In this document: piece after piece, positions 1-64,000 of the stretch
Layout of the letters: each line of letters begins with the position of its first letter
How positions within the stretch are numbered: position 1 is the stretch's first letter
Assembly: GCA_902582345.1 (NCBI GenBank)
Contig: CACHRU010000003.1
Span: 1 to 64,000, forward strand
Source of the DNA: an uncultured Pelagibacteraceae bacterium
GTDB taxonomy: Bacteria; Pseudomonadota; Alphaproteobacteria; Pelagibacterales; Pelagibacteraceae
Direction: 5' to 3'
DNA: 64,000 nt
Translations under genes and position numbers: made by a program
The notes under the pieces: model-generated
Told to the model about the DNA's origin: nothing
The model's database searches: none
What the model saw: only the letters and a program-made list of their open reading frames with translations

Positions 1-2
1 AT

Positions 3-482
3 CAAGAATTAATAGACTGTGGTAATGGATTACTTTTTGGAAAAGGTAATGCAAAATTACCTCTTCCCCCAATGTTAATGTTTGATCGTATTACGAAAAT
101 TGAGGAAAACAAAGGCAAATATAAAAAAGGATTTATAAACGCAGAACTAGACATAAGGGAAAATCTATGGTTCTTTAATTGTCACTTTAAAGAAGATCCG
201 GTTATGCCAGGATGTTTGGGATTAGATGCGATGTGGCAATTAGTAGGTTTTTTTTTAGGCTGGAAAGGAGAGCCTGGAAAAGGTAGAGCTCTTGGAGTTA
301 GTGCTGTAAAATTTACAGGAGAAGTTCTTCAAAATGTAAAGATGGCAACTTATAAAATAGATATGAAAAGAATTTTGAAAAAAGAAGGTGCTGTGGTTGG
401 ATTAGCAGACGGTATTCTAGACGCTGACGGAAAGATAATTTATCGTGCGGAAAATTTAAAAGTAGGATTATTTAGATCATGA
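3..482 (+). CDS. fabA: 3-hydroxydecanoyl-ACP dehydratase/isomerase FabA (5' partial)
   Basis: FabA dehydrates 3-hydroxyacyl-ACP and isomerises trans-2- to cis-3-decenoyl-ACP, the branch point of anaerobic-type unsaturated fatty acid synthesis in the cytoplasm. The frame is open from base 3, upstream of the ORF-track ATG at 72, and encodes family sequence ([19 protein letters not shown]), so the gene is cut by the window edge rather than starting at 72. The hot-dog core motifs [24 protein letters not shown] and GKGRALGV are intact, including the active-site His and the Asp of LDAMWQ. It ends in a 4-nt ATGA overlap with fabB, which implies translational coupling. Identity is near certain. Confidence 0.97.
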
Positions 483-1690
483 AGAGAGTAGTTATTACTG
501 GTTTAGGAGTTGTATCTTGTTTAGGTAATAATCAAGATGAAGTGTACAAGTCATTATTAAATGGAAAGTCTGGGATTACTTTTTCAGAGGAATATAAGGA
601 GTATAATTTAAAGAGTAACGTTCATGGAAAACCAAATATCAAACTTGAGGATTACGTGGATAGAAAATTTATTCGGTTCATGGGACCTGGCTCTGCCTAT
701 AATTATGTTGCAATGAATGAAGCGGTAAAAGATTCTGGTTTAGAGGAAAAAGATGTAAGCAATATTTCTACTGGTATGATTATGGGTTCCGGTGGACCAT
801 CAATAGAAAATGTAATTTTAGCTGCAGATAAAACAAGAGAAAAAAGTCCAAAAAGGATGGGGCCATTCGTGGTTCCACGAACAATGTCGAGTACAGCTTC
901 TGCTACATTAGCTGTCCCATTTAAAATAAAAGGAGTTAATTATACTATAAGTTCCGCATGTGCAACAAGTGGTCATTGTATTGGAAACGCTATGGAACTA
1001 ATCCAACTAGGAAAACAAAAAATTATATTTGCAGGAGGAAGCGATGAAGTTCATTTTGCTATGACTGCAATGTTTGATGCTATGACCGCTTTATCTTCTA
1101 AATATAATTCGACACCTGAAAAAGCTTCAAGACCTTATGACAAAACTAGAGATGGGTTTGTCATATCAGGTGGTGGAGGCGTTCTTGTATTAGAAGAATA
1201 TGAGCACGCGAAAGCCAGAGGGGCAAAAATTTATGCTGAGCTGACAGGTTACGGAGCTACCTCCGATGGCTATGATATGGTGGCTCCATCAGGTGAGGGG
1301 GCAATTAGATGTATGAAAATGGCATTAAACACATCTAAAAATAAGATTGATTACATAAATACGCATGGAACCTCAACTCCAGTCGGAGATATTACAGAAT
1401 TAAAAGCTGTTGGTGAAGTTTTTAAAGATTATAAACCTAAGATTAGTTCAACAAAATCTTTAGCAGGTCATTCTTTAGGTGCAACATCTGTTCATGAAGC
1501 AGTTTATTGTCTTATAATGATGAAAAATAGATTTATTGCAGCTTCTGCTAATATCAGCGATATGGATGACGAAGCAAAAAAATTTCCCATCGTGACAAAA
1601 GTCGAAAAAAATATTGATGTAAACTCTGTAATGTCTAATAGCTTTGGTTTTGGTGGTACCAATGCCACTTTAGTTTTTGAGAAAGTATAA
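479..1690 (+). CDS. fabB: 3-oxoacyl-ACP synthase I FabB
   Basis: This condensing enzyme elongates acyl-ACP with malonyl-ACP and is needed downstream of FabA to extend the cis-3-enoyl intermediate. At 403 residues it has the normal length. The Cys-His-His triad is visible: nucleophile Cys about 161 in [10 protein letters not shown], His in [11 protein letters not shown] and His in [12 protein letters not shown], plus the C-terminal [13 protein letters not shown] loop. The start overlaps the fabA stop as ATGA, and fabI begins 3 nt downstream, so the three genes form one operon. A KAS II (FabF) assignment is less likely because of the fabA linkage. Confidence 0.96.
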
Positions 1691-1693
1691 ATT

Positions 1694-2485
1694 ATGAATT
1701 TGATGAAAGGAAAAAAAGGACTAATTATGGGGGTTGCCAATGAAAGATCTATTGCTTGGGGAATTTCTCAAAAACTTGCTGAGTCCGGTGCTGAATTAGC
1801 TTTTACGTATTTAGGTGATGCGTTAAAAAAAAGGGTAATACCTTTAGCAGAAAAATTAAACTCAAAAGTTACTTTTAATTGTGATGTAGAAAAAAAAGAT
1901 GATGTTATTAAACTTTTCAAAGACATCAAATCTCAATGGGGTCAAATTGATTTTGTGGTTCATGCTGTAGCATTCTCTGATAAGTCTGAATTGTCTGGAG
2001 AGTATTTAAATACTACAAGAGAAAATTTTTTAAAAAGTATGCTAATTTCTTGTTTTTCATTTACAGAAGTTTCAAAGGAAGCCTCTAAAATAATGAATGA
2101 TAGTGGAAGTTTATTAACCCTTACTTACGAATCGACAAAGGCTATTCCAAATTATAATGTTATGGGTGTGTGTAAATCAGCTCTGGAAGCCAGCGTTAAA
2201 TATCTGGCAAGAGACCTGGGTAAAAAAAGAATAAGAGTAAATGCAATCAGTGCTGGTCCCATTAAAACTCTTGCAGCTTCAGCGATAGGTGATGCAAAAT
2301 TTTTGTACAAATGGAATGAGGATCACTCTTTCTTAAAGAGAAATGTTGATATAAAAGATGTAGGAAATTCAGCTTTATATCTTCTAAGTGATTTAGCAGC
2401 AGGTGTAACGGGTGAAATTCATTACGTTGACGCAGGTTATAATAAAGTTGGAATGCCGGATCCTAAAAATATTTCCAAGTTGTAA
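1694..2485 (+). CDS. fabI: Enoyl-ACP reductase (NADH) FabI
   Basis: FabI catalyses the last reductive step of each fatty acid elongation cycle and belongs to the short-chain dehydrogenase superfamily. The N-terminal Rossmann segment reads GLIMGVANERSIAWGIS. The catalytic Tyr-x6-Lys is YNVMGVCK, and the substrate-loop sequence VNAISAGPIKTLAAS is typical of FabI. At 263 residues the length is normal. The start could be the annotated ATG or the in-frame Met 4 (MNLM-KGKKG). It is third in the fabA-fabB-fabI operon, a common alphaproteobacterial arrangement. No clear terminator follows; only a weak AT-only stem lies in the 70-bp gap. Confidence 0.96.
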   Translation: MNLMKGKKGLIMGVANERSIAWGISQKLAESGAELAFTYLGDALKKRVIPLAEKLNSKVTFNCDVEKKDDVIKLFKDIKSQWGQIDFVVHAVAFSDKSELSGEYLNTTRENFLKSMLISCFSFTEVSKEASKIMNDSGSLLTLTYESTKAIPNYNVMGVCKSALEASVKYLARDLGKKRIRVNAISAGPIKTLAASAIGDAKFLYKWNEDHSFLKRNVDIKDVGNSALYLLSDLAAGVTGEIHYVDAGYNKVGMPDPKNISKL

Positions 2486-2555
2486 ATTTTGCATGGCTAA
2501 ATTACAAATTTAACAGTCCCTTTCATAGTAAAAAAATTTAAAAAATAAGAAATAA

Positions 2556-3071
2556 ATGATTAAATTAAATCAAACAGTAAAAAATAAAATAGAAAATTTA
2601 TTTGATTGGATAAAGGGTGCAGAACTCGTTGAACTTAATTCATGTAATGTAGACGAGGATCCTGTAAGGCCAGAATTAGATGTTAAATTTAGAACAAGTT
2701 ATGGACGTAAAATATTTGGAGTAAAATATAAAAAAGAAATATGTGCTATTATGTGCTTTGGTTATACAAACGAAATTCCTAAAAATGTAAAGGAATTAGA
2801 CTTAATGACGAAAGATGCTCACTTGCAAGCAACACTAAGAAATAAGAATGTTGGAAAGATCGCGATAGCTTATACCGTTTGGTCCAAAAAGAAAGGGGGC
2901 GGCAAATTAATAGTAAAAGAGGTTTTTAAAAAAATTAAAAGATCTAACCACTTAAACAGATTAATTACCTTGTCACCATTAACTGACATGGCAAGAAATT
3001 TTCACCTAAGAAATGGTGCAATTGAGTTACAAATAAATGAGGAGAGCCAGAATTTCGAATACAAAATTTAA
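2556..3071 (+). CDS. Conserved GNAT-like protein of unknown function
   Basis: I do not recognise a named family for this 171-residue protein. The C-terminal half (about 95-165) looks like an acyl-CoA N-acyltransferase: a strand IAIAYTVWSKKKGGGKLIVKEVFKKI with a glycine-rich turn where GNAT enzymes bind the CoA pyrophosphate, then TLSPLTDMARNFHLRNGA, like the closing A..F(Y/H)..GA motif of that fold. The N-terminal half carries FRTSYGRKIFGVKY. It sits 70 bp after fabI and converges on pnp with a 3-bp gap. Acyltransferase activity is inference; no substrate can be named. Confidence 0.6.
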   Translation: MIKLNQTVKNKIENLFDWIKGAELVELNSCNVDEDPVRPELDVKFRTSYGRKIFGVKYKKEICAIMCFGYTNEIPKNVKELDLMTKDAHLQATLRNKNVGKIAIAYTVWSKKKGGGKLIVKEVFKKIKRSNHLNRLITLSPLTDMARNFHLRNGAIELQINEESQNFEYKI

Positions 3072-3074
3072 TAT

Positions 3075-5147
3075 TTAAGCAACTGCTTGTTTTATAGATA
3101 ATTTTACTTTTCCCCTATCAAATCCAACGACTTTAACTGAAACTTCATCCCCTTCTTTAACTACGTCAGTTACTTTAGCTACCCTTTTTTTGGCTAACTC
3201 TGAAATGTGAACTAAACCGTCTTGTTTGCCCAAAAAATTTACAAAGGCGCCGAATTCCATAATCTTTACAACTTTTCCTTTGTAAATTTTTCCAACTTCA
3301 GGTTTCGCGATTAAATTTTTTATAAAATCAATAGCTTTATTTCTTGATGCTTCATCAGGTGCAGCAACTGTAACTTCTCCAGTATCTTTAACATCAACTT
3401 TTGCGCCAGATGTCTCGACAATTTCTCTTATTGTTGCTCCACCTTTTCCTATAACGGTCGCGATATCTTTTTTATCTACCTGAATTGTTTCCATTTTAGG
3501 AGTATGTTTTGATAGCTCTTTCCTAGAAGATTTTATAGCTTTATTCATCTCTAATAAAATTTTTTCCCGACCATTTTTAGCTTGAGCTAATGCTTTTTCC
3601 ATTATTTCAAAAGTTATACCTGTAATTTTGATATCCATTTGTAGAGAAGTAATGCCGTCTTTGGTTCCAGCTACTTTAAAATCCATGTCACCAAGATGGT
3701 CTTCGTCCCCTAAAATGTCTGATAAAACTGAAAATTCATTACCTTCTTTTATAAGACCCATAGCAATACCTGCCACAGGTTCTTTAATAGGAACACCAGC
3801 ATCCATTAGAGATAATGAGGTTCCACAAACTGTTGCCATCGAAGAAGATCCATTTGACTCAGTTATCTCAGAAACAACTCTAAGAGTGTACGGAAAATTT
3901 TCTTTTTTTGGTAGAGATGAGTTAATTGCTCTCCAGGCAAGTTTTCCATGACCAATTTCTCTTCTCCCAGTTCCGATCCTTCCACATTCTCCTACAGAAA
4001 ATGGCGGAAAATTATAATGAAGCATAAAATTTGAACGTTGCATACCATCCAAACTTTCAAATCTCTGTTCATCTTCTGACATTCCGAGTGTTGTTACAAC
4101 AAGTGCTTGTGTTTCACCTCTTGTAAATAGTGCAGACCCGTGAGCCCTAGGTAAAACTCCAACTTCACATTTAATTTGTCTTACATCAGCAAGTCCTCTT
4201 CCGTCTATTCTCTTTTTATCTTTTAGAATTGCAGTTCTTACGATATCTTTCTCAATTGATTTTAGTTGAGCCATTGCTTGATTTTCAGTCACCTTATCAT
4301 TTTCTAAAAACATTTCTTTGCATTTACTGTCAATTTCAGAAATAGCAGTTGATCTCTTTTTTTTATCAATTTCTTTAAAAGCTTTCCTTAAATCATTTTC
4401 AAATGCACTAGCAATCTCTTTTTTTAAGTCTGAATGATCAATTTCCTCAACTTCCCATTTTTCTTTACCGGCTTTTTTTGCGAGTTTTTCGATCATTTCG
4501 ATAATTGGGACAAAATTTTCATGACCAAATTTTACGGCCTCCAGCATAATTTTCTCTGATAAACCTGTTGTCTCAGACTCGACCATTAAAACAGCATCCT
4601 TAGTGCCTGCAACAACTAGGTCTAAATCTGAGTCCTTAAGTTGTTCAGGTGAAGGGTTTAAAAGGTATTTTCCATTATTATAACCTACTCTACTAGCAGC
4701 TATTGGCCCTTTAAAAGGTAGTCCTGAAATTGCTAAAGCAGCTGAAGATGCGATCATTGAAAGTATATCAGGTTGGTTTTCACCGTCATATGATAAAACT
4801 GTAGGTAAAATCTGAACTTCATTTAAAAAATTGCTTGGAAATAAAGGTCTTAAAGGCCTGTCAATTAATCTAGAGATAAGTGTTTCTGACTCTGTGGGAC
4901 GTGCTTCTCTTTTAAAATACCCTCCTGGAATTTTTCCTGCCGCATAATACTTTTCTTGATAATTTACTGATAAAGGAAAATAATCTTGACCATCATTCAC
5001 TTTTTTTGCACCTACTGCCGTTGCAATGATAACAGTTTCACCACAAGTGGCAATAATTGCTCCATCTGCCTGTCTAGCAATTTTTCCTGTTTCTAAAGAA
5101 ATTTTTTTTCCATTTATCTCTATTTCTTCTTTAAATGTTTTAAACAT
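3075..5147 (-). CDS. pnp: Polyribonucleotide nucleotidyltransferase (PNPase)
   Basis: PNPase is a trimeric 3'-5' phosphorolytic exoribonuclease of the RNA degradation machinery. At 690 residues it has the full architecture: two RNase PH domains separated by a helical domain (first about 10-210, second about 310-540), a KH domain around 555-610 ([21 protein letters not shown]) and a C-terminal S1 domain from about 620 ([33 protein letters not shown]). The second PH domain carries [14 protein letters not shown] and the metal-binding [16 protein letters not shown]. It overlaps the rpsO stop by one base (TAATG), the classic rpsO-pnp pairing. Confidence 0.98.
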
Positions 5148-5410
5148 TACTTCCTTAAATTTAGTTTTTTTATTACCTGATTATATGAGTCGATGTTGTT
5201 TTTTTTTAAATAACTCAAAAGTTTTTTTCGTCTATTTACCGACTTATTAAGTCCAATAGTAGAATGTTTATCTTTTTTAAATTTCTTAAAATGTTCTGCC
5301 AACCTTTCAATTTTTTGACTTAATAAACCTATCTGAATTTCTGCTGAGCCAACATCTTTGCTGTTGATTGCTAAACTCTTAATTATATCTTTTTTTTTCT
5401 GTTTCATCAT
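5147..5410 (-). CDS. rpsO: 30S ribosomal protein S15
   Basis: S15 is a primary 16S rRNA-binding protein of the small-subunit platform. The 87-residue protein keeps the family core [19 protein letters not shown] and [23 protein letters not shown]. Its N-terminus aligns in length with other S15 proteins, so the start near 5410 (or Met 2 at 5407) is credible even though it lies inside the end of rbfA, giving an overlap of about 30 nt. The usual intervening truB is absent. The stop overlaps the pnp start by one base. S15 autoregulation cannot be judged from sequence here. Confidence 0.97.
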
Positions 5411-5780
5411 TTCTATTTTTTTTGATCAATCTTTCTATCTTTTCAGCATATTCAAAGGATTTATCTTCTACAAATGCAAGTTTAGGAAGAAACTTAATGT
5501 CAAGTTTTTTTGATAATGCTTTTCTAACAAGATGAGCGTATTCAGTCAAGATACTTACTGACTCTGACATTTCGATGCCTCCAAGTGGTATAACGTATGC
5601 TCTGGCAGTTTTAAGATCTGGGGTCATTCTCACCTCTGTCACGGTTATTATTTCTGTATTCATAGAGGGTATTTTAGCTTCATTTCTAATGAAAATTTCT
5701 CCTAGTTTTTGTTTAACTAGCTCTCCAACTCTCAGTTGTCTTTGACTATATTCGGGATATCTACTTCTTTTTTTCATCAA
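5379..5780 (-). CDS. rbfA: Ribosome-binding factor A
   Basis: RbfA is a small KH-fold protein that assists late maturation of the 16S rRNA 5' end in the 30S subunit. The 133-residue protein begins with the family signature SQRQLRVGELVKQKLGEIF, followed by ITVTEVRMTPDLKTARAYVIPLGG and LAFVEDKSFEYAEKIERLI. The start overlaps the infB stop by 4 nt. Its last roughly 30 nt overlap the start of rpsO, unusually long even for this compact genome. It is part of the nusA-infB-rbfA-rpsO-pnp run. Confidence 0.96.
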   Translation of the reverse strand: MMKKRSRYPEYSQRQLRVGELVKQKLGEIFIRNEAKIPSMNTEIITVTEVRMTPDLKTARAYVIPLGGIEMSESVSILTEYAHLVRKALSKKLDIKFLPKLAFVEDKSFEYAEKIERLIKKNRNDETEKKRYN

Positions 5781-7963
5781 ATTTTTCTTTCAATTTTCTC
5801 TGAAGAATAAGACTCAATAATATCTTTTTCTTTAAAATCTATAAAGTCTTTTAAAGCTATTCCGCATTCTAACCCAGATTTTACGTCTTTAACCTGATTT
5901 TTTTCCCTATAAATACTTGAAATTTCGCCGTTATATACAACAACTCCATCTCTAATTAACCTGGCCTTGGTTTTATTTTTTATTTCACCACTAAGAACTT
6001 TTGAGCCTGCAATTTTTCCAGCTTTAGAAACATTAAAAACTTTTTGAATTTCAGCTGAACCGTTTACAACCTCTTTTACATCAGGCTCTAATAATCCTGA
6101 TAGACCCTTTTCTACATATTCTAATGCTTCATATATAATATTAAAATATTTTACATCAACTTTTTGTTCTTCGGCAAGTTTTTTTGCCTCTCTATTGGGT
6201 TTCACATTAAAACCAATCAATAAAGCTTTTGATGCTTTTGCTAATGAAACGTCTGTTTCATTTATCATTCCAATATCTGATAAAATTATTTTTGACTTTA
6301 CTTCCTCATGCTTTATTTTGTTTATTGCAGTTTTTAAAGCCTCGCTTGATCCCTGAACATCTGATTTAATGATTATATTTAAAACTTCTTTATTATTCTC
6401 ATTTTCAAATAATGTTTTTTTATCTTTTGCTATCAATTTATTGGATGAACCCTGTTCACTTTTCTTAAATTCTATGATTTCTTTCGCTTTTTCCTCATTT
6501 TCAGTAACAAAAAACTCTGCTCCTGCAAAAGCGGAGTCATTCATACCCAATATTTCTACAGGCATTGAAGGTAAAGCTTCGTGTATTGTTTTTGCCTCAT
6601 GATTAATCATTGCTCTTACTTTTCCCCAAGTGTTACCACAAACAAAGTGATCACCTTTTTTTAATTGACCATTTGAAATAAGTATAGTTGAAACTGGGCC
6701 TTTTCCTTTATCAATTTTTGATTCTAAAACTACACCTGAAGCTGGTCCATCGAATGAAGCTTTTAAATCTAAAATTTCTGATTGCAACAGTATGCTTTCT
6801 TTTAGTTTTTCTAAGTTATCTTTTTTTGTGGCTGAAACCTCAACAAATAAAGTTTCACCGCTTAAATCCTCTGCAATTAGCTCGTACTGCATTAAATCAT
6901 TTTTAATTTTACTTATATTTTTGTTAGGTAAATCACATTTATTTATAGCAACTATAATTGGTACTTTTGCGGCTTTAGCATGTTGGATAGCTTCTACAGT
7001 TTGTGGTTTTATTCCGTCATCAGCAGCTACTACTAATACAACTATATCTGTTACTTTTGAACCACGAGCTCTCATTTCAGTAAAAGCGGCATGGCCGGGT
7101 GTATCAATAAATGTAATAAGGTCTTTATTGTTTGCTTTAACTTGATAAGCGCCAATGTGTTGTGTAATTCCGCCAAATTCACCTGATACAATATTAGTGT
7201 CCCTTAAAGCGTCAAGGAGAGAGGTTTTACCGTGATCTACATGGCCCATGATAGTAACAACAGGCGCTCTTTTTTTTGCCGATACTGCATTTTGCTTAAT
7301 ATTCTTGTTAACCTCAAATTTTGGAACTTCTTCGATTATGGGTTTGTGGCCAAACTCTTTAACTATATATTCAGCAGTATCTTTATCGATAATATGATTT
7401 ATTGTTGCTAAGACTTTCATATTTAAAAGAAATTTAATTATATCACTTGACCTTTCGGCCATTCGGTTTGAAAGTTCTTGAATAGATATTTGTTCCGGGA
7501 TTTTTACATCACGTACAACTTTTTTGAATTCTTTTTTTTCTTCAGTGGGTAAACTCTTTTTTTCTTTTAGTCTTGCTCTTTTTACAGATGCTAAACTTCT
7601 TTGTTTAATCTCAATTTCCTCAACATTTAACGCTCTAGAAACTGTTAACTTAAGGTTTCTTCGATCAATAGAGCTTTTAAGTTTTATTTTACCTTTGTTT
7701 TGGGGCTTTTCATCTCTTTTAATGAAAGCTTTTGTAGCTTGCTGCTCAATAAATTTCCTATTAAGATTTTTTTTAAAGAAATTTTGTTTATTTGATTGGT
7801 TGCCTAAGTTTAAACTTGGATTGTTTTTTGATGGTCTAAAAGGTTTTTTTTTTGATATCGAAAAAGATTTTTTTGACCCTTTTCCAAGAGATGAAATATC
7901 AATTTTTTTGGAAAAATTGGTAGAGATAGTTAACGTTTTTTTTTTATTTTTTTTATCATCCAT
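5777..7963 (-). CDS. infB: Translation initiation factor IF-2
   Basis: IF-2 is the GTPase that brings fMet-tRNA to the 30S subunit and promotes subunit joining. The 728-residue protein is shorter than the E. coli form because the basic N-terminal region (about 1-165, Lys/Arg-rich, low complexity) is reduced. An IF2_N domain (about 150-200) precedes the G domain with GHVDHGKTSLLDALR (G1), DTPGHAAF (G3) and NKCD (G4). Domain II and the C-terminal fMet-tRNA-binding domain follow (VYNGEISSIYREKNQVKDVKSGLECGIAL). Only 2 nt separate it from nusA; ylxR, usual between them in alphaproteobacteria, is missing. Confidence 0.98.
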   Translation of the reverse strand: MDDKKNKKKTLTISTNFSKKIDISSLGKGSKKSFSISKKKPFRPSKNNPSLNLGNQSNKQNFFKKNLNRKFIEQQATKAFIKRDEKPQNKGKIKLKSSIDRRNLKLTVSRALNVEEIEIKQRSLASVKRARLKEKKSLPTEEKKEFKKVVRDVKIPEQISIQELSNRMAERSSDIIKFLLNMKVLATINHIIDKDTAEYIVKEFGHKPIIEEVPKFEVNKNIKQNAVSAKKRAPVVTIMGHVDHGKTSLLDALRDTNIVSGEFGGITQHIGAYQVKANNKDLITFIDTPGHAAFTEMRARGSKVTDIVVLVVAADDGIKPQTVEAIQHAKAAKVPIIVAINKCDLPNKNISKIKNDLMQYELIAEDLSGETLFVEVSATKKDNLEKLKESILLQSEILDLKASFDGPASGVVLESKIDKGKGPVSTILISNGQLKKGDHFVCGNTWGKVRAMINHEAKTIHEALPSMPVEILGMNDSAFAGAEFFVTENEEKAKEIIEFKKSEQGSSNKLIAKDKKTLFENENNKEVLNIIIKSDVQGSSEALKTAINKIKHEEVKSKIILSDIGMINETDVSLAKASKALLIGFNVKPNREAKKLAEEQKVDVKYFNIIYEALEYVEKGLSGLLEPDVKEVVNGSAEIQKVFNVSKAGKIAGSKVLSGEIKNKTKARLIRDGVVVYNGEISSIYREKNQVKDVKSGLECGIALKDFIDFKEKDIIESYSSEKIERKI

Positions 7964-7965
7964 AA

Positions 7966-9516
7966 TTATTTAAACACAATTTCTCTAGCAGCCATAATAA
8001 GTTGATCTGCTTCATCTCTAGATAAAGAAAATTCTTCTAGATATCCTTCAATTCTTATTTTTTTACCTTTGACTTCGTCAAATCCACCTATTAATTCATC
8101 TGATGAGAGATCCGCGAAATCGCTTAATTTTTTTATATTACGCTGGCCAAGTAATACCAACATACCTTGGGTAAGGCCCTTCAAATTAATTAATTTTTCC
8201 TCAACACCTAATTCTTTTAATTTTTTTGCTATTTCATCTTTTTGTTTGACTAAATTTTCTTTAGATCTGTTAATTAGTTCTTGAGCCGTACTTTCATCAA
8301 TTCCATCAATCTTAGATATGTCCTCAGGATTTGCTTGAGAAATTTCCTCAATACCTTGAAATCCCTCAGAAACTAGTAACTGTCCTAAAGTCTCATCTAC
8401 CTCTAAACTTTTAATTAAAGTTTCAGTTCTTTCTTTAAACTCTGACTGTCTTCTATCTGAATCTTCTTTATCAGTAAGAATATCAATTTCAAAATTAGTT
8501 AATTTAGAGGCAAGTCTTACATTTTGACCTCTTCTACCGATTGCTTTACTCAAATTTTCCTCTGATAGAATTACATCTATCCTTTTATTATCTTGATCTA
8601 TTAAAACTTTTTGAATTTCAGCGGGAGAAAGAGACTCTGAAATTAGTGTCGGGAGGTCTTCAGTCCATTTTATAATATCAATTTTTTCTCCATGAAGTTC
8701 ATTAACAATACTTTGAACTCTACTTCCTCTCATACCTACACAAGCACCAACAGGATCTATAGAGCTATCTTTGGAGTTGACACATATTTTAGCTCTGCTT
8801 CCAGGATCTCTGGCAACAGCTTTTATTTCGATCACCCCTTCATAGATTTCAGGCACTTCTTGAAAAAACAATTTAGCCAAAAATTGAGGGTGAGCTCTAG
8901 ATAAGAATATTTGGTGGCCTTTAATTTCTTTTTTTACTTCGTAACAGTAAGCTTTTACTCTATCTCCATTTTTTAATATTTCTCTAGGAATTAATTCATC
9001 TTTTTTAATAACACCTTCAGCTTTTCCTAAATCAACAATTACATTTCCATATTCAAGTCTTTTTATAATTCCACTAAGAACCTGACCTTGCTTATCTATA
9101 AATTCTTCATATTGACGATTTTTTTCTGCTTCTCTTACTTTGAAACTAATTACCTGTTTTGCACTTTGCGCTGCTATTCTACCAAAATCGATTTGTGGTA
9201 ATTCTTCTGATATTTTATCACCAATTTTTAAATCTTTATTTTTTTTTGATGATTTTTGCGCTAAGTCAAGTGAAATTTCCTTGCTGGGATCTTCAACTTT
9301 TTCTACAATCTCTATTACTTTATTGATTTTAATTTCACCTGTTTCTCTACTTATTTTTACCTCAATATTATTATCATTACCAAATTTTGTTAATGCAGCT
9401 TTTTGTATAGCGCTTTCCATTGATTCAATAACTAGCTCTTTATCAATAGATTTTTCGTTTGCTACTGCATCTACTATTCTTAATAACTCTAATTTATCTA
9501 ATCCTCTATTAAGCAT
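7966..9516 (-). CDS. nusA: Transcription termination/antitermination factor NusA
   Basis: NusA binds RNA polymerase and modulates pausing, termination and antitermination. Domains in order: an N-terminal polymerase-binding domain (LELLRIVDAVANEKSIDKELVIESMESAIQKAA), an S1 domain near 135-200, two KH domains (GACVGMRGSRVQSIVNELHGEKIDII and AIGRRGQNVRLASKL), and two C-terminal helix-hairpin-helix acidic repeats. I chose the ATG at 9516 (MLNRGLDKLELL) because homology begins there, giving 516 residues. The ORF track starts 14 codons upstream at 9558, where there is a better Shine-Dalgarno (GGAGAG), but that extension (MGICPFFFGIKKYT) is encoded by a terminator-like hairpin. Confidence 0.95.
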   Translation of the reverse strand: MLNRGLDKLELLRIVDAVANEKSIDKELVIESMESAIQKAALTKFGNDNNIEVKISRETGEIKINKVIEIVEKVEDPSKEISLDLAQKSSKKNKDLKIGDKISEELPQIDFGRIAAQSAKQVISFKVREAEKNRQYEEFIDKQGQVLSGIIKRLEYGNVIVDLGKAEGVIKKDELIPREILKNGDRVKAYCYEVKKEIKGHQIFLSRAHPQFLAKLFFQEVPEIYEGVIEIKAVARDPGSRAKICVNSKDSSIDPVGACVGMRGSRVQSIVNELHGEKIDIIKWTEDLPTLISESLSPAEIQKVLIDQDNKRIDVILSEENLSKAIGRRGQNVRLASKLTNFEIDILTDKEDSDRRQSEFKERTETLIKSLEVDETLGQLLVSEGFQGIEEISQANPEDISKIDGIDESTAQELINRSKENLVKQKDEIAKKLKELGVEEKLINLKGLTQGMLVLLGQRNIKKLSDFADLSSDELIGGFDEVKGKKIRIEGYLEEFSLSRDEADQLIMAAREIVFK

Positions 9517-9534
9517 TGTGTATTTCTTTATTCC

Positions 9535-9562
9535 AAAAAAAAATGGGCAAATGCCCATTTTG
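9535..9562 (-). terminator. Intrinsic terminator or nusA attenuator hairpin
   Basis: Read on the minus strand, the sequence is AAAATGGGCATTTGCCCA followed by nine T. This is a perfect GC-containing stem with a short loop and a long U tract, the form of a Rho-independent terminator. It lies 54 nt after the metK stop and about 18-24 nt before the nusA ATG, leaving no room for a nusA promoter downstream of it. It is therefore either a metK terminator with partial read-through or an attenuator in the nusA leader. Confidence 0.8.
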
Positions 9563-9615
9563 TACTCTCCAAAATTGATCTATTTTTAATCCATTTTAAA
9601 TTTTTTTCAAGTTAT

Positions 9616-10779
9616 CTATTTAAAAATTTTGATTTTATCAGTTTTTTCCCATGAAAATTGACCATTATTTTGAGGAATTCTGCCAAAATGACCGTATGCG
9701 GATGTAACTTCATAAATTGGTTTGTTGAGTCCTAATAATTCTCTAATACCTCGGGGTGATAGATCAAAATTTTTTTCTACTAAACCCTCTAAATCTTTTA
9801 CCTTATCTTCATCACCCTCTGATAATTTTATATAAATTGATAAAGGTTTTGAAACACCTATGGCGTAAGCTAGTTGGATTAAACATTTATCAGATATTCC
9901 TGCTGCAACTATATTTTTTGCTAAATATCTTGCAACGTAAGCAGCCGAACGATCAACTTTAGTAGGGTCTTTTCCAGAAAAAGCGCCTCCACCGTGAGGA
10001 GCAGCGCCTCCATAAGTATCTACAATGATTTTTCTACCGGTAAGTCCAGAGTCACCATCAGGACCACCAATAATAAATTGGCCAGTTGGATTTATATAAA
10101 TTTCATCATCCTTAAGATCACTTATTAAATTTTCAGGTATTGCTTTTTTTATATATGGTATAATCAATTCTCTTACTCTTTTTTGGTCCAAATCTTGAGA
10201 GTGTTGAGTTGAAATTACTACTGATGTGACTTTCTTAGGTTTATAATTCTCATACATCATGGAAATTTGACTTTTAGAATCTGGTTCAATCCCAATTAAT
10301 TTACCATTCTTTCTATCTTCTGCTATTAATCTCAAAATTTTATGGGAATAATAAATTGGTGCCGGCATAAGATCTTTTGTTTCGTTACAAGCAAAACCAA
10401 ACATTATACCTTGGTCGCCAGCTCCCTCATCTTTGTTCCCTTTGGCATCAACCCCCATTGCTATATCAGCAGATTGTTCATGAAGATGGCTTTCTATTTT
10501 GGCTGATCTCCAGCTAAAACCTGACTGATCGTAACCTATATCTTTAATACATTCTCTTACTTTTTGAATTAAATTTTCTGTTTCAATTTTAGGTCCTCTT
10601 ACTTCCCCAGCTAACACAACTTTATTTGTAGTTGTCAAAGTTTCACAAGCAACTCTTGCATATGGATCTTTTGCTAGATAACTATCAACAACCATGTCAG
10701 AAATCCTATCGCAAACTTTATCGGGATGACCTTCTGATACTGACTCACTTGTAAATAAATAATTATTTTTATTTTTCAT
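9616..10779 (-). CDS. metK: S-adenosylmethionine synthetase
   Basis: MetK makes S-adenosylmethionine from methionine and ATP in the cytoplasm. At 387 residues it has standard length and all signatures: [19 protein letters not shown] at the N-terminus, the hexapeptide GAGDQG within [15 protein letters not shown], and [19 protein letters not shown] with the P-loop-like nonapeptide. The start lies 11 nt inside the end of lnt, so a SAM riboswitch immediately upstream is excluded and expression must come from the lnt transcript or an internal promoter. A strong hairpin terminator follows the gene. Confidence 0.98.
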
Positions 10780-12328
10780 ATTTTTTTAATAAAAAGAAGA
10801 ACGATATATATGTAAATAAAAGTATAAAAAATATCAAATCATTTTTGTTTTTATTTTTATTATCTACAATAGGAACGTTTAACTCTATATTTCCGGCTTC
10901 ATTAGGTTTTAAAAATTTTACCACCTGACCTTTGTGATTTATAAAAGCAGAAATACCCTGGTTTGTAGCTCTTATGAGATAACTATTGTTTTCAATAGCT
11001 CTAAAAATTGATTTTGAGAAATGTTGATATGGTCCTATAGATTTTCCAAACCACGCATCCTCAGATAAGTTTATTATAAGATTTGTTTTATCAATCTTCT
11101 GTATTAATTCTGGAAAAATTATTTCATAACAAATTAATGGTAAAATTTTATAATTATCTATATCTAAAGTTTTTAAATTTTTTCCTGGAGTAAAAGAACT
11201 ATAGCCTCTGGTAATTGTTTTAAAACCAATCTTTTTAATTAATGATTCAAAAGGTAAGAATTCCCCAAATGGAACTAATTTTCTTTTATTGTATTGATAC
11301 AAAATCTCAAACTCATTATTTATCATTACAAAACTATTAAAAATATTTTTTTCATTTTTTTTGTTAATACCAAATATTATTAAGTGATTTTTATTAAAAT
11401 TTTTATTAAATTTGTTCTTAAATATTTTAATTTCATCAAAATTATAACCAGAAAAAACTCCCTCAGGCCAAACAAAAATAGTTTTTTTATCCTTTTCTGG
11501 TGCGCTAAATTTAATCAATTTATCAATATTTATTCCAATTTCCTCTAGGTTTAAATCATATCTTAGATCAAAATTAGGAGAGATTATTTTGATCGCTTTT
11601 TGGTTTTTAGTAATAGTATCAGATATATAATTGTCTTTCTTATTATTAATTTGAATTGATCCATAAATATAATTTGAAAAAAAAATTAATATCAAAGATG
11701 CCGCGATCAGATAGGCAATTTTTTTTTTATTTAAAAAAAATAAAGCTGGAAATAAAAATAGAGTTATTGTTAGAAAATTAAATGCATATAAACCTATTAT
11801 ACTTAAAATTTGAATTGCTTCTTCAAACCAAGACCAACTGTAAGCCCAAAGGTTCCAAGGGAAACCTGTTAAAATTTTACCTCTAATAAAATCAATTAAT
11901 GAAAAGGTTAAGCTAAATAAAATTAAGGAATTTAAGTTATTTTTTAGAAATGGACCAATAGCTAAAGTGCCAAAGCCAAAAAAGAGTCCAAGAAAAACAG
12001 GCAAAACAAAAATTGCAAAAGGAATAAGAAGTTTGAAACTCTCATCAAAAGTTAAGGAGTTTGAAATCCAATAAGTACATGAAATAAAAAAACCAACACC
12101 AAAAGAGTGACCAACAAAAAATAAATTTCTTAAGAATGGTTTTTTTCTGTAAATATTCCTTGATCGTTTATTAACAAAAGTTAGAACAAAGAACAAAGAT
12201 GGGAAGATAAAGAAATTAATAAAAGTTAAATTAAAAGGTTGAAAGCTTAATACACTTATCAATCCCAATAAAAAGGGAATGAGAAAAATCATAAAAACTC
12301 TACTGCTAATAATTCCTTGAAAAATCAT
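10769..12328 (-). CDS. lnt: Apolipoprotein N-acyltransferase Lnt
   Basis: Lnt adds the third acyl chain to the N-terminal cysteine of lipoproteins in the inner membrane, a prerequisite for efficient Lol sorting. The 519-residue protein has about six to eight N-terminal membrane segments (about 10-230), a periplasmic nitrilase domain and a last C-terminal membrane helix. The catalytic Glu-Lys-Cys triad is visible in [20 protein letters not shown] and [11 protein letters not shown]. It overlaps ybeY by 4 nt and metK by 11 nt. The corC gene usually upstream of lnt is absent. Several predicted lipoproteins elsewhere in the window fit its function. Confidence 0.95.
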
Positions 12329-12786
12329 TTATTAATATGATTAAGTATCTTTTTTTCTAAAACGTTCATTTTTTTATAATCAGTAATTTTATAATGTTTA
12401 AATCCAAATAAATGAACTAAACCATGTATCCATAACTTATTTAATTCTGAATAAAAATTATATTCCTTGTTATCTTTAATCTTATTGAAATTAATAACAA
12501 TGTCCCCAACATAAATATTTATTTTTTTTTTAATAATTTTCTTTAAAATTTCTTTTTTGAAAAAAGGAAACGAGAGTACATCGGTAGCCCTATTTTTGCC
12601 TCTAAATCTATTGTTTAATTTTTTTATATTTTGATTTCCTGTTAATAAGATTGAAAATTCAATATTTTTTTTCTTAAAATATTCAAAGTTTTCAAGCTTT
12701 TTAATATATCTTTTTAAATAACTCTCTGGGTTTTTAAATTTAGATTTCCAAATCTTATTATCGATAAAAACATTAATTTTTATCAT
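12325..12786 (-). CDS. ybeY: Endoribonuclease YbeY, rRNA maturation factor
   Basis: YbeY is a zinc-dependent single-strand endoribonuclease needed for 16S rRNA 3'-end maturation and ribosome quality control. The metal-binding triad is present as HGLVHLFGFKH, matching H-x3-H-x5-H. Upstream is the conserved RGKNRATDVLSFPF. I start at the ATG for MIKINVFIDN (12786), giving 153 residues, because the extra 12 residues in the ORF track look non-homologous and would lengthen the phoH overlap from 14 to 50 nt. It lies between phoH and lnt, as in most proteobacteria. Confidence 0.93.
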   Translation of the reverse strand: MIKINVFIDNKIWKSKFKNPESYLKRYIKKLENFEYFKKKNIEFSILLTGNQNIKKLNNRFRGKNRATDVLSFPFFKKEILKKIIKKKINIYVGDIVINFNKIKDNKEYNFYSELNKLWIHGLVHLFGFKHYKITDYKKMNVLEKKILNHINK

Positions 12787-13771
12787 CAACTTTTTGATAA
12801 GCTTGAATAATTTTTGAAACAAGTGGGTGTCTGACTACATCTTTATGATCAAATTCTAAAATTTTAATCTCCTTAATTTTTTCAAGTATTTTTTTTGATT
12901 TGATTAATCCAGAGTGTGATTTGTTTAATAAATCTATTTGGGAAGGATCACCATTAACAACTAGCTTAGAATTTTCACCTATCCTTGTAAGAAACATCTT
13001 AATTTGTGTAGAAGTTGCATTTTGAGCCTCATCAAGAATAGCAAAAGAGTTTTTTAATGTACGTCCTCTCATAAAAGCCAAAGGTGCAATTTCAATCTCT
13101 CCAGTTTCAATTTTTTTTTGTATTTTTTCAAATCCAAATAAATCATACAGTGCGTCATACAATGGTCTAAGGTATGGATCCACCTTCTCTTTCATGTCAC
13201 CAGGTAAGAAGCCTAATTTTTCCCCAGCTTCTACTGCCGGTCTTGATAAAATAACTCTATCTATTTTTTTTTCCATCAACATAGTTATAGCTACAGAAAC
13301 TGCTAAAAAACTTTTACCAGTACCGGCGGGGCCTAGTGCCATTATAATTTGATTATTTTTGAGAGCCTTAATGTATTCTGACTGCTTTTTTGATCTTGCG
13401 ATCACTGATTGTTTAGGAGTCTTGATTAGCTCTCCTAATGGATGAATGTTTGTCTCGCTTAAGTCTTTTTCATTTTTCACAGAATGGATTATATCATTAC
13501 TATCTATCAGATTTGTCAAAATATATTTATTTCCTAAAAATTTAATAGCATTAGCTGTCTTTATTACAACTTCACTATCACCTTTAATTGTAAGTGAATT
13601 GCCTCTGAAAAAAATTTTTGAATTTGTTAATTTTTCAATCTCTATTAGATTTTTATTAAATTCACCAACAATAGACGCTAACATATCGTTATCAAAAATT
13701 TGAATATTTATTGTTTGCTTGTCTATTTTTTTTACTAATAATTTTTGATCTGTTTTTGAAATCTGGGACAT
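12773..13771 (-). CDS. phoH: PhoH-family ATPase (YbeZ type)
   Basis: PhoH/YbeZ is a P-loop ATPase that partners with YbeY; an RNA-related (helicase or maturation) role is generally assumed but the exact activity is not settled. The Walker A is ALGPAGTGKSFLAV, with Walker B-like FAILDEAQNAT and RPAVEAGEKLGFLPGD between them. A KH-like N-terminal segment spans about 20-100. At 332 residues it is of usual length. The ATG abuts the miaB stop with no gap, and the end overlaps ybeY. Confidence 0.94.
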   Translation of the reverse strand: MSQISKTDQKLLVKKIDKQTINIQIFDNDMLASIVGEFNKNLIEIEKLTNSKIFFRGNSLTIKGDSEVVIKTANAIKFLGNKYILTNLIDSNDIIHSVKNEKDLSETNIHPLGELIKTPKQSVIARSKKQSEYIKALKNNQIIMALGPAGTGKSFLAVSVAITMLMEKKIDRVILSRPAVEAGEKLGFLPGDMKEKVDPYLRPLYDALYDLFGFEKIQKKIETGEIEIAPLAFMRGRTLKNSFAILDEAQNATSTQIKMFLTRIGENSKLVVNGDPSQIDLLNKSHSGLIKSKKILEKIKEIKILEFDHKDVVRHPLVSKIIQAYQKVDDKN

Positions 13772-15103
13772 CTATGCTGCAAAATTTTTTTTTCTATTCT
13801 CATTAAAAATACTTCCAAATAACGTACGGTGATTAAAGCTTTTTATGTTAGTTTCAAATATACCACCTGTTAAATTTGAATTATTTGATACTATTACTGA
13901 ATTAAAAAATTCATCACGGCCAAAGTATTGATTTTTTGAGATCTTATTTTCAAATAAAACTTTTACCTTTTTGCCGATGAGACTTTTTCTGTAATTTATT
14001 TTAATATTTTCTGCAGCACCTTGGAATGTTTTAAGTCTTTTTTTTGCATCCTCCGTCTTAATGAGTTTGAGAGAATCTGCGGGCGTACCTGGCCTAGGAC
14101 TAAAATTGAAAGAATACGTATTGATAAATTCTATCTTTTTTAAAATTTTTAAAGTATCATTAAAATCTTTTTTTGTTTCACCTGGATAGGCAATAATAAA
14201 ATCACTTGAAAATTTAATATTTGTTTTTTTTTGCTTTAATTTTTCGATTTTTTTAATGTAATCTTCAACCGAGTGTTTTCTGTTCATCTCATTTAAAATC
14301 TTATCTGAGCCAGACTGTATTGGTAAATGTAAAAGAGGCATTAATTTTTTTGAACTACCGTGGACATCTATTAGATCATCAGTCATATCGATGGGATGAG
14401 AAGTGGTATATCTAATTCTTTTTAAACCCTCTAATTTTTCAAGCTCTATAATAAGATCTGATAATCTTTTATTATTAAATAGGTACGCATTTACATTTTG
14501 TCCTAAAAGTATAATTTCTTTAGTTCCATTATCTACTAATAACTTTGCTTCATCAAAAATATCATTAAATGATCTTGATAATTCTGGACCGCGTGTGTAA
14601 GGAACTACACAAAATTTACAAAATTTATCACAGCCTTCTTGAATTGTTAAATAAGATGATATTTTCGAATTATAATTTCTTATTAAATTGATCTGATCAA
14701 ATTTTTTTATAGTTTCGAACTCTGTTAGATTAATCCTGTCTCTTTTTTCCTCTATACCTTTAATTATTTTTGCTAATTCATGATAAGATTGCGGACCTAT
14801 CACTGCATCTATATATCTGTCGTTTTGTAATATTATTTCACCTTCAGCCTGAGCAACACAACCAGCTATTATTACTATTGGTTTATTTTTATTTCTGTAG
14901 TTTTTTTTAATCCTTCCTACATCGTGATAAACTTTTTCTGTCGCTTTTTCCCGAATATGACAAGTGTTTATCAAATAACAATCAGCGGTTTTTGGATTTT
15001 CAGTTTTTTCATAATCTATTTTTTTTACAAAATCAAAAATACGATCAGTATCGTACTCGTTCATTTGACATCCAAAAGTTTTTATGAAGATTTTTTTTGA
15101 CAA
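13772..15103 (-). CDS. miaB: tRNA-2-methylthio-N6-dimethylallyladenosine synthase MiaB
   Basis: MiaB is a radical-SAM methylthiotransferase that modifies A37 of tRNAs reading UNN codons, using two 4Fe-4S clusters. The N-terminal UPF0004 domain contains FGCQMNEYDTDR, NTCHIREKA and AGCVAQAEG, giving the three cysteines of the auxiliary cluster. The radical-SAM motif is CDKFCKFC, followed by VVPYTRGPELSR. A TRAM domain closes the 443-residue protein. It starts 1 nt after the fur stop and its own stop touches the phoH start, so the genes are clearly co-transcribed. Confidence 0.97.
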   Translation of the reverse strand: MSKKIFIKTFGCQMNEYDTDRIFDFVKKIDYEKTENPKTADCYLINTCHIREKATEKVYHDVGRIKKNYRNKNKPIVIIAGCVAQAEGEIILQNDRYIDAVIGPQSYHELAKIIKGIEEKRDRINLTEFETIKKFDQINLIRNYNSKISSYLTIQEGCDKFCKFCVVPYTRGPELSRSFNDIFDEAKLLVDNGTKEIILLGQNVNAYLFNNKRLSDLIIELEKLEGLKRIRYTTSHPIDMTDDLIDVHGSSKKLMPLLHLPIQSGSDKILNEMNRKHSVEDYIKKIEKLKQKKTNIKFSSDFIIAYPGETKKDFNDTLKILKKIEFINTYSFNFSPRPGTPADSLKLIKTEDAKKRLKTFQGAAENIKINYRKSLIGKKVKVLFENKISKNQYFGRDEFFNSVIVSNNSNLTGGIFETNIKSFNHRTLFGSIFNENRKKNFAA

Positions 15104-15104
15104 A

Positions 15105-15524
15105 TTATTTTTTAATTTTTGAGCCGTAAAGCTCTAATTTATGATCGACTAACTTATAACCTAATTTTTCCGCAATTTTAATCTGTAACTCTTCAATATC
15201 TTTATCCACAAATTCAACTATTTCCCCGCTATTAATATCAATTAAGTGATTATGATTATCATTAATTTCATATCTTGCCTTCCCGGCTTTAAAATCATGT
15301 TTAATTAATATTCCTGCTTCCTCAAATAATTTTACAGTTCGATAGACTGTTGCAATACTTATTTTATCATCAATAACTGTTACACGTTTATGAAGCTCAT
15401 CAACATCTGGATGATCTTTTGACCCGTAAATTTCTTTTGATTCAGACAAAACTTTTGCAATAATTTTTCTTTGGTCAGTTAGCCTAACTCCTTTTTCTTT
15501 GCATTTATTTTCTATTACACTCAT
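15105..15524 (-). CDS. fur: Fur-family metal-dependent regulator
   Basis: This 139-residue protein has the Fur fold: an N-terminal winged helix (VRLTDQRKIIAKVLSES to ISIATVYRTVKLFEEAGIL) and a C-terminal dimerisation domain with the metal-binding segment YEINDNHNHLIDINSGEIVEF, which replaces the more usual HHDHLIC and so lacks its first cysteine. The C-terminal CxxC seen in many Fur proteins is also absent. In alphaproteobacteria, Fur homologues at this miaB-linked position may sense iron or manganese (Fur/Mur), so metal identity is uncertain. It follows tsaB by 13 nt. Confidence 0.9.
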   Translation of the reverse strand: MSVIENKCKEKGVRLTDQRKIIAKVLSESKEIYGSKDHPDVDELHKRVTVIDDKISIATVYRTVKLFEEAGILIKHDFKAGKARYEINDNHNHLIDINSGEIVEFVDKDIEELQIKIAEKLGYKLVDHKLELYGSKIKK

Positions 15525-15537
15525 ATAATTATTTAAT

Positions 15538-15921
15538 TTAACTTAAATACATAGGTTTAATCAATTTATTTTCTAATTTTTTTTTAATTATTAATTTTTC
15601 AATATTTTCAAGGTTAAAGTTCAATAATTGGTTTTCTTTATATCCATAAATTTTAGCACCTGTTGAAATTTTAATGCCTTTTGCCACACTTAACGAAGTT
15701 CTAATTGATGAAAATTTGCCTGGACCTTGGTTTACAATTATAGAAAACTTATTATCAACAATTGTTTTATTTATTTTTAAAAAATCTAATATAATCTTTG
15801 ATAATAAATCGCTATTATGATGAAATTCTTTTATTTGATGAATGATAAATTTTTTACCTATTTTTAAACCTAAAGTATCTTTTTTGCCTGTGCAATTTAT
15901 TATTAAAAAATTTTTAATCAT
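15538..15921 (-). CDS. tsaB: Shortened TsaB-like protein (tRNA t6A synthesis)
   Basis: TsaB is the ASKHA-fold partner of TsaD in making N6-threonylcarbamoyl-adenosine at A37 of ANN-decoding tRNAs. The N-terminal domain is recognisable: IINCTGKKDTLGLKIGKKF, HHNSDLLSKIILDFL, then GPGKFSSIRTSLSVAKGI, equal to the GPGSFTGxRxGxxxAKGL motif. The protein is only 127 residues against about 230 in E. coli, yet ends with IKPMYLS, like the PxYLR tail of full-length TsaB, suggesting internal loss of the second subdomain rather than a frameshift. The rimI gene usually adjacent is missing. Confidence 0.85.
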   Translation of the reverse strand: MIKNFLIINCTGKKDTLGLKIGKKFIIHQIKEFHHNSDLLSKIILDFLKINKTIVDNKFSIIVNQGPGKFSSIRTSLSVAKGIKISTGAKIYGYKENQLLNFNLENIEKLIIKKKLENKLIKPMYLS

Positions 15922-16939
15922 TATCTTGTTTATAAATATTATAAATTCATTTTACAATTCAAATTCCAAAGCAGAAACTATCGATGACTATGGAATTATT
16001 AGTTTAATGTATCACAGATTTGATGAAAACAAATATCCGTCTACAAATATTAGAATGGGAGATTTTAAAGAACATATTTATACAATAAAAAATGAAGGTA
16101 TTGAATTTGTAAATCCAAAAGATTTTGAATCAAATTTAAAAAAAAATAAAAAAAGGAAAATTTTACTAACAATTGATGATGGTTTCTTATCATTTTATGA
16201 AAAAGCCTGGCCTTTTCTGAAAGAAAATAAAATTCCTTTTATTCTTTTTGTAAGCACTAGGGAGGTTGGAAAAAAAGGTTATATGAATTGGAGTCAAATT
16301 AAAGAGATTTATAAAAGTGAACTTGGATTTATCGGAAATCATAGTCATTCACATGAATATCTTGTTGATGAAGACTTAAATTTGATTAAAAAAGATTTAT
16401 TAAAATCTATTTCTATTTTTAAAAAAGAGCTTGGATCTAATTCTACATTTTTTTCTTATCCATTTGGGGAATATAGTAATATATTTAAAAAAATAGTGAG
16501 TGAATTAAAATTTAAATATGCCTTCGGTCAACATTCCGGTGTTATATTTGAGTCCGACAATATGCTGGAGCTGCCGCGGTTTCCCATTAATGAAAAATAC
16601 GGGAAACAAGATAGGTTTAAAACTATTTTAAAAACCTTGCCATTAAAATATGAAAAAATTTTTCCTGAAGAAAGGTATATTTATGAAAAGGATAATCCTC
16701 CTAAAGTTTTTATAGAATTTAGTAACGATTTAAAAAATTTAAAATCTATAAATTGTTTTTCAAATGAGGAGGATAAATGGAGAAATTCAAAAATAAAATT
16801 TAAAAGTGAAAATGAGTTGGAAATAATATTACAAGGTAAATTTGTAACAGAGCGAGGAAGAATAAACTGTTCTTTAAGAGAGAAAAATGGATTTTATAGA
16901 TGGCTTGGTTTACAATTTGTAATCGCAGAAATTAATTAA
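15890..16939 (+). CDS. Secreted polysaccharide deacetylase (NodB-like)
   Basis: NodB-type deacetylases remove N- or O-acetyl groups from cell-wall or extracellular glycans. Motif 1 is LLTIDDGFLSFYEKAWPFL (catalytic DD) and motif 2 is GNHSHSHEYL (metal-binding H-x3-H); SYPFGEYS matches motif 3. A signal peptide (KKFLIIILFINIINSF...SKA) precedes them, so the enzyme is exported. The C-terminal 110 residues form an unassigned domain. The start is uncertain: the ORF-track ATG (15842) lies deep in antisense tsaB, while GTG at 15890 leaves a normal signal peptide. Even so the two divergent genes overlap head to head by about 32 nt. Confidence 0.85.
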   Translation: MQFIIKKFLIIILFINIINSFYNSNSKAETIDDYGIISLMYHRFDENKYPSTNIRMGDFKEHIYTIKNEGIEFVNPKDFESNLKKNKKRKILLTIDDGFLSFYEKAWPFLKENKIPFILFVSTREVGKKGYMNWSQIKEIYKSELGFIGNHSHSHEYLVDEDLNLIKKDLLKSISIFKKELGSNSTFFSYPFGEYSNIFKKIVSELKFKYAFGQHSGVIFESDNMLELPRFPINEKYGKQDRFKTILKTLPLKYEKIFPEERYIYEKDNPPKVFIEFSNDLKNLKSINCFSNEEDKWRNSKIKFKSENELEIILQGKFVTERGRINCSLREKNGFYRWLGLQFVIAEIN

Positions 16940-18396
16940 AGATTTAATTCTTTCTTGATTATAGAGTTAGTTAGTTGAACAGTTTCGAAATCTGAAAGAC
17001 TATTTTGCTTAATTATTTGTTTTAAAATTTCTGTATATTCTTTTCCTGTTTGAGCATATTTATCTAATGTTTCCGTTAAGTCTAGGCCTTTGATTTTTTT
17101 ATTCCTTTTTCTCAAATTATATCTTTTTTCTCTGAAATCTGCATAACCCTTGTGCGTATTTAAATTATTTTTGTAAGCTTTTACTGATGCTCTTAAAATT
17201 GGAAATCTCAATATCTTATGTCCCTCATTTTTTCCTTTTGACAGAGGTTCTATACCTTGTCCTGTCCAGGTCCACTGTCCAAAAATTGCATTTCCTTCTA
17301 ATGCAAATCTGGATGTTCCCCATCCACTCTCTTTTGCAGCTTGAGCTAAAGCAATAGAAACTGGAATTATATCCATACGTTTTTCTAACTCTTTAATGTT
17401 AGAATTTTTTACTTTATATTCTCTTAACTTTTGTCTTAACCAAAGTTTCTCTTTTTCTGTGGTCATTTTTTTTGAAGTAATTTTTTTTAATTTTATCCTA
17501 TCATCAAAGATTTTTTCATTTTCAGCTACTATAAGAGGAAGAACGATCTGTATAAAAGTTTCTTTCTTTAGTTTAGTATCTTTAATTTCATCTAAGTCTT
17601 TAGGGAATTGAGTAAAATAAATGGGTTTAACTCTTTTTTGAAATCTAACTGTCTTTAAATCGTAATCAACATCTTTGAAAAGGCTTAAAATTGTATCTGT
17701 TTTTAAGTTTAAATTTGGTAAAACAAATTCTTTTGCAACATCTTTACTTTTTTGGGTTTTTTTTGGCTTTGTCTGTTTTTTTACAACTTTTTGATCACTT
17801 GTTTTTTTATCTTTAATCTTTGGTTTATTTTCTGGCTGTTTTTTTTGAGCTTTAGATTTTTCTAATTTAATTTCATCTTTTACGGTTTGATCTTTTTCCG
17901 CTATTTCAAATTCATTAATTATGTCTTTTATGTAAAAGCCACTCACTATCACCAAAACCACGAAGGCTGAAGCAATAAACGTTGTAACAATTTTATTCGC
18001 TTTTCTTTCTTGAACTTGAAAGTTGTGGGCACTATTAAGAATTTTTACTGTACTTCTATTTATAAAATTTATTAATTTAAATATGGCATTAATAAACGAT
18101 ACGAAAAAATTTTGAATGTTTCTGAATATCTTAAAGATACCTTTGGTCAGAGATAAAAAAAAATCTGCTATTGATCTATTTAAAGATCCTATTGGTTTTT
18201 TTATTTTTTTTGTTTGAATTTCTAAAATACTTTTGTTTATTTCTGTTGGTATTGGAACATTATTTTTTTTTAAAATATGCTCAATTTGCGCTGTTGTTAA
18301 ATATTTTTTATTTTTTATGTAATTATTTATATCGCTTATTTTATAAATATTAGCTAATTCAATTAATTTTTCTCTATACGATAAAATTTTTTTCAT
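16936..18396 (-). CDS. Bax-like glucosaminidase, membrane-anchored
   Basis: This 486-residue protein ends in a Bax/FlgJ-type glucosaminidase domain (about 330-450): MDIIPVSIALAQAAKESGWGTSRFALEGNAIFGQWTWTGQGIEP, with the catalytic Glu in AKESGWG. Such enzymes cut peptidoglycan N-acetylglucosamine linkages. One membrane helix near 137-157 (VTTFIASAFVVLVIVSGFYI) follows a basic, partly amphipathic N-terminal region, and a long Lys-rich linker (about 170-225) leads to the presumably periplasmic catalytic part. It converges on the deacetylase gene with a 4-nt overlap. Physiological role beyond wall remodelling is unknown. Confidence 0.85.
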   Translation of the reverse strand: MKKILSYREKLIELANIYKISDINNYIKNKKYLTTAQIEHILKKNNVPIPTEINKSILEIQTKKIKKPIGSLNRSIADFFLSLTKGIFKIFRNIQNFFVSFINAIFKLINFINRSTVKILNSAHNFQVQERKANKIVTTFIASAFVVLVIVSGFYIKDIINEFEIAEKDQTVKDEIKLEKSKAQKKQPENKPKIKDKKTSDQKVVKKQTKPKKTQKSKDVAKEFVLPNLNLKTDTILSLFKDVDYDLKTVRFQKRVKPIYFTQFPKDLDEIKDTKLKKETFIQIVLPLIVAENEKIFDDRIKLKKITSKKMTTEKEKLWLRQKLREYKVKNSNIKELEKRMDIIPVSIALAQAAKESGWGTSRFALEGNAIFGQWTWTGQGIEPLSKGKNEGHKILRFPILRASVKAYKNNLNTHKGYADFREKRYNLRKRNKKIKGLDLTETLDKYAQTGKEYTEILKQIIKQNSLSDFETVQLTNSIIKKELNL

Positions 18397-18399
18397 TTT

Positions 18400-18942
18400 T
18401 TACAATGCTTTAACAGATTTTACCTCTTTTATATAGTGACATAATAAGTTTTGAACTCCTTGTTTCAAAGTCATTAAAGAGCTTGGGCATCCAGAGCAGC
18501 TCCCTTGAAGTTCAACTAACACGATACCATTTTCAAAAGATTTAAATTTAATATCCCCACCATCCCTTGCAACCGCAGGTCTAATTTTTGTGTTAAGGAT
18601 TTCTTTAATTTTTTTTACAGTCTGACTATCATTATCACTTTCACGCTCTGAATTGTTTGCTAAAATTGGTCCCTTGTTATTTTGAAAATAATCATTTATG
18701 TGAGAAATAACTGTGGGTTTAAGTGAGTCCCAAGAAGTTTTATCATTTTTTTTTACGGATAAAAAATTTTTTGATAATAAAACTAACTCCACTCCTTCAA
18801 AGTTCAATAAATCTTTGATGAATGGGTTTCTTATATTTTCTAAATCCTTTTTTTGAAATTCTTCTGATCCAATTTCCGATATAGTTTTCTCGGAAAGAAA
18901 CTTTAAAGAATTCGGGTTAGGTGTTATTTCAGTTGTTATCAT
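18400..18942 (-). CDS. Nfu-type iron-sulfur scaffold/carrier
   Basis: The 180-residue protein has an N-terminal Nfu_N domain (TEITPNPNSLKFL...NFEGVELVLLSKNFLSVKK) and a C-terminal NifU-like domain (about 110-178) with the cluster-binding CxxC in LQGSCSGCPSSLMTLKQGVQNLL. It transfers Fe-S clusters to target apoproteins such as MiaB or Nth. The domain order is that of the mitochondrial/alphaproteobacterial NFU1 type rather than E. coli NfuA. It sits 13 nt downstream of trpS in the murJ-trpS-nfu run. Confidence 0.93.
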   Translation of the reverse strand: MITTEITPNPNSLKFLSEKTISEIGSEEFQKKDLENIRNPFIKDLLNFEGVELVLLSKNFLSVKKNDKTSWDSLKPTVISHINDYFQNNKGPILANNSERESDNDSQTVKKIKEILNTKIRPAVARDGGDIKFKSFENGIVLVELQGSCSGCPSSLMTLKQGVQNLLCHYIKEVKSVKAL

Positions 18943-18955
18943 GAGGTTTATTATA

Positions 18956-19960
18956 TTATATTAAGCCAACTATATCACGTATCTTTTTTAAGTTTTCCTC
19001 AGCTTTTAAATTAGCTTTTTCACTGCCTTTTTTTAAAATTTTTTCTAAAAAAATTCTATCTTTAATCATTTTTTTTATTTCTTTGCCTATCGGACATATT
19101 TTTTCTACAAGTGCATCCGATAAATTTTTTTTAAGATGTGTAAAGTCTTTCCCGGACATTTGTTTTAAAACTTCCCCTACTGGTGTGTTAGTCAGATCTG
19201 AATAAATAGTTATCAAGTTTAATGCTTCGGGTCTTTTATTAAGCTCTACTTCGTTTGACGGTATAGGTTCAGAGTCTGTTTTTGCTTTTTTTATTTTTTT
19301 TACAATTTCATCTGCATCGTCCTTAAGATTAATTCTTGAATATTCTGATTCTTCTGATTTACTCATTTTCTTTGTTCCGTCTCTTAAGCTCATGATTCTG
19401 GAAATTTTTTTTGGTATTAAAGGCTCAGGTAAAGGAAAAAAATTTTCAACTTGAAAATCATTATTAAATTTTTGAGCTATATCTCTTGAAAGTTCTATAT
19501 GTTGTTTTTGGTCAGCGCCTACTGGAACATGTGTAGCTTTATACAATAATATATCTGCGGCCATTAGATTGGGATATATATAAAGACCGACACTTGCTTT
19601 TTCTTTGTCTGTTCCAGCTTTATCTTTAAATTGTGTCATTCTATTAAGCCACCCAACTCTTGAAACACAATTTAAAATCCAAGCTAATTCAGCATGTCCG
19701 CTCACTGAAGATTGATTAAATATAATACTGTTTTCGTGATCGAGTCCTGAAGCAATAAATCCTGCGGTAGTTTCAAGAATATTGGATTTTAGTATTTTAG
19801 GATTTTGGAAAGTTGTTATCGCATGTAAATCAACAACACAATAAATACATTCCATTTTTTTTTGTAAAGAAACGAAATTTTTTAATGCTCCAAGATAGTT
19901 TCCTAAATGAAGATTGCCTGTAGGTTGAACACCTGAAAAAACTATTTTTTTGTCACTCAT
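18956..19960 (-). CDS. trpS: Tryptophanyl-tRNA synthetase
   Basis: A class I aminoacyl-tRNA synthetase charging tRNA-Trp. The HIGH-like motif is [14 protein letters not shown] and the KMSKS motif is [14 protein letters not shown]. Other family marks are [10 protein letters not shown] and [23 protein letters not shown]. The 334-residue length is normal. Its ATG overlaps the murJ stop by 4 nt, so the two are probably translationally coupled; murJ-trpS adjacency is common in alphaproteobacteria. Confidence 0.98.
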
Positions 19961-21486
19961 ACACGATAGTTATTTTTGTTTAGTTTAAGCACTCCTAAAA
20001 GGTTACATGTTAATAAATAAATCATTGCTGATGATAATACAATAAATAATAAATAACCGAACTTAAAGAAATTTGAATATAATAATTGTAAATTAAAAAA
20101 GTTTATAGCAAAAATCAAAAATATGGACATAGCTGTAGTTGATAATAAGATTTTTGAAAGATTTATTATATTATATTTTCTAATGTTAAAATATTTCTTA
20201 TTAGAGAGTATATATAGATAAACTATGCTGCCCATCCATGCTGAAGTAGATGTTGCGATAGGGATAATAATGAAACCAATTTTTTTAAAAAAGAGCAGGC
20301 TTATAGAAACATTTATAAAAACCATAAAGATTGAAATATAAAAGGGTGTTTTCGTATCAAGTCTTGCAAAAAAAAGATTTGCAAATATCTTTAAAACTGC
20401 AAAAGCTGGAATACCAAAGCTAAAATATTTTAAAGCTTCTGCTGTTAGTCTCACATCCTCAATGTTAAAAGATCCATACCCAAAAAGAGCGTTTATAATT
20501 TCCTCTGATGCTATATATAAACCAGCAAAAGCTGGCACTGAAAGTAGAAGTGAAAGTTCTAATGATTTATTTTGAATATCATGAACTTTTTTGAAATTTC
20601 TTAATTTCAGCGCTGATGACAAAATCGGCAGTGAGACAGTGCTTACAGCTATACCAGCTATAGCTAAATTAATCTGATAAATTCTATCAGCATAGTATAA
20701 ATAAGAAACCGCTCCAACTTGGAATGAAGCTATTATAGTTCCAATAAGAATGTTAATCTGGGTCACGCCTGATGAAAAAATACTGGGCAATAATCTTTTA
20801 ACAAAGAATTTAACTTTATTGCTAATTTTGGTCTTAAGTTTAATTGATGGTTTATAATATTTCCTTGTAAAAAATATTAAAAAGATAAGTTGTAATAAGC
20901 CAGCAAAAGTTACACTATAAGATAAATTTTTTGAATAGTTGTTATCATAAAGGTATGAAAAAATTATCGAAGCTATCATTAATAAGTTTAGAATTATTGG
21001 AGCTGCAGCTGCTACTGCAAATTTGTTATGAGAATTTAGAATTCCTGAAAAAAAAGATGACAAACTTACTAAAAGCAAAAAAGGGAAAGTTATTCGTGTT
21101 AACTCTATCGCAAGTTCAAATTTTAAATTATTTTCAATAAAACCAGGCGCAATAAAAAAAACAAAGAATGGTGTGAATATTTCAGCTAGTATAACAATAA
21201 ACAGTAATACCAATGAGATTAGAGCTAATACTTCGTCAGCAAATTTTTTACCTGATTTTTTACTTTTAAGTTTTTCTGCAGAATACCCTGGTATAAAAGC
21301 AGCATTAAATGTTCCCTCTGCAAATAGTCTTCTGAAAGTATTTGGAAGTCGAAAAGCCACAAAAAAAGCATCCGCATAAATTGATGCCCCAAGAAAAATA
21401 GCAATAAGTATATCTCTGAAATAACCAAGAATCCTACTAATAAGGGTAAAAAAACTAAATACTGTGGTCGTTGACAATAAATTCAT
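19957..21486 (-). CDS. murJ: Lipid II flippase MurJ
   Basis: MurJ (MviN) flips lipid II across the inner membrane for peptidoglycan synthesis and belongs to the MOP superfamily. The 509-residue protein is predicted to span the membrane about 13-14 times. The family sequence [32 protein letters not shown] near residue 40 carries the arginines lining the central cavity, followed by a cytoplasmic [13 protein letters not shown] segment. It is divergent from maeB with a 58-bp gap. The first gene of murJ-trpS-nfu. Confidence 0.96.
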
Positions 21487-21544
21487 AATAAAGCCAAAAT
21501 TATCAGTGATTAATTCTCATTTATATTACATACTAAAGAAACTA

Positions 21545-23830
21545 ATGACAAAAAAATCAAAAATTGATCACTATTCTGATAAAGAAGCCTTAGATTTCCA
21601 TGTAAATGGTAAGTCTGGCAAAATTGAGGTTAACTCATCGAAATCATTAACAACTAAAAGAGATTTATCTTTAGCATACTCACCTGGAGTAGCAGCTCCA
21701 GTCAAAGAAATTTCTAAAAATCCCAATTCTGCCTATGATTACACCTCTAAAGGTAACCTCGTAGCAGTAATAAGCAACGGTACAGCGATTTTAGGTCTTG
21801 GTAATCTAGGGTCACTTGCGTCAAAACCAGTCATGGAAGGGAAAGCAGTTTTATTTAAAAGATTTGCTGATATCGATTCTATAGATATTGAAGTAGACAG
21901 TATCGATACTAACGAAATTATAAAAACTATAAAAAATATTTCTGGAACATTTGGTGGAATAAATCTTGAAGATATTGCAGCACCTCAATGTTTTATAATT
22001 GAAAAAAAACTTAAAGAGATACTGGACATTCCTATCTTTCATGACGACCAACATGGGACTGCTATAATTACAACTGCCGCACTTATTAATGCGTTAGACA
22101 TTTCAAAAAAAAAAATTGAAGAAGTTAAAATAGTTGTAAATGGTGCAGGAGCATCAGCTATAGCCTGCGTAAATTTATTTAAACTTTCTGGCGTCAAAAA
22201 TGAGAATGTAATTATGTGTGACAGAAAAGGAGTTATATATAAAGGAAGAGAAAATGTAGATGAATTTAAGAAAAAACATGCAATCGACACAAGTAAAAGA
22301 AATTTAAAAGATGCTATGGAAGATGCTGATGTTTTTTTAGGCTTATCAGCAAAAGATGTTGTTTCAAAAGAAATGATAAAGTCCATGAATAAAAATCCTA
22401 TTATATTTGCATGTGCAAATCCTGACCCTGAAATCAAACCTGAGCTAATCGAAGAGGCTAGAAAAGATGCAATTATTGCAACAGGCAGATCAGATTATCC
22501 AAATCAGGTAAATAATTTAATAGGTTTTCCATATATTTTTCGTGGTGCGTTAGATGTAAGAGCAAAAGAAATTAATGAAGAAATGAAAATTGCAGCTGCA
22601 CAAGCCATCGCTTTGCTGGCAAGAGAGGATGTTCCTGACGAAGTTGTATCAGCGTACGGCGGCGAAAGACCTAAATATGGGAAGAATTATATTATTCCCT
22701 CAACTTTTGATCCAAGACTAATGAGTGTTATTCCGGCAGCTGTAGCTACAGCTGCTATGAAATCAGGTGTCGCAAGAAAGCAAATTAAAAATATTGATGA
22801 TTACAAAGATGAACTTACAAATCGATTAGACCCTTCAATGTCATTAATGCAAGGAATTAACGCTAAAGTTAAAAAAAATCCAAAAAGGGTTGTTTTTGCA
22901 GAAGGAGAAGATGAAAATATGCTGAAAGCTGCAATTGAATTTAATAAAAATAAAATGGGCGAGTCAATTGTAATAGGGAATGAAAAAAGAGTTAAAGAAA
23001 CTTTATCTAAAATTGGTTTAGATGAGAACCACAAAATTAGGATTGTAAACTCTACGGATAAAGAAAAAAGAGAAAAGTACGTGAAATTTTTATATAAAAA
23101 ACTTCAAAGAACAGGTCAGTTGGAGAGAGATGTTGATAGGCTAATAAGAAATGAAAGAGTTGCATTTGGTGCATCAATGGTTGCATGCAAAGATGCAGAT
23201 GCAATGGTAACAGGAAATATTAGACATTATGCTGCATCTATAGAAAAACTTAAAGAAGTTTGTAACGCTAGAGAGGGTGAACCAATTTTTGGAATGACAA
23301 TGATTGTGTTCAAGGGAAGAACTGTTTTAGTTGCTGATACCAATGTTCAGGATTTTCCAAGTTCAGAAAGGCTTATAGCAGTTTCAAAATCATGTGTAAG
23401 GGTTTCAAGATTATTTGGTTTTGATCCAAAAGTAGCTTTCTTATCACACTCAACTTTTGGAAAACCTATTTCAAGGAATACGAAGCATGTCAGAGATGCA
23501 ATAGAGTCCTTAAAAAAAGAAAAAGTAGATTTTGACTTTGATGGAGAGATGCAGCCTGATGTAGCACTAAACCCAATTTATAAAGAAATATATCCTTTTT
23601 CTAAAATTGTTGGTAAAGCTAATATTTTGATTATGCCAGCTTTGCATAGTGCTGCTATATCAACTAAATTAATGAAATCTTTTGGTGGAGCAAAATTAAT
23701 AGGGCCTCTACTCATTGGACTTGACCTGCCTATAGAAGTAGCTCCGCTTAGATCTTCAACTTCAGATATTTTAAATTTAGCGTCGATTGCTGCTTTTTCA
23801 TCACACGTAATTGATTACAAAAAAAATTAG
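21545..23830 (+). CDS. maeB: NADP-dependent malic enzyme with phosphotransacetylase-like domain
   Basis: The hybrid malic enzyme oxidatively decarboxylates malate to pyruvate with NADP. Residues about 15-425 hold the malic domains (SLAYSPGVAAPVKEI, SNGTAILGLGNLG, HDDQHGTAIITTAALINAL, VVNGAGASAIACVNL). Residues about 440-755 resemble phosphate acetyltransferase (VVFAEGEDENMLKAAIEF, DADAMVTG), generally considered regulatory (acetyl-CoA sensing) in this family. I use ATG 21545 (MTKKSKIDHYSDKEALDFH, 761 residues); the ORF-track start at 21464 would run antisense into murJ and adds unrelated residues. Confidence 0.95.
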   Translation: MTKKSKIDHYSDKEALDFHVNGKSGKIEVNSSKSLTTKRDLSLAYSPGVAAPVKEISKNPNSAYDYTSKGNLVAVISNGTAILGLGNLGSLASKPVMEGKAVLFKRFADIDSIDIEVDSIDTNEIIKTIKNISGTFGGINLEDIAAPQCFIIEKKLKEILDIPIFHDDQHGTAIITTAALINALDISKKKIEEVKIVVNGAGASAIACVNLFKLSGVKNENVIMCDRKGVIYKGRENVDEFKKKHAIDTSKRNLKDAMEDADVFLGLSAKDVVSKEMIKSMNKNPIIFACANPDPEIKPELIEEARKDAIIATGRSDYPNQVNNLIGFPYIFRGALDVRAKEINEEMKIAAAQAIALLAREDVPDEVVSAYGGERPKYGKNYIIPSTFDPRLMSVIPAAVATAAMKSGVARKQIKNIDDYKDELTNRLDPSMSLMQGINAKVKKNPKRVVFAEGEDENMLKAAIEFNKNKMGESIVIGNEKRVKETLSKIGLDENHKIRIVNSTDKEKREKYVKFLYKKLQRTGQLERDVDRLIRNERVAFGASMVACKDADAMVTGNIRHYAASIEKLKEVCNAREGEPIFGMTMIVFKGRTVLVADTNVQDFPSSERLIAVSKSCVRVSRLFGFDPKVAFLSHSTFGKPISRNTKHVRDAIESLKKEKVDFDFDGEMQPDVALNPIYKEIYPFSKIVGKANILIMPALHSAAISTKLMKSFGGAKLIGPLLIGLDLPIEVAPLRSSTSDILNLASIAAFSSHVIDYKKN

Positions 23831-24423
23831 TTTCTATTTCTGCTTAAATCAGAAACCAAGTAAATAGTTGGTAAAACCGTTTTTACATTATAAATTTTAT
23901 TAGCTTCTTCAATTACTGTGTCTCTTTCTTCATCATTCATCGCTATACCAAATATATAAATCTTTTTATTTATTGTTTCCAAGGTGTAATTCGAAGATTT
24001 TATTTTTTTACTTAATATCATTGCAGTTCTAAGCTGAGAAGTAATCAAAACATCCTGCGCAGCTGATTTAAAAGATGAATTTCCTTTTATTTCAATAGCA
24101 TTATTTACAGATCTAACACCCTTTGTTTCCCATGCCATTTTTGTTATTTTAATCTTTTCTTCAGGTTCCTCTACCTTTCCAGTTAAGAAAATTCTTCCAT
24201 CTAATACCTCAACCTGTATTGCTAAAAAATATTTTTTTTCTGTAAAAGTTAAACGGCCAATTAAGCTTTTTTGCATTATAGTATCATCTATTTGCATCCC
24301 AACTGTCCTTGGGTCAAAGCTAATACTCACTCCTTTACCGAAAGTGCCTACATTTTTTGAAGCACAGGCATTCAAAAAAATTATAATAGAAAATGCTGAA
24401 AAAAAGCTTATAATTTTTTTCAT
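23827..24423 (-). CDS. BON-domain lipoprotein (DolP/OsmY-like)
   Basis: A 198-residue lipoprotein starting at ATG 24423 (MKKIISFFSAFSIIIFLNAC), with lipobox LNAC, followed by two BON domains (about 45-115 and 120-190): LIGRLTFTEKKYFLAIQVEVLDGRIFLTGKVEEPEEKIKITKMAWETKGVRSVNNAIEI and the second copy. In E. coli, DolP (YraP) with this layout supports outer-membrane integrity and is encoded near rsmI and lpoA, the same neighbourhood as here. The start overlaps the rsmI stop as ATGA. Its end overlaps the convergent maeB stop by 4 nt. Confidence 0.9.
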   Translation of the reverse strand: MKKIISFFSAFSIIIFLNACASKNVGTFGKGVSISFDPRTVGMQIDDTIMQKSLIGRLTFTEKKYFLAIQVEVLDGRIFLTGKVEEPEEKIKITKMAWETKGVRSVNNAIEIKGNSSFKSAAQDVLITSQLRTAMILSKKIKSSNYTLETINKKIYIFGIAMNDEERDTVIEEANKIYNVKTVLPTIYLVSDLSRNRN

Positions 24424-25244
24424 TTTTTTAATTCCAGACAAATTTTATAAATTTTATTTTTTGAAATTTTTTCATTTTTAGAAATTTTATTTACTGTGTC
24501 TTTTAAACTATTTTTTTCTAACAAAGTTTTTGCCATATTTTTTATTTGGGAATCAGATGCTTCATCATTAGTAACTTTTTTTGATATTACAACTGTTATT
24601 TCACCTTTTAAGCTTTCCTTAAAAAGATCAATATTGCTTATTTCACCTCTATAAAATGTTTCATGAATCTTTGTAATTTCCCTTGCAATAAGAATATTTC
24701 GATTTTTGAAATACTTTTTGAATGATATTAAATAACTGTTAATTTTTAAACCTGGAATAAAAAACATTAAAGCGAAATTAAGATCTTTCAGAGACGAGAG
24801 AACCTTATCTATTTGAAATTTGGTTTTGGGTAAGAATCCATAAAATAAAAACTTATCTTCGAAACCCGATACACTAAATGCTGCCGTGATTGAGGAAGCT
24901 CCTGGGATAGGTACTAAGCTTATATTAGATTTTATACATTCATTGATTAATAAATTCCCTGGATCTGATATTAAGGGTGTACCTGCATCCGAGACAAGGC
25001 AAATTTTCATTCCTTTTTTAAGAAAATTTAATATTTTGTTAAGTTCTTTTCGCTCATTAAATTTATGATAAGACATCAGTTTTTTTTGTATGCCATAATG
25101 ATTACAAATTTTTAAGGTTCTCCTTGTGTCCTCGCACAAAATTATGTCAGAATTTTTTAATACATTTAATGATCTTAATGTTATATCATCTAAGTTGCCT
25201 ATTGGTGTTGAAACTATGTATAAAACAGATTTAGAATTTTTCAT
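24420..25244 (-). CDS. rsmI: 16S rRNA 2'-O-methyltransferase RsmI
   Basis: RsmI methylates the ribose of C1402 in 16S rRNA using SAM. The 274-residue protein has all family signatures: YIVSTPIGNLDDITLRSLNVLKNSDIILCEDTRRT, CLVSDAGTPLISDPGNLLI and PIPGASSITAAFSVSGF. It is divergent from the LpoA-like gene by only 3 nt between start codons, so their promoters must lie inside each other's coding sequence or the transcripts are near leaderless. Confidence 0.96.
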   Translation of the reverse strand: MKNSKSVLYIVSTPIGNLDDITLRSLNVLKNSDIILCEDTRRTLKICNHYGIQKKLMSYHKFNERKELNKILNFLKKGMKICLVSDAGTPLISDPGNLLINECIKSNISLVPIPGASSITAAFSVSGFEDKFLFYGFLPKTKFQIDKVLSSLKDLNFALMFFIPGLKINSYLISFKKYFKNRNILIAREITKIHETFYRGEISNIDLFKESLKGEITVVISKKVTNDEASDSQIKNMAKTLLEKNSLKDTVNKISKNEKISKNKIYKICLELKK

Positions 25245-25247
25245 TAA

Positions 25248-26399
25248 ATGACCAGATTTTATTTTATTTTCATATCATCGTTAATTTTATTTTTTAACAC
25301 CAATCTACTAGGTGAAGAAAGTGAAAAGTTGAAGATTGGTTTATTGGCTCCATTTTCTGGAGAGTATGAAAATCTTGGAAATTCACTACTTTTGTCATCT
25401 CAACTAGCTTTAAATGAAATAGGAGACAAAAATATAATTATTGTCCCTCGAGACTCAGGGTCAGATGATAAGAAAAAACTTAATGAGTCTATTAAAGATC
25501 TTATAAACCAAGAAATAAAAATTATTGTGGGTCCTATTCAATCAAATTATTTCAATGAATTAGAAAAGTATAAAAATACAATTTTTATATCTTTATCAAA
25601 TAAATACCCTGAAATAAGAAGCAATGTAATAAGTATTGGAATAAGTCTTGAGTCACAACTTGATATATTAGAAAAATTTATTAAAAAAGAAAAAAGAAAA
25701 AAAACTTTAATACTATTTCCAAATAATAACTATGCCGAGTTTGTGGAAGACAAAATTAAAGATCTTAAAATAAAAAACTTTAAGGTTTTTAAATATAGTC
25801 CAGATCCTAAAATACTCACGGGAGAAATTCAAAATTTAACTAACTATGCACAAAGAAAAAGAAATTTAGAATTGAGAAAAAAAATGTTAGAAGATAAAGA
25901 AGATGAACAATCCAAAAAAGAATTAAATTATCTTGAACAATTATATACAATTGGAAATGTTAACTTTGACTCAATTATTGTCATAGATTTTGGAAGCAGC
26001 TTAAAAAGTCTTTTAACTTCCCTTGTTTTCTCTGATGTAAACGAAAACACTGTTTTATTCACTACTATCAATCAATGGTTTGATGAAAGTATTTTTTTCG
26101 AAAATACAATAAATAATCTCTATTATCCATCAGTAGATTTAAAAGAATTTCAAAAGTATAATAAAGTTTACACAAAAACTTTTAATTCTCAACCAAATGA
26201 AATTACTATCTTATCTTATGATGCAATTGGATTAATATATTTTATTTGGAAAAAGAATAAAAAGATTTCATCTATTAACGACTTTTTGATTAAGGATAAA
26301 ATTAGAGGAAAAATTGGAGTATTTAGCTTTAAGGATAGAAAGGTTTCACAAGAATTAAAAATGTATCGACTAAAAGATAAAAAATTTACACGCTATTAA
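25248..26399 (+). CDS. LpoA/LivK-type periplasmic protein (putative PBP activator)
   Basis: The 383-residue protein has a signal peptide (FYFIFISSLILFFNTNLLG) and a type I periplasmic-binding-protein fold: KIGLLAPFSGEYENLGNSLLLSSQLALNEI, then KIIVGPIQSNYF and LFTTINQWFDESIF. In alphaproteobacteria a protein of this class next to rsmI is annotated as penicillin-binding protein activator, related to the C-terminal domain of LpoA. No lipobox cysteine is seen, so it may be soluble periplasmic. A plain branched-chain amino-acid binding role is the alternative, but no transporter genes are nearby. Its last 30 nt overlap antisense rdgB. Confidence 0.78.
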   Translation: MTRFYFIFISSLILFFNTNLLGEESEKLKIGLLAPFSGEYENLGNSLLLSSQLALNEIGDKNIIIVPRDSGSDDKKKLNESIKDLINQEIKIIVGPIQSNYFNELEKYKNTIFISLSNKYPEIRSNVISIGISLESQLDILEKFIKKEKRKKTLILFPNNNYAEFVEDKIKDLKIKNFKVFKYSPDPKILTGEIQNLTNYAQRKRNLELRKKMLEDKEDEQSKKELNYLEQLYTIGNVNFDSIIVIDFGSSLKSLLTSLVFSDVNENTVLFTTINQWFDESIFFENTINNLYYPSVDLKEFQKYNKVYTKTFNSQPNEITILSYDAIGLIYFIWKKNKKISSINDFLIKDKIRGKIGVFSFKDRKVSQELKMYRLKDKKFTRY

Positions 26400-26990
26400 T
26401 TTTTTTTTTAATTTTTTAAAGGCTAAATATCTATGATCTATCATAATTTTCTTCTTTTTATTCATCTGCGCATAGGTTACCTTAAATTTGTTTGGCATAA
26501 ATATAGGATCATAACCAAAACCTTTTTTACCGATTATTTTGCTAGAAATTTTTCCTCTTGCTTCTCCAGTTACAGAAATTATTTTTTTACTTGATATTTT
26601 AAATGTCAGGCAGCATACAAATTTTGCTCTAAAGTTTTTGCGACTTTTATTTCGATTTTTTTTTTCTACTAAAGACAAAATCTTGACCATTGCCTTTTGG
26701 AAAGATCCGTACTTATTTGCCCATCTAGCAGAATATATACCTGGTTTTCCGTTTAAACATTCTATACATAAGCCTGAGTCATCAGATAAAGAAGGTATAT
26801 TTGATTTTCTAAAAAAGTAATTAGCTTTTAACTTTGAGTTTGCTAAAAATGACTTTCCTGTTTCTTTTGGACTTTTTATCTTAAGGTTAATTGGAGAAAC
26901 TTTTTTAATTTCTTTTGGCAATAATTGGCTAATTTCTTTATATTTGCCTTGATTGTGGGTACCTATTAATATTTTTTTTACTTTTTTCAT
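26370..26990 (-). CDS. rdgB: XTP/dITP diphosphatase (RdgB/HAM1)
   Basis: This house-cleaning pyrophosphatase removes ITP, dITP and XTP from the nucleotide pool. Signatures are ILIGTHNQGKYKEISQLL, SLSDDSGLCIECLNGKPGIYSARWA and KKGFGYDPIFMP. At 206 residues it is of normal length, with a Lys-rich tail. It is divergent from grpE across a 44-bp gap; in many alphaproteobacteria it is likewise found near grpE/hrcA. The 3' end overlaps the convergent LpoA-like gene. Confidence 0.95.
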   Translation of the reverse strand: MKKVKKILIGTHNQGKYKEISQLLPKEIKKVSPINLKIKSPKETGKSFLANSKLKANYFFRKSNIPSLSDDSGLCIECLNGKPGIYSARWANKYGSFQKAMVKILSLVEKKNRNKSRKNFRAKFVCCLTFKISSKKIISVTGEARGKISSKIIGKKGFGYDPIFMPNKFKVTYAQMNKKKKIMIDHRYLAFKKLKKKLIACKFFIF

Positions 26991-27034
26991 TAACTGCCTG
27001 GTAATTAGAATTTTTATTACTATATATTATAATT

Positions 27035-27616
27035 ATGAGCGAAGAAATAAGTAATGAACAAAAAGATCTTGTTGAGAAAAAGGACGATGATGAGAATCTT
27101 GATAAAAAAACAATTTCTACTGAAGAAAAACTCAAAGATACAGAAGAAAAATTATTAAGATCTTTAGCGGAAATAGAAAACCAAAGGAAAAGATTCGAAA
27201 AAGAGATTAAAGATGCTTTTGATTTTGGTGGATTTAACTTTGCCAAAGAGACTTTGGCTATTCTTGATAACCTGGATAGAGCTAAAAAATCAATTAAAAA
27301 TGACGAACATCTTTCAAAAAATAAAGATTTCGATAAGTTTGTAAAAAATATCGAAATTATAGAAAAAGATTTAATTTCAATTTTTGAAAAAAATAAAATC
27401 ACAAAAATAAATTCTGTTAATAAAAAATTTGATCCTAATTATCATCAAGCAATGCTTGAAATTGAAGATGATAAAACTGAACCTGGTGTTATTATTCAAG
27501 AAATTCAACCTGGGTATATGTTTGGAGATAGACTGTTGAGACCATCTTTTGTCGGTGTTTCTAAGACGAAAAAAGATAAAAATGGCGAAAAATCAACTAA
27601 AAATGAGAAAAAATAG
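27035..27616 (+). CDS. grpE: Nucleotide exchange factor GrpE
   Basis: GrpE releases ADP from DnaK. The 193-residue protein has an acidic/charged N-terminal coiled coil (about 1-65), then the conserved four-helix and beta-wing region: LRSLAEIENQRKRFEKEI and HQAMLEIEDDKTEPGVIIQEIQPGYMFGDRLLRPSFVGVSK. It begins the grpE-dnaK-dnaJ cluster. The leader contains TATA-rich sequence (TATATATTATAATT) directly before the ATG, which leaves a very short 5' UTR. Confidence 0.96.
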   Translation: MSEEISNEQKDLVEKKDDDENLDKKTISTEEKLKDTEEKLLRSLAEIENQRKRFEKEIKDAFDFGGFNFAKETLAILDNLDRAKKSIKNDEHLSKNKDFDKFVKNIEIIEKDLISIFEKNKITKINSVNKKFDPNYHQAMLEIEDDKTEPGVIIQEIQPGYMFGDRLLRPSFVGVSKTKKDKNGEKSTKNEKK

Positions 27617-27617
27617 A

Positions 27618-27645
27618 CTTGTAGATGTAAAAAAAACACCCATAT
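27618..27645 (+). promoter_or_regulatory. Heat-shock (sigma-32/RpoH-like) promoter of dnaK
   Basis: Directly after the grpE stop the sequence reads CTTGTAG, 14 bases, then CCCATAT. This matches the RpoH consensus CTTG...CCCATnT with correct spacing. It lies about 22 nt upstream of the dnaK start, and GAAAGGGA before the ATG can serve as ribosome-binding site. The match is by eye; no transcript data are available. Confidence 0.65.
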
Positions 27646-27666
27646 ACGCTATGAAAGGGACATTAA

Positions 27667-29592
27667 ATGAGTAGAGTAATTGGAATAGATTTAGGAACAA
27701 CAAACTCTTGTGTAGCCATAATGGATGGCAAGCAAGCTAAAGTTTTAGAAAACACTGAGGGAGCGAGAACGACACCTTCTGTTGTAGCGTTTTTAGAAAA
27801 AGACGAAAGACTCGTCGGTCAACCAGCAAAAAGACAGGCTGTAACAAATCCAAATGATACAGTTTTTGCAGTAAAAAGATTAATAGGTAGAAAATTTGAC
27901 GGACCTTCAGTTCAAAAAGATATTAAAAGAGTTCCATATAATATAGTAAAAGCCGAGAATGGAGATGCTTGGGTAGAGGGAAAATCTAAAAAATATTCAC
28001 CATCACAAATTTCAGCATTTATTTTGCAAAAAATGAAAGAAACAGCTGAAAAATATTTAGGGCAAGAAGTAACAAAAGCAGTGATTACGGTTCCGGCATA
28101 CTTTAATGACTCCCAAAGACAAGCAACGAAAGATGCAGGTAAAATCGCAGGTTTGGAAGTTTTAAGAATTATTAATGAACCAACTGCTGCATCATTAGCT
28201 TATGGTTTGGATAAAAAAGGTGGAAAAAAAATTGCAGTTTATGACCTTGGCGGTGGAACATTCGATATTTCCATTCTTGAAATAGGCGATGGTGTTTTTG
28301 AAGTAAAATCTACTAACGGTGATACATTTTTAGGTGGTGAGGATTTTGACGATGCCATTGTCGAATATTTAGCTAGTGAATTTAAGAAAGATAACGGTAT
28401 AGATTTAAAAAATGATAAGTTGGCTCTCCAAAGATTAAAAGAAGCAGCTGAAAAAGCTAAAATTGAATTATCCTCATCTGCGCAAACAGAGATAAATTTG
28501 CCATTTATTACTGCTGATAAATCGGGTCCAAAACACTTGAACTTGAAATTTACTAGAGCAAAACTGGAAGCATTAGTTCAAAGTCTTATTGATAGAACTT
28601 TAGAACCTTGTAAAACTGCACTCAAGGACTCTGGCTTTTCTGCTGCAGAAATAAATGAGGTTGTTTTAGTTGGCGGAATGACAAGAATGCCAAAAATTAT
28701 TGATACGGTCAAAAACTTTTTTGGGAAAGAGCCTAACAAAAGTGTTAATCCTGATGAAGTAGTAGCTATGGGAGCTGCAATACAGGCGGGAGTATTACAA
28801 GGAGATGTAAAAGACGTATTGTTGCTGGACGTGACACCGTTATCATTAGGAATAGAAACTTTAGGTGGAGTTTCAACTAAACTGATTGATAAAAATACTA
28901 CAATCCCAACAAAAAAAAGTCAGGTTTTTTCTACGGCGGAAGACAACCAGCCGGCTGTTTCTATAAGAGTTCTTCAAGGTGAAAGAGAAATGGCAGCAGA
29001 TAATAAACTACTTGGAAATTTTGAATTAGTTGGTATTCCACCAGCTGCAAGAGGAACCCCTCAAATTGAGGTGACATTTGATATAGACGCTAATGGAATA
29101 GTGAGTGTTTCAGCCAAAGATAAAGGAACAGGGAAAGAGCAAAAAATTCAAATTCAGGCCTCTGGAGGTCTATCAGATGAAGAAATTAAAAATATGGTTA
29201 AAGATGCAGAAGCTAACAAAGAAGCTGACAAGAAAAAGAGAGAAGCGGTGGACGTCAGAAATCAAGCTGATAGTTTAATTTTTTCAACAGAGAAAAGCCT
29301 GAAAGAGCATGGTGATAAAGTATCCGCAGAGGAAAAAAAATCTATTGAAACAGCTATATCAGATCTTAAAGAAAGTCTTAAAGGGACTGATGCTGACGAT
29401 ATTAAGAAAAAAACTCAGAGCTTAGTACAAGTTTCCATGAAGTTAGGTGAAGCGGTATACAAAAGTCAACAAAAAAACGATGCTGGAAAAAAAGATAACA
29501 AACCCCAAGACAAAACGAGTTCTAAAGATAAAGAAAATGTTGTCGATGCAGACTTTGAAGACGTAAAAGAAGATAAAGAAAAAAGCGCCTAA
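27667..29592 (+). CDS. dnaK: Chaperone DnaK (Hsp70)
   Basis: The major cytoplasmic Hsp70. The 641-residue protein shows the ATPase signatures [36 protein letters not shown] and [13 protein letters not shown], the linker [19 protein letters not shown] and the substrate-binding domain. The acidic tail ends [15 protein letters not shown], similar to the usual EEVD-like bacterial end. It is preceded by a good RpoH-type promoter and followed 23 nt later by dnaJ. Confidence 0.99.
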
Positions 29593-29615
29593 GATAAAAA
29601 AAGGAGCAATTTCTT

Positions 29616-30737
29616 GTGACTAAAAGAGATTATTATGACATCTTAGGTGTAGCAAAATCAGCTTCAAAAGACGAAATAAAAAAAGCTTACAGAAAATTAG
29701 CTCTTAAATATCATCCGGATAAGAATAAAGACAATAAGGCGGCGGAAGAAAAGTTTAAGGAAGCAAGTGAAGCCTACCATGTTCTCTCTGACGAGAAAAG
29801 AAAAAATAATTACGATCAATTTGGTCACGCAGCATTTGGATCTGGTAGCAATCAAGGTTTTGGAAATTTTGACTTTAGCTCATCATTCTCAGATATTTTT
29901 GAAGACTTTTTTGGTGATGATTTCATAGGAGGAGCTAGAACATCAAGAAGATCTAGTTTAAGAGGAAATGATTTAAGATATGATTTAGCAATTAACCTTG
30001 AAGAAGCATTTAGGGGGGTAGAGAAAAATATTAAATACACTACATATAAAAAATGTAAAGATTGCTCTGGAAGTGGTGCTGAGAAAGGTTCTAAACCAAT
30101 CAATTGTGAATATTGTAATGGAAGAGGTAAAGTTAGAACGAGCCAAGGTTTTTTTACGATTCAACAAACTTGTCCACAGTGTAGCGGATATGGTGAGACA
30201 ATTGGGAAACCTTGCGGGAACTGTAATGGAAATGGGAAAAACCAAGAAAATGAAAATTTGACAGTTAAAATTCCTAAAGGTGTAGATGACGGTACAAGAA
30301 TAAGATTAACTGGCAAAGGAGAGGCTGGTAGTAAAGGTGGAGGGTCAGGGGACTTATATCTTTTTATATCTATTGATACTCATAGTATTTTTAAAAGAGC
30401 TGAAGAGAATTTATTCTTTGATTTACCAATAACATTTTCGAACGCTGCATTAGGTACAACTGTAGAGGTTCCATCTATAGACGGTGGAAAGTCAAAGATA
30501 AAGATACCTCCTGGAGCACAAAATGGAAAACAGTTTAGATTGAAAGGCAAAGGTATGCCGATTCTAAGAAGAAATACATTCGGGGATCTTTATATAAGAA
30601 TTATAACAGAAGTTCCTGTTTCATTGACAAAAAGGCAGAAAGAACTACTTGAAGAATTTAAGAAAATTGAAGAGAGCAAAACTAGTCCGGTTATAAAAAA
30701 TTTCATAGATAGAGCTAAAAAATTTTGGGGAAATTAA
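29616..30737 (+). CDS. dnaJ: Chaperone DnaJ (Hsp40)
   Basis: DnaJ delivers substrates to DnaK and stimulates its ATPase. It starts with GTG at 29616 after the clear ribosome-binding site AAAGGAG. The J domain (about 1-70) has the HPD motif in YHPDKNKDN; a Gly/Phe-rich stretch follows. Four zinc-binding CxxCxGxG repeats are present ([32 protein letters not shown]), then the two C-terminal beta domains. The 373-residue length is normal for a class I DnaJ. Confidence 0.98.
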
Positions 30738-30745
30738 GGAAATAA

Positions 30746-30910
30746 ATGCAACTTGATGAAATAATGTCAGCAATTTTTTTAATTGCTGTACTTGTGCTAA
30801 TTCTACCCGCCTTTTTATCTACTAATAACAGAATTAAACAATTTTTTAAAAATTTATCCATTTGGGCTATAATTGTCTCTGTTATTATTGTAGTTATTTA
30901 TTTTATCTAA
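30746..30910 (+). CDS. Small two-helix membrane protein, unknown function
   Basis: This 54-residue ORF is missing from the ORF track because of its size. It reads MQLDEIMSAIFLIAVLVLILPAF, a short polar loop STNNRIKQFFKNLS, then IWAIIVSVIIVVIYFI. Two hydrophobic helices with a basic loop are plain. It starts 8 nt after the dnaJ stop behind AAGGAAATAA and ends 2 nt before the dapB ATG, so it fills the gap exactly. I do not recognise a family. The positioning makes a real gene likely; function is unknown. Confidence 0.65.
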   Translation: MQLDEIMSAIFLIAVLVLILPAFLSTNNRIKQFFKNLSIWAIIVSVIIVVIYFI

Positions 30911-30912
30911 TT

Positions 30913-31689
30913 ATGAAAAAAATTAATTTATCTATCACTGGATGCCTAGGGAGAATGGGTCAACAAATAATCAAATCATCAAAAAAAAATAAAAATTTTA
31001 AATTAGTATCATTAACAGAAAATAGAAAAGTATCGAAAAAAATATTTGGAATTAAACCTGAACTTAATACCTCTAATGCTTTTAAAAATGCACATATAAT
31101 TATAGATTTTACAGTTCCAAAATGTACTCTTCAGGTTTTAAAAATTGCTTCGAAATTAAAAAAAAGAGTAGTTATAGGAACAACAGGTTTTTCTAAAAAA
31201 GAAGAAAATTTAATAAAGAAATTCTCTAGAAAAATTCCTATATTAAAGGCTGGGAACATGAGTTTGGGTGTAAATCTTTTAATATATTTAACTGAGATTG
31301 CTTCAAGATCACTGAGTAAGAATTTTCTTACTAAAGTTTATGAAGTTCATCACAAACACAAAAAAGATCATCCATCAGGAACAGCCTTGATGATAGGGAA
31401 AGGTATAGCTGAGGGAAAAAATAAAAATTTTTATAATATGATCGGAAAAAAATATTTAAATAAAAAATCATTTCCATACGGTAGTAAAATAAATTTCAAT
31501 TCAATTAGAAAAGGCAATATAATTGGTGAACATGAAGTTAAATTTTCAAGTGGTAAAGAAATAGTAACTTTAAACCATGAGTCTTTTGATAGAGCTTTAT
31601 ATTCTGAAGGAGCACTAGCTGCATCAAAATGGTTAATGAGAAAAAAACCAGGTCTTTATTCAATGCGAGATCTACTTAATTTCAAGTGA
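30913..31689 (+). CDS. dapB: 4-hydroxy-tetrahydrodipicolinate reductase
   Basis: DapB reduces the dihydrodipicolinate precursor in lysine and diaminopimelate synthesis. I start at ATG 30913 (MKKINLSITGCLGRMGQQIIKSS, 258 residues); the ORF-track extension overlaps the small membrane-protein gene. The nucleotide-binding GCLGRMGQ, DFTVPKCTLQ, GTTGFSKKEE, GNMSLGVNLL and the catalytic HHKHKKDHPSGTAL are all visible. Its TGA overlaps the GTG start of nth as GTGA. Confidence 0.96.
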   Translation: MKKINLSITGCLGRMGQQIIKSSKKNKNFKLVSLTENRKVSKKIFGIKPELNTSNAFKNAHIIIDFTVPKCTLQVLKIASKLKKRVVIGTTGFSKKEENLIKKFSRKIPILKAGNMSLGVNLLIYLTEIASRSLSKNFLTKVYEVHHKHKKDHPSGTALMIGKGIAEGKNKNFYNMIGKKYLNKKSFPYGSKINFNSIRKGNIIGEHEVKFSSGKEIVTLNHESFDRALYSEGALAASKWLMRKKPGLYSMRDLLNFK

Positions 31690-32339
31690 ATAACAAAAAA
31701 AAATCAAAAATTATTCAGAGGATATTAAATAAAACCTATCCTAAAGTTCCAATTCCACTTAATTATAAAAATACATTTACCTTACTTATTTCTGTATTGC
31801 TTTCTGCACAATGTACTGACGTAAATGTAAATAATGTTACAAAGAGCATATATCCAAAATATTATCACCCCAAACATTTCGTCAAATTGGGTAGAAAAAA
31901 AATAGAGCGATTAATAAAAAAAATTGGAATTTTTCGAATAAAGGCAAAAAGTATTTTTAATCTCTCCAAAACCTTGGAAGAAAAATTTAATGGTTCTGTT
32001 CCTAACACATATGAAGAATTGGAAAAACTTCCTGGCGTAGGACATAAAACAGCTAGTGTTGTAATGTCACAAGGATTTGGTTATCCTGCTTTTCCTGTTG
32101 ATACTCATATACATCGCCTGGCTCAGAGATGGGGTTTAACAAACGGAAAGAGTGTTGTACAAACTGAAAAAGATCTAAAAGCCATATTTCCAAAAAAAAA
32201 TTGGAATAGGCTACATCTTCAAATCATCTGGTATGGAAGAGAATACTGCAAGGCGAGAGATTGTTTTGGTATAACTTGCAAAATTTGTAAAAACTGTTAC
32301 CCAAATAGAAAAAAGAAGTTTATAGCAAAAAAAGCATAG
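31686..32339 (+). CDS. nth: Endonuclease III (DNA glycosylase/AP lyase)
   Basis: Nth removes oxidised pyrimidines and nicks AP sites. The 217-residue protein begins with GTG in a GTGA overlap with dapB. The helix-hairpin-helix LPGVGHKTASVVMS contains the catalytic Lys, and FPVDTHIHRLAQRWGL the catalytic Asp. The C-terminal iron-sulfur region is odd: CKARDCFGITCKICKNC has five cysteines spaced x4, x4, x2, x2 instead of the usual C-x6-C-x2-C-x5-C, though cysteines 1, 3 and 5 keep the canonical register. Confidence 0.93.
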   Translation: MNNKKKSKIIQRILNKTYPKVPIPLNYKNTFTLLISVLLSAQCTDVNVNNVTKSIYPKYYHPKHFVKLGRKKIERLIKKIGIFRIKAKSIFNLSKTLEEKFNGSVPNTYEELEKLPGVGHKTASVVMSQGFGYPAFPVDTHIHRLAQRWGLTNGKSVVQTEKDLKAIFPKKNWNRLHLQIIWYGREYCKARDCFGITCKICKNCYPNRKKKFIAKKA

Positions 32340-32340
32340 T

Positions 32341-33267
32341 ATGAAAATTTTAGGAATCGGTAACGCAATAGTTGATGTTATATGTAAGATTGACGAAAAT
32401 TTCTTAGCAAATAACGGTCTTATAAAAAGCACTATGAAGTTAGTTGATGAGGCTGAATTAAAAAAACTACTTTCTAATTTAAAAATTGAAAAAACTATCT
32501 CTGGCGGGTCGGTAGCAAATTCTATAGTTGGTCTATCTCAACTTGGGAATGACGTAGGCTTTATTGGAAAAGTTAACGATGATGATTTGGGCAGAAAGTA
32601 TTCGGAAGGACTTACAAAAGAAAAAGTCAAATTTTATTATGATATAAAATCCGAAAAAGTTCCTACCGGCACTTGTCTGATTTTGATTACTCCGGACTCG
32701 GAAAGAACAATGTGCACTTTTCTTGGGATAGCAGGTAAAATAAGTGAAAAAGATATAAATGCAGATATTGTAAAACAAAGTAAAATTACTTTTCTTGAAG
32801 GGTACTTATGGGATTTAGGAGACCCTCAAAAAGCTCTTAATAAGGCAATAAAAAACTCAACGATATCAGCGATGTCTTTATCTGATTTGTTTTGTGTTGA
32901 AAGACATAAAAATTTTTTTTTAGATTTAGTACAGAATAAATTAAACATTACATTTGCAAATGAACAAGAAATGATGGCATTAATTGGTACATCTAATTTC
33001 AATGATGTAATTGAATTTGCAAAAAAAACAAAAAAATTAGTGGTTGTCACCAGAGGAAAAAGTGGTGCCGTTGCAATACAAAATCATGAAGTAGAGCAGT
33101 GTAATGCAATAAAAAATTTGAAAATAAGAGATTTAACAGGAGCCGGCGATTTATTCGCCGCCGGATTTTTACATGGTTATATTAACAATCTATCTTTAAG
33201 AAATTGTTTGGAAAAAGGAACTGAATTATCTTCCAAAATTATTCAACAGGTTGGAGCACGATTGTAA
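32341..33267 (+). CDS. PfkB-family carbohydrate/nucleoside kinase
   Basis: A ribokinase-fold kinase of 308 residues. The N-terminal signature is GIGNAIVDVICKID, the substrate-side glycine motif is ISGGSVANSIVGLSQLG, and the catalytic anion-hole motif is DLTGAGDLFAAGFLHG. The overall layout most resembles the adenosine-kinase-like branch common in alphaproteobacteria, but substrate cannot be fixed from sequence. It begins 1 nt after nth and ends the plus-strand run. Confidence 0.9.
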   Translation: MKILGIGNAIVDVICKIDENFLANNGLIKSTMKLVDEAELKKLLSNLKIEKTISGGSVANSIVGLSQLGNDVGFIGKVNDDDLGRKYSEGLTKEKVKFYYDIKSEKVPTGTCLILITPDSERTMCTFLGIAGKISEKDINADIVKQSKITFLEGYLWDLGDPQKALNKAIKNSTISAMSLSDLFCVERHKNFFLDLVQNKLNITFANEQEMMALIGTSNFNDVIEFAKKTKKLVVVTRGKSGAVAIQNHEVEQCNAIKNLKIRDLTGAGDLFAAGFLHGYINNLSLRNCLEKGTELSSKIIQQVGARL

Positions 33268-33393
33268 CTACTGATCTTTTTCCTTAAATTTTTTTTTTCT
33301 TTTATAACTTCCTTTTCCTTTTTTTGCTTTAACAATTCTAACTCTATATTTAGATGTCATTAAATCTTTTGCAAATTTATTTCTTTTTTTCAG
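33268..33393 (-). CDS. ArfA-like ribosome-rescue mini-protein
   Basis: This short frame, absent from the ORF track, encodes KKRNKFAKDLMTSKYRVRIV and then KAKKGKGSYKRKKKFKEKDQ before a TAG. The KKGKGSYxRKxK block and the preceding FxxDLxxxxYRxRxV spacing match ArfA, which recruits RF2 to ribosomes stalled without a stop codon. The homologous part begins upstream of the only ATG (33360, 30 residues); a CTG at 33393 would give 41 residues and overlaps the regulator's stop as CTGA, mirroring the ATGA/GTGA couplings of this genome. Start codon and function are inferred; the motif is seen directly. Confidence 0.72.
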   Translation of the reverse strand: MKKRNKFAKDLMTSKYRVRIVKAKKGKGSYKRKKKFKEKDQ

Positions 33394-34031
33394 ATAGTAT
33401 AACCCTCTTTTGAATTAATTATCAAATTTTCATCTTGAAATTTTTCTAGAATTTTTTTTCTTAATCTATAAATATGAGTTTCAACTGTATGTGTATCAGC
33501 CTCTGAGGAATAATGCCAAATAGTTTCGAGAATCTTTGCTCTTGATACAGATGATTTTTCAAAAAATAACAACTCAATAAGTTGTATTTCTTTTTCGGTA
33601 ACATTAATAAATTTGTCTTTTTTTTTAAATTTTTTTTCATTTTTATCTAATATATAATCTTTTACTTTTAGTGAAGAGTTTTCGCTATACTTTCTTGTTG
33701 CTAGTAAATTTTTTATTTTATTGTTGAGATCATTTATATTGATTGGCTTTAAAAGTATTTCATCTAAGGATAGATCTTTTGAGTTATTATTTGAAAAAAT
33801 ACCAACTTTCCCTTTATGTTTTAAATTTTTAAGATCATTGAGTAATTTTTTATCCTTAAAAATTTCATCATCAATAAGGATTATTTCAAATTCTCCCTCT
33901 TTAAGATCCTGAAAGAAATCTTTGGATAAAGTAAATTTAAAACTTAAATTATCTTTAAGTTCATTTATAGAATTGTTAAATTTAATTGATGTTAAGAAAA
34001 GAACATCTGTACTAAAAGAATTGCTATGCAT
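33390..34031 (-). CDS. OmpR-type regulator with degenerate receiver domain
   Basis: A 213-residue protein with a C-terminal winged-helix DNA-binding domain (about 120-213): NVTEKEIQLIELLFFEKSSVSRAKILETIWHY, then EADTHTVETHIYRLRKKI. The N-terminal about 110 residues have the receiver fold pattern, with FEIILIDDEIF at the phosphoacceptor strand and LLKPIN retaining the Lys-Pro. However, the first-strand acidic pair is replaced by LFLTS, so normal phosphorylation is doubtful. No histidine kinase is nearby. It is head-to-head with an L,D-transpeptidase-like gene, sharing the hexamer ATGCAT. Confidence 0.82.
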   Translation of the reverse strand: MHSNSFSTDVLFLTSIKFNNSINELKDNLSFKFTLSKDFFQDLKEGEFEIILIDDEIFKDKKLLNDLKNLKHKGKVGIFSNNNSKDLSLDEILLKPININDLNNKIKNLLATRKYSENSSLKVKDYILDKNEKKFKKKDKFINVTEKEIQLIELLFFEKSSVSRAKILETIWHYSSEADTHTVETHIYRLRKKILEKFQDENLIINSKEGYTI

Positions 34032-34517
34032 ATAAAGTTAAAAAATAAAAAAATATATTATTTAGATTATAGTGCAAAATGTGCTGTAGGTAAAAGAGGA
34101 ATTTCATTACGTAAAGTTGAGGGTGATAAAAAAACCCCGGCTGGTAAATTTAAGTTCAAATACATATTATATCGAAAAGATAGGGTAAGCGAAATCAAAT
34201 CAAAACTAAAAAAAATACCCATAAAAAAAAATATGGGTTGGTGCGATGATATAAACTCTAAATTTTATAATAAATTGATAAAATTTCCGTTTTCAATGAA
34301 AGCTGAAAAACTTTATTTAAAAAAACATATTTATGATATAATTTTAGTGACTAACTATAATACAAATCCAATTAAAAAAAATAAAGGTAGCGCTATATTT
34401 GTGCATTTGGCGACTAAAGATTTTTCTCCAACAAAAGGTTGTATAGCAATTAAACTCATAGATATGAAAAAGATAATAAAAAAAATAAATTTGAAAAGTA
34501 AACTAATTATTTCATGA
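34026..34517 (+). CDS. L,D-transpeptidase family (YkuD-like) protein
   Basis: The 163-residue protein carries the YkuD catalytic signature: FVHLATKDFSPTKGCIAIKLIDM, with catalytic His and Cys, and the early motif EGDKKTPAGKFKF. L,D-transpeptidases cross-link peptidoglycan or attach lipoproteins to it. No signal peptide is visible, so an exported role is uncertain; this short form is widespread in alphaproteobacteria as an uncharacterised YkuD protein. Its ATG is part of a palindromic ATGCAT that is also the start of the divergent regulator. Its end overlaps yggS by 6 nt. Confidence 0.85.
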   Translation: MHIKLKNKKIYYLDYSAKCAVGKRGISLRKVEGDKKTPAGKFKFKYILYRKDRVSEIKSKLKKIPIKKNMGWCDDINSKFYNKLIKFPFSMKAEKLYLKKHIYDIILVTNYNTNPIKKNKGSAIFVHLATKDFSPTKGCIAIKLIDMKKIIKKINLKSKLIIS

Positions 34518-35147
34518 TCTTTCTCCAAAAATAAGTGATCCTATTCTTACAAAGGTAGTTTTGAATTCAATTGCCTTTTTATAATCTGCTGACATTCCCA
34601 TGCTTAAATGCTCAAGTCCCAAAGCTGCGTTTGTTTCGTATAGATACTTGAAGTATTTTTCTGCATTTCCATCATTTGGAGGTATTGTCATTAAACCAAT
34701 GATATTTAAATTTTTTTCATTAATACAATAGTTGTAAAAAGGATCGAGCTGATCAGGGTCAATACCAGATTTTTGTTTTTCCTTTCCAACGTTGACCTGA
34801 ATAAAATACTTTCTTTTTTTTTTAAGTTGGATTTCAAATTTACTTAAGTTATCTGCAAGTTTTTGACTATCTAGTGAATGAATATAATCAAAAACTTCAA
34901 CCGCCTTTTTAGCTTTATTCGTCTGCAGTTTTCCTACCATATGTAAATTTAGATCTTTAATTTCACTTTTAATTGATTTCCATTTCGCCTCAGCTTCTTG
35001 GACTTTATTTTCACCAAAATGTCTATGTCCGTGATCAATTAATGGTTTGATATGATCTATTGGGAAAGTTTTGCTAATAGCAACAATTTCTACATTTTGA
35101 TCAATATTAGATTTTATTTTATTAAATCTTTCAATTATTATGTTCAT
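34512..35147 (-). CDS. PLP homeostasis protein (YggS/PLPBP family)
   Basis: YggS-type proteins bind pyridoxal phosphate and keep its free pool in balance; no catalytic activity is firmly known. The PLP-binding Lys is in VEIVAISKTFP, followed by HFGENKVQEAEAKW, HMVGKLQTNKAKKAVEVFDYIHSLD and LSMGMSADYKKAIEFKTTFVRIGSLIFG. I start at MNIIIERF (35147, 211 residues); the earlier ATG at 35162 would overlap the divergent ThiE-like gene. The start codons of the two genes are then 2 nt apart. Confidence 0.94.
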   Translation of the reverse strand: MNIIIERFNKIKSNIDQNVEIVAISKTFPIDHIKPLIDHGHRHFGENKVQEAEAKWKSIKSEIKDLNLHMVGKLQTNKAKKAVEVFDYIHSLDSQKLADNLSKFEIQLKKKRKYFIQVNVGKEKQKSGIDPDQLDPFYNYCINEKNLNIIGLMTIPPNDGNAEKYFKYLYETNAALGLEHLSMGMSADYKKAIEFKTTFVRIGSLIFGERS

Positions 35148-35149
35148 AC

Positions 35150-35713
35150 ATGTTGAGTACAAAAAAACATTATTATTTATATCTCAAAGATTACTACAAA
35201 TTTGACCTTAATTTAATTAAGATCAAAAATAAATTCTCTGTAATTTATGATGGTAATATAAAAAAGAGTAAAATTAAAACATTAAAAACAATCAGGAAAA
35301 AATGTAAAAAAAAGAAGATTTCATTTTATATAGCAAATAATCAAAAAATTGCTAACTTATGTAATGCTGATGGCTTATATATATCATCTTACAATAAGTC
35401 ATATCCATTAAATACAGAGCATTTTGACATAATTGGATCAGCTCACAATTACAAAGAAATATTTGAAAAGAAAAAACAAGGCTGTAAAAAAATAGTTTTT
35501 TCTCGATTATTTAAAACTGATTATGAAAATAAGAAGTCGTTTCTTGGAATCTCAAAATTTAATTTAACATTTAATATAAGTGGCTTTGAAATGATTCCAT
35601 TAGGAGGGATTAGATTAAAAAATTTAAATAAGTTGAAGTTAGTTAGATCAGATTCATTTGTATTAATGTCCGAGGTAAAAAAAAAGCCGGCTATTATTAG
35701 CCGGCTTTTTTAA
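35150..35713 (+). CDS. Degenerate ThiE/TenI-like protein
   Basis: The 187-residue protein has the outline of the thiamine-phosphate-synthase TIM barrel: FYIANNQKIANLCNADGLYIS, then IIGSAHNYKEIFEKKKQGCKKIVFS and FEMIPLGGI. These correspond to the ThiE segments ND..A...ADGVHxGQ, G.S.H...E and PxxAIGGI. Key residues are altered: the pyrophosphate-binding HxGQ is YISS, and the early VQlReK strand is VIYDGN. Thiamine phosphate synthase activity is therefore uncertain. It is divergent from yggS. Its last 12 codons coincide with a bidirectional terminator. Confidence 0.65.
   Translation: MLSTKKHYYLYLKDYYKFDLNLIKIKNKFSVIYDGNIKKSKIKTLKTIRKKCKKKKISFYIANNQKIANLCNADGLYISSYNKSYPLNTEHFDIIGSAHNYKEIFEKKKQGCKKIVFSRLFKTDYENKKSFLGISKFNLTFNISGFEMIPLGGIRLKNLNKLKLVRSDSFVLMSEVKKKPAIISRLF
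35678..35711. terminator. Bidirectional Rho-independent terminator
   Basis: The sequence is A-run, AGCCGGCTA, TTAT, TAGCCGGCT, T-run: a perfect 9-bp GC-rich stem with a 4-base loop. It has U tracts in both directions and so can end both the ThiE-like gene (plus) and the porin gene (minus), which converge here. Unusually, it lies inside the ThiE-like reading frame and encodes its terminal residues KKPAIISRLF. Confidence 0.92.
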
Positions 35714-35733
35714 ATATTAGTTACCTAATAACT

Positions 35734-36837
35734 TTAGAACGCCATTACTACTGCAGCGATTGTTTCTTTATCGCCTACGTCTAAACCGTAGTTACAATTT
35801 TCACAGTCTTTCATAGCAAGTGATAAAGTCATACCACCCATTGTGTAAGCTGCTTGAATTGATTGGATTTCCATCTCTACGTTATTAGCTGTGTCTGCTG
35901 CTGTTCCAGCTGCAAGAGTTCTCTTGTAAGCTTCAGAAGTTTCTCTTTCAGCAGAAAGTGTTAATGCATCGTTAACTGCAAATGATACAGAAATTGACTC
36001 GTTGTCATATCTCTTAATCGTGTTTAACACAGCTGCTGTAGTCATTTCAGTAGCTTGTGCAACACCATCAACAGATGATGTAACGTTGTTCGATACTCTG
36101 TGTTGGCCTAAACCAAAACCAAAGTTTCCGTATTTGTAAGTTACGTACGCACCACCTTGCTCATAACCTTGAATACCATTCTCACCGCTTCTCTCTAGGT
36201 AAGATGCACCAATTCCTAAACCGTCGATTGGAGCTGTTTTAATTTGGTATTGAGTTACTTTTTGACCCTTAGAGGCTGTATTTTCGTCACCGCCTGAGTT
36301 TGAGCTTGATTTAGCACCTGTAGCACTTGGAGCTACTGCAACTTTAAACGTTGTACCATATGGTAACATGTCAGCTGGTGTGTGATATTGAATGTTGTTG
36401 AAACCGTCAATGTTTCCACCGTACTGAATGTTTCCACCTAGACCATAGTCTGATGCAGGAGCGTAAGCACCTTGTGATGAACCGTATTTAGTAGATAAGC
36501 TACCTTCTGTATTGTACAATCCTACTGTACCGTACGGAGTAGTAATCTCTAAACGTGAGTCGTCTGTTGCAACGAATGTTCCCGCTGTTGTATCATCGTG
36601 TTCTATTTGGTATTTCCAAGTAAAACCGTTGTCCAACTCACCTGTAGCTGTAAATGTTAACTCGTTCGCTATACCGATGTTCTTACCAGCATTGTTTTTA
36701 CCAGTAGTTGAATCAGAACTTTGAATACTGTAAGTAGCTTTCGCTGTACCTCCAACAGTCAAGTCTCCTGCGTTTGCAGAACCGATTAAAGCAAAAGATG
36801 ATAACACTACAAATGTTAGTTTGATTATGTTTTTCAT
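35734..36837 (-). CDS. Outer-membrane porin (gram-negative general porin type)
   Basis: A 367-residue beta-barrel porin with signal peptide MKNIIKLTFVVLSSFALIGSANA and a mature start GDLTVGGTAKATYS. Alternating hydrophobic/polar strands (LTFTATGELDNGFTWKYQIE, FGFGLGQHRV, ISVSFAVNDALTLSAERE) run to a C-terminal phenylalanine (VVMAF), the outer-membrane insertion signal. It would supply nutrient diffusion across the outer membrane. Base and codon use are visibly richer in G/C than in neighbours, as expected for a very highly expressed gene. AAAGGA lies just before the ATG. A strong terminator ends the transcript. Confidence 0.93.
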   Translation of the reverse strand: MKNIIKLTFVVLSSFALIGSANAGDLTVGGTAKATYSIQSSDSTTGKNNAGKNIGIANELTFTATGELDNGFTWKYQIEHDDTTAGTFVATDDSRLEITTPYGTVGLYNTEGSLSTKYGSSQGAYAPASDYGLGGNIQYGGNIDGFNNIQYHTPADMLPYGTTFKVAVAPSATGAKSSSNSGGDENTASKGQKVTQYQIKTAPIDGLGIGASYLERSGENGIQGYEQGGAYVTYKYGNFGFGLGQHRVSNNVTSSVDGVAQATEMTTAAVLNTIKRYDNESISVSFAVNDALTLSAERETSEAYKRTLAAGTAADTANNVEMEIQSIQAAYTMGGMTLSLAMKDCENCNYGLDVGDKETIAAVVMAF

Positions 36838-37057
36838 ATTTTTTCCTTTGTTAATGTTAAATTAATTTAACAGAGTATTTATAATTTATTGAAGTAACAA
36901 AAATCACTGAAATCTAATAAAAATCTCACTTTTAAGCATATGTGTTGTAATTTTATCACACTCAAAATCCTTAATTTCATTGGCTTTTTTTTAATTCTAC
37001 TTCAGGTGGTTAGGTTAATTTGGAGTTAAACTATTAAAATGATAATACATTTAATTC
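36838..37057. promoter_or_regulatory. Divergent intergenic region of porin and DUF3576 lipoprotein
   Basis: This 220-bp region is the second longest non-coding stretch here. It holds the porin ribosome-binding site (minus-strand AAAGGA) and a perfect 16-bp AT palindrome GTTAAATTAATTTAAC at 36856-36871, inside the probable porin leader. I could not assign convincing -35/-10 elements with correct spacing. No RNA gene or riboswitch was recognised. Confidence 0.5.
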
Positions 37058-37582
37058 ATGCCGAATAAACGAATTTTTATATTCTTATTATCACTGTTTC
37101 TTATTTTGAATTCCTGTGGGATTTACAAAAAAGTTGATCAGCGTGAGATGCCTACAGGTGCGGTCGCAAAAGCGAAAAAAAATGTAGAGGAAGGCAGAGG
37201 CATATCTCTTAAAGGTTTGGCTGGCGGAAATAAAAAAACAACATTTCAATTCTCTACTTCAAATCCTCTATGGAGAGCTTCATTGGAGGTTTTAGATTTT
37301 ATTCCACTTTCAACGGTTGATTATGCAGGCGGCATGATAATTTCAGACTGGTATTTTGGGGAAGCTTCACAAAATGACTCCATTAAAGTAACTGTACGAT
37401 TTTTAAATAACGAAATAAGTTCTAACAGTTTAGATGTGATAGTTCATCAAAAAATATGTAAGACACAAATAAATTGTAAAATAAATAAAATAGACTCAAA
37501 AATTAAAGAGGAATTAAAAATTTCCATTTTAAAAAAAGCGGCATTAATTCAAAAACAAGATAAAAAGAAAAAAAAGAAATAG
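37058..37582 (+). CDS. DUF3576 lipoprotein
   Basis: A 174-residue predicted lipoprotein: signal [16 protein letters not shown] with lipobox LNSC. The body matches the DUF3576 pattern: [30 protein letters not shown] followed by [23 protein letters not shown]. The C-terminus is a poly-lysine tail. In alphaproteobacteria this family regularly precedes leuS and lptE, as here, suggesting an outer-membrane-related role, but function is unknown. It starts an operon ending with holA. Confidence 0.88.
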
Positions 37583-37587
37583 ATAAA

Positions 37588-40113
37588 ATGGAAAGAGTGA
37601 ATTTTCATTTACTAGAAGAAAAATGGCAAAAAAATTGGAATAAAAAGAAACTCTATAATTCCAAATTTAAGAAGAATTTTTATTGCCTGGAAATGTTTCC
37701 TTATCCCTCAGGAAAAATACACATGGGTCACGTCAGAAATTATACAATTGGTGATGTGATAGCGAGATATAAATTTATGAAAAATTATAACGTACTTCAT
37801 CCAATGGGTTGGGATGCATTTGGACTACCTGCAGAAAATGCGGCTAAAGAAAATAAAATGAGTCCTAGTAACTGGACAAAGAAAAATATACAAGAAATGA
37901 AACGACAATTAAAAATGCTTGGTTTATCAATTGATTGGGAACTCGAAATTGCTACCTGCGATGAGAGTTACTATAAGCATCAACAAGAATTATTTATTGA
38001 CTTCTACAATGCAGGATTAGTTTCTAGAAAAGAAACCTACGTCAATTGGGATCCTGTGGAAAAAACAGTTTTGGCTAATGAACAAGTGATTAATGGAAGA
38101 GGTTGGAGGTCTAACGCCATTGTTGAAAGAAAAAAGCTTCATCAATGGTTCTTTAATATATCTAAATATTCGGAAGAACTATTAAATGACTTAGATAAAC
38201 TAAATACCTGGCCAAATAAAGTAAAATTAATGCAAAAAAATTGGATAGGTAAATCTGTTGGTTGTGAATTAAATTTTAGTATTTCTTCTTCAAAAAAAAA
38301 TGAAGTAATTAAAGTTTTTACAACTCGTCCAGATACCATTTTTGGTGCAACATTCCTTGCTTTGTCTGTAGATCATCCTATAGCAACAAAATTTCAAAAT
38401 AATAATGAGTTTAATGAATTCAAAAATAAATGTCTAAAAACAGGAACCACAGAAGAAGCTCTTGCTGAAGCTGATAAATTAGGATTTGATACAAAATTAA
38501 AAGCCCAACATCCTTTTATAAAAGACAAAGAAATACCAATTTATTTCGCCAACTTTGTTTTAATGGATTATGGTTTAGGAGCAATATTTGGATGCCCTGC
38601 TCATGATCAAAGAGATTTAGATTTTGCAAACAAATACAAAATTGAAGTTATAAAAGTTGTTGAAGACGGAAAAAAAATTCAAATTAATAAAACAGCATTT
38701 ACTGGTGACGGAAAAATTATTAATTCAGATATTTTAAATGGTCTTAGCACCACTGATGCAAAAAATAAGATAATTCAAGAAATCCAAACAAGGGGGATTG
38801 GTGAAAAAAAAATTAATTATAGACTTAAGGATTGGGGTATATCAAGACAAAGATATTGGGGCTGCCCAATACCAATGATCTACTTAGAAGACGGAACGGT
38901 CAAGCCTGTAGAGAAATCTGAACTTCCAGTAAAATTACCTGATAAAGTGAATTTTGAAGTAGATGGAAATCCTTTGGATAAGGATCCAAATTGGAAGCAT
39001 ACTACTGATAAAAAAACAGGTAAAAAAGCTATAAGAGAAACTGATACTTTAGATACTTTTGTCGACTCATCTTGGTACTACATGAGATTTTGCTCTCCAA
39101 AGTTTACAAAAGGACCATTCGACATTAAAGAGCTAAATAAATGGCTCCCTGTTAACCAATATATTGGAGGTATAGAGCATGCTATTTTACACTTGTTATA
39201 TTCACGTTTCTTTATGCGAGCTGTAAAATTATGTAATAAAGATATTAAAACTGTTGAGCCTTTCCAGGGTTTATTTACTCAAGGTATGGTTTGCCACGAA
39301 ACTTATAGAGATGAAAGCGGAATGTGGCTAAGTCCAGAAGAGGTTAAAAAAGAGGGAAATAAAATTATTAATCTTAAAAATAAAAATTCTAAAGTTATAA
39401 TTGGACCATCAGAAGCAATGTCTAAATCAAAAAAAAACGTGATTGATCCCGAAAGCATGATAAAAATTTATGGGGCAGATGCTATACGCTGGTTTATATT
39501 ATCTGATAGTCCACCTGAGAAAGATGTTCAATGGTCAAACCAGGGTGTGAATGCCTCTAACAAGTTTCTACAAAAAATATGGAACCTTAAAGAAATTATA
39601 TTAAGTAGGCGCGAAAATAAAATATCATCTGACGAAGAGGAAAAATTAGATTTCGAATTTAATAATTATATTTTAAAATTTGAAAATTTAATCGAAAATT
39701 TTCACTTAAATGTTGCTGTGGCAAATATTTATGAGATGTACAGGGTTCTTGCTAGCTATCAAAATAAAGAAGTAAGTAATAAAAAATTGAAAGACCATCT
39801 TACCAATTTTATGAAAATTCTTTTACCTTTTATTCCGCATTTGGCATCAGAATGTCTTGAAAAAATGAAAATAGAAGATTTTTCTGAGTGGCCAAATATT
39901 GACAAAAAATTTTCCACAAAGAAGACAGTCAAGGTTGCTCTTCAAATTAACGGTAAAACAAAAGATATAGAAGAAATGGACAGCAATTTAAGTGAAAAAG
40001 CAGCAATAGAATTAGGACAGAAAAATAGTAAGATAAGTAAAAATATTTCTGACAAAAAAATTTTCAAAACAATTTTTGTTAAAAATAAAGTTATTAATTT
40101 TTTGGTAAAATAA
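37588..40113 (+). CDS. leuS: Leucyl-tRNA synthetase
   Basis: A class I synthetase charging tRNA-Leu, 841 residues. The HIGH motif is [21 protein letters not shown] and the KMSKS motif is [14 protein letters not shown]. The CP1 editing domain (about 225-420) contains [15 protein letters not shown] and the Asp-bearing [10 protein letters not shown]. The C-terminal domain ends with [14 protein letters not shown]. It follows the DUF3576 gene by 5 nt and precedes lptE by 3 nt. Confidence 0.98.
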
Positions 40114-40116
40114 TTT

Positions 40117-40587
40117 ATGAAAAGAAAAATTTTTTTAATTTTTTTTAGTTTTATTTTAATCTCTAGTTGTGGATACAAAAATCTATACCTTGAAACGACA
40201 AAAAATTTCAAAATTAACAAAATATCAACGAGCGGGGAAAATAGAATTGGCTATGAGATCAAAAAATTTTTAAAATTAAATTCCTCTTTAAATTCAAGTA
40301 GTAATTACGATGTGACGTTAGATTTAAAAAAAATTAAGTCTATTAAAGAAAAAAATATATCCGGTAGAGTCACAAAATATAATTTAGAATTAAAGGTTTC
40401 AATGACATTAAATGACTTAAAAAACTTGAAAAAAATAAGTAAAAATTTTTCTCAAGCTGTTGATTACAGTGTGGAAAAAAATCACTCTGACACAAAAACG
40501 AATGAAAAGATTAGCACAAAAAATCTTACAGAACTTGTACGGTCGGATATACTAAATTTTATTATCCTATATAATGATCAAAAGTGA
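40117..40587 (+). CDS. lptE: LPS-assembly lipoprotein LptE
   Basis: LptE plugs the LptD barrel in the outer membrane for LPS insertion. The 156-residue protein has a signal peptide and lipobox (FFSFILISSCGYKNLY), and the typical weakly conserved body with short strands (YDVTLDLKKIKSIKEKNISGRVTKYNLELKVSMTL). Sequence similarity alone is weak; the leuS-lptE-holA order, conserved in proteobacteria, is the main support. The TGA overlaps the GTG start of holA. Confidence 0.88.
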   Translation: MKRKIFLIFFSFILISSCGYKNLYLETTKNFKINKISTSGENRIGYEIKKFLKLNSSLNSSSNYDVTLDLKKIKSIKEKNISGRVTKYNLELKVSMTLNDLKNLKKISKNFSQAVDYSVEKNHSDTKTNEKISTKNLTELVRSDILNFIILYNDQK

Positions 40588-41588
40588 TTACTAAAAGTTA
40601 TATTATTGAAAAATCCTTTGACGAATTAAATAAATTTAAATTAATTTTATTCTACGGAGAAAATGAAGGTTTAAAAAAAAACTTTAGGGATTTAATCAGG
40701 ATTAATTATAAAAATGCTGAAATATTTAATTTATTTCAAGACGAGATCATAAAAGATGAAGAAAAATTATTTAATAATTTGCATAATTCATCTCTTTTTT
40801 ACTCAAAGAAGATATTCTTAATTCAAGAGGCGTCAGATAAAATTTGTGAAATTATGTTAAAAATTTTAGATCAAAATTTTTCAGATGCTAAAATTTTTAT
40901 TTTTTCTAATAATTTAGACAAAAAATCCAAGCTAAGAAGTTTATTTGAAAAGGAGAAAGCGTTAGTTGTAGTGCCTTGTTATGCTGATAATTTTCAAACT
41001 TTAAACTACTACATTAAAAATAAACTAAGAAATTTAAATGGACTAACACCTGAGATTATAAATCTAATAATTGAAAATTCTTCTGGAAAACGTGAAATAG
41101 TTGATAATGAAATAAAAAAAATAACTACATTTTTTGAAAATAAAAAAATTTCATCTGAGGAATTAAATCAATTACTCAACATAAAGTACGATAATGTTTT
41201 TGAAGATTTAAGAGATGCCATTTTTAATGGAAATTTAACTAAATTAAATAAATTAATTTCAGAAACTCAATTCCTTAATGAGGACAATTTTTATTACTTA
41301 AACCAAATATACTTGAGAATTAACAAACTTATCGAAGTTCATGAGATAGATAAGAAAGTTAAAAATTTAGAAAAATCAGTTGAAATGCTCAAACCTAAAA
41401 TTTTTTGGAAAGACAAAAACCAATTTATTCAACAAGCTCGAAAAGTGAATTTATCATTATTAAAAAATATTATAATTGAAATTAGCGATACAGAAATTTT
41501 AATGAAAAAAAATTCCTATATTAGAAGTGATTTACTATTAAAAAAATTAATTATTTCTATAGGCGCTAAAATATCTAGTCACGCTTGA
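40584..41588 (+). CDS. holA: DNA polymerase III delta subunit
   Basis: HolA opens the beta clamp within the clamp-loader complex. The 334-residue protein has the family outline: FKLILFYGENEGLKKNFRDLI near the N-terminus (a non-ATP-binding RecA-like fold), YYIKNKLRNLNGLTPEIINLIIENSSGKREIVDNEIKKI, then a C-terminal helical collar. Divergence is high, so context (leuS-lptE-holA) adds weight. Start is GTG in a GTGA overlap with lptE. The 3' end overlaps convergent parB by 14 nt. Confidence 0.9.
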   Translation: MITKSYIIEKSFDELNKFKLILFYGENEGLKKNFRDLIRINYKNAEIFNLFQDEIIKDEEKLFNNLHNSSLFYSKKIFLIQEASDKICEIMLKILDQNFSDAKIFIFSNNLDKKSKLRSLFEKEKALVVVPCYADNFQTLNYYIKNKLRNLNGLTPEIINLIIENSSGKREIVDNEIKKITTFFENKKISSEELNQLLNIKYDNVFEDLRDAIFNGNLTKLNKLISETQFLNEDNFYYLNQIYLRINKLIEVHEIDKKVKNLEKSVEMLKPKIFWKDKNQFIQQARKVNLSLLKNIIIEISDTEILMKKNSYIRSDLLLKKLIISIGAKISSHA

Positions 41589-42426
41589 GTAATTTTGATA
41601 CAGCATCGAATTGATCTAAATTTTTGTATTCGATTATAATTTTACCAGAATTATTTTTTTTATTAGAGATTGAAACTTTCAAACCAAGCTTATTTTCGAT
41701 CTCATTTTGCTCTTGTATAATATTAGAGTCTTGAGGTGTTAATGATCTGTTTTTTGTTTTTTTTTGTTTAACCAAATTTTCTACTGTTCTTGCGCTCATT
41801 CTTTTTTTTAATATTTCTTCAGCAATACTCGATGCGTTAGGCATACCAACTAAAGGACGGGCCTGACCAGCTGAAATCATACCCTCCTCAATTAAACCTA
41901 TTACGTCAGCTGGTAAAGTTAACAATCTTAAAGTATTACTTATATGACTTCTGCTTTTAGACATCATGTTGGCTATCTTGTCTTGATCGTAACCAAATTC
42001 TTTTGTGAGCCTGTTGTAAGCTTTAGCTTCTTCAACTGCATTTAAGTTTTCTCTTTGTATATTTTCGACTATTGCAATTTCTAACGTTTGGTTGTCGCTT
42101 AAAGTTAGAATTACCACTGGAACTTTATGCAACCCAGCTTTCTGAGCAGCAAGCCAACGTCTTTCTCCTGCAACTATTTCATATTTACCGGGATCTCCTT
42201 TGTCCTCTCTAACGGCTATGGGCTGAATAACACCACTTTGTTTTATCGACTTTGCCAATTCATTTAATTTTTCTTCATCAAAATTAGTTCTAGGTTGATA
42301 TTTATTTCTATTAAGTTCACCTATAGACAAAAATTTTTGGTTACTAATGTTCTCAGAATTTATATCAACCTTTTTTATATCACCAAATAAAGCTGAAAGA
42401 CCTTTACCTAAACCACGTTTATTCAT
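41575..42426 (-). CDS. parB: Chromosome-partitioning protein ParB
   Basis: ParB binds parS, spreads as a CTP-dependent clamp and partners with ParA to segregate the origin. The 283-residue protein starts MNKRGLGKGLSALFGD, typical of chromosomal ParB. The N-terminal CTPase domain contains YEIVAGERRWLAAQKAGLHKVPV and IVENIQRENLNAVEEA; the helix-turn-helix is MMSKSRSHISNTLRLLTLP; a short C-terminal dimerisation domain follows. It overlaps parA by 4 nt. Two parS-like sites lie about 1 kb upstream within rsmG. Confidence 0.97.
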   Translation of the reverse strand: MNKRGLGKGLSALFGDIKKVDINSENISNQKFLSIGELNRNKYQPRTNFDEEKLNELAKSIKQSGVIQPIAVREDKGDPGKYEIVAGERRWLAAQKAGLHKVPVVILTLSDNQTLEIAIVENIQRENLNAVEEAKAYNRLTKEFGYDQDKIANMMSKSRSHISNTLRLLTLPADVIGLIEEGMISAGQARPLVGMPNASSIAEEILKKRMSARTVENLVKQKKTKNRSLTPQDSNIIQEQNEIENKLGLKVSISNKKNNSGKIIIEYKNLDQFDAVSKLLKRD

Positions 42427-43235
42427 GCCGCGCTCCCAATGTTTTCAGATTTTTGATTTAAAAATTCATCAGCTAGTGAAATATAAGATTTACTGCCAGA
42501 GCAGTTTTTATCATAAATTACGCATGGCATTCCATGTGAGGGAGCTTCTGATAATCTTACGTTTCTTGGAATTACAGAGTCGTACACTTTGTCTTTAAAA
42601 AAAGATCTTGCCTCTTTATCTACCTGACTAGATAATTTATTTCTTTTATCGAACATTGTTAGAAGTATGCCTCTGATCGATAAATTCGGATTAAGATTTA
42701 TTTTGATTCTATCAATGGTTTTAACAAGCTGAGTAATTCCTTCTAGGGCAAAAAATTCTGTTTGTAATGGAACCAAAATTTCATTTGCCGCCACTAAAGA
42801 CATTATCGTAAGCAAGCTTAATGACGGAGGACAATCAATAAAAATAATATCATAATTTTTTATGTCGTTAAGATTATTAGTTAAAATCTCTTTCAACAGG
42901 TATGCTCTATTTGTGTCATTCGCTGTTTCAACTTCTAAACCAGATAAATTAACATTAGACCCAATCAAATCTAGACCGCTTATAGCTGAGGAGTTTATGC
43001 ATTGAGAAAGTTTACGTTTGCCAATCAAAATATTATAAATATTACTAGCTTCATCGTTGTTGGATTTGCCAAGACCAGTTGTAGCATTTCCTTGAGGGTC
43101 CAAATCAATTACTAATATGTTTTTGCCTTTTTGAGCTAATGCAGCTGCCAGATTAATCACGGTAGTTGTTTTCCCTACTCCACCTTTTTGATTAATAACT
43201 GATATAATTTTTTTACTCACATTAATAAGCTTCAA
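42423..43235 (-). CDS. parA: Chromosome-partitioning ATPase ParA (Soj)
   Basis: A Walker-type ATPase that drives ParB-parS movement. The deviant Walker A is VINQKGGVGKTTTVINLAAALA, with IDLDPQGNATTGLG and DIIFIDCPPSLSLLT as the further signatures. At 270 residues it is a small chromosomal ParA lacking an N-terminal DNA-binding extension. It overlaps rsmG by 14 nt and parB by 4 nt in the mnmG-rsmG-parA-parB operon, as in most alphaproteobacteria. Confidence 0.98.
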   Translation of the reverse strand: MKLINVSKKIISVINQKGGVGKTTTVINLAAALAQKGKNILVIDLDPQGNATTGLGKSNNDEASNIYNILIGKRKLSQCINSSAISGLDLIGSNVNLSGLEVETANDTNRAYLLKEILTNNLNDIKNYDIIFIDCPPSLSLLTIMSLVAANEILVPLQTEFFALEGITQLVKTIDRIKINLNPNLSIRGILLTMFDKRNKLSSQVDKEARSFFKDKVYDSVIPRNVRLSEAPSHGMPCVIYDKNCSGSKSYISLADEFLNQKSENIGSAA

Positions 43236-43845
43236 TTATAAGTATTTTTGAACTTTTCTCAGTCACGCTATCATTTAGCTTATACTTAAAAGTAAAGTTC
43301 ATTAAAGCTTTATTTACCTCTGCCTGTGCATCTTTTCCTTTTAAAATGATTATTTTATGCGGTTTTTTACAATTTTCACGTGAAATTTTCAAAATTTCCT
43401 CTAATTTGCGGAATGCTCTACAGACAATAATATCAGAATTGATTTTATTTGACCTTAAATCTCCCTCGATTACCTTACATTGATTTATTTTAAGCTTTTT
43501 TATAGTTTTTCTTAAAAAATCACACTTTACGCTGGATTTTTCATACAATTTCACGTGAAAAGATTTGCTCTTATTTGCTATAGCTAAAATTAAACCTGGA
43601 AATCCTCCACCTGTGCCGAGATCCGATAAAGAACTACCTTCCTTAAATTTAAAAAAAGCCAATAACTGTGCGGAGTCTAGCACGTGTCTATGCAATATGC
43701 TTTTTTCGGTTGATTTTGATATCAAATTATATTTTTTGTTAAAATACAAAAGTTCTCGACAAAATTTACTTATCTTATCGATATCATTTACACTGAAATT
43801 ATAAGTATTTTTTAATTTATCGCTTATATATTCATTTGATATCAA
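43222..43845 (-). CDS. rsmG: 16S rRNA m7G527 methyltransferase RsmG (GidB)
   Basis: RsmG methylates G527 of 16S rRNA with SAM. Signatures are [31 protein letters not shown] and [19 protein letters not shown] (SAM-binding GxGxGFPG), then [15 protein letters not shown]. The 207-residue length is normal. The gene body contains two perfect TTTCACGTGAAA palindromes that fall in different reading frames. It overlaps both mnmG (4 nt) and parA (14 nt). Confidence 0.97.
43374..43385. promoter_or_regulatory. parS: parS-like centromere site 1
   Basis: The perfect palindrome TTTCACGTGAAA is the core of the bacterial parS consensus TGTTTCACGTGAAACA. It lies within rsmG, about 140 bp before parA. Here it is read in the frame that gives Ile-Ser-Arg-Glu. 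Confidence 0.85.
43549..43560. promoter_or_regulatory. parS: parS-like centromere site 2
   Basis: A second TTTCACGTGAAA palindrome, 175 bp from the first and also in rsmG. Here the reading frame gives Phe-His-Val-Lys, a different frame from site 1, so the repeated 12-mer is conserved at DNA level and not because of a shared peptide. Confidence 0.85.
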
Positions 43846-45710
43846 GCTGTGGCCTTGAATTTTGACCTTTTAATATGACCCAATAACAATATAGCAGCAG
43901 CCGGGGTAAAACCATCAATTCTTAAAGCTTGGCCCAACGTTTTAGGCTTGATTGTTTTAAGTTTTGATTTTATTTCATTTGATAAACCACTTAAACTATC
44001 AAAGTCTATTGAATCTGGTATACGTATCTTTTCATCTTTTTTAAAAGCTTGAATATCATGAGACTGCCTTTTCAGGTATCCAGCATAGTGAGCATCAATT
44101 TCAACTTGATTATCAATAGACTGTCCATTTTGGGTTATTTCAGGCCAAATCGATCTAATTTGTTTTATGGTCACACTACGCTGACCTAAAATATTAAATG
44201 CACTTCTTCTTACTCCATCTTTTGAAATTTTAATTGAGAATTTTTCAGCTGAGTTAGGTGTTAAGGTTCTAGATTTTAAATCGTCTATAACTTGAACTAA
44301 TTTTTTTTGTTTATCAAAAAATAAATTTGTTCTTTCCGTTTGAACAATATTTTTTTTTATGCCTATAGGAGTAAGTCTCTGATCAGCGTTATCAGCTCTA
44401 AGGGTTAATCTATACTCTGCTCTGGAGGTAAACATTCTATAAGGTTCTGTAACTCCTTTTGTGATCAAATCATCTATCATCACACCAATATAAGAGTCCG
44501 ATCTATCTAAAATAAATTCGTCTTTCCCAAAAACTTTTAATGCAGCATTAATTCCAGCGATAAGACCTTGTGCTGCAGCTTCTTCATATCCGGTCGTTCC
44601 ATTAATTTGTCCTGCTAAAAAAAGTGACTTAATTTTTTTTGTCTCTAAAGTGGCATTTAACTCTCTAGGATCAACGTAATCATACTCTATAGCGTATCCT
44701 GCTCTTTTCATCTTTACTGACTCTAAACCCTTGATTTTAGCCAATATTTTGAGCTGTATCTCTTCAGGTAGGGAAGTTGATATACCATTTGGGTAAACAG
44801 TGTTGTCCTTTAATCCTTCTGGTTCAAGAAATATTTGATGCTTATGTTTTTCTTTAAATTTAACAATCTTATCTTCGATTGAAGGACAGTATCTTGGACC
44901 AACTCCCTTTATGCTTCCTGAATACATCGCGCTTCTTTTAATGTTATCACTTATGATCTTATGAACTTTATCGTTAGTATAAGTCATTCCACATGAAATC
45001 TGCTTATTTTTTAATTTAGTTGTTAAGAATGAAAAGAAAAAGGGATCTTCATCTGCTGGCTGCATTTCTAAATCATCGTAATTTATTGTTGATCCATCTA
45101 GTCTTGGAGGTGTACCTGTCTTAAGTCTACCAATTTTCATTTTAAATTTTGATAATTGTTCACTTAATCCAGTGGATGGTTTCTCGTCATATCGACCTGC
45201 AGGGATTTGTGTCTCACCGATGTGTATTAATCCGTTTAGGAAAGTCCCAGTTGTAAGAATTAATTCTTTACATCTTATCTCTTTTCCACTTTGACATATA
45301 AATCCAATGATATGACTCTTCTTAAATAAAAATTTAACAACTGGATCAGCTTTTATTGTCAAATTTCTATAATTAAGTAAAATTTTCTGCATATACTTTT
45401 TATAGAGAGCTCTATCTGATTGAGTTCTAGGTCCTCTTACTGCTGGTCCTCTACTTCTATTCAATAATCTGAACTGAATGCCAGATTTGTCAGCTACAAT
45501 ACCCATCACTCCGTCTAATGCATCTATCTCTCTCACAAGGTGACCTTTACCCAGTCCTCCTATCGCTGGATTACAAGACATTTCACCTATAGTTTCAATT
45601 TTATGAGTAAAAAGTGCAGTATTTACGCCCATTCTAGCTGACGCTGCAGCAGCCTCGCATCCTGCGTGTCCACCACCTATAACTACTACATCATAGCTTT
45701 CTTTAGTCAT
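43842..45710 (-). CDS. mnmG: tRNA uridine-5-carboxymethylaminomethyl modification enzyme MnmG (GidA)
   Basis: MnmG, an FAD enzyme, works with MnmE to install cmnm5U at wobble U34. The 622-residue protein begins [23 protein letters not shown] (FAD Rossmann) and has [53 protein letters not shown] and the C-terminal helical domain ending in [21 protein letters not shown]. It is 42 bp downstream of mnmE and overlaps rsmG by 4 nt. Its position near the predicted origin is typical. Confidence 0.99.
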
Positions 45711-45752
45711 GTGGTAAATGTAACGCTCTAAATTAATAATACAAGAGCTATT

Positions 45753-47081
45753 TTATTTGCCTATACAGAAGTCCTTAAATATAGATCCGAGTATTTCTTC
45801 TACATCTACCTTGCCAACTATACTACCAAGGTGTCGTGTAGCCATTCTTAGGTCCTCAGCAGCTAATTCTAAGTCTTTGTTTTGATCTTTCTTTAGAAAC
45901 TTATCTATCTCTTTCAAACACTCATTTAGCTTTACTCTATGTCTCTCTCTTGTAATTAAAGCACTGTTATTTGATGAAAATTTTTTATTAAGTTTTTGTT
46001 TGATTAAATTTATTAACTTATCAATATTTTTATTATCTTTTACAGAAGCTAGTACTGCATCTACATCAAATTTATGATTTTCTTTAGCTTGAACATCAGA
46101 TTTATTTAGCAAAACTATTGAATCTTTATTAATCATAGACCTTATTTTTTCACTAATTTTTTTGTTTGAATTATCAACTACTACAATATTTAAATCGGCT
46201 TCTTTAAATTTATTTAACGCTAATGATATTCCCTTTTTTTCAACATCATTTTTTGCTTCTCTGATCCCAGCTGTATCTGCAAGAATAACTGGATAACCAT
46301 CTAAATTTAGATACGTCTCAATGACATCCCTAGTTGTTCCAGCTTCATCAGACACTATGGCTGCATCTCTCTTTGATAATAAATTTAATAAAGAAGATTT
46401 CCCAACATTTGTTTCTCCAATAATTGATACTCTAAATCCATCCCTGATTTTTTCACCTACTTTGTTATCATTAATAATTTTACTTATGTCACTATATATT
46501 GATTTAATTGTTTTATGAGCATCTTTTAAAACATTTTCAGGAAGATCGTCTTCAGCAAAATCAATTTTAGCTTCGATAAAAGAGAGGGATTTTATTAATT
46601 TAGATCTTAAATCATCGTAGTATTTGGAAGCATGACCATTTACTATATTTACCGCTTGCTTTCTTTGTAGTTCAGTTTCAGAATGTATTAAATCTCCAAT
46701 ACTCTCTGCTTTTAAAAGATCAATTTTATTATTATGAAAAGCTATTTTTGTGAATTCTCCTGGTTCAGCCATTCTGCAGTTTTTTTGATTTGATAATACT
46801 TTAAGAAAATAACTTATAATTGCGTTACTTCCGTGAACATGAAATTCTGCTAAATCATCACCAGTAAAACTATTTGGCTTTGGAAACCATAAAATTAAAG
46901 CTTCTGGATCAATAATAGTATCATTACTTGGGTCAAAGAATTTACAAAGATTTATCTCATTTTCTTTGATCTTTTTTTCTTTGGAAATCAGTTTGCAAAT
47001 ACTTAAAGTATCAGGGCCTGACATTCTTATAATAGCTATACCACATGGACCTCTACCAGAAGACAAAGCAAAAATATTCAT
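45753..47081 (-). CDS. mnmE: tRNA modification GTPase MnmE (TrmE)
   Basis: MnmE is the folate-binding GTPase partner of MnmG. The 442-residue protein has the N-terminal domain (ALSSGRGPCGIAIIRMSG, FHVHGSNAIISYFL), then an inserted G domain (about 215-370) with GETNVGKSSLLNLL, DTAGIREA and NKSD, and ends with the invariant FCIGK whose Cys is family-wide. It overlaps the UbiH-like gene by one base. The rho gene often found on this side of mnmE is not present. Confidence 0.98.
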   Translation of the reverse strand: MNIFALSSGRGPCGIAIIRMSGPDTLSICKLISKEKKIKENEINLCKFFDPSNDTIIDPEALILWFPKPNSFTGDDLAEFHVHGSNAIISYFLKVLSNQKNCRMAEPGEFTKIAFHNNKIDLLKAESIGDLIHSETELQRKQAVNIVNGHASKYYDDLRSKLIKSLSFIEAKIDFAEDDLPENVLKDAHKTIKSIYSDISKIINDNKVGEKIRDGFRVSIIGETNVGKSSLLNLLSKRDAAIVSDEAGTTRDVIETYLNLDGYPVILADTAGIREAKNDVEKKGISLALNKFKEADLNIVVVDNSNKKISEKIRSMINKDSIVLLNKSDVQAKENHKFDVDAVLASVKDNKNIDKLINLIKQKLNKKFSSNNSALITRERHRVKLNECLKEIDKFLKKDQNKDLELAAEDLRMATRHLGSIVGKVDVEEILGSIFKDFCIGK

Positions 47082-48211
47082 TATTCTAAACCTAAGTTTG
47101 CAACTCTTTTAGTTATCTTTTTTAATAATTTTGATTTGGAAAAATTGTTTAAAATATTCTCTTTAATTGGATCAAGATATTTATTGCTCATAAAAAATTT
47201 TCTAGTTGTATCAATACCTAGTCCCATTAGTAAATTTTCTGGCTTCCTACTATCTGATAAATCTTTTGGAATGTTTGAATCTTTTATAGAAAGACCCAAC
47301 TTAAGATTGTAAGTAATAAGTTCATCTAATTTTTCAATATCTCTTAGAATTAAATTAAATCCTTGTCCTGCCAAAGGGTGAACAACATGCAGACCATCTC
47401 CTAAAATTATTATATTTTTTTTATAATAGTTTTTTTTTAACGACAACTTTAAAGGATAACTTTGTATCTTTCCTAAAGTTAATTTATTTTTTTTTATTAA
47501 ATTTAAAAGTTTATTTTTTAAATATTTTGAAATATTTTTTTTATTTTTTATAAAATATCTATCTTCAATGCTCCATACTACAGAGAATTTTTTTTTGTTA
47601 TAAGGCAGAATTGCAAGCGGTCCCTCTTTTAAAAAAAACTGCTGTGCTCCAAGATCTTTAATCTGATGTTTTACAGAGCAAGTTATGGAATGCTCTTTGT
47701 AATTTTTTTGAATTTCCCTGTTACCGTTTATCTTTTGATAAATTGGAGAATTAGAGCCTAAGCATAAAAATATTAAATCATAAGATTTTGAAGAAGAACT
47801 AGTTGAAACTTTATTTGCCGCTAAATCAATTGATTTTATTGTTTTTTTATGAACTTTAATTTTAGTTTTTTTCAATAATCTAAATAGATGTTTTTTCGTA
47901 ACTCTGTTTTCAAAAAAGAACATTAAGTTTTTATTTTCATCAAAATTTAAAAAATTTTTTAGTTGGTTATTATTATCGAAAAAGAGATTAATTTTTTTTA
48001 CTGGGTAAAATAATTTAGAGTTAATATTTTTTATCTTAGATTTTAAATAATACATATTTTTCTCAGATATTGCTGTAACCCTTAAATCTTTGATTTTAGA
48101 AGTGGTATTTTCAACTATTAAATCTATATCTAATCCTTTCTCACTTAAAACAAGTGCAGATATGAGACCAGTTAAACCCCCTCCAACAATGCATATTTTA
48201 TGTTTTTTCAT
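47081..48211 (-). CDS. UbiH/COQ6-family FAD monooxygenase
   Basis: A 376-residue flavoprotein hydroxylase of the family that hydroxylates the ubiquinone ring. It shows the N-terminal dinucleotide fold CIVGGGLTGLISALVLSEKGLDIDL and the second FAD motif IILGDGLHVVHPLAGQGFNLILRDIEKLDELI. Which ring position it modifies cannot be told; alphaproteobacteria differ in which of these homologues (UbiH, UbiF, UbiL/UbiM-like) they keep. It is divergent from ftsK by 33 bp and leads the run into mnmE. Confidence 0.88.
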   Translation of the reverse strand: MKKHKICIVGGGLTGLISALVLSEKGLDIDLIVENTTSKIKDLRVTAISEKNMYYLKSKIKNINSKLFYPVKKINLFFDNNNQLKNFLNFDENKNLMFFFENRVTKKHLFRLLKKTKIKVHKKTIKSIDLAANKVSTSSSSKSYDLIFLCLGSNSPIYQKINGNREIQKNYKEHSITCSVKHQIKDLGAQQFFLKEGPLAILPYNKKKFSVVWSIEDRYFIKNKKNISKYLKNKLLNLIKKNKLTLGKIQSYPLKLSLKKNYYKKNIIILGDGLHVVHPLAGQGFNLILRDIEKLDELITYNLKLGLSIKDSNIPKDLSDSRKPENLLMGLGIDTTRKFFMSNKYLDPIKENILNNFSKSKLLKKITKRVANLGLE

Positions 48212-48244
48212 ATTAATGATAAAAAGTAAGTATTACGATTCGTT

Positions 48245-50347
48245 ATGAATACTAACTTTTTAAATAGTGTAACAAATTTTTTGAAAAAACGAACCTTTGA
48301 GTTTATCGGTTTACTGCTAATTTTTTTAGGTATAGCGCTTTCAATATCTTTTGCGACATATTCACCAGGTGATCCGACTTTTGTTTATGGAGAAAGTATC
48401 TATATCGAAAACTTCTTTGGAATTTATGGAAGTACAATATCTGACTTTTTACTTCAGAGCTTTGGGTTAATTTCTTTTTTATTGCTATTAACTTTGATTT
48501 CTTGGGGAGTAAAATTAGTTAAAGATAAAAAAATTGAAAAAATTATATTTAAATTTTCTTTTTTAACAATTTATCTCATAACTGGTTGTACTTTTATTTA
48601 CTCAAAATTTAATAACTCTTTTTGGTTAATAGATAATGGAAATGCTGGATTTGTTGGGGAGAAGATTTATGAATTTATAAAATTTTATTTACCTATCTCT
48701 GAAAATGAATATTTAAGCTTACTATTTGTATTGTTAACGTTTGCTTTTTTTATTTTAGCATCTGGGATAAATCTTATTTTTTTCTCAAAAAATTTATTAA
48801 AATTTGTTTTAAATTCATTCAGAAGAAAAAATATTAACGGGTCTGAACAAACTAGAGTAGATCTAAATAATAATTATAACAGTCAAAATGAAAATAAAGA
48901 GCTTTCACAACAGTCATTTTTGTTTTCAAAAGATAAGGAAATTATAAATGAAAATGTTAAGGAAAAAAATACGATAACTTTTAAACTCCCATCAATTGAT
49001 TTGCTTGAGGAAAATGTATCAAAAACTGGAAAAGTGCAGACTAATAAAAACAAACCTAATGCGGAATTCATGGAAAAAGTTTTGTTAGATTTCGGCATAG
49101 ACGGGAAAATTAGAAAAATTAACAACGGTCCAGTTGTAAGTTTATACGAATTTGAGCCTGCTCCTGGTGTCAAAGTCTCTAAGATTATTAATTTATCAGA
49201 TGATTTGGCGAGAAATACGAGTTCAACTTCAACAAGGGTTTCGGTTATACCAGGAAAAAGCACTGTGGGAATAGAAATACCTAACGATAATCGTGAAGAA
49301 GTTTTCTTAAGAGAAATTATTTCTAACGAACGATTTACTAGAAAAGAAATAAAGCTACCAATTGCACTTGGTAAGAGTATTTCTGGGGCACCGATAATTG
49401 GTGATCTAACTTCAATGCCACATCTTTTAATTGCTGGCACTACTGGTTCTGGTAAATCGGTATGTATTAACACTATTATTGTTTCTTTGCTTTTCAAACT
49501 AGACCCGAACTTATGCAAATTAATTTTGATTGATCCTAAAATGCTTGAACTAACAGCTTATGAGGGTATTCCCCACTTATTAACTCCTGTAATAACAGAT
49601 GCAAAAAAAGCAACATCCGCTCTAGGTTGGGCGGTTAAAGAGATGAATAGTAGATATAAATTAATGAGTAAAGTTGGTGTACGAAATATAGATGGATACA
49701 ATTCTAAGCACAAACTCAAAATGCCATACATTGTTTTAATAGTAGATGAAATGTCTGATTTAATGCTTGTAGCTGGAAAAGAGATTGAAAATTATATTCA
49801 AAAACTCTCACAAATGGCTAGAGCTGCAGGTATACATATTATAATGGCAACTCAAAGACCAAGCGTAGATGTAATAACAGGGACAATAAAAGCAAATTTT
49901 CCGACAAGAATTTCATTCCAAGTTAGCTCAAAAATTGACAGCAGAACTATTTTAGGAGAACAAGGAGCAGAACAATTGCTAGGAAAAGGAGATATGTTAT
50001 TTATGTCTTCAGCTAACAGAATCGTAAGAATTCATGGTCCTTATGTATCAGAAAGTGAAATTGAGAGAATAACAAGCATATTAAGAGCTCAGGGAGAGCC
50101 GGACTATATAGATGAAATAACCTCAAATGAACAGAACGTTTCAGGTGATCAAGTTAATGAAGGAGAAGAAGACGAACTATACAATCAAGCCTTAGAAATA
50201 ATTAAACAAGAGGGCAAAGCCTCAACGAGCTTCCTTCAAAGAAAACTCCAAATTGGATATAACAGAGCGGCTAGAATTATTGATATGATGGAAGAAAAAG
50301 GTATTGTCAGTAAAGCAAATCATGTTGGGAAACGTGAAGTTCTGTAA
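48245..50347 (+). CDS. ftsK: DNA translocase FtsK
   Basis: FtsK pumps DNA at the septum and coordinates dimer resolution with division. The 700-residue protein has about four N-terminal membrane helices (about 18-180), a short linker (about 190-270), the RecA-like motor with Walker A LLIAGTTGSGKSVCINTI and Walker B YIVLIVDEMSDLM, and a C-terminal gamma winged helix (about 635-700: YNQALEIIKQEGKASTSFLQRKLQIGYNRAARIIDMMEEKGIV) that reads KOPS. The linker is far shorter than in E. coli. lolA begins within its last codons. Confidence 0.97.
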   Translation: MNTNFLNSVTNFLKKRTFEFIGLLLIFLGIALSISFATYSPGDPTFVYGESIYIENFFGIYGSTISDFLLQSFGLISFLLLLTLISWGVKLVKDKKIEKIIFKFSFLTIYLITGCTFIYSKFNNSFWLIDNGNAGFVGEKIYEFIKFYLPISENEYLSLLFVLLTFAFFILASGINLIFFSKNLLKFVLNSFRRKNINGSEQTRVDLNNNYNSQNENKELSQQSFLFSKDKEIINENVKEKNTITFKLPSIDLLEENVSKTGKVQTNKNKPNAEFMEKVLLDFGIDGKIRKINNGPVVSLYEFEPAPGVKVSKIINLSDDLARNTSSTSTRVSVIPGKSTVGIEIPNDNREEVFLREIISNERFTRKEIKLPIALGKSISGAPIIGDLTSMPHLLIAGTTGSGKSVCINTIIVSLLFKLDPNLCKLILIDPKMLELTAYEGIPHLLTPVITDAKKATSALGWAVKEMNSRYKLMSKVGVRNIDGYNSKHKLKMPYIVLIVDEMSDLMLVAGKEIENYIQKLSQMARAAGIHIIMATQRPSVDVITGTIKANFPTRISFQVSSKIDSRTILGEQGAEQLLGKGDMLFMSSANRIVRIHGPYVSESEIERITSILRAQGEPDYIDEITSNEQNVSGDQVNEGEEDELYNQALEIIKQEGKASTSFLQRKLQIGYNRAARIIDMMEEKGIVSKANHVGKREVL

Positions 50348-50891
50348 AAAAATATTCTTAGCCTCAGTTTTGTTTTTAATATCTTCGAGTCTTTTTGCTA
50401 ACGAAAAAGATCAAATAATCTCTAAATTAGAAAGTATTAATTCTTTAGAATTTACGTTTGATCAATTGATTAACAGGAAATCTGAAAAGGGTAGTTGTCT
50501 TTTAGAATTTCCTGGAAAATTAAAATGTAATTACTTTGATGATAAAAAAAAAGAACTAGTTATTAATAATAAAAGATTAGCAATAACACAAAAAAGATAT
50601 AATAAAACTTATCACTATCCAATTTCAAAATCTCCATTCTTAGACATTCTTTATAAAGATAAACTTTTAAAAATTGTGCAATCAGGTGAATTAGAATTTA
50701 CTGATAAAATAATAAAGCTTATTTATTTTGATAATAAAGAGATAACAGTTTTTTTCGATAAAAAAAGTCTAGATCTAAAAGGGTGGGAAATTAAAGATCA
50801 ATATAATAATAATATTAATTTCTCCCTAAATATTGTTGCTAAAAATGATATTTTTGAAAAAAGTACTTTTCAACTCCCTAAAATAAACTAG
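50337..50891 (+). CDS. lolA: Outer-membrane lipoprotein carrier LolA-like
   Basis: LolA ferries lipoproteins across the periplasm to the outer membrane. The sequence has a signal peptide (KFCKKIFLASVLFLISSSLFA) and the LolA pattern SINSLEFTFDQLINRKSEKGSCLLEFPGKLKCNYFDDKKKELVINNKRLAI. Three starts are possible: ATG 50304, ATG 50325 or GTG 50337. The last gives the cleanest signal peptide and an 11-nt overlap with ftsK, so I use it. The ftsK-lolA linkage is typical in alphaproteobacteria. Confidence 0.9.
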   Translation, partial: KFCKKIFLASVLFLISSSLFANEKDQIISKLESINSLEFTFDQLINRKSEKGSCLLEFPGKLKCNYFDDKKKELVINNKRLAITQKRYNKTYHYPISKSPFLDILYKDKLLKIVQSGELEFTDKIIKLIYFDNKEITVFFDKKSLDLKGWEIKDQYNNNINFSLNIVAKNDIFEKSTFQLPKIN

Positions 50892-51394
50892 GCAACAAAA
50901 TCTATTTCTTCTTCTTTAAAAATTTCAAAACCTTTTGATATATAATTCCTTAAAGCGTGCTTATGATCTAAGCTGCAGGTATGAACCCACATTCTTTTTG
51001 GGTTTTTTCTAGAAGCGCTGGCAATTGCATGATTTACTAATGTCGATCCAAGTTTTAGACCTCTAAATTCTTTTAATATTCCTAGGTTGATAAGTTCTAC
51101 CTCATTTATATCAGGATGGTACTCTTGTTCATAATACCCAACCAGTTCTTTGCCTTTTTTAAGAATATGAGTTTCTAAATTTTTATTCGTAACATATTTT
51201 TTCCATTCGTGATCAGACCATAACAATCTATCCCTCCAGTAATGATCTACGCCTATTTGCTTATAAAAAAATCTATTTAAGTGAAAATCATCTTTATCAT
51301 CTAAAATGACTTTAAAATTTTCTGGAAGATTTAAATCTACTGTTTTTGAGAAATCTTTAATTTCTAAAAAATATCTTTTTACTCTTGAAACCAT
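50888..51394 (-). CDS. GNAT-family acetyltransferase
   Basis: A 168-residue protein with the GNAT core in its C-terminal half: VELINLGILKEFRGLKLGSTLVNHAIASA holds the acetyl-CoA-binding R/Q-G-x-G/A-like loop, and HALRNYISKGFEIFKEE the closing motif. The first about 50 residues are extra. Substrate is unknown. It is last in the his-hinT run, abutting hinT by a one-base overlap, and converges on lolA with 4 nt overlap. Confidence 0.85.
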   Translation of the reverse strand: MVSRVKRYFLEIKDFSKTVDLNLPENFKVILDDKDDFHLNRFFYKQIGVDHYWRDRLLWSDHEWKKYVTNKNLETHILKKGKELVGYYEQEYHPDINEVELINLGILKEFRGLKLGSTLVNHAIASASRKNPKRMWVHTCSLDHKHALRNYISKGFEIFKEEEIDFVA

Positions 51395-51750
51395 TAGCTT
51401 ACCATCTTTCCAATTTTTTCACCTGCAAAAATATGAAAATGTAAGTGTGGAACTTCTTGCCCTCCATCGCTACCAATATTTGTAAGAGCCCTATAACCTT
51501 TATCTTTTGCACCCATCATATTGGCAACGTGCGTCAAAGCTTTATTTAGTTCTACAATTTCTTTATCTGAGGCATTGCTATTAAAATCGTCGAGATCTAC
51601 GTACTCGCCTTTTGGAATTACTAAAACATGGACTTTCTTTTGAGGATTAATATCATGAAAAGCTAAGACATCATCGTTTTCATAAACTTTTTTACAAGGA
51701 ATTTCCCCTCTCAGGATTTTTGCAAATATATTATTCTTATCGTAACTCAT
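51394..51750 (-). CDS. HIT-family protein (HinT-like)
   Basis: A 118-residue purine-nucleoside phosphoramidate hydrolase-like protein. The histidine triad is VPHLHFHIFAGEKIG (H-x-H-x-H), and the N-terminal NIFAKILRGEIPCKKVYENDDVLAFHDINPQKKVHVLVIPK is typical of HinT. The cellular substrate is not established for this branch. It overlaps hisE by 4 nt, a conserved neighbour in alphaproteobacteria. Confidence 0.95.
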   Translation of the reverse strand: MSYDKNNIFAKILRGEIPCKKVYENDDVLAFHDINPQKKVHVLVIPKGEYVDLDDFNSNASDKEIVELNKALTHVANMMGAKDKGYRALTNIGSDGGQEVPHLHFHIFAGEKIGKMVS

Positions 51751-52019
51751 TTCTGTCTTTTCTTAAGTTCGCTCATCACATCTTCAATCTTTATATTATT
51801 AGACTCTAAGTAAACCATCAAATGATAAATCACATCTGTAGCTTCATGTATCTTGTTTGAATTTTTTTCCACAGATTCTATTAGTTCACCTATTTCTTCT
51901 TTTACTTTTGAAACACTTAAGTTTTTATCATTAAGTAGTTTATTTGTATAAGATTTATCTGGAGAAGAATTTTTTCTCTCTCTGATTGTTCTTATTAATT
52001 GTTCTAAGTTTTCAAACAT
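51747..52019 (-). CDS. hisE: Phosphoribosyl-ATP pyrophosphatase
   Basis: HisE hydrolyses phosphoribosyl-ATP to phosphoribosyl-AMP in the second step of histidine synthesis. The 90-residue all-alpha MazG-type protein has SYTNKLLNDKNLSVSKVKEEIGELIE and KIHEATDVIYHLMVYLES, with the metal-binding acidic residues. It begins 1 nt after the hisF stop in the hisB-H-A-F-E operon. HisI is not in the window. Confidence 0.95.
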   Translation of the reverse strand: MFENLEQLIRTIRERKNSSPDKSYTNKLLNDKNLSVSKVKEEIGELIESVEKNSNKIHEATDVIYHLMVYLESNNIKIEDVMSELKKRQK

Positions 52020-52020
52020 T

Positions 52021-52782
52021 CTATAACCTTACTGATACATTCTTAGAATTCAAATATTCTTTAGCCTCTTTAATTTTATACTCACCATAGTGAAAAATAG
52101 AAGCTGCTAAAACTGCACTTGCTCCACCTTTTACTATACCATCATATAGGTGGTCTAAAGTTCCCACGCCTCCTGATGCAATAACTGGAATATTAGTGCT
52201 ATTTGTAATTGACTTTAATAAATCAACGTCGTAACCAGATTTAGTTCCATCTTTATCCATTGAGGTTAATAAAATTTCACCGCCTCCATTTACTTCTACT
52301 TTTTTTGCAAACTCCACAGCGTCAATGCCTGTTTTATTTCTTCCACCGTGCGTAAATACTTCCCATTTATTTTCTGAGATTTTTTTGGCATCAATCGCAA
52401 CAACAATGCATTGGGATCCAAATTTTTTTGAGGCTTCTTTTACAAAATTAACATCTTTTACTGCTGCTGTATTTATAGAAACCTTATCTGCTCCGGCTAG
52501 AAGTAAATCAGTTATATTTTGAATAGTTCTAATGCCACCTCCAACAGTTAAAGGGACGAAGCATTTCTTGGCAGTTTTTCTTACAATGTCGATAATCGTA
52601 TTTCTATTTTCATTAGATGCAGTGATATCTAAAAAACAAATTTCATCAGCACCCCCATCACTATAAATCTTTGCTTGTTCAACTGGATCTCCAGCATCTT
52701 TTAATTCGACAAAGTTAATGCCCTTAACAACTCTTCCGTTTTTAACATCAAGACAAGGTATAATTCTATTTTTAAGCATCAA
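52021..52782 (-). CDS. hisF: Imidazole glycerol phosphate synthase, cyclase subunit
   Basis: HisF uses HisH-derived ammonia to form IGP and AICAR from PRFAR. The 253-residue TIM barrel has the catalytic Asp in [15 protein letters not shown], the phosphate-binding [11 protein letters not shown], and the second catalytic Asp in [15 protein letters not shown], with [13 protein letters not shown] at the end. It overlaps hisA by 11 nt. Met 1 or Met 2 may be the start. Confidence 0.98.
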
Positions 52783-53497
52783 TCTCCTTCGCTAACTCCT
52801 CAAGTTTAATATCACCATCATAAATAGCTTTACCAACAATAATGCCTTCAATTTTTTTATTGTTTAATTCTTTTGCTTGCTTAATATCATTTATTGAAGA
52901 AACGCCTCCTGAAATCACAACAGGGCAATTAGAAAGTTCTGCAATTTTAACAGTTTCATTGAAATTAGGGCTAGTTTTCATGCCGTCTCTATTAATATCT
53001 GTGTAAATAATTCGGCTCACTCCATAGCTATTAACTTCTTTAAGAAAGTCTACAGTTTTAATATCTAAGTTTTCTTTCCAACCTGATACGGAGAGATTTC
53101 CATCCTTCGCGTCTAACCCTAAAGCAATTTGACCTTTAAACTTTTCACAAGCCTCTTTTAAAAATTCTTTATTTTTAATTGCGCCACTACTTAAAATAAC
53201 TTTCTCAACACCTACATCGATATATCGCTGAACACTATTCAGAGATCTAACACCACCTCCTATTTCAATTTTTAAGTCGTATTTACTTACTATTTTTTGA
53301 ATAATGTTTAAATTAACTGTCTTACCAGTTAGTGCTCCATCTAAATCAACAATGTGTAAATTTTTAAAACCATGATCTTTATATTTACCGGCTTGATCAA
53401 TAGGTGAGGTTTGATATTCAGTTTTATTTTCAAAGTCTCCTTTGATTAATCTCACACATTTTTTATCTTTAATGTCTATTGCTGGAAATATTTTCAT
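52772..53497 (-). CDS. hisA: ProFAR isomerase HisA
   Basis: HisA isomerises ProFAR to PRFAR by an Amadori rearrangement. The 241-residue half-repeat TIM barrel has [19 protein letters not shown] with the catalytic Asp, [13 protein letters not shown], and [14 protein letters not shown] followed by VVISGGVSS. It lies between hisH (one-base overlap) and hisF. Confidence 0.98.
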
Positions 53498-54126
53498 TAT
53501 AGTTTTATAAAATTATCAATTATTTTTAATCCTGTTTTGTCGCTCTTCTCTGGGTGAAATTGTGTTCCAAATAAATTATCTCTTTCAACTGCACATACAA
53601 TTTTAGACGAATAGTCTGTTGTAGCTAAAATGACTGATTTATCCTCAGGAATAAACTCATAACTGTGCACAAAGTACATATGAGATTTGTTTTTAATATC
53701 TTTAAATATTTTGCCTTCCTTTTGAATTTCAATTTCGTTCCAACCAATGTGCGGAAGTTTAAATTTTCCATTCTGATTATCAATTTTTGAAACTTTACCA
53801 GAAATCCAACCTAGTCCTTTTGTTTCTGCTTCTTCATAACCAATTTCTGCAAACATTTGTAAGCCTACACAGATTCCTAGCAAGGGTTTCTTATTTGTAA
53901 TTGCAAATTCTTTAAGTGTATCTACTAATCCATTAATCTTATTGAGAGAGTCTACGCAGCTTTTAAAGGATCCTTGGCCAGGCAAGACAATCTTGTCGCT
54001 AGATTTAATTTTTTTAATATTTGAAGTAACCTCTAGATTAACTTTACCTTTAGCCACCTCTGTAAAAGAGTTAATGACTGAGCTTATATTGCCCGATTGG
54101 TAGTCAACAATTGTGACGTTCATCAA
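53497..54126 (-). CDS. hisH: Imidazole glycerol phosphate synthase, glutaminase subunit
   Basis: HisH is the class I glutamine amidotransferase that feeds ammonia to HisF. The nucleophile Cys is in LLGICVGLQMFAEIGYEE, the oxyanion segment is VLPGQGSFKSC, and the catalytic His-Glu pair is in LFGTQFHPEKSDKTGL. The 209-residue length is normal. It lies 2 nt after hisB. Confidence 0.98.
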   Translation of the reverse strand: MMNVTIVDYQSGNISSVINSFTEVAKGKVNLEVTSNIKKIKSSDKIVLPGQGSFKSCVDSLNKINGLVDTLKEFAITNKKPLLGICVGLQMFAEIGYEEAETKGLGWISGKVSKIDNQNGKFKLPHIGWNEIEIQKEGKIFKDIKNKSHMYFVHSYEFIPEDKSVILATTDYSSKIVCAVERDNLFGTQFHPEKSDKTGLKIIDNFIKL

Positions 54127-54128
54127 AT

Positions 54129-54719
54129 TTAAATAGAGCCTTTTGTCGAAGGTATTGAGTTTTTAATTCTTTTATCAATCGCTAGAGCATCTTTTAATGA
54201 TCTAGCTAAACCTTTATAACATGACTCAATTTTGTGGTGACTATTTTCTCCGTAGATGTTTTCAATATGTAAAGTTACTCCAGCTGATTGTGAGAAAGCT
54301 TGGAACCACTCCTTGAATAATTCTGTGTCCATCTCACCAAGTTTCTCAACTGGCAAATCTACTTTCCAAATTAGATAAGGTCTATTAGATACATCAATTG
54401 AGACACGGCTAAGTGTCTCATCCATTGGTATCATAGTTGATGCGTATCTTGTGATTCCCTTTCTGTTCCCAGCAGCTTTTTTAATAGCCTCACCAATAGC
54501 AATACCCGTGTCTTCTGTCGTGTGGTGTAGATCAACATGTTTATCGCCTTTAGCTTTTACATCTAAGTCTATCAAAGAGTGTTTGGATAATTGTTCAAGC
54601 ATGTGATCTAAAAAGCCTATTCCAGTTTTAATTTTATACTTTCCTTTACCATCTAAATTTACAGTAACAGATATACTTGTTTCTTTAGTTTTCCGAGTAA
54701 TTTTTGCTTTTCTGTTCAT
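54129..54719 (-). CDS. hisB: Imidazoleglycerol-phosphate dehydratase
   Basis: HisB dehydrates IGP to imidazole acetol phosphate using manganese. The 196-residue monofunctional form has [36 protein letters not shown] and the second half [21 protein letters not shown], giving the paired metal-binding histidines. It lacks the phosphatase domain of E. coli HisB. It heads the his operon and is divergent from hslV over 94 bp. Confidence 0.97.
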
Positions 54720-54813
54720 AAATAAGCCGAATAACCTTTGATATATATTTAAATGGTCGATTTATCAATAAATCACTATTGAAGATCTTAAATTAATCTC
54801 CACATATAATAGT

Positions 54814-55353
54814 ATGAATACAGCTGAAAAATGGCATGGAACAACAATTGTTTTGATAAGAAAAGACAACAAAACTGTTGTGGCAGGGGATGGACAGGTT
54901 AGCCTTGGTAATACTGTGCTAAAGAGTAAAGCAAAAAAAGTAAGAAAAATTGAAAAGAGAGGTGTTATAGCTGGATTTGCAGGATCGACTGCTGATGCAT
55001 TAACTTTATTTGAAAGATTGGAAGCAAAATTAGAAAAACATGCTGGTAATCTATCAAGAGCCGCGGTTGAATTAGCTAAAGACTGGAGAAGTGACAAATA
55101 TTTAAGAAGACTAGAAGCACTTATGGCTGTTGCTGACAGTAAAAACAGTTATATCATCTCAGGCACTGGTGATGTTCTTGAACCTGAAGATGGCATCATT
55201 GGAATAGGGTCTGGTGGAAATTACGCTCTAGCTGCAGCTAAAGTTTTAATTGAGACAGATTTGGATGCAGAAGAAATAGTTAAAAAAGCAATTAAAGTAG
55301 CATCTGATATTTGTGTTTTTACAAATAATAACATCACTATAGAAAAAGTTTAA
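54814..55353 (+). CDS. hslV: ATP-dependent protease proteolytic subunit HslV (ClpQ)
   Basis: HslV forms the double-hexamer threonine protease chamber of HslUV. The nucleophile Thr follows an eight- or nine-residue propeptide: MNTAEKWHG then [26 protein letters not shown]. Other features are [20 protein letters not shown] and [18 protein letters not shown]. The 179-residue length is normal. It is 2 nt upstream of hslU. Confidence 0.98.
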
Positions 55354-55355
55354 TT

Positions 55356-56735
55356 ATGTCTGGATCAAAAAAAATTACAAATTTAAATTTAGTAAAAAAA
55401 ACAAAATCAAAAAAAGAAACTAAAGTAAGCGCTCTGTCGCCCAGGGAGATTGTATCTGAATTAGATAGATATGTTATTGGGCAAAAGGAAGCTAAAAAAG
55501 CTGTAGCCGTAGCTTTAAGGAATAGATGGAGAAGACAGGCCCTCAATGATGAAATGAGACAAGAAGTTCTTCCCAAAAATATCCTTATGATAGGACCTAC
55601 TGGGGTAGGTAAAACAGAAATATCCAGAAGACTCTCAAGACTAGCGGAAGCTCCATTCATTAAAGTCGAGGCTACTAGATTCACAGAAGTAGGGTACGTA
55701 GGAAGAGACGTAGAACAAATTATCAGAGATTTGATTGAAATAGCAATAGCTATGGAAAGAGAGAAAAGAAGAAAAGAGGTAAATGCTAAGGCACAGCAGG
55801 CTGCTGAAGAAAAAGTTTTAGATGCATTAGTTGGAAATAAAGCGAGTGTAGCAACAAGAGAAAGTTTTAGAAAAAGACTTAGAAGTGGTGATTTAGATAA
55901 CAATGAAATTCAAATTGAGGTCAACGATATGACAACAAATTCTCAGAGTTTTGAAATACCAGGAATGCCAGGTGCAAACGTTGGTATGATCAATATAGGA
56001 GATATTTTAGGAAAATCTATGGGTAATAAGAAAAGTAAAAAGAAAAAAATGACAGTCAAAGAATCTCACGAAATTTTGGTTGCTCAAGAATCTGATAAAA
56101 TGATTGAGGAAGATAAAATTATTTTGGAAGCGAAAAAAACTACTGAGGAAAACGGAATAGTATTTCTAGATGAAATAGATAAAGTTTCAGCAAGGGGTGA
56201 TAGAGTCGGCGGTGACGTTTCAAGGGAAGGAGTCCAAAGAGATCTTTTACCACTCATAGAAGGTACTACAGTAAATACAAAACATGGACCAATAAAGACC
56301 GATCATATTCTTTTTATAGCATCGGGAGCTTTTCAATTAGCCAAGCCCTCGGACTTGCTTCCTGAACTCCAAGGAAGATTGCCAATTAGAGTTGAATTAA
56401 GTGCATTGAATGAGAATGATTTTAAAAGAATATTAAAAGAGCCAGATAACAGCTTAATTAAACAATATAAAGCTTTACTTAAGACAGAAAATGTTGAACT
56501 CCAATTTACAGATGACGGTATAGATATGTTGGCTAAATTATCAGCAGAAGTTAATTCTTCAGTTGAGAATATTGGAGCAAGAAGACTTCACACAATTATT
56601 GAAAAAGTTCTAGACGAAATCAGTTTTACTGCATCAGATAAATCAGGAGAAAAAGTTATAATTGATAAAAACTACGTCCTAAAAAATCTTGGAAATTTGG
56701 TAAAAGACACTGATTTATCAAAATTTATTTTATAA
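55356..56735 (+). CDS. hslU: HslU unfoldase ATPase (ClpY)
   Basis: HslU is the AAA+ unfoldase feeding HslV. The 459-residue protein has a Lys-rich N-terminal extension of about 25 residues, then [35 protein letters not shown], Walker [19 protein letters not shown], the pore motif region [16 protein letters not shown], an inserted I domain (about 130-250), Walker [12 protein letters not shown], and the C-terminal [22 protein letters not shown]. The extreme C-terminus ends LSKFIL, fitting the HslV docking tail. Confidence 0.98.
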
Positions 56736-57146
56736 TTTTTTCAGTTTAATAAGCAGAGCTCCATCGCCGCCATCAGCTTTATCCGCCTTTTTAATATCAA
56801 TAATTTTTTGTGAAAGGTTTTCGTCCGTTTGAATATAATTTGGTATTAGATATTGTAATTTACTATAATCTTTTGAAACATAAATATTTTTTTCATTGTT
56901 AGTATGAAGCCCCTTACCAGTAATTAATAAAATTTCAGTAACTCGGTTTTTCGAACAAAAATTTATAATCTCCTCGACTTTAATTTTTGCATCTGTGTAA
57001 TTAAAACCATGGAGATCAAATTTATATCTTTTTTTATTTATAATTTTTGAAAATACTTCTTCTTTATCAATAATGTCTTTTGGGTTCTTTGTATATTCTT
57101 CCCAGGTTTTTTTATCTTTTTTTGATATTTTATCTTTATCTTTCAC
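56730..57146 (-). CDS. Smr-domain protein
   Basis: A 138-residue protein whose C-terminal 90 residues form an Smr (small MutS-related) domain: [23 protein letters not shown] with the DLHG motif, [10 protein letters not shown] (TGxG) and [14 protein letters not shown]. Standalone Smr proteins are putative nucleases linked to DNA or RNA quality control. In alphaproteobacteria this gene sits beside timA, as here (4-nt overlap). It converges on hslU with 6 nt overlap. Confidence 0.9.
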
Positions 57147-57754
57147 TTATTGATAATCTCGCAGAGATACCAATTTGGATTTTTACTAAAAATATTTTTT
57201 GAGAATTTCCAGTGATCTGTGACGGTTTTAATCTTATTTGGATTTCCTTCAATTATTTTATCATTTTTATCTTTTTTCACAGATATAATTTCGCAAACAA
57301 ATTTTACTGTTGCATAAATTTCGGTCTTGATTTTTTCATATTTCTCTAATTGAGTTTCTTTCATTCCAATAAATGTTAATTCAGATTGGATATTGTTTTT
57401 TTCTCTTGTTTTAATAGCTTCCTCAAATGAAGTTGCCATATCTCTGCTTAATAAACCTTTTAATTTATCTTTATCACCTTTAGCGAAGGATGTAATAATG
57501 CTTTCGTAAGCTATTTCAGCACCTTTAAGAAAGTTTTCTCTTTCTTCTCCGATTAGTTCATTGCTAGATGTAGCTTTTGTATTTTCAGTTTTCTTCTTTT
57601 TTAAACTTTCAAATTCACTCTCATTAAATCCAGGATAGATTTTTCTGTCTTCGTGACCAGTTTTTCGACCTAAAATACTCCTAAGCCTTAAAATGATAAA
57701 ACCAGCAATCATTGCTAGTAAAATTATGTCTATATACCCAAAATTATTACTCAT
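57143..57754 (-). CDS. Tim44-domain membrane protein (TimA-like)
   Basis: The protein has one N-terminal membrane helix (IDIILLAMIAGFIILRL), a short basic linker with GRKTGHEDR, and a Tim44-like domain (about 75-203): ENFLKGAEIAYESIITSFAKGDKDKLKGLLSRDMATSFEEAI, ending VTDHWKFSKNIFSKNPNWYLCEI. This is the bacterial relative of the mitochondrial Tim44 import motor protein; its bacterial role is unclear. I start at MSNNFGYID (57754, 203 residues). It is divergent from fxsA, as commonly seen in alphaproteobacteria. Confidence 0.92.
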   Translation of the reverse strand: MSNNFGYIDIILLAMIAGFIILRLRSILGRKTGHEDRKIYPGFNESEFESLKKKKTENTKATSSNELIGEERENFLKGAEIAYESIITSFAKGDKDKLKGLLSRDMATSFEEAIKTREKNNIQSELTFIGMKETQLEKYEKIKTEIYATVKFVCEIISVKKDKNDKIIEGNPNKIKTVTDHWKFSKNIFSKNPNWYLCEIINK

Positions 57755-57798
57755 AATTTGATAAATATACATTAATATTATATTTTTGTATCAGACAA

Positions 57799-58227
57799 AT
57801 GAACTCATTTTTTCTACTTATATTAGGTCTTCCAGCTATTGAAATATTTGTATTAATAAAAGTTGGGCAGCAGGTGGGTGCTTTAAATACAATACTATTG
57901 ATTTTCCTCACTGCCATATTGGGCCTTTATTACGCCAGGATACAAGGATTGAACACAATAAAATCTGCGTTAGGTAATATTTATCAGAATAAACCTCCTT
58001 TATACGAAATAATATCTGGGGCATCGATTGCGTTTGGCTCAATTCTATTAATTATTCCCGGATTCATAACGGATACGATAGGTTTTTTAATCATTATACC
58101 ATTCACCCGTAAGATTTTAATAAATCGTTTGCTGAAAGGAAATTTAAAAAGTAAAGCATCACAAAACAATGAAATTATGGAAGGAGAAATAATAGATAAG
58201 GATAATAAAAGAAAAGATGACTTATAA
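57799..58227 (+). CDS. fxsA: FxsA-family membrane protein
   Basis: FxsA is a cytoplasmic-membrane protein; in E. coli overproduction prevents phage T7 exclusion by the F plasmid, but its own role is unclear. The 142-residue protein has about three membrane helices and the family sequence ILGLPAIEIFVLIKVGQQVGALNTILLIFLTAILGLYYARIQG, then SGASIAFGSILLIIPGFITDTIGFLIIIPFTR. It overlaps secB by 11 nt. Confidence 0.94.
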   Translation: MNSFFLLILGLPAIEIFVLIKVGQQVGALNTILLIFLTAILGLYYARIQGLNTIKSALGNIYQNKPPLYEIISGASIAFGSILLIIPGFITDTIGFLIIIPFTRKILINRLLKGNLKSKASQNNEIMEGEIIDKDNKRKDDL

Positions 58228-58636
58228 GATTGCTGCTAAATACATAAAAAATATAAATTTTAACATCCCAAATGCTAGAACCTTTTTTTTATTATCAAAA
58301 GAAATTTCAGATTATAAAATTAACATTGAAATCAAAAGCAAACAAATTGAAAAAAATATTGTTGAAATTGAAATTAATCTCTCTCTTAAACCCGTGAAAG
58401 AAAAATTTGAAGCTATAACTTCAAGTATTTTATACTCAGTATTAATTGAACTTGAACAGACTATAAAAAATAAGCAAGATCTGGAAAAAATTGTACTTAT
58501 TAAAGTCCCTAATGAGGTTTATCCTGAACTGCGAGAATGTTTTGTACTTTTATTTAAAAAATCTGGTTTTAAGGATGTTAAAATTGATAACACAATAGAT
58601 TTTGAGAAATTATATAGCAAAAATAAAACTCAATAA
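58217..58636 (+). CDS. secB: Protein-export chaperone SecB
   Basis: SecB holds preproteins unfolded and passes them to SecA. The 139-residue protein is divergent but has the fold pattern: YIKNINFNIPNARTFF at the N-terminus, ISDYKINIEIKSKQIEKNIVEIEINLSL, and a C-terminal VYPELRECFVLLFKKSGFKDVKIDNTIDFEKLYSKN, similar to the SecB groove region. The timA/fxsA/secB/dnaQ neighbourhood is conserved in alphaproteobacteria, which supports the call. Confidence 0.87.
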   Translation: MTYKIAAKYIKNINFNIPNARTFFLLSKEISDYKINIEIKSKQIEKNIVEIEINLSLKPVKEKFEAITSSILYSVLIELEQTIKNKQDLEKIVLIKVPNEVYPELRECFVLLFKKSGFKDVKIDNTIDFEKLYSKNKTQ

Positions 58637-59301
58637 AAATTCTTTTTAAGTTCCTTCTTTATGAATGATTTATGTAAATTCAGATCTTCTTGACTGATGG
58701 ATACTACCTTTTTGCAATAATTTTTTTCATTTTTTATTTTTGGGACCTGATCTTTTTCTACCTGATTGTTAAAAAAGGAAAGTTTAGGCTCCTTTTGTTC
58801 AAGAATATTTATATAAACTTCTCTTAAAAGCTCACAATCAAGTAATGCGTTATGTTTTTTTCTTCTTGATAAATCAATATTATACTTTTTGCATAATGCA
58901 TCTAAGGAATTTGGTGTTCCTGGAAATTTAGATCTAGCAAGTTCTAAGCTATCAATAACATCATTTTCGCTAATTATTTTTTTTTTGCATTTTTTTAATT
59001 CACTATTTAAAAAACCTAGATCAAATTTAGCATTATGAATTATAATTTTTTTTCCCTCAATAAATTTTAATAACTCATCAGCAATTTCGCTAAATTTGTT
59101 TTTTGTTTTTAAAAAGTCATAAGAATAACCATGGACAGCAAAGGCATCTTGTGTAACGTCTCTTTCAGGATTTACAAGTTTATGGAAAACTTTGCTTGTT
59201 GGAATTAAATCTTTTGTCTCAATACAGGCTACCTCTACAATTCTATGACCTTCAGCATAAGACAGCCCTGTTGTCTCTGTATCTAAAAAAATTTCACTCA
59301 T
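58630..59301 (-). CDS. dnaQ: DNA polymerase III epsilon subunit (3'-5' exonuclease)
   Basis: DnaQ is the proofreading subunit. The exonuclease motifs are present: Exo I IFLDTETTGLSYAEGHRIVEVACIE, Exo II IIIHNAKFDLGFLNSEL, and Exo III RKKHNALLDCELLREVY (HxAxxD). A C-terminal segment of about 45 residues probably binds the polymerase alpha subunit. The 223-residue length is normal. It overlaps coaE by 8 nt. Confidence 0.97.
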   Translation of the reverse strand: MSEIFLDTETTGLSYAEGHRIVEVACIETKDLIPTSKVFHKLVNPERDVTQDAFAVHGYSYDFLKTKNKFSEIADELLKFIEGKKIIIHNAKFDLGFLNSELKKCKKKIISENDVIDSLELARSKFPGTPNSLDALCKKYNIDLSRRKKHNALLDCELLREVYINILEQKEPKLSFFNNQVEKDQVPKIKNEKNYCKKVVSISQEDLNLHKSFIKKELKKNFY

Positions 59302-59860
59302 ACCTCTTTAAAACTCTGAATACATTATTTTTTAAATGATTTAAAGATTTATTGTTGTAAATTATCTCATCACTTTTACGAATTTTTACTCGTGGGCTGG
59401 TTTGTCTTCTATCTAAAATTGAAAAAAATTTTTTTTGACCTCCTCTTTTAACAAACCTTCTTAGTCTAATATGTCTTTTCGCATGTATAAAAAACACTTT
59501 GTCGAATTCTTTGCTTATCTTACTTTCAAATAACAAAGGTATTTCAAAAAATAAGGTTTTTTTGTTTTTGTTTTTCTTTATGAATTTTTTTCTCTCTTTT
59601 TTAACCTCGGGATGAATAATTTTTTCCAAATTTGAAATTAAAATTTTTTTGTTTAATAAAAGAAGTTTTATTTTTTTTTTAATATTTTTAGTATTTTTTA
59701 ATCTTAATTTTTTTTTTATTAATAATCTTATATTTTTTTTCTTATAAATCTTATCGACACATTTATCGGCACTGAAAACTAAATACTTTTTTTCTTTGAT
59801 AAATTTTGCCGCTGAAGACTTTCCGGACGCAAGTGAACCTGTAATTGCAATTTTATGCAT
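59294..59860 (-). CDS. coaE: Dephospho-CoA kinase
   Basis: CoaE phosphorylates dephospho-CoA in the last step of coenzyme A synthesis. The P-loop is ITGSLASGKSSAAKFI, followed by VFSADKCVDKIYKK with the catalytic Asp region, LEKIIHPEVKKERKKFI and FEIPLLFESKISKEFDKVFFIHA. The 188-residue protein is extremely lysine-rich. It overlaps aroE and dnaQ by 8 nt each. Confidence 0.95.
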   Translation of the reverse strand: MHKIAITGSLASGKSSAAKFIKEKKYLVFSADKCVDKIYKKKNIRLLIKKKLRLKNTKNIKKKIKLLLLNKKILISNLEKIIHPEVKKERKKFIKKNKNKKTLFFEIPLLFESKISKEFDKVFFIHAKRHIRLRRFVKRGGQKKFFSILDRRQTSPRVKIRKSDEIIYNNKSLNHLKNNVFRVLKRYE

Positions 59861-60692
59861 CTATTTTCTTTTCTAACAATTCTATTAATTCATCATCAAT
59901 TTCTGGATTTATATTGTTCCATAAATAAAAGGATTTTTGCCCTTGATATAAAAACATTTCTAAACCATTAAATGTTTTTAAACCGATTTTTTTTAATTTT
60001 TTAATCATATTTGTCTCTTTTGGATTGTAAATTGTATCTATAAATGTAGAAGATTTTTTAAAATTTTCAGAATTGATATCCACATCGAAATCATACCCAT
60101 TTTTTAAACCAAGGCTGGTTGCGTTTATAATTAAGTCTGAATTTCCGAACTCAGACAAAAGATTCTGCCACTTGGATACTTTAATTTTTTTGAATTTATT
60201 TTTTAAGAAAACTGACTTATCGTAAGTTCTATTAACTATTGTTATGTCAGAAATATTTGATTTCTGTAAAGCAACAATAATTGATGGGGACACACCTCCA
60301 GCTCCAATGATAAGGCACCTTCTGATTTTAGGGTTGTTATGAGATAAATTTTTTAAATATCCGGCTTGCATTCCAAAAACATCTGTGTTGTCTCCTATTA
60401 AAATATTGTCAGGACTTAGATAAACAGTATTAACAGAGCTTGTTTTTTCGGCATCGTTGATTAGCCTATCTAGAAAAGGAATAACTTTTTTTTTGTAGGG
60501 AAGAGTAACGTTTATACCAAAGATTTCTCTATTTTTTATTTTTTTAATAACATCGGGAATTTCATTTTCTTCTACCTCCATTGAAGAGTAACTTGCATCG
60601 ATATTATATTTTTTAAACCAATAATTATGTAAAGTTGGCGACAGGCTGTGTGAAATGGGTTTACCAATTATTGCAAATTTTTTTTTATTCAT
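59853..60692 (-). CDS. aroE: Shikimate dehydrogenase
   Basis: AroE reduces 3-dehydroshikimate with NADPH in aromatic amino-acid synthesis. The substrate-binding N-terminus is IGKPISHSLSPTLHNYWF, the catalytic Lys is in GINVTLPYKKKVIPFLD, and DNTDVFGMQAGY carries the second substrate Asp. The nucleotide fold has LIIGAGGVSPSIIVAL and VNRTYDKS. GLEMFLYQGQKSFYLW closes it. The 279-residue length is normal. Confidence 0.97.
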   Translation of the reverse strand: MNKKKFAIIGKPISHSLSPTLHNYWFKKYNIDASYSSMEVEENEIPDVIKKIKNREIFGINVTLPYKKKVIPFLDRLINDAEKTSSVNTVYLSPDNILIGDNTDVFGMQAGYLKNLSHNNPKIRRCLIIGAGGVSPSIIVALQKSNISDITIVNRTYDKSVFLKNKFKKIKVSKWQNLLSEFGNSDLIINATSLGLKNGYDFDVDINSENFKKSSTFIDTIYNPKETNMIKKLKKIGLKTFNGLEMFLYQGQKSFYLWNNINPEIDDELIELLEKKIDA

Positions 60693-61272
60693 TTTCGTGT
60701 AATTTAATATAGTTCAAAATTTGAGTGATAGGCAAACCCATAATTGAGTTTCTATCACCTTTAAAATATTCAAAAAGATTTAAACCATCAGCCTCGATTT
60801 GATACACTCCATAAGCTAAAAGAGTTTCTGTTTGAATTCTATCCAAATAGTTTTTAAGCTGACTATCTTGAAAACTTTTCATTTTAAGTTCAGATTTGTC
60901 TGTATAATTCCATATCATAGATCCATTTTTTGAAATGCAAACAGAACTAATCAAAAAGTGAATTTTTCCATTAAGCCTTTTTAATATTGTGAAAGCTTCT
61001 GATCGATCTTTTGGTTTATTAATAATTTGATTATTTAATGAGACAACACTGTCAGCGCCAAGAACCATTTCATTCGGAAATTTTTTACTTATCTTAGTTG
61101 ATTTTAATTCTGCTAAATTTTTTGATATTATTTCTGGATTTGCTCCCTCGGCAAGTAAAGAAACTTTTGCTTGATCTTCATCAACATTCGAAGGAACTGC
61201 TTCACATTGTATTTTGTTGTCTTCTAAAATCTTCTTTCTTACGCCACTTTTTGAAGCTAAAATAATTTTCAT
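60685..61272 (-). CDS. maf: Maf-like nucleotide pyrophosphatase
   Basis: Maf proteins hydrolyse non-canonical or modified nucleoside triphosphates; the subclass here (dTTP/UTP or m7GTP type) is not certain. The signatures are ILASKSGVRKKILEDNKIQCEAVPSNVDE, VLGADSVVSLNNQIINKPKDRSEAFTILKRLNGKIHFLISSVCI and GVYQIEADGLNLFEYFKGDRNSIMGLPI. The 195-residue protein overlaps the PPDK-regulator gene by 4 nt and aroE by 8 nt. Confidence 0.95.
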   Translation of the reverse strand: MKIILASKSGVRKKILEDNKIQCEAVPSNVDEDQAKVSLLAEGANPEIISKNLAELKSTKISKKFPNEMVLGADSVVSLNNQIINKPKDRSEAFTILKRLNGKIHFLISSVCISKNGSMIWNYTDKSELKMKSFQDSQLKNYLDRIQTETLLAYGVYQIEADGLNLFEYFKGDRNSIMGLPITQILNYIKLHENE

Positions 61273-62090
61273 TTACTTTTCTGTATATCATATATTTTTA
61301 TGATAGACGCTGCTGTTTCCTCAACTGATTTTCGTGTGACGTCGATTGTGGGCCAATTGTATCTTTTAAATAATTTTTTTGAGTCATCTACCTCTTTTTC
61401 AATGGATTGGAGATTGGTGTATTTTGATATATTTTTTTCATTCATAATATTAACTCTATTACGCCTTATATCCGATAAACGCTGAGGATCAGCGTAAAGA
61501 CCTACAACGCAGACTTTTAAACTGGGCAACTTCAATTTGTCGGGAATCTCTTGATCAAGAACTAGGGGTATATTCATAGTTTTAAACCCCCTGTTAGCAA
61601 GATATATAGATGTCGGAGTTTTGCTTGTCCTGCTTACACCAAGCAATATTATATCAGATTTTTCTATATCAACTGATTTTTTACCATCATCATGACTCAT
61701 AGTGAATTGGATGGCTTCCATTCTTTTATAATAATCTTCATCTAAAACGTGTTGAGCACTAGGTTTGTGAGATGCTTTTTGATTAAGTAATTTTGAGAAA
61801 TTTAAAATCAAACTTCCGAGCACTCCGAAACAAGGTATTTTATTTTCCTCGCTCTTCTTCGTAAGATATTTAGCAAGTTTTGTTTCAACAATTGTATACA
61901 AAACGATAGAGTTCTCATTATTTTTACAATCACTTAAAATTTTATCAATTTGCTGCTCAGTTCTGACAAAAACAAATTCTCTCTTTCTATGTTCAAAATT
62001 TTTAAATTGTGATTTAAGAGAGAGAAAAATTCTATCAAGTGTTTCACCTGTTGAGTCCGATATTAAATAAACATTATAATTTATACCCAT
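61269..62090 (-). CDS. Pyruvate phosphate dikinase regulatory protein (DUF299 kinase/pyrophosphorylase)
   Basis: This 273-residue DUF299 protein is a bifunctional ADP-dependent kinase and Pi-dependent pyrophosphorylase that inactivates or reactivates PPDK or PEP synthase. The N-terminal VYLISDSTGETLDRIFLSL and the P-loop DIILLGVSRTSKTPTSIYLANRG are typical, as is CVVGLYADPQRLSDIRRNR. The target enzyme is not in this window. It is the first gene left of the candidate oriC; its orthologues occupy the same place beside the origin and hemE in Caulobacter and Rickettsia. Confidence 0.94.
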   Translation of the reverse strand: MGINYNVYLISDSTGETLDRIFLSLKSQFKNFEHRKREFVFVRTEQQIDKILSDCKNNENSIVLYTIVETKLAKYLTKKSEENKIPCFGVLGSLILNFSKLLNQKASHKPSAQHVLDEDYYKRMEAIQFTMSHDDGKKSVDIEKSDIILLGVSRTSKTPTSIYLANRGFKTMNIPLVLDQEIPDKLKLPSLKVCVVGLYADPQRLSDIRRNRVNIMNEKNISKYTNLQSIEKEVDDSKKLFKRYNWPTIDVTRKSVEETAASIIKIYDIQKSK

Positions 62091-62363
62091 TTTACTGTTA
62101 GCAAACCTTTATAATCAAACATTTATACATAAATCTTATAAATCAGCTTAAAGATATTAACATGAATTAACAAAGTTCTAACATTTTATTGTCTGTTAAT
62201 AGTTAAATCTCTTGTTTTTGTGCATTGTTAATAAAAATTAAAAAGAGTGAAAATTTGAAATATTTTAAGTGAATAAAATATGTAAAACTATGTATAAATA
62301 TTTATTTTATATAACAACATGCCCTATTACTAATAATATCAATATATATATAATTATATAATA
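62091..62363. other. Candidate chromosomal replication origin (oriC)
   Basis: This is the longest intergenic gap in the window (273 bp). It lies between the DUF299 gene and hemE, the conserved origin location in Caulobacter and Rickettsia. It contains an 11-bp inverted repeat ATTTATACATA (62121-62131) and TATGTATAAAT (62289-62299), each including a 9-mer that differs from the DnaA box TTATNCACA at one base. Several GTTAA/TTAAC motifs occur (TTAACATGAATTAAC at 62158). An extremely AT-rich tract (62327-62363) could be the unwinding element. Flanking genes point outward. No perfect DnaA box was found. Confidence 0.68.
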
Positions 62364-63377
62364 ATGAACTCTTTATTAGAATGTTTGAATAAAAAATTAC
62401 CTAAAGTTACACCTATATGGTTTATGAGACAAGCTGGAAGATATTTGCCTGAGTTTAGAAAAATTAGATCTAAAAATAGTAATTTTATTAATTTATGTTT
62501 AGATGTTGACTTAAGTTCGGAAATTACAATACAACCCATTAAAAGATTTGACTTAGATGCCGCAATAATTTTTTCTGATATTCTATTAGTACCATACGCG
62601 ATGAATCAAGAGGTAAAATTCAAAGAAGATATAGGTCCGGTTTTGTCAGATTTTAGTTTAAAGAAGTTTAACCTCATCAAAACTAGCGATTTTAAAGAAA
62701 AACTTTCTCCCGTTTATAAATCATTAACCAAAACAAGGAAAAATTTAAACTCAGAAAAATCACTGATAGCTTTTTCGGGTGCACCATGGACATTATTGGT
62801 TTATATGCTTAATTTAAAAAGCTCCGAAAACAGATTAAACGAAACTTTTTTTTCAAAGAAAAAACTTCTAAACCAAACAATTAATAAGTTAACCGAATTT
62901 ATTTGTTTACACTTAGATAATCAAATTAATGCTGGAGCTGATATTATCCAAATTTTTGACTCTTGGGCAGGATTAATTCCATATGAGAGTTTAGATGAAT
63001 ATTGCATTAAACCAAATATGAAAATTGTAAACTATTTTAAAAAGAAAGGTGTTCCTGTCATATGCTTTCCTAAAGGTTTGAAAAATAATTATAAAAAATT
63101 TAATGATGTTGTTTCTCCTGATGGTCTCAATATTGATTATGAAATTGATCCTATTTGGGCAAGAGAAAATCTTTTTAATACTTGTTTGCAAGGTGGAATG
63201 CATCCAGAAATTTTGTTAGGAGATGAAAAAGTCATAATAAATGAGGTTGAAAAATATATGAAAACATTTAAAGAACAACCATATATTTTTAATCTTGGGC
63301 ATGGTATTTTACCTCAAACCAATCCTGAGGTTTTGCAAAATATAATAAAAAAGGTTAAATCTTTCAATGACAGATAA
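62364..63377 (+). CDS. hemE: Uroporphyrinogen III decarboxylase
   Basis: HemE converts uroporphyrinogen III to coproporphyrinogen III in heme synthesis. The 337-residue protein has the N-terminal signature PIWFMRQAGRYLPEFRKIR with the substrate-binding arginines, AAIIFSDILLVPYAMNQEV with the catalytic Asp, FSGAPWTLLVYML, and NLGHGILPQTNPEVL at the end. It is the first gene right of the candidate oriC and overlaps hemH by 11 nt. Confidence 0.98.
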   Translation: MNSLLECLNKKLPKVTPIWFMRQAGRYLPEFRKIRSKNSNFINLCLDVDLSSEITIQPIKRFDLDAAIIFSDILLVPYAMNQEVKFKEDIGPVLSDFSLKKFNLIKTSDFKEKLSPVYKSLTKTRKNLNSEKSLIAFSGAPWTLLVYMLNLKSSENRLNETFFSKKKLLNQTINKLTEFICLHLDNQINAGADIIQIFDSWAGLIPYESLDEYCIKPNMKIVNYFKKKGVPVICFPKGLKNNYKKFNDVVSPDGLNIDYEIDPIWARENLFNTCLQGGMHPEILLGDEKVIINEVEKYMKTFKEQPYIFNLGHGILPQTNPEVLQNIIKKVKSFNDR

Positions 63378-64000
63378 ACATCCAAAAATTCTTTACGGGA
63401 AAACAGGCGTCCTTTTAGTTAACCTAGGTACGCCAAATAGTACGGGCTGGTTAGATATTAGGAAGTATCTTAAAGAATTTTTATCTGACAGAAGAGTAAT
63501 CGAGGTAAACCCATTTTTATGGAAAATTATTTTAAATTTATTTATTTTAAACTTTAGACCATCTAAAACTGCAGAGGCATACAAAAAAATATGGATGAAA
63601 AAAGAAAACATGTCCCCGTTAAGATATTACACTTTGAAACAGTCTGAAAAGCTAAATAATAAAATTGGCAATAAAGAAATCTTAATCGATTATGCTATGA
63701 GATATGGCCAGCCAAGCATAAAAAACCAAATTAATAAACTTAAAGCAGAGGGGTGTGAAAAGCTTATAATTTTACCTTTATACCCCCAGTATGCTGCCGC
63801 AACAACAGCCACGGTTTGTGACGAAGTTTACAGAACGCTAATAAAAATGAGATGGCAGCCTAGCTTACAAATTATTCCACATTACGAGTCAAATCCACTT
63901 TATATAAAAGGCTTGGTTAATAGTTTAGAAAAAAAAGTTTCAGAAATAAAGTGGAAACCTGATTTAATAATTGCATCTTATCATGGTATTCCCCAAATAT
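63367..64000 (+). CDS. hemH: Ferrochelatase (3' partial, runs off window)
   Basis: Not in the ORF track because it has no stop in the window. The frame from ATG 63367 reads GVLLVNLGTPNSTGWLDIRKYLKEFLSDRRVIE, then MSPLRYYTLKQSEKL, AMRYGQPSIKNQI, LPLYPQYAAATTATV and finally IASYHGIPQI, which holds the active-site His. Ferrochelatase inserts ferrous iron into protoporphyrin IX. About 211 of the expected roughly 340 residues are present. The start lies 11 nt inside hemE. Confidence 0.97.
   Translation, partial: MTDKHPKILYGKTGVLLVNLGTPNSTGWLDIRKYLKEFLSDRRVIEVNPFLWKIILNLFILNFRPSKTAEAYKKIWMKKENMSPLRYYTLKQSEKLNNKIGNKEILIDYAMRYGQPSIKNQINKLKAEGCEKLIILPLYPQYAAATTATVCDEVYRTLIKMRWQPSLQIIPHYESNPLYIKGLVNSLEKKVSEIKWKPDLIIASYHGIPQI

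Follow-up and report, generated by a model that had tools for sequence, protein, structure and literature searches.

The intergenic region between hemE and a gene of the COG1806 (DUF299) family is the classical alphaproteobacterial origin site, and the locus itself is in that sense already known (PMC1914354). In Caulobacter crescentus this region, Cori, spans 404 bp, and the hemE–COG1806 spacers that serve as origins in Rickettsia measure 383–396 bp (PMC1914354). A literature search, with predicted-origin databases (e.g., DoriC) outside its reach, returned no published SAR11 origin at the hemE–DUF299 locus, and the portion seen of one study in which the terminus was fitted from coverage gives no origin position (PMC9589681).

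We analyzed a 64-kb stretch of DNA (hereafter, the window; C3:1–64000) from a 978-kb draft genome in 27 contigs, which belongs to a SAR11-type member of the Pelagibacteraceae. We hold it to be very probable that the intergenic region between DUF299 and hemE in this window (hereafter, the gap; Table 1) is the chromosomal replication origin, oriC, of the bacterium. Like Cori, it lies between hemE and COG1806/DUF299 in the same divergent arrangement, with DnaA boxes, an AT-rich tract and, as seen on the SAR11 side in closed relatives, parS nearby. Unlike Cori, it is only 273 bp long (PMC1914354), lacks both TTAA-N7-TTAA and GANTC, and has boxes that are mostly TTATNAACA-like. The Rickettsia origins share its boundary genes and a very AT-rich spacer (∼82% AT) (PMC1914354), but the SAR11 gap is shorter than these too, and SAR11 relatives can replace either boundary gene while the spacer is kept. 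We file the gap under DnaA-type oriCs of the hemE–COG1806 locus rather than with the CtrA-regulated Cori.

The gap and its flanks across the family

A sequence-only reading of the window had proposed a replication origin here because the gene context matched that of Caulobacter and Rickettsia, and the DUF299–gap–hemE order is indeed that of the published locus (PMC1914354). Transcription diverges from the gap as that reading described, with five genes running leftward (DUF299, maf, aroE, coaE, and an RNase_T/dnaQ-like gene) and four rightward (hemE, hemH, a UPF0093/hemJ-like gene, and lastly rho). The gap was also said to be the largest in the window, which is correct when ORFs with protein support are counted, on a contig with a coding share of 97%; a strict gene caller leaves one nominally longer stretch (15525–15841), but this contains a 127-aa ORF without an assigned family. 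The gap is 82% AT, versus ∼70% in the window, and the AT-rich, unwinding-like tract noted near hemE is readily located (Table 1). No Rfam RNA was found by search in the window, gap included.

Table 1. Features of the candidate origin region and related elements (window positions unless a contig is given)
Feature	Position	Strand	Details
parB	41575–42426	−	ParB_N 1.3e-34, HTH_ParB 5.9e-30
parA	42423–43235	−	AAA_31 2.5e-60
parS-like core TTTCACGTGAAA, inside rsmG	43374–43385		exact palindrome; two copies only in genome
Second parS-like core TTTCACGTGAAA, inside rsmG	43549–43560		exact palindrome; two copies only in genome
DUF299/PPSR (COG1806, Kinase-PPPase PF03618), left boundary gene	61269–62090	−	Pfam 3.6e-89
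Candidate oriC, whole DUF299–hemE intergenic region	62091–62363		273 bp exactly
DnaA-box-like TTATACATA	62123–62131	+	1 mismatch to TTATNCACA
DnaA-box-like ATATTAACA, opens phased left series	62154–62162	+	1 mismatch to TTATNMACA; ATTAACA conserved in genus
Weak DnaA-box-like GAATTAACA, 10 bp downstream from ATATTAACA box	62164–62172	+	differs from TTATNMACA at 2 positions; conserved column in genus
DnaA-box-like CTATTAACA	62194–62202	−	1 mismatch to TTATNMACA
DnaA-box-like TTATTAACA	62226–62234	−	exact TTATNMACA
DnaA-box-like TTATTCACT, opens phased set of three near hemE	62268–62276	−	1 mismatch to TTATNCACA
Weak DnaA-box-like TTTTACATA, middle box of this set, 11 bp further	62279–62287	−	2 mismatches
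DnaA-box-like TTATACATA, last box of this set, 10 bp further	62289–62297	−	1 mismatch to TTATNCACA; TGTATAA conserved in most g1 members
Weak terminal box ATAACAACA	62311–62319	+	perfect TTATTCACA at same place in several g6 (Pelagibacter) genomes
DnaA-trio-like run CTATTACTAATAATA (speculative)	62324–62338	+	five NTN triplets after TGCC spacer
AT-rich unwinding-like tract	62331–62363		single G/C base in 33 bp, beside hemE
hemE (URO-D PF01208), right boundary gene	62364–63377	+	Pfam URO-D 2e-90
dif-like palindrome	G000:C4:45673–45691 (locus L301)		same place in 13 relatives

The gap keeps its size across the family. Wherever both flanks are retained (genera g1, g6, g7, g8, and g9), it measures 255–286 bp, and the DUF299 and hemE proteins range down to ∼45%–55% identity across the same five genera; within g1, the genus of the window, it is 268–286 bp long and can be aligned over its full length. 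In genus g5, hemE is absent from the locus and rho directly follows the gap. In the sister family f2 (L022–L031), the genomes searched yielded no DUF299; maf stands in its place, and the gap is 271–279 bp where the hemE start is clear.

Given that the gap sits between divergent genes and must also hold the promoters of both DUF299 and hemE, it could be nothing but a divergent promoter or operator region for this pair. However, gap size and terminal elements are retained after loss of either neighbor, with rho in place of hemE or maf in place of DUF299, and this makes the gap hard to read as the promoter of one neighbor. The enrichment and phasing of DnaA boxes and the positions of skew, parS, and terminus, all described below, also speak for an origin, and we regard a purely regulatory role as extremely improbable.

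Several side observations concern these flanks. Two g5 genomes (G041 and G044; L145:19682 onward) carry, at a distance of roughly half the chromosome, a divergent URO-D homolog of 29%–30% identity that may replace the lost hemE. DnaA-box-like motifs are clearer in the f2 gap than in the genus of the window. In one genome (G152:C1:358203–359203), the hemE beside the origin is spread over two frames with in-frame stops, reflecting a frameshift or a sequencing error.

DnaA boxes and control elements

DnaA boxes were counted against the E. coli consensus TTATNCACA with at most one mismatch, and expectations were taken from dinucleotide shuffles. The boxes of the window's own gap are degenerate. 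Four occur versus 0.99 in shuffles (P = 0.016), and there is one exact TTATNMACA versus 0.15 expected (P = 0.14), so that the excess is modest in this gap alone; it is strong together with the relatives. In 58 distinct gaps from six genera of Pelagibacteraceae, 223 boxes were observed versus 41.8 expected (sd 6.4, maximum 59), counts that are not independent because the gap sequences are related. The variant TTATNMACA, which was picked after viewing the alignment, occurs 142 times in the family gaps versus 8.8 expected. Spacing is also nonrandom: there are 42 pairs of same-strand boxes 10–11 bp apart versus 1.2 expected, with more peaks at 22–23 and 31 bp, corresponding to one, two, and three helical turns.

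In a spacer this rich in AT, DnaA-like motifs could arise as chance matches, and both the small excess in the window and a DnaA-trio run that is not above chance (see below) would fit this. Yet shuffling the family gaps yields about 42 boxes against the 223 present, even if the latter come from related sequences, and helical spacing is strongly enriched; chance is thus a reading to which we assign almost no probability.

Within genomes, the gap has the highest box count of any intergenic region on the window's contig. In the closed Pelagibacter genome G046, the gap holds four boxes and again heads the list when the 128 intergenic regions ≥120 bp long are ranked. It has four exact TTATNMACA, a number matched by no other 284-bp window in 1.14 Mb (the next best has two). 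Under looser counts in G046 (near-consensus boxes anywhere, coding sequence included), several other windows equal or exceed the gap, and its top rank is therefore limited to intergenic regions and to the exact variant.

The box, short GC-bearing spacer, and trinucleotide-like run ahead of the AT-rich tract resemble the bacterial basal unwinding system. Using the published definition (at least three (.A.) trios within 0–16 bp of a DnaA box; PMC8287927), the trio run had a mean length of 2.73 across 66 gaps versus 2.74 in shuffles, although a perfect (CTA)4 is present in one genome of f2. Because the run is at chance level across the order, we do not claim membership in the DnaA-trio basal unwinding system.

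Pattern searches of the gap found no CtrA site (TTAA-N7-TTAA, both strands) and no GANTC (CcrM) site. This is in line with the reported absence of a ctrA ortholog from Pelagibacter (PMC2877005), and control of initiation must therefore differ from that in Caulobacter. The IHF pattern WATCAN5WTR has one match, at 62113, a possible IHF site.

GC skew, parS, and dnaA

GC skew is weak in Pelagibacteraceae, and single measures vary. In three closed relatives, the raw GC-skew origin falls near the gap: at 308 kb versus 335.6 kb in G046, 1074 kb versus 1090.2 kb in G045, and 146 kb versus 141.4 kb in G041. These placements assume that origin and terminus lie opposite each other, and they draw on a nearly complete G046 (1.14 of 1.31 Mb) and on G045 and G041 each sampled at about one third. 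In the skew fit, the score of the gap is matched by only 0.6%–3.6% of positions. G041 is informative because its hemE, at 718 kb, sits nearly opposite, whereas the skew origin remains with the DUF299 gap. Gene-strand bias in closed relatives also points to the gap. No stable origin emerged from fourfold-site or TA skew in either G041 or G045. On the window's own contig, where local skew is weak, the cumulative minimum is at ∼91 kb and not at 62 kb; the gap is nonetheless marked by a shift in raw skew and in gene strand.

The position of parS is evidence for an origin at the gap that is independent of skew. The sequence-only reading had placed parABS, mnmEG, and rsmG in the same domain as the gap, and the genes are as described, with parA, parB, rsmG, mnmG, and mnmE at 41.6–47.1 kb, 15–21 kb to the left. 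The parS component holds only in part: the window contains no canonical parS and instead has the shortened 12-bp core TTTCACGTGAAA. Indeed, the canonical 16-bp site was not found in genera g1 and g9, except for one degenerate match in G058, and each genome of these genera has exactly two TTTCACGTGAAA cores, 169–175 bp apart (14 of 14). Closed genomes of g5–g8 carry parS in full or with a single base changed, and each of the 11 closed genomes has a match to TGTTNCACGTGNAACA (at most one mismatch) 7.3–19.6 kb from its gap.

In closed relatives, dnaA is found 60–72 kb from the gap and is always transcribed outward. In g6 and g8 it lies to the hemE side; in g5 and g7 it lies to the DUF299 side. 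Many bacteria initiate replication beside dnaA, and if SAR11 did so the gap would be something else. Some observations lean this way: in two closed genomes single measures fail to separate the gap from dnaA; third-position GC skew barely distinguishes the two places in G046 and G041; strand bias in G045 slightly favors dnaA; and G046 has a cluster of four near-consensus boxes ∼4 kb from dnaA. However, G045 favors the gap by GC3 (bootstrap 0.994) and G041 by strand bias (1.000), and parS is 7–20 kb from the gap but >45 kb from dnaA. Furthermore, the switching of dnaA between sides at near-constant distance is the pattern expected from rearrangements about an origin at the gap. We consider an origin beside dnaA very unlikely. 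The proposal of an origin between DUF299 and hemE is instead supported by a conserved box array that survives replacement of either flank, by raw skew origins near the gap, and by parS close by in every closed genome.

The opposite pole and a model of initiation

Roughly opposite the gap lies a single gene for an Xer-like tyrosine recombinase, with an additional recombinase in a few genomes. In three genomes of known length, its offset from the exact opposite point is 8.4, 26.6, and 17.7 kb, or 0.6%–2.2% of the chromosome. The protein has ∼305–334 aa and scores far under the NCBIfam cut-offs for XerC, XerD, and XerS. Just before its start codon is a dif-like palindrome (∼TTACTAAYGATAATTAATKGTTATCRATAGTAA), essentially unique in the 14 of 14 genomes searched. 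No dif/Xer system was reported in P. ubique (PMC2731167). Judged by sequence, gene and palindrome look like a single-recombinase system, comparable to XerS/difSL and XerH/difH. The likely promoter of the gene overlaps this palindrome, which might alternatively be an autoregulatory operator. FtsK, full length and with its gamma domain, is retained in the window at 48245–50347, which would fit a functional dif/Xer partner at the terminus.

The location and conservation of the gap, its box array and the spacing of the boxes, and, in relatives, its place with respect to skew, parS, dnaA, and terminus are direct observations; from these we infer that the gap binds DnaA, contains the opening site, and acts as the origin. 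DnaA would bind the degenerate boxes (TTAT-N-A/C-ACA) in helically phased groups and would then open the AT-rich tract beside hemE; which way opening proceeds and what each box contributes are likewise inferred. Helicases would be loaded after opening, forks would depart both ways, and the ParB-bound parS sites, ∼19 kb from the gap, would be segregated early.

On balance, we favor the view that the SAR11 origin represents a minimal, CtrA-free alphaproteobacterial type. It would be characterized by a constant spacer of ∼270 bp and phased boxes that have drifted to TTAT-N-A/C-ACA, would remain intact despite loss of either neighbor, and would be paired with a single-recombinase Xer/dif module at the opposite pole.

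SAR11 bacteria, which number among the ocean's most abundant cells, are hard to manipulate, and metagenomic estimates of their growth rates depend on origin-to-terminus gradients in copy number. An origin defined by sequence and a candidate marker for the terminus, both conserved family-wide, would give these estimates fixed reference points in fragmentary genomes. Together, they illustrate what origin control may look like in Alphaproteobacteria without CtrA.
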